A DNA stretch of 35,285 bases from Methylocystaceae bacterium (GTDB lineage Bacteria; Pseudomonadota; Alphaproteobacteria; Rhizobiales; Beijerinckiaceae): NCBI GenBank assembly GCA_900299115.1, contig OMIO01000070.1, forward strand, positions 1-35,285, read 5' to 3'. Shown here piece after piece: positions 1-35,285 of the stretch. Position 1 is the stretch's first letter. Each line of letters begins with the position of its first letter. Under the pieces are notes generated by a model. That model was given only the letters and a program-made list of their open reading frames with translations. It did not search any database and was not told the DNA's origin. The position numbers were made by a program, and so were the translations under genes.

Positions 1-329
1 ATGTAGGGGAGCTTCGTGAAGACGATGAGAATATAGATGTTGATATCTATGTATTTCTAAAATAAATCTAATCAAAGTTTTGTTATTTATGTTTTCTTTC
101 ACCAGACGACTTTCTTCTTCTTGTAATAAGTCATTATGGTCACTCATTTATTGGAGCTTGTAGTTCAGGATCATATCAAAATTCTTATTTAATAAAATTT
201 ATTTTGAATAGATGTCAAAAAACAAGGTTAATTAGATTGTGAAATAGGTGCAAGGGGCTCGAAAGAGACATAAAGTGCAAATGAGAGTTTTTATTCAATC
301 TCAAAACTGTGAACTAGTTGATTTTTTTG

Positions 330-1520
330 TTAAGCAGCCTTGGATTTTTGCATCAGATCTATGAAGCGTGCAAAAAGATAATGGCTGTCCTGAGGGCCTG
401 GCGAGGCTTCAGGATGATGTTGTACTGAGAATGCTGGGCGGTCAGTTAGGGCTATGCCACAATTAGAGCCGTCAAAAAGCGAGCGATGGGTCTCAACGGC
501 ATTTTCAGGCAAGCTATCACGTTCAACCGAAAAGCCATGGTTCATAGAGACAATTTCTACTTTGCCCGTGATAAAATCCTTAACCGGGTGATTTGCCCCA
601 TGATGGCCTTGTGGCATTTTCTTGGTTTTTGCTCCTACAGCAAGCGCCATTATCTGATGGCCTAAACAAATACCAAATGTCGGGATTTTTGCCGCCAGTA
701 AATCCCGTATGACTGGTGCTGCATATTTTCCAGTTTCAGCGGGATCCCCAGGGCCATTGGACAGGAAGACGCCGTCCGGAGCTAATGCAAGGATTTCAGA
801 GCTAACCGTGGTTGCTGGAACGACAATTACCTCACAGCCGTGTTCTGCGAGCAACCGAAGAATATTACGCTTAATACCGTAATCGATAGCGACAACACGA
901 TATTTTGCCTTTTCTTGCTGGGAACCATACCCTTTGCCAAGTCGCCAAAGCGTTTCATTCCAATGGTAATTTTTCTTTGTTCCCACGGTTGGAACGAGAT
1001 CCGCTCCATCAATGCCTGACCAATTTTTTGCCTTATCGCGTAACGCCGTGAAGTCAAATTTTCCTTGAGGCGAGTGAGCAATAACAGCGTTTTGCATTCC
1101 TTTCTCACGAATGAGCGTTGTTAACGCGCGCGTATCAATGCCGCTGAGCGCAATAATGCCATGTTTAACCAGCCACTCGGTAAATTTAATTTGTGACCTA
1201 AAATTAGAGGGTTCCGTAACAGGCGCGCCAAAGATTGCCCCAACGGCTCCGGCGCTTTGCTCTAGGTCAACTGTTTCAATATCTTCATTATTTGTGCCCA
1301 CATTTCCGATGTGAGGAAAGGTGAAGGTAACTATCTGGCCCGCATAAGAAGGATCGGTTAGTATTTCTTGGTAGCCAGTCATCGCTGTATTAAAACAGAC
1401 TTCGCCGACCGACTCGCCAACAGCGCCTAGCCCGTAACCTTGGATAATTTCACCGCTACCTAATACTAATACTCCAGTATAGGAAGGGGTGCGCCAGCCT
1501 CTGGCTTGATCGATGGTCAT
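330..1520 (-). CDS. carA: carbamoyl-phosphate synthase small subunit (glutamine amidotransferase chain)
   Basis: 396 aa ORF; N-terminal LVLGSGEIIQGYGLGAVGESVGEVCFNTAMTGYQEILTDPSY and class I amidotransferase motif FGICLGHQIMALAVG with HHPEASPGP. Confidence 0.96.
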   Translation of the reverse strand: MTIDQARGWRTPSYTGVLVLGSGEIIQGYGLGAVGESVGEVCFNTAMTGYQEILTDPSYAGQIVTFTFPHIGNVGTNNEDIETVDLEQSAGAVGAIFGAPVTEPSNFRSQIKFTEWLVKHGIIALSGIDTRALTTLIREKGMQNAVIAHSPQGKFDFTALRDKAKNWSGIDGADLVPTVGTKKNYHWNETLWRLGKGYGSQQEKAKYRVVAIDYGIKRNILRLLAEHGCEVIVVPATTVSSEILALAPDGVFLSNGPGDPAETGKYAAPVIRDLLAAKIPTFGICLGHQIMALAVGAKTKKMPQGHHGANHPVKDFITGKVEIVSMNHGFSVERDSLPENAVETHRSLFDGSNCGIALTDRPAFSVQHHPEASPGPQDSHYLFARFIDLMQKSKAA

Positions 1521-1581
1521 ATTCCGCTCTATTTCCTTGGTAACATCGATTTAGTCTATCAGAACCAGAAATGGAAATACT

Positions 1582-2031
1582 ATGCGAGATAAAATTACAC
1601 AGGATTTAAAAGTAGCCATGAAAGCGGGCGAACGGGCAAAGGTTGACGCGTTAAGGCTCATCAACGCGGCCCTTAAAGATAAGGATATTGAGGCGCGCGG
1701 CGCGGGTAAAACCTTGTCTGAAGAGGACATTTTAGCTCTTTTGCAAAAAATGATTAAAAGTAGACAGGAGTCTGTGGACATATATGAGAAGGCGCAGCGC
1801 CAAGAACTTGCCGATAAGGAGAAAGGCGAGATCGCCGTGATATCGGCTTATTTGCCCAGGCAATTATCGGAGGATGAGATCGCAGAGGCTGTAAAAAAGG
1901 CAATTTCAGATGTTGGGGCAGTAGCGATTAGAGATATGGGTAAAGTCATCGCTGTCTTGAAGAGCAAATACACTGGACAAATGGATTTTGCCAAGGCCAG
2001 TTCAGCAGTCAAGTCGGCGTTGGGTGGCTGA
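1582..2031 (+). CDS. GatB/YqeY domain-containing protein
   Basis: 149 aa; MRDKITQDLKVAMKAGERAKVDALRLINAALKDKDIEARG, ISAYLPRQLSEDEI typical of YqeY; divergent from carA. Confidence 0.92.
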   Translation: MRDKITQDLKVAMKAGERAKVDALRLINAALKDKDIEARGAGKTLSEEDILALLQKMIKSRQESVDIYEKAQRQELADKEKGEIAVISAYLPRQLSEDEIAEAVKKAISDVGAVAIRDMGKVIAVLKSKYTGQMDFAKASSAVKSALGG

Positions 2032-2319
2032 TCCCTATGGTTATAACTTCAGCGTGACTGGGAGCGTTAGCATGCAGCCTTTGGCGCTGTTTAAATTCAT
2101 ATTTGCTTACTATTTTAGGCATAGCTCTAAACAAAGCCTGTAGTATATATAATGGTGGTTTGCTGTAGTGAGGCGCATTGGCAACTGAGTTCTCGGTAAT
2201 GCATTAATGACGTTCAATAAAGATTCGCGACTAGCCTCAACAACATATTGAGATGTAATGGACCTTAAATTTTTTTAAATATTAATGCCTTTGAATGACC
2301 TAACTTATTATTTTAAAGA

Positions 2320-3126
2320 CTAATTCCAAAATTCAAAAAAATGATTAGGTGGTCCGCGACCCTGGGTAAGTTTGAGACCGTCGGCGGCGCAGAGCGCAGA
2401 GCTGAGCCAATGCTTTGCTAAATTAATTGCATCCGCTAATTCCGCGCCTTTTGCTAAGTGGCATGCGATAGCTGACGATAAGGCGCAACCTGTGCCATGT
2501 GTATGTCGCGTATTGACTCTTTCTCCGATAAAATTTTGTGTTTTACCCTTTTCGATCAACACATCAACCGGGGGGCCAGAGAGATCTCCGCCAGTAACCA
2601 ATACAGCCTTTGCTCCATAGTTAAGTAATATCTTGCCTTGTACAACCATTTCTTCAGTTGTTTTAGCAAGCGGTGTTTTAGTAAGGACGCTAGCCTCATA
2701 AATATTTGGCGTCACGATACGGGATAGAGGAATAAGGGAGTCTATCAATGCATTTTCTAATCCTGTACTTGACAGGCTGATGCCTTGAGTTGGAGTTAAG
2801 ACTGGATCGAGTACTAAATCGTAAGGATAATTTTTTAGTGATTGTTTTATAGCGAGTGCATTGTCGATAGTGCCGATCATTCCAATTTTTATACAATTTG
2901 GGACGAGATCATTCAGAAGAGCGGAAATTTGTGCGGCGACTAAGTTTGCCTCTAGTGGCGTATACTTTAATACGCCAGTAGTATTTTGAACCGTGATAGC
3001 CGTAACCACAGCCATACCATAGCATTCATGAGCTGAAAATGTTTTGAGATCTCCTTGTAATCCTGCTCCTCCGGATGGATCAGATCCAGCGATCGATAGG
3101 AGAATTGGTATTTGATTGTATGTCAT
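2320..3126 (-). CDS. thiD: hydroxymethylpyrimidine/phosphomethylpyrimidine kinase
   Basis: 268 aa; LSIAGSDPSGGAGLQGDLKTFSAHECYGMAVVTAITVQNT and VNTRHTHGTGCALSSAIACHLAKG motifs. Confidence 0.94.
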   Translation of the reverse strand: MTYNQIPILLSIAGSDPSGGAGLQGDLKTFSAHECYGMAVVTAITVQNTTGVLKYTPLEANLVAAQISALLNDLVPNCIKIGMIGTIDNALAIKQSLKNYPYDLVLDPVLTPTQGISLSSTGLENALIDSLIPLSRIVTPNIYEASVLTKTPLAKTTEEMVVQGKILLNYGAKAVLVTGGDLSGPPVDVLIEKGKTQNFIGERVNTRHTHGTGCALSSAIACHLAKGAELADAINLAKHWLSSALCAADGLKLTQGRGPPNHFFEFWN

Positions 3127-3129
3127 TTA

Positions 3130-4134
3130 TCAGGCGCTCGGTAAGGTTAGTGTGCCGCCTTCGCCATTCTCTGCCCCAAAACAAAGACGAGAACCTTGTT
3201 TGTTCCAATTAATTGCATTGATGCGACTAGCTTTTGTTCTTTCTGATGGATGACGGACTAATATTTCGGAAGCATCTGACAAGCGAGTGAGAATTATCAT
3301 ACCATCTTCATATCCGATGGCGACAACCGGCGCATTGGGGTGAAAGGCTACGCAAGTGACCGGAATTTCAGGCCGGAGACCGCACTCGCGTGGCGTTTGC
3401 CCCATAGGGCCATCTTTGGCGATAAATGGCCATACGATGCAAGCGTCTGCACCTGAGGTTGCTAACCATTTACCATCATGCGACCAGGAAAAGCTGCGTG
3501 TTTTACCTGGATAGCCTGCCATCCTCATATTTTTATTGTCAATCAATCGCCAGCCGTGAAGCGTATTTTCCTGCATGGAAGTTATAACAAACCGTGCATC
3601 TGGTGATATTGTTATATCTAGGTGTGAGCCGTTCCATCGTAACAGCTCAGGTTTGCTGGCATTGGGGAACCAAAGCGTAGCGCCGTTGTAATGGGCAATA
3701 GCTAGCCGGTAGCCTTTAGGAAAGAATTTAAGGCCGCGTGAGCTTGAATTTAAACTAAGCGATTTTGTCTCACCTTTCATAGAAAGTGCGTATATGCTCT
3801 GTCCAGCTGACCAAGCAATCGCTCCTTCCTGAATTGCTACTGCATCTATCCATTTAGATGTTTCACGTGCAACGATTTCACAAGCTCCATTGGTATGAGT
3901 TACGACTACGCAGCCATCATCTCCGCCGGTCACGAGGCGATTTTCATCAAAGGCAGCGCATAGTATGATCCCATCTTCATGGGCTTTTACAATTTGACTA
4001 TTTTCGGCTCGACTAAAAAAAATATAACCATTAGCCATTACAAAAATTGAGATATCAGCCAGAAAGCCTGTTGAGACAATTGAATCCTCTAGAGAGATTG
4101 GCTGAACCGAGGCTATTAATGAATTGTTAGTCAC
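3130..4134 (-). CDS. WD40 repeat beta-propeller protein
   Basis: 334 aa with several degenerate WD40-like blades (e.g. SFSWSHDGKWLATSGADACIVW, CVAFHPNAPVVAIGYEDGMIIL); overlaps the queG stop. Confidence 0.75.
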   Translation of the reverse strand: MTNNSLIASVQPISLEDSIVSTGFLADISIFVMANGYIFFSRAENSQIVKAHEDGIILCAAFDENRLVTGGDDGCVVVTHTNGACEIVARETSKWIDAVAIQEGAIAWSAGQSIYALSMKGETKSLSLNSSSRGLKFFPKGYRLAIAHYNGATLWFPNASKPELLRWNGSHLDITISPDARFVITSMQENTLHGWRLIDNKNMRMAGYPGKTRSFSWSHDGKWLATSGADACIVWPFIAKDGPMGQTPRECGLRPEIPVTCVAFHPNAPVVAIGYEDGMIILTRLSDASEILVRHPSERTKASRINAINWNKQGSRLCFGAENGEGGTLTLPSA

Positions 4135-5414
4135 GCATTATCTTTCATATTGGATGGGAAAAATTCGTCTAAGCAGCCCAGTGCTTGTGCCCATTCTAAT
4201 CTGACGTTAGCGTCGTATTCATTTTGGATGAGAGGGGCGCTTAGAGTGACGAGGCGCTCTAGATTAACTTGTCCCATTGCCCAAATCGCAGCTCCGCGTA
4301 TTAGTGGGTTTGTGTCTGTAAGTCGTCGCTCGATTAAAGAAGAAAATTCAGTCTTCTCCGAGTTCCCTATGGCTATTAAGACATTGCGAAGAAATCTTGT
4401 ATGTCCAATTCGTTTAATCGGAGATCCGGAGAAAAAGCTTCTAAACGCAGTTTCGTCTAATTTTACAAGCTCGTCTAGAGGCGGCGCTGTGAGGTCAGGA
4501 CGCGCTTTGAGTTTTAGTTCGCTTGTAGTCTGGGCAAATTTATTCCAGGGACAGACTGCAAGGCAGTCATCACATCCATAAATGCGATTTCCAATTGCAT
4601 TTCGTAATTCAAAAGGGATAGAGCCTTTTAGCTCTATTGTTAGGTAAGAGATGCATCTACGCGCATCGAGCCAATATGGCTTTATAAAAGCCTGCGTTGG
4701 ACAAGCATCTAGACACTGGGTACATTGACCGCAATGATCTATCTCTGGATCATCGATAATAAGTTCTAGGTCGGTTAGAATTGCACCAAGAAACAGCCAG
4801 GAACCGAAGTCGCGCGAAACCAGATTGGTATGTTTTCCTTGCCATCCAATCCCAGCCGCCTGCGCTAAGGGCTTCTCCATCAAAGGCGCGGTATCAACAA
4901 ATACTTTAATATGATTGGGGCCTACATTCTTAGTTAAGAAACTTGCAAGTTCTTTGAGTCGTCCTTTAAGGACATTGTGGTAGTCTCGGTGTCTGGCGTA
5001 GACGGAGATCGTTCCAATTTCTTTTTTTGCTATTGTTACGAGTGGATCCGTCTCAGGCCCATAATTCATACCAAGCATGACAATTGTTTTTGCATCAGGC
5101 CACAAGTGGCGTGGGTCGGCCCGTCGCTCGGCGCTATCCGCTAGCCAAGTCATCTCTCCATGTGCGCCAGACGCAATCCAAGCATCTAGTTTCTTTTCAA
5201 TTCCTACTGGCGGCTCTGCTGAGGTGACACGGCAGAGATTAAATCCTAGCTTTTGCGCTTTTGAATGAAGCTGCTGTGTGAGTTTTAGAAGTCTATTTCG
5301 GTGTAGATTGGCGCTGGGCTCATTCCTGTGGCTCGATCGGTTAGAAGGGAGCGAAACGCCGGTCGTGACTTGATCCTTTGATACCAGATTTTCGTGGCTT
5401 CGTTTTCGTCCCAT
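4131..5414 (-). CDS. queG: epoxyqueuosine reductase (iron-sulfur); start codon uncertain
   Basis: Two 4Fe-4S motifs CGQCTQCLDACPTQAF and CDDCLAVCPWNKFA, plus MLGMNYGPETDPL; C-terminal HEAT-like region. N-terminal ~45 aa overlap the upstream GST gene. Confidence 0.93.
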   Translation of the reverse strand: MGRKRSHENLVSKDQVTTGVSLPSNRSSHRNEPSANLHRNRLLKLTQQLHSKAQKLGFNLCRVTSAEPPVGIEKKLDAWIASGAHGEMTWLADSAERRADPRHLWPDAKTIVMLGMNYGPETDPLVTIAKKEIGTISVYARHRDYHNVLKGRLKELASFLTKNVGPNHIKVFVDTAPLMEKPLAQAAGIGWQGKHTNLVSRDFGSWLFLGAILTDLELIIDDPEIDHCGQCTQCLDACPTQAFIKPYWLDARRCISYLTIELKGSIPFELRNAIGNRIYGCDDCLAVCPWNKFAQTTSELKLKARPDLTAPPLDELVKLDETAFRSFFSGSPIKRIGHTRFLRNVLIAIGNSEKTEFSSLIERRLTDTNPLIRGAAIWAMGQVNLERLVTLSAPLIQNEYDANVRLEWAQALGCLDEFFPSNMKDNA

Positions 5415-5968
5415 GGCGCGTCGCCCATATAGTCAGCGCAGGATAGCTGCGCTGCTGCAGCAAAATCTGCATAAGTTAAGCGATCCCCAGCCAGCCAGCT
5501 TCGCATACTTGTTAAGTAGCCGATATACTGCATGTGGGGGCGAATATTGGCGCGGGCAATACGCACTAAATCCATATCTGGAGGACCGCTTTGAGTGCTA
5601 TAGCGCTTGTATATTTTTTCTTTAACGAGCCATCCGGTAACTTCGTCAAAGAATTTAATATTAAACCAGTCAATGAGTCGACGTGTTTCGATCCGCATCA
5701 GTTTTTCTTGGGGCAGAAGTCGACGGCTAGGGTATGAGGATCCATAATTTTCGTCGATGTATTCTGCAATTGTTGCGGCTCCGGGGACAACGCTGCCGTC
5801 ATCATCAACAAAGACGGGCGTCCGACCTCCAGGATCTAATGCTAAAAATGCGCTACGGCGATCGTTAACACGCTCCTCGATTAGTTCGACCGTTATGTTA
5901 TATTCGTTGAGTATAAGTCGAATAAAGCGTGAATGAGGACAAAGAGGAAAGTGATATAGCGTTGGCAT
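5285..5968 (-). CDS. glutathione S-transferase family protein
   Basis: 227 aa; thioredoxin-fold N-terminus MPTLYHFPLCPHSRFIRLILNEY and GST C-terminal domain with LAGDRLTYADFAAAAQLSC. Confidence 0.9.
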   Translation of the reverse strand: MPTLYHFPLCPHSRFIRLILNEYNITVELIEERVNDRRSAFLALDPGGRTPVFVDDDGSVVPGAATIAEYIDENYGSSYPSRRLLPQEKLMRIETRRLIDWFNIKFFDEVTGWLVKEKIYKRYSTQSGPPDMDLVRIARANIRPHMQYIGYLTSMRSWLAGDRLTYADFAAAAQLSCADYMGDAPWDENEATKIWYQRIKSRPAFRSLLTDRATGMSPAPIYTEIDF

Positions 5969-6059
5969 GTGTAATGGTCGTTATCTAAGCGGTAAGAGGA
6001 TTGGGCGTGGCAGCAATAAAACAGATTGATGTCAGCCTGAATAGCCGCGCCAAGCATAG

Positions 6060-6794
6060 TTGAGAAGATATGACATGATTCGATTATTCCTCGTACTTCC
6101 TTTCCTATTTATTTGGTGCGACGGGTGTCATGCAGAACCGCTCCGCGATAGTGCCCCGAGCCTAACCATTATGGGCGAAGCAGTTGAAGAGCTCGCTCCT
6201 GACATGGCGATACTTCGCTTCGGCGTAGTGAGCGAGGGATCAACAGCCGAAGGGGCCGCCTTGGACAGCGCTCGGATCGGCGAGGGGGTGATCCGGGAGC
6301 TTGAGGTGATCGGTGTCAATAAGGCCGATATTCAAACGGAAGGCTTCAAACTTACGCCTATCTCAATTCAGGATCATGACCCCAAGAGCAAAGGGGGGAT
6401 TGATAGGAAAATTTACAGGCTGACGAATGAGTTATCTGTTCGGTTGCGGAGCGTGCAACAAGCAGGGGAAATAGTTCGAAAACTAGTTGATAGAGGCGTC
6501 AATAGTTTTCAAGGCGTATTTTATGAATATTCGAATTCAGCTGAAAAACTTGATACTTTACGCGCTGCAGCGGTAAGAGACGCGTATCGCCAAGCAGAGG
6601 TTTACGCCTCGGCGGCGGGGCTTAGGCTTGGAAGAATATTGGAAATGAAGCCGGTTCAGAATAATCTCATGCAATCGAGCTTCATGGACGCAAAGGCAGC
6701 TTCCCCCTTTCCTGATAGCAACTCTATCCCTCTTTCAGCTGGGCGGCAGCGTATTCGCATTCAAATTTTGATTGTTTGGGCTTTGGCCCATTAA
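6060..6794 (+). CDS. SIMPL (DUF541) domain secreted/periplasmic protein
   Basis: 244 aa; signal peptide LFLVLPFLFIWCDGCHA, then LTIMGEAVEELAPDMAILRFGVVSEGSTAEGA. Confidence 0.85.
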   Translation: MRRYDMIRLFLVLPFLFIWCDGCHAEPLRDSAPSLTIMGEAVEELAPDMAILRFGVVSEGSTAEGAALDSARIGEGVIRELEVIGVNKADIQTEGFKLTPISIQDHDPKSKGGIDRKIYRLTNELSVRLRSVQQAGEIVRKLVDRGVNSFQGVFYEYSNSAEKLDTLRAAAVRDAYRQAEVYASAAGLRLGRILEMKPVQNNLMQSSFMDAKAASPFPDSNSIPLSAGRQRIRIQILIVWALAH

Positions 6795-6827
6795 CAGCTT
6801 TAAGCGCGCTTGAAAGGGCTGGGAATT

Positions 6828-7289
6828 CTATCCTCGTCCTCTATAAGCTGGCACCCCTTGATCTGGAAGCCACAGCCCCTGTGGCGGAGTTGCGGTCTGC
6901 CAAAACACGTCGATTGGCATGCCGCCGCGCGGATACCAATAGCCCCCGATACGCAGCCACCTTGGTTTCATTGCTGCGATAAGCTCATGGGCGATGCGCA
7001 GTGTGCAGTCCTCATGAAATGCGCCATGATTCCGATAGCTGCCTAGATACAGTTTTAAGGATTTGGATTCAATAATGCAGTCTGCGGGACAATAATCGAT
7101 TACTAGATGCGCAAAGTCCGGCTGCCCGGTAACGGGACAAAGGGACGTGAATTCAGGCGCAGTAAAGCGCACAAGATAAATTGTATCCTTGTAGGGATTT
7201 GTTACAAGATCAAGCTCCGCCTCGTCTGGCGAGTTCGGCAGAGCCACAATACGTCCTAGGAGTTCTGGTCCGTCATGTTTTTTTGTCAT
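6828..7289 (-). CDS. queF: NADPH-dependent 7-cyano-7-deazaguanine reductase
   Basis: 153 aa; [51 protein letters not shown]. Confidence 0.96.
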
Positions 7290-7340
7290 AATCTTAAAAG
7301 AAGCTTTCCTTTCGCTACGTCAAGACAGAAAAGAGATATG

Positions 7341-8123
7341 TTAGGGGTCTCGATCATCTGGGCATTCGCCAGCGCGTAGCATAATGGGATGAGCGTTGAT
7401 CCATCCAGACAAAAATCTATTCTCAGCTTTGCCTAGAGCGGCAAGCATTTCTAAGCGTATAATTTCTAGCCATTTCTGACGTCGATCAAGAGTGTTCAAT
7501 TCTGCTGGAACGCCTAGATCTATTGCTTTGACGGCGAATTGGTAAGGTAGTGTATGCCAGAAAGCGACACCGCCGCCACCAAGCATAGCGGTGGTGTCTG
7601 CTTCAGGAATTTTTGCCAATTTTTCTTGATCCTCTAGCGTCACAGGCTCCGATTTGCCGTTTGGCGTAACATTAATTTCTACGCCATTACGGATAAAACT
7701 ATTTAGCATTGCCCCGTTCTTTTCTGTGATTACGTTGCCCCCCACCACAAAAACGTTTCCCGATTTCACCGCGCCGCACCGCAGGACACGATCAAAGCAA
7801 GCAGCCACGCCCGCCATCTGTGCGGCGCAGCTAGTTTCAATCCATTTCGCCATTGTTTCTGCTTTTACTTCGAGAACATAAGCAAGCCCAGTCGCATTTC
7901 CGTGTTGATACTCACATCTTTGGATCGTGTTCGCGGACCAGCCTAGAAAAGTCTCAGCAACGGGGGTGCACGCACCTTGACGGATTGATGATTGTTCAAG
8001 ATTGAGCCGCACCGCCTCAGTGTGCTCTGGTGTTTGTGCGTATGCACAGTCGATTGCCCCAAGCAGGATGAGGCACAAAAGTCGCCTTGCGACAGAGCGG
8101 AATGCCTCCTCACCATACGTCAT
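7341..8123 (-). CDS. hypothetical secreted protein, cysteine-containing
   Basis: 260 aa; hydrophobic signal-like N-terminus RRLLCLILLGAIDCAYAQ; no family recognised. Confidence 0.6.
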   Translation of the reverse strand: MTYGEEAFRSVARRLLCLILLGAIDCAYAQTPEHTEAVRLNLEQSSIRQGACTPVAETFLGWSANTIQRCEYQHGNATGLAYVLEVKAETMAKWIETSCAAQMAGVAACFDRVLRCGAVKSGNVFVVGGNVITEKNGAMLNSFIRNGVEINVTPNGKSEPVTLEDQEKLAKIPEADTTAMLGGGGVAFWHTLPYQFAVKAIDLGVPAELNTLDRRQKWLEIIRLEMLAALGKAENRFLSGWINAHPIMLRAGECPDDRDP

Positions 8124-8262
8124 TTCCGCCTCCTCTGCTCGGCATTCTAAACTCTCTGCACAGCTAATGGACTTGAGCGCGACGTCAACAGCGTCTGAAG
8201 GAGCGCCTGAACTCCTGGTCGGCGGGTCATTTTGAGAGATTAGTTACGAAAACATCTATTGA

Positions 8263-9627
<1,365 letters not shown>

Positions 9628-9666
9628 GGTCATCGCCGCTCTTTCGACGGTCGGCGTATCGGCGGT

Positions 9667-9692
9667 CGGCAGTCGAGTAGCGCTCGCTGCCG
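9667..9692. other. strong hairpin in the eno-valS intergenic region
   Basis: CGGCAG-T-CGAG / TAGCG loop / CTCG-CTGCCG: 10 paired bases with one bulged T; not followed by a clear T-tract. Confidence 0.6.
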
Positions 9693-9713
9693 AAAGTTTG
9701 ATAATGCTATCTA

Positions 9714-12428
9714 ATGATGGAAAAAACGTTCAACCCTACTTTAATCGAGCAGCGCATACGTGCGTTGTGGGAAGATGCAGGCGCATTTGGGGCGGGTCGT
9801 CCCGAGCGTCTTAGCGCCAAGCCTTATTCAATTGTAATCCCGCCGCCTAATGTCACGGGTAGCCTGCATATGGGTCATGCCCTCAACAACACATTACAGG
9901 ATATTCTTGCGCGCTATCATCGCATGAGAGGCGATGATGTTTTGTGGCAGCCAGGCACCGCTCATGCAGGTATTGCAACGCAGATGGTGGTTGAGCGTCA
10001 ATTGGCGGAAAGAAATGAGCCTTCGCGACGCGAATTGGGTCGTGAAAAATTTCTAGAACGTGTTTGGTCATGGAAAGCGGAGTCGGGAGGAAAAATCGTA
10101 GAACAGTTGAAGCGGTTAGGGGCTTCCTGTGATTGGTCTCGTGAAAGATTTACATTGGATGATGGCTTGTCACGCGCCGTTATTAAAGTCTTTGTTCAGC
10201 TTTATCGTGACGGCTTGCTTTATAAGGATAAACGTCTTGTCAATTGGGACCCTGTTCTTCACACGGCGCTTTCTGATCTAGAAGTTCAGCAAGTTGAGAT
10301 GAAGCGCCACCTGTGGCGTTTCAAATATCCAATTATTGATGCTGTTGGAAAGAATACAGGCGCTTTCATTGCCGTCGCAACAACGCGACCTGAGACATTG
10401 CTTGGCGACACCGCTGTTGCGGTGCATCCAGAAGATGAGCGATATCGCTCGCTAATTGGCAAAAATATATCTTTGCCTTTAGTTGGGCGACATATTCCCA
10501 TTATAGCGGATGGCTATTCAGATCCAGAAAAGGGTACTGGGGCAGTAAAAATTACGCCAGCTCATGATTTTAATGATTTTGAAGTTGGGAAGCGTCATGG
10601 CTTACGTCTCATTAACGTATTGGACGCCCAGGGCCGTCTCTCCCTTTCGGCCAATAGCGATTTTCATGAAGGATTGACGCCATCTGACGAGCTTGCGGAA
10701 ACGTTGGCGAAGTTAGATGGTCTGGATCGTTTTGCGGCGCGTCAGCGCGTCGTAGAGATGATGGATGAGTGTGAATTACTCGAGGGCGTCGATGACCACA
10801 AGCACATGGTTCCTCATGGAGATCGTTCTCAGGCTGTTCTTGAACCACGACTAACAGATCAATGGTATGTTGACGCTAAAACATTAGCTCGTCCCGCATT
10901 AGAAGCGGTGCGGAGCGGTCAGACAAACTTCATTCCAAAAAACTGGGAGAAGACTTACTTTGACTGGCTAGAAAACATTCAGCCTTGGTGTGTATCGCGT
11001 CAGCTTTGGTGGGGCCATCGAATACCGGCATGGTATGATCCAGACGGCAATGTTTATGTCGAAGAAACAGAAGAGGCTGCGCAATTAGCGGCGTGTGCGC
11101 GCACAGGTGAGACTGTTGCGCTAAAGCGTGATGAGGATGTTCTTGATACTTGGTTTTCGTCAGCGCTTTGGCCTTTTTCAACCCTTGGCTGGCCAGAGGA
11201 TAGCCCTGAGCAACTGCGTTATTACCCAACAAATGTTTTGGTTACAGGGTTTGACATTATTTTCTTTTGGGTAGCTAGAATGATGATGATGGGTCTTCAC
11301 TTCAAGAAAGAGGTGCCATTTAAAGACGTCTATATCCATGCGCTCGTTCGTGATGAAAGAGGCGCCAAGATGTCAAAATCCAAGGGTAACGTTATTGATC
11401 CTTTGCATTTGATCGATGATTATGGGGCTGATGCGTTACGGTTCACTCTTGCTGCAATGGCCGCGCAAGGTCGTGATATTAAACTCTCGACGCAGCGTGT
11501 AGAGGGCTATCGTAATTTTGCGACTAAGATATGGAACGCCTCGCGTTTTGCAGAATTTAATGGGTGTGCGCGTGTCAATGATTATGATCCATCAGGCAAT
11601 AAGATAGTTTTAAACCGCTGGATTATCGGTGAAGCAGCGCGAACTATTGACGCCTTGAACTCTGAAATTGAAGCCTACCGCTTTAATGATGCGGCAGCGA
11701 GCGCTTACCGGTTTGTATGGAATATTTTCTGCGATTGGTATTTGGAGTTAGCCAAGCCGCTGCTTCAAGGTCCAGATGGCGAGATGAAAGAAGAAACGCG
11801 CGCAACCGTCGCCTTCGTTCTTGATCAGATATATGCTCTCTTGCACCCTTTTATGCCCTTTCTGACTGAAGAACTTTGGGCAATTAAGGGAGAGCATGGA
11901 CCGCAGCGACAGAGTTTGCTCGCACTCGCGAACTGGCCGTGTCTGACCGGACTTGAGGACCCTAAAGCCGAAGCTGAAATTGGTTGGGTTGTGGATCTTG
12001 TATCAGAAGTTCGATCGCTACGCGCTGAAATGGCGCTAGCAGGTGAGACAGAGCTGCTGTTGATTGGCGCTGATGCAGATTTACGCAGCAGGGTACAGCA
12101 ATGGGATGAAACCTTGCGTAAGCTCGCGCGTTTATCGCAAATTGGCTTTTCTGATGTCGCGCCAAAATCATCGGCGCAACTTCTTGTGCGTGGTGGAGTT
12201 GTCGCGATACCACTTGAAGGCGTCATTGACCTTGATGTGGAGAAAATGCGGCTCCTAAGAGAAATTACCAAGCTAAATGAGGATGTTAAAAAGCTCGATG
12301 CAAAACTCTCAAATCCAGGCTTCCTCGCGAAAGCGGACGCTGATGTTGTTGATGAACATAGGGAGCGACGAGAGGAAGTGAGCGCAAGAATTGAAAAACT
12401 AACAATTGCGCTAGAGCGTCTGGGGTAA
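9714..12428 (+). CDS. valS: valyl-tRNA synthetase
   Basis: 904 aa; PPPNVTGSLHMGHALNNTLQDILARY (HIGH region), KMSKSKGNVIDPL (KMSKS), C-terminal coiled coil. Confidence 0.97.
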   Translation: MMEKTFNPTLIEQRIRALWEDAGAFGAGRPERLSAKPYSIVIPPPNVTGSLHMGHALNNTLQDILARYHRMRGDDVLWQPGTAHAGIATQMVVERQLAERNEPSRRELGREKFLERVWSWKAESGGKIVEQLKRLGASCDWSRERFTLDDGLSRAVIKVFVQLYRDGLLYKDKRLVNWDPVLHTALSDLEVQQVEMKRHLWRFKYPIIDAVGKNTGAFIAVATTRPETLLGDTAVAVHPEDERYRSLIGKNISLPLVGRHIPIIADGYSDPEKGTGAVKITPAHDFNDFEVGKRHGLRLINVLDAQGRLSLSANSDFHEGLTPSDELAETLAKLDGLDRFAARQRVVEMMDECELLEGVDDHKHMVPHGDRSQAVLEPRLTDQWYVDAKTLARPALEAVRSGQTNFIPKNWEKTYFDWLENIQPWCVSRQLWWGHRIPAWYDPDGNVYVEETEEAAQLAACARTGETVALKRDEDVLDTWFSSALWPFSTLGWPEDSPEQLRYYPTNVLVTGFDIIFFWVARMMMMGLHFKKEVPFKDVYIHALVRDERGAKMSKSKGNVIDPLHLIDDYGADALRFTLAAMAAQGRDIKLSTQRVEGYRNFATKIWNASRFAEFNGCARVNDYDPSGNKIVLNRWIIGEAARTIDALNSEIEAYRFNDAAASAYRFVWNIFCDWYLELAKPLLQGPDGEMKEETRATVAFVLDQIYALLHPFMPFLTEELWAIKGEHGPQRQSLLALANWPCLTGLEDPKAEAEIGWVVDLVSEVRSLRAEMALAGETELLLIGADADLRSRVQQWDETLRKLARLSQIGFSDVAPKSSAQLLVRGGVVAIPLEGVIDLDVEKMRLLREITKLNEDVKKLDAKLSNPGFLAKADADVVDEHRERREEVSARIEKLTIALERLG

Positions 12429-12490
12429 TTCTTTCCATATTGAGCTTTCTGTCTCTTGGGGTCGAGATCTACAAAGATGAAAAACAACAC

Positions 12491-15472
12491 ATGACGCTTT
12501 CGCATAAGCCTGTTGGACCAGAAAGTCGGGTCTTTCTTGTTGACGGGTCATCTTTCGTCTTTCGTGCTTATTTTCAATCAATCCGACAGGACGCAAAATA
12601 TAACTACCGTTCAGATCGTCTGCCGACGGGCGCGGTTAGATTGTTTTGTTCAAAAATTTTACAGTTTGTTCGAGAAGGGGCGTTGGGAGTTAGGCCGACG
12701 CATCTGGCAATTATTTTCGATAAAAGCGAGAACTCTTTTCGAAAGGAAATTTATCCTGAGTATAAGGCTAATCGCTCTGAGCCGCCGGAGGATCTTGTTC
12801 CGCAATTTCCACTGATGCGCGCCGCTGTGCGCGCGTTCGGTCTGACGCCAATCGAACAAGATGTTTATGAGGCAGATGATCTGATCGCCACCTATACGGC
12901 GCAGGCTCGGGCTAAGGGCGCGGAGGTTTTAATAATCTCCGCAGATAAAGATCTGATGCAACTTATTGGCGATGGCGTGTCTATGTATGATCCAGCTTCT
13001 GGCGCTGCTGGAGCTAAGGGCGCCCGCGAGGAGCGTTTTATTACGCAAGCAGAAGTTGTTAATTATTTTGGCGTGACGCCAGATAAGGTTGTTGATGTTC
13101 AAGCGCTTGCTGGCGACAGCACGGATAATGTTCCAGGCGCTAAAGGCATTGGTTTAAAGACCGCGGCGCAATTGATCAACGAATTTGGCGATCTCGACAC
13201 TTTGCTGTCCCAGGCGCAACATATTAAGCAGCCTAAAAGACGAGAGGCTTTAACAGAGCCAGATGCAGTTGCGCGGATCCGACTGTCTAAAAAATTAGTC
13301 GAGCTTGTTCAAAATGTTCCGTTACGAATACCCCTTGATGATCTAGGCTTATGTACGCCAGACGGAAAAACCTTGGTCGCATTCCTGCAAGCGATGGAGT
13401 TTACGACAATCACACGTCGCGTTGCAGAGCTTTATGATGTAGACTTAGCAACAATTACGCCTGATCCAGCATTTTGTGGATCAGGAGCAAGGCATGGGCG
13501 AGACGATCAAAATTATGCAGTAGAACAGGTAGGCCACAAAGAGAATAGTTTGGTTGTTGATAGCGATACTCCAGAGCATTTTGCGATGCTGCGAGATGAG
13601 CAAGAAAAAGCTCAAAAAATCGATCGAACATTATATAAAACGATCACAACTCTTGCGCAGCTCGATCATTGGATCATGCAGGCGCGCCAAGCCGGAGTTG
13701 TTGCCCTTGATACGGAAACAACATCCCTTGATCCGCTGCAATGCAGGCTTATCGGTGTTTCTTTGTCAACTGCGCCAGGGGTGGCTTGTTATGTTCCATT
13801 GCAACACAGTGAGACAACTGCGGGAGATCTCTTTGGTGAAATAGCTTTGTTGCCTGGACAGTTGTCCTTATGCACCGTCATTGAGCGATTAAAGCCGCTG
13901 CTTGAAGATGCTTCGGTGCTTAAAGTTGCGCACAATATGAAATACGATCTTTTAGTGTTGGCTCGTTTTGGCATAGATGTCGCGCCAATTGAAGATACGA
14001 TGCTCTTATCCTATGCGCTAGATACAGGGCGTAATAATCATGGGCTTGATGAGCTTGCATTGAAGCATTTAGGACATGAAAATATTCCCTTCTCTGCTGT
14101 GGCGGGATCAGGGCGTAATTTTATTGGTTTTGAACGTGTCGCGATTGATAAGGCTACCGAATACGCTGCTGAAGATGCAGACGTCGCCTTGCGCTTATGG
14201 CGTATGTTGCGCCCGCGTCTATGTTCTGAGCGTTTAACAAACGTCTACGAGACGCTTGAGCGACCAATGGTCTCTATACTTGCCGCAATGGAGCGACGGG
14301 GGATCATGATTGATCACGTGATGCTTGAGCGGCTATCAGGTGAGTTCGCACAAGATATGGCGCGGTTAGAGGCCGAAATTTTTCATCAAGCTGGCGAAAG
14401 CTTTAATCTTGCCTCACCTAAGCAATTGGGCGAAATTTTATTTGTCAAAATGGGGTTGCCTGGCGCAAAGAAGACAGCGACAGGCGCCTGGTCTACTTCT
14501 GCTGATGTGCTAGAGGAATTGGCTGCGGAGGGTAACGCTTTTGTGCGATTAATCCTCGATTGGCGCCAATTAGCGAAGTTAAAAAGCACCTACGCAGACG
14601 CCCTGCCGGGCTTCATTAATCCTGAGACTGGTCGCGTGCACACGTCCTATTCTCTTGCGTCAACGACAACTGGTCGCCTGTCCTCGTCTGATCCAAATCT
14701 ACAAAATATTCCCGTGCGCAATGAGGCTGGCCGCAAGATTAGGAAAGCTTTTATCGCTAAGCCTGACCATTTGCTTATCTCTGCAGATTATTCCCAGATT
14801 GAATTGAGATTACTAGCGCATATCGCTGATATCCCACAGTTAAAGCAGGCGTTTGCCGATAATATTGATATTCATGCAATGACCGCGAGCGAGATGTTCG
14901 GCGTAGCATTGAAGGATATGCCCTCTGAAGTAAGGCGTCGCGCAAAGGCAATTAACTTTGGTATTATCTATGGTATTTCAGCATTTGGCCTTGCTAATCA
15001 ACTTTCAATTCCGCGTGAAGAGGCGGCTGCTTATATCAAGCGCTATTTTGAGCGCTTCCCCGGCATCCGCGATTATATGGAGTCAATTAAGAAACTTGTT
15101 CGTGATAAAATGTCTGTGACAACTATTTTTGGTCGAGTTTGTCATTTTCCGCGCATCTCCTCGGCGAATGCCTCCGACCGAGCATTTTTTGAACGCGCTG
15201 CAATCAATGCGCCTATTCAAGGCGCTGCCGCAGATATAATTCGTCGCGCTATGGCGCGTATGGATCTTGCGTTATCCGATGCGGGGCTCGCTGCGCGCAT
15301 GCTATTGCAGGTTCATGACGAACTCGTATTTGAGGCCCCAAAAGTAGAAGCTGACGCAACCATTGAAGTTGTTCGCCGCGTGATGGAAAATGCGCCGCTT
15401 CCTGCAGTAAATTTAACCGTGCCGCTTAAAGTCGACGCGCGCGCAGCATTAAACTGGGATGAAGCGCATTAG
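12491..15472 (+). CDS. polA: DNA polymerase I (5' nuclease, DxE-containing 3'-5' exonuclease and polymerase domains)
   Basis: ORF opens at 12440; likely ATG at 12491 (MTLSHKPVGPESRVFLVDGSSFVFRAYF). VVALDTETTSLDP exonuclease motif; DYSQIELRLLAH, RRRAKAINFGIIYGIS, VHDELVFE polymerase motifs. Confidence 0.97.
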   Translation: MTLSHKPVGPESRVFLVDGSSFVFRAYFQSIRQDAKYNYRSDRLPTGAVRLFCSKILQFVREGALGVRPTHLAIIFDKSENSFRKEIYPEYKANRSEPPEDLVPQFPLMRAAVRAFGLTPIEQDVYEADDLIATYTAQARAKGAEVLIISADKDLMQLIGDGVSMYDPASGAAGAKGAREERFITQAEVVNYFGVTPDKVVDVQALAGDSTDNVPGAKGIGLKTAAQLINEFGDLDTLLSQAQHIKQPKRREALTEPDAVARIRLSKKLVELVQNVPLRIPLDDLGLCTPDGKTLVAFLQAMEFTTITRRVAELYDVDLATITPDPAFCGSGARHGRDDQNYAVEQVGHKENSLVVDSDTPEHFAMLRDEQEKAQKIDRTLYKTITTLAQLDHWIMQARQAGVVALDTETTSLDPLQCRLIGVSLSTAPGVACYVPLQHSETTAGDLFGEIALLPGQLSLCTVIERLKPLLEDASVLKVAHNMKYDLLVLARFGIDVAPIEDTMLLSYALDTGRNNHGLDELALKHLGHENIPFSAVAGSGRNFIGFERVAIDKATEYAAEDADVALRLWRMLRPRLCSERLTNVYETLERPMVSILAAMERRGIMIDHVMLERLSGEFAQDMARLEAEIFHQAGESFNLASPKQLGEILFVKMGLPGAKKTATGAWSTSADVLEELAAEGNAFVRLILDWRQLAKLKSTYADALPGFINPETGRVHTSYSLASTTTGRLSSSDPNLQNIPVRNEAGRKIRKAFIAKPDHLLISADYSQIELRLLAHIADIPQLKQAFADNIDIHAMTASEMFGVALKDMPSEVRRRAKAINFGIIYGISAFGLANQLSIPREEAAAYIKRYFERFPGIRDYMESIKKLVRDKMSVTTIFGRVCHFPRISSANASDRAFFERAAINAPIQGAAADIIRRAMARMDLALSDAGLAARMLLQVHDELVFEAPKVEADATIEVVRRVMENAPLPAVNLTVPLKVDARAALNWDEAH

Positions 15473-15481
15473 GCGATAAAA

Positions 15482-17110
15482 TTAAAGACCTCCTCCGTCA
15501 ATGATGGTTGCTTTTTTGTTCTCAACTGACTGCACTGGAGGCGCGCGCCAGAGTTTTTCATGCAGATAATAAAGGCCGGCGAGCGCGAGCGTCTGAGCTA
15601 AGCCTATTTCAAGGGCAAGGGTCGTCTCCTTAACGAAGACATAGGCGAGAGTGGTTGTTAAGAGCGCTGATGAGAGGATGAAACTGACCGTTTTTCCGTT
15701 GCGGCCAGCAAGTGGGCCAGACGGAGGCGCAACAGGGACGCCCTCCATCGACGCATAGCTAAGATCTGTTAGGGCAGGCGTCGCGCGTCCGGATGAGGTA
15801 GTGATAGCTCTGACCATCCCCACCGCAATTGTTTCATTCGTAATACGGTCAATTAGGATAAAGCCGCCTGTCTCGCGGTTCTCCGTAAATGGGTCGCATG
15901 CGACTGCTGTTTCTAGCGCAAGTTTTGCCTCGCCCATTTCATTGAAATTCAGCGTAGCGCCGGTTGGCATGGGTTTAGCAAGACCAGTTTCAATCTCAAT
16001 GTGCGCATCAACGCTGACAATATGAGCTGGCGTTATTTTCGTGCCGATTTTCAATAAATAACTTTTACCAGGAATAAGCGGTTCGCGCACAAGCCAAAGA
16101 ATTTTTGCTTCAATTCGATCGCCAACCTTAGCGGGAGAAACAGGTGAACACAAAAGATCGCCACGCGAGATGTCAATTTCTTCGGTGAGCGTTAGTGTAA
16201 CTGATTGGCCTGAGACTCCTCTCTCAAGATCCCCATCGTAAGTCACGATACGTGCGACGCGCGTATCGCGGCCTGTTGGAAGAATTCGGATAATATCGTC
16301 GGGGCGGATATTGCCGCCGCTGATTAGGCCAGAAAAACCTCTAAAATCTAGATTAGGTCGATTGACCCATTGTATTGGAAAACGAAAAGGCGCGATTTGA
16401 GTGCTATCTTCAATGGCCACTCCCTCAAGATACCCAAGAAGCGGCGGTCCTTTGTGCCAGTCCATATGGACGCTTTTTTTGACAAGATTGTCACCGTCTT
16501 TGGCGACAAGGGGAGCGACATAAATAGATGTAAAACGCAGATTTTTTGCAAAGTCACGAAAGTCGGCTTCAATTTTACGAAAAACATCTTCGCTATAGCT
16601 GACAAGATCCATTTTATTGACGGCGACAACTACATGGCGCACGCCAAACATTGATGTAATCACGCTATGTCGACGTGTTTGTGGCAATATGCCCTTGCGT
16701 GCATCAACCAGAAGAATTGCTAGATCAGCAGTTGACGCGCCAACAGCCATGTTGCGCGTATATTGTTCATGACCAGGAGTATCTGCGACAATGAACTTAC
16801 GCTTTTCTGTTGCAAAATAACGATAAGCGACGTCAATCGTGATACCCTGCTCTCGCTCGGCGGCAAGTCCATCAACGAGCAGCGCAAAGTCTAGAGCTTC
16901 GCCCTGGGTGCCGTGTTTTTTGGAATCGGTTTCAAGGGCGGCGATGAGGTCATCAGGGGCAAGGTTTGCATCAAAAAGAAGCCGTCCAATCAGCGTTGAT
17001 TTGCCATCATCAACAGAGCCGCATGTGATGAATCGCAGCAGTGGCTTGTCAGCGATTACAAGTCTTGATGATCCAGGGTTTGGGGAGTTTGCGACAAGAG
17101 CGCTAGGCAT
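15482..17110 (-). CDS. cysN: sulfate adenylyltransferase subunit 1 (GTPase) with a C-terminal DUF2061-like membrane domain
   Basis: CGSVDDGKSTLIGRLLFD, DTPGHEQYTRNMAVGAS, NKMDLV; start taken at the MPSALVANS ATG (17110), just downstream of the cysD stop. C-terminal ~74 aa GRNGKTVSFILSSALLTTTLAYVF...ALAGLYYLHEKLWR resembles DUF2061 and is not APS kinase. Confidence 0.93.
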   Translation of the reverse strand: MPSALVANSPNPGSSRLVIADKPLLRFITCGSVDDGKSTLIGRLLFDANLAPDDLIAALETDSKKHGTQGEALDFALLVDGLAAEREQGITIDVAYRYFATEKRKFIVADTPGHEQYTRNMAVGASTADLAILLVDARKGILPQTRRHSVITSMFGVRHVVVAVNKMDLVSYSEDVFRKIEADFRDFAKNLRFTSIYVAPLVAKDGDNLVKKSVHMDWHKGPPLLGYLEGVAIEDSTQIAPFRFPIQWVNRPNLDFRGFSGLISGGNIRPDDIIRILPTGRDTRVARIVTYDGDLERGVSGQSVTLTLTEEIDISRGDLLCSPVSPAKVGDRIEAKILWLVREPLIPGKSYLLKIGTKITPAHIVSVDAHIEIETGLAKPMPTGATLNFNEMGEAKLALETAVACDPFTENRETGGFILIDRITNETIAVGMVRAITTSSGRATPALTDLSYASMEGVPVAPPSGPLAGRNGKTVSFILSSALLTTTLAYVFVKETTLALEIGLAQTLALAGLYYLHEKLWRAPPVQSVENKKATIIDGGGL

Positions 17111-17111
17111 A

Positions 17112-18029
17112 TTAAAAATAGCCTTCCTGCTTTTTCTGTTCCATTGAGCTGGAACCATCATGATCAATCAGGCGGCCTTGTCTTTCTGAGGACCGGCTAG
17201 CGCGCATTTCTGCTATAATTTCTTCGAGTGTTGTCGCGGTGCTTTCAAAGCCGCCCGTTAAGGGATAGCAACCAAGCGTCCGAAAACGAACCACTTTATG
17301 CTCGATTTTTTCGCCAGGTAAGAGTTTCATACGGTCATCATCGACCATGATAAGAGCGCCGTCGCGGCTGACAACCGGGCGCTCCTTAGCAAAATAGAGC
17401 GGCACAACTGGAATGTTTTCACGGGCGATGTAGTCCCAGACGTCTGCTTCGGTCCAATTAGACATTGGAAAAATACGTAATGATTCTCCTTGCGCCTTAC
17501 GTGTGTTGTAAAGGCGCCAAAATTCAGGGCGTTGATTTTTCGGATCCCAGCGATGTTGTGCTGTTCGAAACGATAGAACGCGCTCTTTCGCCCGAGATTT
17601 TTCTTCATCTCGTCGTGCGCCACCGAATGCTGCGTCAAATTTCCATTTATCAAGAGCTTGTTTTAGCCCTTCCGTCTTCATGATCTGCGTATGCAGTTTT
17701 GATCCATGATCAAACGGGCTGATTTTCATATCAATCCCCTGTGGATTGATATATTCTAGCATTTCGACGCCAAGTTCTTTGATTGTTTTGTCTCTAAATG
17801 CAATCATTTCCTTAAATTTCCACATCGTATTGACGTGAAGAAGTGGAAAGGGCGGTTTAGACGGATAAAAAGCCTTAAGCGCTAGATGCAGCATTGCAGC
17901 TGAGTCTTTACCAATAGAGTAGAGCATCACAGGACGCTCTACTTCTGCAACTGTTTCACGCAGGATGTGAATACTTTCAGCTTCAAGCCTGTCGAGGTGA
18001 CCAAGTGCGCGGGTTGGTATTGTCGTCAT
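17112..18029 (-). CDS. cysD: sulfate adenylyltransferase subunit 2
   Basis: 305 aa; [64 protein letters not shown]. Confidence 0.97.
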
Positions 18030-18778
18030 AAAGAGGACTCCGGCTCTATAGGCGCGCGGCTAATTCGGCCCTCAGCATCAATATGTAGGCCACATTCTTT
18101 TTTGTCATCCTGTTCCCACCACCATCGTCCTGCGCGTTCACTTTCGTTGGGTGCAACAGCGCGTGTACAGGGTGCGCAGCCAATCGAAAGAAAGCCCTTG
18201 TCATGTAGGGTGTTGACTGGGATAGCGAATTCCAGTGTTTGCGTAACAATTTGATCGCGTGTGTAGTCGATGAGTGGATTAATTTTAATAATTTTGTGCC
18301 CTGTGTCATAGGCAACAAATGTTGTTTCGGCGCGACTTTGAGACTGATCTGCGCGTAATCCGGTGACCCATGCTGAGGCGCCGTCAAGGAGTCGTTTCAA
18401 AGGCTCGACTTTGCGAATAGCGCAACATGCTTTACGGGCATCGAGAGACTTGTAAAATCCATTCACGCCCTGTTGGGCGATCAGTCTCTCAAGTGGGGTT
18501 GTTTGGGCATAAACAGCTGGGATACGATGCGCATAACGCGCTTCAGTGCGCTCCCAAAGTTCGTATGTTTCTGGAAATAGCCGGCCTGTATCAATGGTCG
18601 CGATCTCAATATCGAGCGCTTGTGTGAAGATTGAATGAGTGATGAGTTGATCTTCAATGCCAAAACTTGTTGTAAAAATAATACGTCCAGGAATGAATTC
18701 TCTGATCAGAAGAAGCCGGTTATCAAGATCAAGCGGCTTTATTCGCGGTGACAGAATATCTACAAGCGATGGGTTCAT
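18026..18778 (-). CDS. cysH: phosphoadenylyl-/adenylyl-sulfate reductase, 4Fe-4S (APS reductase) type
   Basis: [42 protein letters not shown] and GCAPCTRAV; paired CC/CxxC cysteines typical of Fe-S APS reductases. Start at MNPSLVDIL (18778), ATGA overlap with the upstream gene. Confidence 0.92.
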
Positions 18779-19278
18779 TGCGTTGCCTTCCGACGCGCAT
18801 CGAGGATCGAGCCTGACGAAATATAGCCGCGCTGATAGGTTCTTTGATGCACTCTGATTGCTGCGCGCCATTGCGTTTCGTCTTGACGCTGAGCTAGGTC
18901 ATCTGGAATTTCGATTGTGTCAAACCCACAACCAAGCGCATGGGCATATTGATCTGCGAGTAGACGGCCGCTGGCGCGTAATTCGCCTCGATACCCTTCG
19001 CGTCGAACAAGGCGGGCGAGAGAAAATCCGCGACCATCTGCAAAGGACGGGAAAGCAATGGCGATTAGGCCTAGCTTTGGAAGGGCAGGCGTGAGCTTAT
19101 CGATTTCGAGTGTATTATCGATGAAAACCCCAATATCCCCGTTAGCGCCGCGCGCCTTCAAGGCATTATCCAGTCGCTCGTAGGAAACAATAAGCTTTCC
19201 GTTTTCAGGGAAAGCTTCCTCGTCAGCCAGCCGACGCCAGGGATCTCTTACAAAATCGCCCTTAGATATCAGCGCCAT
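18775..19278 (-). CDS. DUF934 domain-containing protein (sulfite reductase-associated)
   Basis: GVFIDNTLEIDKLTPALPKLGLIAIAFPSFADGRGFSLARLVRREGYRGELRASGRLLADQYAHALGCGFDTIEI is diagnostic of DUF934; start taken at MALISKGDF. Confidence 0.92.
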   Translation of the reverse strand: MALISKGDFVRDPWRRLADEEAFPENGKLIVSYERLDNALKARGANGDIGVFIDNTLEIDKLTPALPKLGLIAIAFPSFADGRGFSLARLVRREGYRGELRASGRLLADQYAHALGCGFDTIEIPDDLAQRQDETQWRAAIRVHQRTYQRGYISSGSILDARRKATQ

Positions 19279-20986
19279 CTTCACCCTCCCGGCGTAAGAC
19301 ATCCTTGAAGCGTGCATGGCCAAGACGACGCCATGTGTCGATAAAAGCTTCAGTTTCATGGCGTTCAGCAAGATAAAAATCAACGAGATGTTCAATAACC
19401 TCGGGGACCTGATCTGCGCTCACGCCCGGACCAAGTATTTCACCGATTGACGCTGAAAATCCTGGATCGCCGCCAAGTGTGATTTGGTAGGATTCTTGGC
19501 CTTTTTTCTCAAGACCAAGCACGCCGATAGCGCCAATGTGATGATGACCACAAGCATTAATACAGCCAGAGATTTTGATGCCGAGTTTTCCAATACGTCG
19601 CTGGCGCGCCATATCAGAAAAGCGTTGAGAAATTGCTTGTGCGATCGGTATTGATCTTGCTGTCGCTAAAGAGCAATAGTCAAGGCCGGGACAAGAGATA
19701 ATATCAGAAACAAGCCCAGCGTTAGCAGTAGCGAGATCTGCTGCGGTCAGTGTTTGCCAGAGCGCGAAAAGATCATCTTTTTTGACATGAGGTAAAATAA
19801 TATTTTGTTCATGGCTGACTCGGAGCTCGCCAAAACCAAATCGGTCGCAGGCATCTGCGAGAATACGCATTTGATGTGATGTTGCATCGCCAGGGATGCC
19901 ATTAATAGGTTTCAATGAGACAGTGACGATTGCGTAGCCAGCTATTTTATGTTCGCTAACGTTGACGCTAACAAAATGATCAAAGGCTGGCGTTTCCAGC
20001 CGAGCTTTTGTAAGTTTTGAGGACTCTGACGGTAGTGCCTCGTAGGGTGGTGATACGAAAGACGCTGCAACGCGTTCAAATTCTTGTGGGTCTTGTTGGA
20101 ACGCGGTGTGATCCATGGTGGCAAATTCTTTTTCAACAGCCGCGCGAATGGTCTCAATGCCCTTTTCATGCACTAAGATTTTAATACGCGCCTTATATTT
20201 ATTATCACGACGACCGTAGCGATTATAGACGCGCATAATAGCTTCAAGATAAGCGAGTAGCTCGGTCCGTGGCACATACTCGCGGATGATTTTGCCAATG
20301 AATGGAGAGCGACCGAGTCCTCCGCCAATAATAACGCAATAACCGACATCGCCTGATGTGTTTTTGACAAGGCGTAGGCCGATGTCATGCGCGAGTGTGG
20401 CTGCGCGATCATGGGTTGCGCCAGTGATGGCGATTTTGAATTTACGCGGAAGAAAGGAGAATTCTGGGTGAGCGCTTGCCCATTGACGCAGGAATTCAGC
20501 AGTTGGGCGCGGGTCTTCAATTTCATCTGCGGCGACGCCGGCAAAATGATCCGCAGTTACGTTGCGGATGCAATTGCCAGAGGTCTGTATGGCATGCATA
20601 TCGACCTCAGCCAGAGCCTCGAGAATATCTGGCGTATCAATTAATTTAGGCCAGTTATATTGTAAATTCTGTCTAGTGGTAAAATGACCATAACCTTTAT
20701 CCCAACGGTCCGCGATTTCGGCCAGTCGACGCATTTGTTGGGAGGTCAGCGTCCCATACGGAATTGCTACACGTAACATATAGGCATGCAATTGAAGATA
20801 CAGGCCGTTCATAAGCCTGAACGGACGAAACTCCTCTTCAGTAAGCGATCCTTCTAGTCTTCGGCGAACTTGTTCCCGGAATTCAGCGACTCGTTCACGA
20901 ATAAAATCCTTATCAAATTCATCATATTGATAAGTTGTTTTAGGCGAATTAATACGTGAGACGGTGTTTGAATGATTAATGCTCAT
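19262..20986 (-). CDS. cysI: nitrite/sulfite reductase (siroheme/4Fe-4S)
   Basis: 574 aa; HFTTRQNLQYNWPKL, TSGNCIRNVTADHFAG, CPGLDYCSLATARS, KISGCINACGHHHIGAIGVLG (Cys ligands). Confidence 0.94.
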   Translation of the reverse strand: MSINHSNTVSRINSPKTTYQYDEFDKDFIRERVAEFREQVRRRLEGSLTEEEFRPFRLMNGLYLQLHAYMLRVAIPYGTLTSQQMRRLAEIADRWDKGYGHFTTRQNLQYNWPKLIDTPDILEALAEVDMHAIQTSGNCIRNVTADHFAGVAADEIEDPRPTAEFLRQWASAHPEFSFLPRKFKIAITGATHDRAATLAHDIGLRLVKNTSGDVGYCVIIGGGLGRSPFIGKIIREYVPRTELLAYLEAIMRVYNRYGRRDNKYKARIKILVHEKGIETIRAAVEKEFATMDHTAFQQDPQEFERVAASFVSPPYEALPSESSKLTKARLETPAFDHFVSVNVSEHKIAGYAIVTVSLKPINGIPGDATSHQMRILADACDRFGFGELRVSHEQNIILPHVKKDDLFALWQTLTAADLATANAGLVSDIISCPGLDYCSLATARSIPIAQAISQRFSDMARQRRIGKLGIKISGCINACGHHHIGAIGVLGLEKKGQESYQITLGGDPGFSASIGEILGPGVSADQVPEVIEHLVDFYLAERHETEAFIDTWRRLGHARFKDVLRREGEDGADI

Positions 20987-21302
20987 TTAGAGCTCCGCGT
21001 GCTTGTTTGCCTAGATCCAGTCTTACGCTAGGGCCCTTAATTCGCATTTTTTCACGGTAATGCAACGGTCTAGGCGTACCGTCGCCAGCAATCTCTACAT
21101 CTGTTAAATAGACATCAACGATAATATTTGCAGAATAATCAGCTTTTCCAATTGTTTCTAATATTTGTGCTTCTTCTTGATTCTTTGCAATTCGCGCACG
21201 ACGAAAATCTCTTTCCCACCCCGTAGGACCAAGAAAGACAACTTCTCCATCCTTAAGATTAGAGGCAAGCAGGATTTGCGGATGTTTAAATTTTGTCATC
21301 AC
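20976..21302 (-). CDS. DUF2849 domain-containing protein
   Basis: 108 aa; ILLASNLKDGEVVFLGPTGWERDFRRARIA; found directly upstream of cysI in alphaproteobacterial cys operons. Confidence 0.85.
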   Translation of the reverse strand: MMTKFKHPQILLASNLKDGEVVFLGPTGWERDFRRARIAKNQEEAQILETIGKADYSANIIVDVYLTDVEIAGDGTPRPLHYREKMRIKGPSVRLDLGKQARGALNEH

Positions 21303-21769
21303 GTTTCCTGGGCGATCTTGAGCTGCAATCCGCTCATTTCATCTGTCCAAATTATCTGACAAGCAAGACGAGAATTTTCATAGAGCATTGGAAGCTCATC
21401 GAGTTTTTCTAACTCATCTTCACGGGGAGGCGGCGTTAGAGCTACAGACTGTTCAGACAGAACAACATGACACTCGGCGCAGGCGAGAGCTCCCCCGCAG
21501 GTATTCTCCATGCCCATTCCATGATCGCGAAGGATTTCCATTAGTCGCCAGCCCTCTACAGCTTCGAGCTGATGAATGACGCCAGCGCGATCCTCAACAA
21601 AGAGATGCGGCGCTTGATGATCCGCGAGTGGCGACTGCGCATGCGATTTCACGGCGAATGTTGTCCGGTTATGGTCACGATTTCTCCCCAATATCGGCCG
21701 GGATTTCCGACTGAAAAGCCGACTTCGCGAGGCAAGCATGTCAAATAACCTAAAATACAGCCAAGTCAA
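21299..21769 (-). CDS. 2Fe-2S ferredoxin (adrenodoxin-type); start uncertain (GTG at 21652 is a plausible alternative)
   Basis: NTCGGALACAECHVVLSE...SRLACQI gives the C-x5-C-x2-C...C ligand pattern; overlaps the DUF2849 gene start by 4 nt. Confidence 0.88.
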   Translation of the reverse strand: MTWLYFRLFDMLASRSRLFSRKSRPILGRNRDHNRTTFAVKSHAQSPLADHQAPHLFVEDRAGVIHQLEAVEGWRLMEILRDHGMGMENTCGGALACAECHVVLSEQSVALTPPPREDELEKLDELPMLYENSRLACQIIWTDEMSGLQLKIAQET

Positions 21770-21965
21770 TTCACCTAAATTTATTGCTTAAAAAAGTTAT
21801 TCACAAAAAATATATGTTAATTCAATTTTTGAACGGTTAGATTTCTTGGTTCAAACGGCCAATTTTTGGGGCTGATCGTGTGGTCAGTCATTCGCATAGA
21901 GTGGCGCTTCTGGACTATTTCGGCTGACAGTCGTCAAGGTTAAATTAATTTATTATTTCTTGAAA

Positions 21966-21979
21966 ATAAGACGTCTTAT
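21966..21979. promoter_or_regulatory. 14-bp perfect palindrome in an AT-rich divergent intergenic region (candidate operator)
   Basis: ATAAGACGTCTTAT is identical to its reverse complement; lies between divergent ferredoxin and aldo/keto reductase genes. Confidence 0.35.
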
Positions 21980-22441
21980 ATCTTAGCTCGCGTTAATGAC
22001 CATTGCTATGTTGGTTAAAGAGACAAAGAAAGAAATAGGCTGACGAAAACACTCCAGGAGAAAATAAAGATCTCAATAAAAATCTTGGGCTTTTTCTACG
22101 ACTTGAAGAGGAAATGAATAATATAAGACGATTTAAATCAGATTTTTTTAAAATAGCGCCATTGCGAGCCTCATATTTGCAGCTTTTCATTATTTTCTGA
22201 AATAAACAGCATATTTTATTTATGACGATTTTTCCAAGATCATATGATTACTTCTTTATGAGATATTTTTTGCTATTGGTAAGATTTGAAATAGTTAATG
22301 TAGAAAAATGTTAATTTCTATATCATCCTTCCCATAAAGCGCCACATAATCTATTGCGAAACAGATTTTACGAAATTATAGCACAATGGTTTGAAGCCTA
22401 ATATTCTTATCGCAATATTTTTATTAATTTGAGGAGTATTC

Positions 22442-23491
22442 ATGGAATACCGTCATCTTGGCGATACAGATATAAGGGTATCAGCTATTTGTCTTGGTTC
22501 TATGACCTGGGGTGAGCAGAATAATGAGGTAGAGGCTCATGAGCAGCTTGATTATGCTATTAGTAGAGGCATAAATTTTATTGATACTGCCGAAATATAT
22601 TCCATTCCCCCTCGAGCTGAGACACAAGGCGCAACAGAGCGCATTATTGGCTCTTGGCTTGAGAAACGTAAAAATCGAGAAAAAATTATAATAGCTACAA
22701 AAGTGTCTGGGCGAGGGGATGCAATTTGGTTGCGCTCTGGGGGCTTGCCAACGGTTCTTGATGAAAAGAACATTAATTTTGCTCTCGATGGTTCGCTCAA
22801 ACGTCTAAAGACAGACTACATCGATCTTTATCAACTTCATTGGCCCGATCGATCTTTGCCTTTATGGGGAGCGGGAGGGACGACTTATCGTCAGCCGACA
22901 CAGCGCGCAGAAATTCCAATTGAAGAAACGCTCGCCGCATTAACTAAGCTAGTTAGAGCGGGGAAAGTTCGCTCTATTGGCCTCTCAAACGAGACGCCTT
23001 GGGGCTTAGCAAGGTTTTTAAAAGTCGCAGACTCTAATTTGGCACCACGTGTGGTTTCGATTCAGAATGCTTACAATTTGCTTAATCGTACATTTGAAGT
23101 CGGGCTAGCAGAATTTTTTCAACGAGAAAAAGTTGGATTATTAGCTTATTCGCCTCTCGCCCAAGGCTACTTAACTGGAAAATATCTTGGAGGCGCGCGG
23201 CCTCCTGGCGCACGGACAACACTCTTTGAACGTGGTCAGCGGTACGAAAAACCAGGAGTCGAAGAAGCAATAATTGCGTATATCAAGTTAGCTAAAGAAT
23301 TAGATCTTACGCCCACGCAACTGGCTCTCGCTTTCGTTACGTCTCGTGCCTTTGTTACGTCAAATATTATTGGGGCAACAACAATGGATCAGCTGAAATC
23401 AAACATTGATTCGATCGCAATTAGCATTACTGCTGAAATTGAGCATCGAATCAATGCAATCCACCAGCTACACAGCAATCCTGCGCCATGA
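22442..23491 (+). CDS. aldo/keto reductase (Tas-like)
   Basis: 349 aa; MEYRHLGDTDIRVSAICLGSMTWGEQNNEVEAHEQLDYAISRGINFIDTAEIY, LYQLHWPDR, GLSNETPWG. Confidence 0.93.
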   Translation: MEYRHLGDTDIRVSAICLGSMTWGEQNNEVEAHEQLDYAISRGINFIDTAEIYSIPPRAETQGATERIIGSWLEKRKNREKIIIATKVSGRGDAIWLRSGGLPTVLDEKNINFALDGSLKRLKTDYIDLYQLHWPDRSLPLWGAGGTTYRQPTQRAEIPIEETLAALTKLVRAGKVRSIGLSNETPWGLARFLKVADSNLAPRVVSIQNAYNLLNRTFEVGLAEFFQREKVGLLAYSPLAQGYLTGKYLGGARPPGARTTLFERGQRYEKPGVEEAIIAYIKLAKELDLTPTQLALAFVTSRAFVTSNIIGATTMDQLKSNIDSIAISITAEIEHRINAIHQLHSNPAP

Positions 23492-23502
23492 TCCGAAATC
23501 GG

Positions 23503-24159
23503 CTAGCCATGACCCGAGTAAGGTGAAAGTTGAGCAAGATTAACGCCAATTGAGCGTAAAGCGCGTTCGTATTTTGTGTGAATATCGCGATCAAAAACTA
23601 GAGATTTATTGAAAGGGCAATGCAACCAGCCATTTTGCTGCATTTCATCTTCCAGTTGACCAGCGTCCCAGCCAGCGTAACCAAGCGCCATTATCGCTAG
23701 GTCAGGACCGTCGCCTGTCGCAATCGCGCGTAGTATATCAATAGTAGCTGTTAAGGACACGCTTTCATCTATTGTCATTGTCGACTGATCAATGTGAAAG
23801 TCTGGAGTATGTAGCATGAAGCCTCGATCAGTTTGTACGGGTCCCCCTAAAAGTACTGGCAAATTTTCAGCTCGAGGAGGAAGTAAAATACGATCTTGCT
23901 CCGCAATGATTTGAAGTTGCACGAGTAAATCTGGGAAATTTTGAACTTGAGAAGCTTGGTTGAGGATGATTCCCATAGCTCCTTCTTCTGAATGCGCGCA
24001 GAGATAAATAACAGATTTGGCGAAGCGTTGATCTGTCATGCCAGGCATCGCCACGAGGAGCTGCCCTTCAAGAAACCGGCTATCTTTGTCGCTGGTCTCT
24101 TTGGATGTAGAGCTATTTAACCCTTTTTTATTGGGTGATTTGCCATGCGTTCCACTCAT
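23503..24159 (-). CDS. YqgE/AlgH family protein
   Basis: 218 aa; GQLLVAMPGMTDQRFAKSVIYLCAHSEEGAMGIILNQ, LLGGPVQTDRGFMLHT, ALGYAGWDAGQLEDEM. Confidence 0.95.
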   Translation of the reverse strand: MSGTHGKSPNKKGLNSSTSKETSDKDSRFLEGQLLVAMPGMTDQRFAKSVIYLCAHSEEGAMGIILNQASQVQNFPDLLVQLQIIAEQDRILLPPRAENLPVLLGGPVQTDRGFMLHTPDFHIDQSTMTIDESVSLTATIDILRAIATGDGPDLAIMALGYAGWDAGQLEDEMQQNGWLHCPFNKSLVFDRDIHTKYERALRSIGVNLAQLSPYSGHG

Positions 24160-24264
24160 TATAATATGCTACGCTTGATGCAAGCTCTACACAAGCGGCG
24201 CTTTAAGGATTGTTTAGGCGTATTTTGGCAAAGAAAGTTGGTAGCGACAGGTTGGGAGAGATAA

Positions 24265-25056
24265 ATGCGACATAAGGTTTGTGTGGCAATGATATTGGCT
24301 GTTGTTACAATGATCTCACAAGCAAAAGCAGCAGAATATGCTACGCCTTTAGTAAGATCGACGAGTTCTGCTGTGCGCCTCATTTCTGCCGGAACGTTTC
24401 AAAATGATTATTATCTTACTGGCGTAGAAATTCAGCTGGATCCTAAAACAATTACCTATTGGCGTCAGCCTGGGGAATCAGGCGCCGCGCCTAATTTTAA
24501 TTTTTCAAAATCAACGAACGTCGCAAATGTTGAGATCTTTTTTCCTTATCCAAAGCATATCGACGAGGCAGATGTCGTGGTTGCTGGTTATGAAGGAGAT
24601 GTTGTTTTTCCTGTAAAGATTTTGCCCAAGGATCCAAAAGTTCCCGTCACACTCAATCTTGCTGTAGAATATGCAGCGTGCAGTAATATCTGTCTGCCTG
24701 CTAAGGCGGAGTTATCCTTGTTATTGCCTCAAACAGGCTCATCGCCTTTCAAAAAGCTCCTAACTGAAGTTTCGGCAAAATTACCAAAAAAAATAGACCT
24801 CGCCCAATCAAAAAAAATTTTTCGCGTCGAAAGAGAAAATAAAGGAGCGGGCTGGCGGATCATCTACCAGGGTCGAGGAAAAATGGTTGATATTTTTGCC
24901 GAGACAAATTCGTCAGTCTATGCAGAAACAAAAATTTCCAATGGTATTGCGCGACTAAATCTCGTTGCTGCCGGAATATCGCCAAAAAGCGCAAATGTAA
25001 TTGTGACCATTGTAACGAGCGATGGGGCGTATGAAGCGCCCGTAGAACTTAAATAA
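24265..25056 (+). CDS. DsbD-alpha-like secreted protein (thiol:disulfide interchange N-terminal domain)
   Basis: 263 aa; signal peptide; YWRQPGESGAAPNFNF, FPYPKHID, LAVEYAACSNICLPAKAEL (Cys pair). Confidence 0.82.
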   Translation: MRHKVCVAMILAVVTMISQAKAAEYATPLVRSTSSAVRLISAGTFQNDYYLTGVEIQLDPKTITYWRQPGESGAAPNFNFSKSTNVANVEIFFPYPKHIDEADVVVAGYEGDVVFPVKILPKDPKVPVTLNLAVEYAACSNICLPAKAELSLLLPQTGSSPFKKLLTEVSAKLPKKIDLAQSKKIFRVERENKGAGWRIIYQGRGKMVDIFAETNSSVYAETKISNGIARLNLVAAGISPKSANVIVTIVTSDGAYEAPVELK

Positions 25057-26175
25057 TTATTCTACCTCAGCTTCCGCGGTATCTCCCTCGTGATCTAATT
25101 TAGGGGTTCGTTTAAAGGTTGATTTACGACCCTGGAGGGTTTGTAAAATTTTAGCGCCATTTGCGAAGGCAAGATAGATCATCAAGGGCGGAACTGAAGC
25201 CATGGTTTTAATATAGTCTAATATTGTGCCGCGTCTTAATATTAAATAGGGCGTAAGCGTAATTCCAAGAACGACCATTGTGGTCATTAAACCTATGAGT
25301 TTTAAGACTCCAAGGTAGGGCGCAATAGAGCCGTGGAGTATAATCCCGATGAAAGCTGCAATAATCCCGATAGCCGCTGCGGGAAAAAAGATTTGGTGTG
25401 CGATCAGTGAGATTGCCATGATGCGGTTGGTCAATGACCAATGTGAGTTCCATATCGGCGCAATTGTTCTTTGCGCAACTTGGACAAAGCCATTGGACCA
25501 GCGGCGTTGTTGACGTCTAAAATCGCGTATGCCTTCAGGGACTTGTCCCGGAATCGCAGGATAAGAAACAAACAATCCTCGCCAATCTTTTAGCGCGGCT
25601 CTAACGGTCAGATCTAGGTCCTCAGTAAGGGAATAATCAGACCAGCCGCCTGCATCTTCGATGGTGGCGCGTCGCCAGATCCCACCTGTGCCATTAAACT
25701 GAAAGAGCCAACCAGCATTGGCGCGGCTACGTTGCTCGACTAAATAATGGCCGTCTTGAACTAGCCCTTGAGCGCGGGTAAGCCAGTTTGTTTGGTAGTT
25801 TTGGAACTCGCATCGGGATTGAACGAAACCAATTCGCGGATTTGTCAAAAATAATGGCACTGTGCGTTTTAGCCAATCTGTTGGCGGTCTGAAGTCAGCG
25901 TCGAGCATTGCGATGAAGGGTTCGTTGGTTAGGCTAAGCCCATGTGCGCAGGCGCCCGCTTTAAAGCCAGAACGATCAGATCGGCGAATATGATCAATCA
26001 TTGCTCCTGTTGCTGAGAGCTCTCTTATTACGGCGTCTGCTCTAACAGAAGTCTCATCGGTTGAGTCGTCTAGGAGTTGGATGCGTAATTTTTCTCTTGG
26101 CCAATCTAGTTGCGTGACGCATCGCAAGGATTGCTCTGTAACAAGTGGTTCATTAAAGACGGGAATCTGCAGCAA
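25057..26175 (-). CDS. GT2 family glycosyltransferase (CESA/CslA-like); true N-terminus probably upstream of the listed start
   Basis: LQIPVFNE...LLDDSTDET, MLDADFRPP, SLTEDLDL, FRRQQRRWSNGF plus C-terminal TM helices. Listed start is a TTG; frame stays open upstream to 26325 and encodes a TM helix. Confidence 0.85.
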   Translation of the reverse strand: MLQIPVFNEPLVTEQSLRCVTQLDWPREKLRIQLLDDSTDETSVRADAVIRELSATGAMIDHIRRSDRSGFKAGACAHGLSLTNEPFIAMLDADFRPPTDWLKRTVPLFLTNPRIGFVQSRCEFQNYQTNWLTRAQGLVQDGHYLVEQRSRANAGWLFQFNGTGGIWRRATIEDAGGWSDYSLTEDLDLTVRAALKDWRGLFVSYPAIPGQVPEGIRDFRRQQRRWSNGFVQVAQRTIAPIWNSHWSLTNRIMAISLIAHQIFFPAAAIGIIAAFIGIILHGSIAPYLGVLKLIGLMTTMVVLGITLTPYLILRRGTILDYIKTMASVPPLMIYLAFANGAKILQTLQGRKSTFKRTPKLDHEGDTAEAEVE

Positions 26176-26356
26176 TACGCTGGGAAGTTCTGCATCAGAA
26201 GGAACGGGAGTATGCGGGTCTACCGCGCCTTGGATCTGGTCGTAGAAGAAACGTCCAATAACAATCAGATAACCTGCGCCAATGGCAACTAGGACGAGAA
26301 GGCAAGCATAGGCGACGGCATCGACTCAGATCTGGAGAAGTCCGAGCAACAACAGC

Positions 26357-27517
26357 CTATCCTTCTTCTTTCGGCGCTTGCGCCTGAGCAGGGGCGACGC
26401 GCGCCTGAACTGAGCCCTTGGCCCAAACAACCTGGTTTGTGAGCCAGGCGTGAATCCAAACTGTCAACATGACGCCTTCGCGAACAACAAAAATAGCCGG
26501 CGCTAAATATGATAACTGCCACCCTTTGGCTATGGAAAGCAATGTCTCAAGCCCAAACCAGACTACGAAGGCCGCACAAAAAGTCGTTAAGGGATTCAGA
26601 CCCATCTGTGGGGCGGCAATGAGGGCAGCCGCAAGCGTCGGGAGCGCTTGGCAAATTGGCTCAAGCAAGAATGATATGAGCTCGTCGTTACGACGAATGA
26701 CACTCCAGCGTAATTGTCGTTGATAAACGTCATAAAGCTTTCGGCGGCCAAGCTCTTGGCGAACAGGGCGGTGGGAGAAGACGGGTTTTTGACCGATTCG
26801 CCGCATGGCCTTGGCCATAGCGTTATCCTCTCCAACGGTATGTGCAATGGCCTGGAACCCCCCCATGCGCAGAAAATCCGATCGTCGGAACAGCATAATT
26901 TTTCCAACACCGTGGCCTTGCCCAAGCACAGAGGCCAGAAAGAGCATGCGTGCATGAGGCCCGTTGATGATTGCTGCTTCAATATGCGCAGCAAAATTTT
27001 CAAGACCTGCGCAATAGGGAATCGCGCAAACAAGACCGACGTCATTATTTAACTGACGTATGTGCTCTGCTAAAGCGTCTGGCTCAAGTAGAACATTCGA
27101 GTCTTTCATTAGAATGATGTCGTTAGGCGCTTGCATAAAAGGCGCATACAGATTGTCTACCTTGGGACTCGCTGCAAATTTCGCTTTAGAATGGATCACG
27201 CGCGCCGTGACTTCGGGATGGCGCATAAAAATAAGACGCATATGTTCAACCGCAGCTGTCTCTAATGCATCTGTAGCAACAGTAATGTCAAAATTCGGAT
27301 ATAATTGTTTAAAAGCCGACTCTTGCGTGATATCGAAATTATCTTCCAGGATCTTTACGGGCAAGACAATTGAAATTGGCGGCTGATCTTCTCGCTTGGC
27401 TCTTTTTGCCGTGATGCGGGGCTGCAGAATTGTCGCAATAACAGATAAGCAGAGTAAGGTAAAAGAAATCAGGCAATAAACCGCCGCTGAGTAACTAATA
27501 ATAGAAGAAAGTGTCAC
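26357..27517 (-). CDS. GT21 ceramide glucosyltransferase-like / HpnI-like membrane glycosyltransferase
   Basis: 386 aa; SIVLPVKILEDN, MKDSNVLLEPDAL, GHGVGKIMLFRRSDFLRMGGF, GEDNAMAKAM, YQRQLRWSVIRR; N- and C-terminal TM helices. Confidence 0.85.
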   Translation of the reverse strand: MTLSSIISYSAAVYCLISFTLLCLSVIATILQPRITAKRAKREDQPPISIVLPVKILEDNFDITQESAFKQLYPNFDITVATDALETAAVEHMRLIFMRHPEVTARVIHSKAKFAASPKVDNLYAPFMQAPNDIILMKDSNVLLEPDALAEHIRQLNNDVGLVCAIPYCAGLENFAAHIEAAIINGPHARMLFLASVLGQGHGVGKIMLFRRSDFLRMGGFQAIAHTVGEDNAMAKAMRRIGQKPVFSHRPVRQELGRRKLYDVYQRQLRWSVIRRNDELISFLLEPICQALPTLAAALIAAPQMGLNPLTTFCAAFVVWFGLETLLSIAKGWQLSYLAPAIFVVREGVMLTVWIHAWLTNQVVWAKGSVQARVAPAQAQAPKEEG

Positions 27518-28305
27518 GGCGCCTCGCTGCGCTCGCTTGTCTCTGGGACCTCAACATGAAAGCGCCGCATGACGCCATCCACGAGAGCCGCAGGTAGGAG
27601 CGTGAAGAACCGCATAGCGAGATACATAGAGTAAGGAAAAGCAATTACATCGCGTCGGCTTTGCAGTCCCTGCTGAATAATTTCAGCAGCTTTAACATCG
27701 CTTATAGCCCCTGGCTGCCATGATTTTGTTCGTGCTGACATGGGCGTTTTTACAAAGCCTGGTACAATAAGACTAACGCTAACGCCGTGAGCTGCTAGAG
27801 ATCCGCGCAGACAATCTGCCCACATATGGACGGCTGATTTGCTCGCGCAATATGCTGGCGAGTAGGGAAGGGCGCGGACTCCGGCCATTGAACCTACAAT
27901 AGCGAGTTGTCCACGGTGCCTGAGCTGCATAATTGCCATAGCGGGTTCGATAGTATTGAGAACGCCAGACAGGTTAATGTCTAGCGTTGCCCGCACTGCC
28001 GCAGGTGTTTCCAGAATCTGGCCTGGCGAAAGACCGCTTGCTATCCCGGCATTGGCGACAACGATATCAAGCGCTCTGTGTGTATCAGCTTCATGGATGA
28101 TCCGAGACATTTTTTCTTGGTCGCGGACATCGACAGTGTATGCTTGTGTCTCAAAGGCCCCTTTTGCGCGACAAGCCATGGCTGTCTGTTCAAGTCGTTC
28201 TGAATCTCGTCCCAAGAGAGCGAGGCTTGCTCCTTGCGCGGCGTATGCAAGAGCTAGCGCGCGCCCGATTCCACTAGAGGCGCCTGTGATCAGCAAGCGT
28301 TTCAT
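27514..28305 (-). CDS. short-chain dehydrogenase/reductase (probable ketoreductase)
   Basis: 263 aa; LLITGASSGIGRALA (TGxxxGIG), NAGIA, YCASKSA (YxxxK). Confidence 0.92.
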   Translation of the reverse strand: MKRLLITGASSGIGRALALAYAAQGASLALLGRDSERLEQTAMACRAKGAFETQAYTVDVRDQEKMSRIIHEADTHRALDIVVANAGIASGLSPGQILETPAAVRATLDINLSGVLNTIEPAMAIMQLRHRGQLAIVGSMAGVRALPYSPAYCASKSAVHMWADCLRGSLAAHGVSVSLIVPGFVKTPMSARTKSWQPGAISDVKAAEIIQQGLQSRRDVIAFPYSMYLAMRFFTLLPAALVDGVMRRFHVEVPETSERSEAP

Positions 28306-28712
28306 GCCGCAGCCTCAGTCGGAGGGCGCAAGCGCGCTTCGCCTATAATTGCTGGCAGACGCTGTGAACCGTGTGCGAAGAGCCGAACAAATATCTCGGT
28401 GTCAGACACGCGTAATACTTTACCCGTTAGCTTCGCTGTCTCTCCGCGTAGGATTGGCTGGACAAATTTGCCGGAGAGGCCAATAATTTTTAGCTCGCTT
28501 CGCCAGTTTTTTAGCATCGGTTCAAAGGCGGCTAAAATTTTCATGCCATGTACCGGAGGCGCAGAGAAGCCGATTGACTGTGCCAGTTTTTCATCAAGAT
28601 GTAAGGGATTTGTATCACCAGAAATGTCAGCATAATGCTGCAAAGCGTCTGCATCGAATGGGCCAATGATAACTTCTGGAAGTCTTTCTCCAAGTGTGAT
28701 CGCGTAGCTCAT
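28302..28712 (-). CDS. MaoC-like hotdog (R)-hydratase/dehydratase
   Basis: 136 aa; YADISGDTNPLHLDEKLAQSIGFSAPPVHGM hydratase-2 motif; ATGA overlaps with both neighbours. Confidence 0.9.
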   Translation of the reverse strand: MSYAITLGERLPEVIIGPFDADALQHYADISGDTNPLHLDEKLAQSIGFSAPPVHGMKILAAFEPMLKNWRSELKIIGLSGKFVQPILRGETAKLTGKVLRVSDTEIFVRLFAHGSQRLPAIIGEARLRPPTEAAA

Positions 28713-29116
28713 GCTTTTGCTTTCAAAATATCTTGTGGCACAAGGCGCAATATGGTTTCTATTGTCGCTACAAGCTCATTGGTTGTTGTCTTAATTGTAG
28801 CTTCAATGATCAGACGTGAAGGGTCGGTTACGCGCTTCAATAGAACATAAAGATCATAGCTCTCGCCCAACGTTAGCTCTAGTGAATAGTAAAAGCTTTG
28901 AGACTCATGAACCGGAATTACGTCTTGAGACTGACAAAGTTCTTGAATAATTTTCAAGAGGCCTGGCTCTGTCAGCCAGATCGCAGGATAGGTAAGAGGC
29001 GCGGATAGGCCATCGCCGCCAGTCTCTAACGCATAAGTTTTTGCTCGTACCGGGTCGACTTGCAAGCGTAAGGGACCAAGAGATAAACATTGTTTATCAT
29101 TCTGCATGGGTAACAA
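28709..29116 (-). CDS. MaoC-N/HadA-like hotdog protein (probable dehydratase partner)
   Basis: 135 aa; PLTYPAIWLTEPGLLKIIQEL...VIPVHESQSFYYSLELTLGESYDLYVLLKRVTD resembles FAS1/MaoC-N hotdog half; no canonical catalytic D/H motif. Confidence 0.65.
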   Translation of the reverse strand: MLPMQNDKQCLSLGPLRLQVDPVRAKTYALETGGDGLSAPLTYPAIWLTEPGLLKIIQELCQSQDVIPVHESQSFYYSLELTLGESYDLYVLLKRVTDPSRLIIEATIKTTTNELVATIETILRLVPQDILKAKA

Positions 29117-30332
29117 TCAGCACAGCGTTTATTCCGCCGAAGGCGAATGAATTCGACATGGCGGCCTCAATTTTTTGTTTTTGCGCAATATTAGGAGTTG
29201 CGTTAATCGGACAGCGCGTGTCTGCTTCAATAAAATTTATTGTCGGTGGAGCGATTTGCTCCCTTAATGCATTGATTGCTATCGAGAGCTCTAGGCCGCC
29301 GCTCGCTCCAAGTGCGTGACCATGGATTGGTTTTGTAGATGAGACAGGTACGCTACGGCCGTAATCACCGAAAACACGAATAATCGCCTCGGATTCTGTG
29401 ATGTCGTTGGCGTGTGTCGCTGTGCCGTGGGCGTTGATGTAATGGATATCTTCTGGACGCAGTTGGGCGTCTTCTAAGGCTAGTTCGATCGCATGGGATG
29501 CGCCCTCGAGATCGGGTCTTACTGGATCCTTAGCGTCGCTCGTGGTGCCATAGCCTGCTAATTCACATAAAGGAACATGACCTCTGGCGCGGGCTGCTTC
29601 AGCTGTTTCGAGTATAAAAATAGCCGCACCCTCTCCTAAGGACATACCATTGCGGCCAAGCGAGAAAGGCCGACAAAGATTAGGCGTTAAAACCCTTAAT
29701 CCTTCCCATGCGCGAATGGTCGCATTAATTACGCACGCCTCTGCGCCGCCAACGATTGCTTTTTCAATCATGCCTGATCGGATCATTTGCATGCCAAGCC
29801 CAAGCGCCTGGCTCGCTGATGAACATGCGCTGCCAATAGCAAAGGTGGGGCCCAAGCATGAGTAACGCATGCCCAAGGTTGTGGGGGCGGCGCTCGGGAT
29901 AAGTTTTGGAACGCTCAGCGTTTCTGGTCGAATTTTATCTACGTAATAACGATAAATACCGTCTTCAATAGTTTCCATGCCGCCAATGCCTGTGCCAATT
30001 ATGACTGCGGTTTTTGGGCCGGCTATGCCTTTGCGGTCGAACCCGGCCTGCGCAATAGCCTCATCGGCGGCGACTACAGAAAATTGCGTGAAAGGATCAC
30101 AAAACGGAAGTACATTGCCTTCTATGTGGGCGCTAGGGTCAAAATCTGGGACTTGAGCCGCAATCTTAATGCGTCCGTCATAAGGTCGTCGTGTCTCTAG
30201 CGGGCGCACTTGGGATAGACCATCCCGCGCAGCGCGCCACAGGCGGTCCGCTCCTAAGCCAGAGGCGCTCGCCACGCCCATACCAGAGATGACGACACGG
30301 CGTCCCGCCGTACGCCCAGAGGCGCGGGTCAT
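29097..30332 (-). CDS. beta-ketoacyl-ACP synthase (FabF-like)
   Basis: 411 aa; IGSACSSASQALGLGMQMI (Cys), INAHGTATHANDITE (His), STKPIHGHALGASGGLE (His). Confidence 0.95.
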   Translation of the reverse strand: MTRASGRTAGRRVVISGMGVASASGLGADRLWRAARDGLSQVRPLETRRPYDGRIKIAAQVPDFDPSAHIEGNVLPFCDPFTQFSVVAADEAIAQAGFDRKGIAGPKTAVIIGTGIGGMETIEDGIYRYYVDKIRPETLSVPKLIPSAAPTTLGMRYSCLGPTFAIGSACSSASQALGLGMQMIRSGMIEKAIVGGAEACVINATIRAWEGLRVLTPNLCRPFSLGRNGMSLGEGAAIFILETAEAARARGHVPLCELAGYGTTSDAKDPVRPDLEGASHAIELALEDAQLRPEDIHYINAHGTATHANDITESEAIIRVFGDYGRSVPVSSTKPIHGHALGASGGLELSIAINALREQIAPPTINFIEADTRCPINATPNIAQKQKIEAAMSNSFAFGGINAVLIVTHAE

Positions 30333-30596
30333 TTATTGTTTACCGCGTTCTTTCTGGATCTGGTCAGCGAGCGCTTCAATAAGACTTTTTACATCTTTCG
30401 CTTCCTGGAGAGAGCCATCCATTGGAATATAGACGTTAAATTTCTCTTCTAGGGCCGTAAGAATCATTACAATGTCAACAGACTTGAGGTCGAGGCTTTC
30501 AATCGTTGCGTCGGGGGTAATTTTAGAAATATCAACCATGCCCTCGGAAGCAATTACCTCTTTAATCTCTTGAATTAACTGGGTGTTATCTGTCAC
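30333..30596 (-). CDS. acyl carrier protein (GTG start)
   Basis: 87 aa; TPDATIESLDLKSVDIVMILTALEEKFNVYIP, serine in the phosphopantetheine motif; stop immediately precedes the KAS start. Confidence 0.9.
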   Translation of the reverse strand: MTDNTQLIQEIKEVIASEGMVDISKITPDATIESLDLKSVDIVMILTALEEKFNVYIPMDGSLQEAKDVKSLIEALADQIQKERGKQ

Positions 30597-30708
30597 AAAT
30601 CCCTCCGTTCGGGTCTCTCCGGCCGCAACAGGCAGACGCTGGATCCAATTATGGAAGCGCCGGGACGCCGGGATACATCATCTTGGCTCAGCACGGTCTC
30701 GGAGTTAA

Positions 30709-30775
30709 GAGCCCTAAATCGGTGCATCAGGGCTCGGTTCCGGGCTCGGAGAGGGCCCTGTCGCATGAGGCGACA
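30709..30775. promoter_or_regulatory. structured leader with competing hairpins between divergent ACP and mutA genes
   Basis: GAGCCCT(30709-30715)/AGGGCTC(30729-30735); second copy of GGGCTCGG at 30742-30749; TGTCGC(30759-30764)-ATGAG-GCGACA(30770-30775). Confidence 0.45.
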
Positions 30776-30899
30776 CTCACTTGGTTACGGGTTTTAGCAA
30801 CGAAAATCAAAGGGGACGTGTTGTCCTGGCATGTTTCCTGTGGCCCAAGGCGCCGCTTCATGCGAAAAGGCGCGGGAAAGTTGAGGGGTTCAAGATAAA

Positions 30900-32765
30900 A
30901 TGACTGCGCAAGAGACTGCAATCACAGGGGTTTTTCCACAGGCAACCGAGGCCGAATGGCGCAAGCTTGTGGATCGAGCGCTCAAAGGCGGTTCTTTTGA
31001 TGGGCTTGTTTCTAAAACGTATGACGCCATTGCTATGGCTCCCCTCTACGCGCGTGCGCAGGCGGCTGGACCTAAAGTTTACCGGCGAACGCCCGGGCGC
31101 TGGTCTATTCTGTCACGCTTTGACCACCCAATGCCGGAAGTAGCCAATCAGCTTGCGCTTGAAAATCTTGAAGGCGGCGCAGATGGGTTGCATGTGGTGT
31201 TTGCCGGCGCGCAGGGTTCCTATGGTGGCGGCCTAACTGACGATAGCGAAGAAATGATTGCTATCGCCTTTGACAAAGTGCGTTTTGATTTCAGCATTCC
31301 GATAATCATCGAGCAATCTCCGCTTGCGCCTCGCGCAACAGAGTCAATTTTACGATTTATTGATCGCCATCATGTCGAGCCCTCTTTGACGCGTGTATCG
31401 TTTGGATATGATCCAATCGGCTTGCAAGCTTTGCACGGATTTCTTGAACAGCCCTGGGCCAGCACATCCAAGCAGTTTGCCGAAAACGTAAAGCACGTTG
31501 CTGCAAAGGGTTTTAAAATTGGGGTAGCCGTTGCCGACGCTCGCGTCATTCACTCTGCCGGCGGTACTGAAAGTCAAGAGTTGGCGTTTGCCCTCGCTAC
31601 GGCTCTCGCATACCTTCGTGCTTTGGCGGATAATGGCATGAATATTGACGAGGCGCGCAGTTTAATAGCCTTTCGTTTTGCTGTTGATGCAGACGAGTTT
31701 TTAAGCATCGCAAAATTCAGAGCCATTCGACGACTTTGGGCGCGGGTAGAGGAGGTTTGCGGTCTTCAACCAAAGCCTGCGCTCATTTCCGCTGAAACCT
31801 CGTGGCGTATGATGTCTCGTCTTGATCCATGGAATAATATCCTAAGAGGTACCTTGGCGACATTCTCTGCAGCTATCGGAGGCGCTGACACCATTACTGT
31901 ACTACCGTTCACACAAGCGCTAGGAGCTCCTGATGCTTTTGCGCATCGTCTTGCTCGTGACACTCAGCTTGTGTTGCAAGATGAATCTCATTTAGAGGCG
32001 GTTGATGATCCAACTAGTGGGGCGGGTAGTTTTGAGGCCTTGACGCAGGAACTGTGCAATCGAGCATGGGATGATTTCCAGAATATTGAAGCGCAAGGGG
32101 GCGTTTCGAAAGCGCTTGAGAATGGAAAGCTTCAAGGAGCTGTTGCTGAAACCGCTAATCAAAGAGCTAAAAATGTAGCGCGAGCGAGAGAAAAGCTCAT
32201 TGGCGTTAATGAATTTCCAGATATTCATGAAAAAGAACTTCATGTGCTTTCGTCATATGACACGCGGTGGCGCAGCTTAACGGCGCCTCAAAGCGCATTG
32301 ACGACGTCAGCCCTAGCTCCTCGTCGGCTTTCAGAGCCATTTGAAACTTTAAGAGATGCTTCAGACGCCCTTCTTAAAAAAAATGGCGTAAGACCAAAAA
32401 TTTTTCTAGCTAACCTTGGGTCGATCGCTGTTTTCACTGCACGTGCAAATTTTTCTAAAAATTTTTTTGAAGCAGGCGGCATCGAGGCAATTTTTGGACC
32501 CGAGACAGACAAAAATGCTGATATCGTTGATGCTTTTTCTAACTCGGGAGCAAAGCTCGCCTGTCTTTGTTCAAGCGATCGTTTGTATGGTGAGCATGGA
32601 GTGCAGCTCGCCAAACAATTAAGGCAAGCCGGCGCTAAACTTTACTTGGCAGGAAGACCGGGTGAATTAGAGCAACTAATGCGTCAGTCTGGCATAGAGC
32701 GTTTCATTTATGTTGGATGTGATATGTATGAAATTTTAAGTGATGCATTCAATGAGGCAAAATGA
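30900..32765 (+). CDS. mutA: methylmalonyl-CoA mutase small subunit (MutA)
   Basis: 621 aa; VYRRTPGRWSILSRFDHP...GADGLHVVFAGAQGSYGGGL, SWRMMSRLDPWNNILRGTLATFSAAIGGADTITVLPFTQALG, C-terminal pseudo-B12 domain ending IERFIYVGCDMYEIL. Confidence 0.9.
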   Translation: MTAQETAITGVFPQATEAEWRKLVDRALKGGSFDGLVSKTYDAIAMAPLYARAQAAGPKVYRRTPGRWSILSRFDHPMPEVANQLALENLEGGADGLHVVFAGAQGSYGGGLTDDSEEMIAIAFDKVRFDFSIPIIIEQSPLAPRATESILRFIDRHHVEPSLTRVSFGYDPIGLQALHGFLEQPWASTSKQFAENVKHVAAKGFKIGVAVADARVIHSAGGTESQELAFALATALAYLRALADNGMNIDEARSLIAFRFAVDADEFLSIAKFRAIRRLWARVEEVCGLQPKPALISAETSWRMMSRLDPWNNILRGTLATFSAAIGGADTITVLPFTQALGAPDAFAHRLARDTQLVLQDESHLEAVDDPTSGAGSFEALTQELCNRAWDDFQNIEAQGGVSKALENGKLQGAVAETANQRAKNVARAREKLIGVNEFPDIHEKELHVLSSYDTRWRSLTAPQSALTTSALAPRRLSEPFETLRDASDALLKKNGVRPKIFLANLGSIAVFTARANFSKNFFEAGGIEAIFGPETDKNADIVDAFSNSGAKLACLCSSDRLYGEHGVQLAKQLRQAGAKLYLAGRPGELEQLMRQSGIERFIYVGCDMYEILSDAFNEAK

Positions 32766-33139
32766 ACAGAGTTGTTTTGATTATAATGCTTGGTCTGATT
32801 GGTACTGATGCTTCGGCGGTTGCATCAAAATCGATTCAGCCAGGGGGAGGGAAAGTAAACGGAGTTTGGTCGGTGCAGGCGACAACTACCGTCGGCGCCT
32901 GCTCAAACTTAATTCCAGATCGTTTGGTTATCGTGGATAATAAAATCACTGAAACAACTGGCGCCAATGTTTCGGTATGGGGATTTATAGATGAAACCGG
33001 AGCGATTACTGCGCGCTTTACAAGTTCTGATGAGCATGTCACGCGTTTTCATGGGCGGTTTCGTGGAGCAAATGGCGCCGGCGCTTGGTCTTCTTCAACA
33101 GATTTATGTGGAGGAAGTTGGCGCGCAGTGCGTCAATAG
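32762..33139 (+). CDS. small hypothetical secreted protein
   Basis: 125 aa; signal peptide LIIMLGLIGTDASAVA; two cysteines (VGACSN, TDLCGGSW); ATGA overlap with mutA. Confidence 0.7.
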   Translation: MNRVVLIIMLGLIGTDASAVASKSIQPGGGKVNGVWSVQATTTVGACSNLIPDRLVIVDNKITETTGANVSVWGFIDETGAITARFTSSDEHVTRFHGRFRGANGAGAWSSSTDLCGGSWRAVRQ

Positions 33140-33159
33140 TAATTCTTAGCACTTATAAA

Positions 33160-34488
33160 CTAGTTTTCATTCTCTTCATTGTGGGTCAAGCCACTAGAGC
33201 CCGCTTGTTGTGTTGCTTGCACACCAGAGGAAGGAGCCATAGTAGCGGCGTCTACAACGCCGAGGCCATCACGTTGGTAGATATCATCTCTAAATTGAGT
33301 AACGCCGTCAGGCGCTCCCCAGCCGGTTACATAAACCCAATAAACAGGCACAGCAGGCGTAATTTTAACATCCACGCGTTCACCGGAAGCAATCACTTGA
33401 TCAATATGATCGCGATCCCAGCCAGGGGTCTCTCTCAGTAAAAAGGCGACATAGTCACGTACATTTTGTAATCTAATACATCCCGATGATACAAAACGAA
33501 AATCGTCTCCGAATACGCCTTTAGCGGGAGTATCGTGCATATATACGCCGTAAGGGTTCGCAATATCAATACGCACGACGCCAAGAGAATTAAAATCACC
33601 GCCAATATCCTGGCGAAATTTATAATTCATTGCATCTAAAGAGCGCCAGTTAATTTGCTCAGGCTGGAGCTCCTGCCCATCTTTATTATAAACACGGATA
33701 TGGCTATCGCGAAGATAATTAGGATCGGCCTGCATCTTGGGAATTAGATCTTTGCGAATGACCGAAGCAGGCACTGTCCAAAATGGATTAAAATTAATCT
33801 GGATTGCTTTGGTCTGCATTACTGGCGACTGTCGATCAATTTTGCCAACGCCAGCAATATGGTGGGTGACTACTGCTCCATTCTCTACCGTTTCGACTTG
33901 CGCAGCTGGGATATTTGCGGTGACATATCTATTGCCAAGGTCTTTTGAAAAACTGCGCAAGCGCACCAGATTAGTCTCAAGTTGACGGAGGCGGGTCTCG
34001 GCGGGGACATTGAGCGCGGTGAAAGTTTGTTGGTTGACTACGCCTGTTTCAATTATTCCGTGGCGCGCTTGGAATCTTCTTACGGCCGCTTCAACATAAG
34101 AATCAAAAATTGGGCTTGCGCCAGTCTCAGAGCCAATGTCTCCAGATATAATCAATCTTTTTCTTAATACTGAGACTGCTGGGCTGTTGGTTCCAAGTTT
34201 CAGCTGATGTGACGATGAAACTTGAGGCCAGCCGCCATTGGCGACAATATTACGAAAGCGATCAATGGCAGTCTCTGTGGCTACGACAGTCTGCTCGGAT
34301 AAAATAGGCGTCGTTGACCTTGAAACCGTAAGGCGTGCGTCGGCATCATAGCGTTGCGCCCACTCCGCTTGTTCTTCCGCTCGAGCTGAGTCCACGGTTA
34401 TGTGACTGAGCGTCGCCAAGAGAAGGCTGGCGGAAAGCTGAGAGATCGCATAATTGCGCACCGAAGACTCCAATTCTTTTAAGGTCAC
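33160..34488 (-). CDS. L,D-transpeptidase, YcbB/LdtD-like, with peptidoglycan-binding domain
   Basis: 442 aa; AVSVLRKRLIISGD...FDSYVEAAVRRFQARHGI (PG-binding), HDTPAKGVFGDDFRFVSSGCIRLQNVRDY (YkuD catalytic Cys). Confidence 0.93.
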   Translation of the reverse strand: MTLKELESSVRNYAISQLSASLLLATLSHITVDSARAEEQAEWAQRYDADARLTVSRSTTPILSEQTVVATETAIDRFRNIVANGGWPQVSSSHQLKLGTNSPAVSVLRKRLIISGDIGSETGASPIFDSYVEAAVRRFQARHGIIETGVVNQQTFTALNVPAETRLRQLETNLVRLRSFSKDLGNRYVTANIPAAQVETVENGAVVTHHIAGVGKIDRQSPVMQTKAIQINFNPFWTVPASVIRKDLIPKMQADPNYLRDSHIRVYNKDGQELQPEQINWRSLDAMNYKFRQDIGGDFNSLGVVRIDIANPYGVYMHDTPAKGVFGDDFRFVSSGCIRLQNVRDYVAFLLRETPGWDRDHIDQVIASGERVDVKITPAVPVYWVYVTGWGAPDGVTQFRDDIYQRDGLGVVDAATMAPSSGVQATQQAGSSGLTHNEENEN

Positions 34489-34649
34489 GTGCTTTCACAG
34501 GCGTTTCGAAAAGCCGGTGGCTTTAAGCCTAGTAGTGGCTTTGATGTGGGGGTGATTCTTCCAAATTATAAGAGGCGAATAGTCCGGCGAATTTGTGGCC
34601 GTCTGGTTCGAGAGCTCAGATTATGGACATTTTCTCAACTTCTACGCCC

Positions 34650-35231
34650 TTAGGCTGGGATTTTTGCGAACCCGCCGCCGTCTACGCCAATGTCATGAAG
34701 ACCCCGCTGTGTATAATTAAAACGCTCAGCAAGCCGATTTATTGGGAATCTTCGCAGAGTCTTATTATAATCTCTGATTAAGTCAGTTAGAATCGGGCGC
34801 GATGCCTTCAGAGCATTCTCGATGCGCTGCATCTCCGAATGGAAAGAACAAAATTCATCAGACTGCCTTAATACGGGAATTTCTTGTGCGCATTGAAATA
34901 AGAGTATCACGGCTTCATCAACGCGTCGTTCAGCAAGCAATCCGGCGTGAGGAGAGGCGGCGCGGAGCGCATCAAGGTGAATTTTTACAATTAGTTCAAG
35001 ATTTTCATGATCGGTTACGGTAAATACGCGCAGGGCTTGGATGAGTTCATCTAACATATCATGACGCCGTTTTAAGAGACGCTCGGTTTCTTCAGTTTGT
35101 GAACCGCAAAGAGCGTCAAGTAATACAATGCGTTGATAAAGCGACCACAGGCCCAAGCCTATGCTTAGAATAATTCCAGCGAAGAGTAAAAGGAATAAAG
35201 CCATAATTTTGCCTCTGGAGGAATGAGTCAT
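34650..35231 (-). CDS. LemA-like membrane-anchored protein
   Basis: 193 aa; N-terminal TM, RRHDMLDELIQALRVFTVTDHENLE and LIRDYNKTLRRFPINRLAERFNY resemble LemA family blocks. Confidence 0.7.
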   Translation of the reverse strand: MTHSSRGKIMALFLLLFAGIILSIGLGLWSLYQRIVLLDALCGSQTEETERLLKRRHDMLDELIQALRVFTVTDHENLELIVKIHLDALRAASPHAGLLAERRVDEAVILLFQCAQEIPVLRQSDEFCSFHSEMQRIENALKASRPILTDLIRDYNKTLRRFPINRLAERFNYTQRGLHDIGVDGGGFAKIPA

Positions 35232-35285
35232 ATTACAAGAAAGTTTAAAAAGAAGATTAGCGTCTGATAAATTTATGAATTATTG

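Follow-up and report, generated by a model that had tools for sequence, protein, structure and literature searches.

Which lipid is served by a gene block that joins an acyl carrier protein and a ketoacyl-ACP synthase to two glycosyltransferases? Such a block lies at positions 25,057 to 30,596 of a stretch of 35,285 nt (the window, contig OMIO01000070.1) from the genome of a Methylocystaceae bacterium, here called G000. A sequence-only reading had described it as a candidate specialised glycolipid pathway, in which a dedicated acyl chain is built on a private ACP, transferred to a lipid acceptor and glycosylated by two successive enzymes. It had also argued against a complete sphingolipid cluster, as the window holds neither a serine palmitoyltransferase (SPT) nor an acyltransferase. 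Our analysis leads to the reading, with a probability of roughly 0.75, that the block forms one half, for acyl supply and headgroup, of a glycosphingolipid (ceramide-type) pathway which in this genome is split over two loci.

The seven-gene block and its conservation

All seven open reading frames are located on the minus strand. Coordinates, strand and overlaps could be reproduced, and our family assignments agree with the earlier ones:

30333..30596, minus strand: ACP, private acyl carrier protein (PF00550, E 7e-7; attachment site Ser39)
29097..30332, minus strand: KAS, FabF-type ketoacyl-ACP synthase (PF00109/PF02801; intact Cys-His-His)
28709..29116, minus strand: hotdog protein (HD), probable non-catalytic HadA-like dehydratase subunit (predicted fold)
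28302..28712, minus strand: MaoC-type dehydratase, probable catalytic HadB-like subunit (PF01575; Asp33, His38)
27514..28305, minus strand: classical SDR, ketoacyl-ACP reductase or proposed keto-sphingolipid reductase (PF00106)
26357..27517, minus strand: GT21, ceramide-glucosyltransferase-like (PF13506, E 5e-45)
25057..26352, minus strand: GT2 (CESA-like), probably for a second sugar (PF13632; in-frame TGA at 26326-26328)

The co-oriented genes are tightly coupled: there is no gap between ACP and KAS, KAS and HD overlap by 20 nt, three 4-nt overlaps follow, and GT21 and GT2 are 4 nt apart. The GT2 frame as originally listed, from a TTG at 26175, is truncated; homology reaches up to an upstream TTG start at about 26352. 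Where this assembly has the in-frame TGA, the codon of close relatives is one for Leu (TTG or TTA).

Conserved co-occurrence, which had been proposed as a check, was found. The seven-gene order is kept in 16 of the 17 genus loci read, the remaining locus ending at a contig edge, and it recurs in two further genera. Since the genes are syntenic across the genus, the block is not a chance arrangement, and the possible objection that the orthologues are scattered in relatives does not hold. The placement within the Hyphomicrobiales was supported as well.

An acyl module with its own carrier protein

Across 17 ACP orthologues, which are 70–100% identical, the attachment Ser is invariant. The KAS alignment shows that Cys170, His302 and His339 are retained, and the KAS clade is separate from housekeeping FabF-type sequences. 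A contig scan with this alignment yielded, among the matches listed, mostly FabF-type genes, and few titled loci were informative. For HD, a Pfam search gave no match. Its AF2 model (pLDDT 84) has a hotdog fold with HadA subunits as the best PDB matches, and a Foldseek search with the model placed HadA of HadAB at the top (E 6e-6). The MaoC protein retains the invariant Asp33 and His38 in the alignment; its top NCBIfam model is HadB, below the cut-off, and it matches HadB subunits in the PDB with E about 1e-14 to 5e-13. As in HadAB-type enzymes, the Asp/His pair is found in one hotdog subunit (MaoC) and a second hotdog subunit (HD) lies alongside. Probably, HD and MaoC resemble one heterodimeric dehydratase of this type, with a predicted pairing. 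The two hotdog/MaoC families recognised before are retained, but are better read as a single HadAB-like pair than as two dehydratases.

With ACP, KAS and a two-subunit dehydratase (HadA-like plus HadB-like) the module recalls mycobacterial FAS-II elongation by HadAB and KasA-type enzymes. It differs from this system by a very low sequence identity, by the lack of an enoyl reductase within the seven-gene block and by its linkage to ceramide genes. The private ACP would bear the growing acyl chain and KAS would condense this chain with malonyl-ACP; a ketoreductase would reduce the product, the HadA/HadB-like pair would dehydrate it and a housekeeping enoyl reductase would close the cycle.

Genes of these types (private ACP, KAS, SDR and GT2) also occur in acpXL and nod clusters, and the GT2 of the block has a weak match to NodC (E 6e-5). 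The module might accordingly serve lipid A or a lipo-oligosaccharide by producing an unusual fatty acid (very long-chain, unsaturated or hydroxylated), as AcpXL or NodFE clusters do. We consider this very improbable, since linkage of the module to SPT and/or the bacterial ceramide synthase bCerS is seen in several families, and no LpxXL-, NodA- or NodB-type gene occurs in the block. The lack of these partner genes led us to reject both the Nod-like and the AcpXL-like reading.

Probable ceramide genes on a second contig and the glycosyltransferases

A separate contig of this genome (G000:C187) carries an operon that codes for an SPT-like enzyme, bCerS, a Lipid_DES homologue of sphingolipid delta4-desaturase (DES) and an Scs7/FA2H-like hydroxylase. 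The ceramide synthase bCerS (G000:C187 10440-11636) is 36% identical to E. coli B YghO/Aca over 378 aa (E 7e-84). The adjoining SPT-like alpha-oxoamine synthase has an SPT (3a2b) as its best PDB match (E 3e-62) and stays below the SPT model cut-offs; it belongs to a separate alpha-oxoamine-synthase clade, about equally close to Kbl, BioF and SPT. In the desaturase homologue the Lipid_DES N-terminal domain scores above the cut-off. Its three His boxes are complete in relatives, and in G000 a Gln replaces the first His in box 2. The hydroxylase homologue matches Scs7 with E 7e-25. Desaturase and hydroxylase are related to enzymes that modify ceramide and are familiar above all from eukaryotes. 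A PDB sequence search gave no match for bCerS or the desaturase.

The absence of such genes from the window is therefore no argument against a sphingolipid pathway: their homologues lie on C187, and in one relative (L083/L161) both halves form one contiguous cluster. They are partly joined in L128 and L164. Furthermore, bCerS is found beside ACP-KAS in L084, L091, L093, L098, L166 and L254, and SPT beside the module in L089, L097, L132 and L260. Within the family, GT21 and bCerS are concordant in 49 out of 49 genomes (both present in 41, both absent in 8). Among 298 genomes of the order, bCerS occurs in 28 of the 34 with a module-type KAS (Fisher p 1.3e-14) and the desaturase co-occurs with KAS (Fisher p 4e-15), both values ignoring shared ancestry. 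In the other 6 of the 34 bCerS is absent, and some KAS modules of the same clade (L085-L088) adjoin PlsC-like acyltransferases instead. These cases speak against the reading, as do the stop codon in the GT2, the altered His box of the desaturase in G000, the separate clade of the SPT-like enzyme and several loci that lack an SDR beside the module. Taken together, the seven genes very probably belong to a ceramide-type pathway, and it is likely that the module supplies its acyl chain. The earlier idea of a dedicated acyl module that works on its own ACP, together with a lipid acceptor and a pair of glycosyltransferases, is supported; the term specialised glycolipid named the correct kind of product, but the genes for sphingolipid synthesis that were called missing lie outside the window.

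A ceramide-like acceptor had also been suggested for the GT21. Indeed, a profile of 18 orthologues matches a solved ceramide glucosyltransferase with E 2e-54 over positions 11-374, a full-length match to this GT21 enzyme of known structure (such as 26qf). In contrast to the solved enzyme, the GT21 of the window is bacterial and is followed by a GT2, and glucose transfer to ceramide is putative. HpnI, the hopanoid GT21, belongs to the same family, and its model is matched in part, with 147 bits. This relatedness, together with a hopene cyclase in G000 but no second, HpnI-like GT21 match there, could mean that hopanoids or diacylglycerol are the acceptors of the glycosyltransferases, that the module makes acyl chains for that lipid and that the link to ceramide genes is coincidental. 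However, 147 bits are far below the cut-off of 310, and the GT21 tracks bCerS in the 49 genomes, not hopene cyclase: G022 has a hopene cyclase and an HpnI-like paralogue and lacks both a strong-match GT21 and bCerS. A hopanoid role of the GT21 was rejected on these grounds, and given also the contiguity with ceramide genes in L083/L161 the wider alternative appears improbable. In the ceramide-type pathway, the GT21 quite likely adds the first sugar and the GT2 probably the second one. Two successive sugars on ceramide are also attributed to Caulobacter Sgt1/Sgt2, as cited in PMC13318209, and the two pairs are likened by this proposed function.

The reductase and the comparison with the known pathway

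The ceramide pathway of Caulobacter and E. coli B comprises AasR, AcpR, Spt, CerR and bCerS (PMC9386255, PMC11324152, PMC11087976). Common to both systems are a bCerS homologue adjoining an alpha-oxoamine synthase and a dedicated ACP, that of the window being weakly similar to E. coli B AcpR (28% over 60 aa). In contrast to the Caulobacter type, where acpR directly precedes spt, the ACP here heads the KAS module, and the operon of the SPT-like enzyme, itself of another clade, contains neither an ACP nor a reductase. KAS, the HadAB-like pair, the SDR and the desaturase and FA2H homologues are additional. A CerR-grade match (E <= 1e-46 in genomes carrying the classical cluster) was not found in the genus, G000 giving only background epimerase matches (E 2e-12). 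The search for AasR gave nothing in G000 at 1e-10; in genus members a homologue of 35% identity is contained in frames of >950 aa. A CerR-like gene following MaoC in L162 was considered as an SDR substitute and dropped, as it seems to be a common epimerase of the NDUFA9 type (28%).

With CerR and AasR missing, we infer that the module probably supplies the acyl-ACP and that the SDR may replace CerR. The top NCBIfam model of the SDR is PRK07024, below the cut-off, with FabG models much weaker, and a PDB sequence search at 1e-30 gave no match. Because its best match is not FabG-like, the SDR may act on the sphingoid base instead of in the elongation cycle; the earlier family assignment holds. 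We give even odds to a keto-sphingolipid reductase. It is possible, if somewhat doubtful, that the ceramide pathway stands but the SDR serves the module as its ketoacyl-ACP reductase, the 3-keto base being reduced by some unrecognised enzyme. A full elongation cycle requires a ketoreductase, and the SDR directly follows MaoC inside the operon in the genus, L048, L083 and L084. However, modules in families f20, f49, f23 and f22 lack an SDR in this position, as if a housekeeping FabG sufficed; the reductase-free SPT operon, the absence of CerR and the best match of the SDR argue in the same direction.

In the ceramide-type pathway as we propose it, the acyl-ACP would be passed to one or both of the C187 enzymes, bCerS and the SPT-like synthase, replacing the AasR/AcpR supply of Caulobacter. 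The SPT-like enzyme would form a 3-keto long-chain base, bCerS would N-acylate it, and the SDR would reduce the 3-keto group, standing in for CerR. The desaturase and hydroxylase homologues would modify the ceramide, and GT21 and GT2 would attach one sugar each. We infer every reaction, their order, the chain lengths and the sugars from gene content, synteny, homology, co-occurrence and the absence of CerR and AasR.

A literature search that covered few subscription papers, and hence is weak evidence, returned no sphingolipid report for Hyphomicrobium or Methylocystis; within the same scope no ketoacyl-synthase module in bacterial sphingolipid synthesis and no published description were found. 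The bacterial route to ceramide has been resolved for one set of genes (Spt, CerR, bCerS, AcpR/AasR). In the present case a dedicated elongation module seems to build the acyl donor on site and the keto-reductase seems to differ, and homologues of DES, Scs7 and ceramide glucosyltransferase co-exist in the same bacteria. Tentatively, and at somewhat less than even odds, methanotroph-like Alphaproteobacteria may make glycosylated, desaturated and hydroxylated ceramides with eukaryote-like steps, a private FAS-II-like module (ACP, KAS, HadAB-like) taking the place of AasR/AcpR and the SDR that of CerR, which would constitute a second bacterial sphingolipid architecture. This reading predicts glycosphingolipids in Methylocystis-like bacteria and offers genetic markers for further producers, and the bacterial side of mostly eukaryotic enzyme families becomes testable.

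Layout of the seven-gene block

The sequence-only reading had placed seven same-strand genes at 25057-30596, and these ORFs were recovered there on the minus strand throughout and with the junctions it had described. ACP and KAS abut (gap 0), KAS and the hotdog gene HD overlap by 20 nt, and a 4-nt overlap is found at each of HD/MaoC, MaoC/SDR and SDR/GT21. Pfam and NCBIfam back the calls of ACP, FabF-type KAS, MaoC (best match HadB), SDR, GT21 and GT2. The start of GT2 was corrected, the alignment with relatives reaching upstream to a TTG equivalent to 26352. Counted from this TTG, the ninth codon is an in-frame TGA (26326-26328, minus strand); at this position two close relatives carry a Leu codon, TTG in one and TTA in the other. 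This may be a nonsense mutation, that is decay, or an assembly error; the assembly of the window's genome, G000, comprises 2.1 Mb and is fragmented. Divergent from the operon lies a methylmalonyl-CoA mutase small subunit gene (30900-32765, plus strand), a neighbour kept in most of the genus loci read.

HD has no match in Pfam, and at the profile level it resembles HadA weakly (E 0.045). Its AlphaFold2 model (pLDDT 84, pTM 0.76) matches HadA, HadC and related hotdog proteins in the PDB, the best being 4rlu_A, the HadA of HadAB (E 6e-6, TM 0.62). MaoC matches HadB subunits and retains Asp33...His38. Since one partner thus resembles HadA and the other HadB including these residues, a single HadAB-like dehydratase is the probable product of the pair. 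The seven-gene block contains no enoyl reductase.

The GT21 profile, built from 18 orthologues, matches the solved ceramide glucosyltransferase with E 2e-54 over positions 11-374, and the score of the window GT21 is far under the HpnI cut-off. The genus member G022 has a hopene cyclase and an HpnI-like paralogue, but neither a strong-match GT21 nor a bacterial ceramide synthase (bCerS). A precedent for two successive sugars on ceramide is Caulobacter Sgt1/Sgt2, as cited in PMC13318209.

Conservation and linkage to ceramide genes

The order ACP-KAS-HD-MaoC-SDR-GT21-GT2 is kept in 16 of the 17 genus loci read; in the 17th, L032, the contig end falls inside HD. All seven genes are present also in L048 and L083, from two other genera of the family, and in L159 (KAS 84% identical). 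PF02461 (methane/ammonia monooxygenase, pmoA-type) was detected in 9/15 tested genus members, with no match in the small-genome subgroup G000, G014, G019 and G027 (G000 has 2.1 Mb and an estimated completeness of 98%; the remaining three are incomplete).

The window KAS groups with other module KAS proteins, in a clade apart from the housekeeping FabF-type sequences. G000 has in addition a solitary KAS (contig C109, L081, 8622-9842), which shares 67% identity with that of the window and lies next to murA and rplY/pth; this duplicate is specific to the genus and is seen too in L082 and L160.

Of 49 genomes of the window's family, 41 have both a strong-match GT21 and bCerS, 8 have neither, and none is discordant. 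Among 298 genomes of the order, shared ancestry being ignored, bCerS occurs in 28/34 genomes with a module-type KAS and in 43/264 others, and the module KAS in 15/16 genomes with a Lipid_DES desaturase domain. Module-KAS genomes are spread over 11 families, and bCerS genomes are found in nine of these.

The two gene sets are also physically linked. In L083/L161 the halves are contiguous, with SPT-like enzyme (SPTl), bCerS, desaturase (DES), FA2H hydroxylase and SDR beside GT2-GT21-SDR-MaoC-HD-KAS-ACP. SPTl-bCerS-DES is joined to GT2, MaoC, HD, KAS and ACP in L128 and L164, and L084 reads bCerS-ACP-KAS-HD-MaoC-SDR-GT2-GT2, plus SPT. SPT adjoins MaoC-HD-KAS-ACP in the family f20 loci L089, L097, L132 and L260, with bCerS a few kb off, and bCerS adjoins ACP-KAS in L091, L093, L098, L166 and L254. 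In the bCerS tree, the classical, window-family and module-adjacent groups stand apart. One genome, G232, has two ceramide systems: at L253 a classical AasR-CerR-AcpR-SPT set plus bCerS, and at L254 a cluster that combines the KAS module with a separate bCerS.

In L085, L086, L087 and L088, ACP-KAS modules with a KAS from the same clade as the window's adjoin PlsC-like acyltransferases, not sphingolipid genes. Therefore, ceramide need not be served by every such module, and these four possibly make a different lipid product.

A second operon in the same genome

Via the proteins adjoining the module in relatives, an operon on another contig of G000 was reached.

Genes of the operon on G000:C187 (L125)
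11677-12963, minus strand: SPT-like alpha-oxoamine synthase
10440-11636, minus strand: bCerS-like protein, 36% identity with E. coli BL21(DE3) YghO
9448-10449, minus strand: desaturase, Lipid_DES above cut-off
8788-9444, minus strand: hydroxylase, match (E 7e-25) to the ceramide fatty-acid hydroxylase Scs7

The SPT-like enzyme forms its own clade; it shares 32% identity with E. coli B SPT, 34% with Kbl and 31% with BioF. The gene of YghO (aca) is given in PMC9386255 as that of the N-acyltransferase in the ceramide set. The Lipid_DES domain occurs in 16/298 genomes of the order and in 0/14 control genomes. The G000 desaturase has Gln at the first His position in His box 2, where relatives, one of them 97% identical, have His; this may be an assembly error or decay.

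Possible substitutes for CerR and AasR

CerR-grade matches (E <= 1e-46) were found in the four tested classical-type genomes G052, G054, G070 and G115, and none in the window's genus nor in the tested genomes of families f20, f49 and f50. For AasR, G000 yields no match; in genus members, a homologue with 35% identity is embedded in longer frames. In those Rhodobacteria that have been studied to date, AcpR receives its acyl chain from AasR, and acyl-AcpR is passed to SPT (PMC9386255). The private ACP, together with KAS and the dehydratase, would be a natural substitute source of acyl-ACP. As its user, bCerS is slightly favoured over SPT because in the linked loci above it directly adjoins the module. 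The SDR would be the most economical substitute for CerR, an assignment to which we give about even odds.
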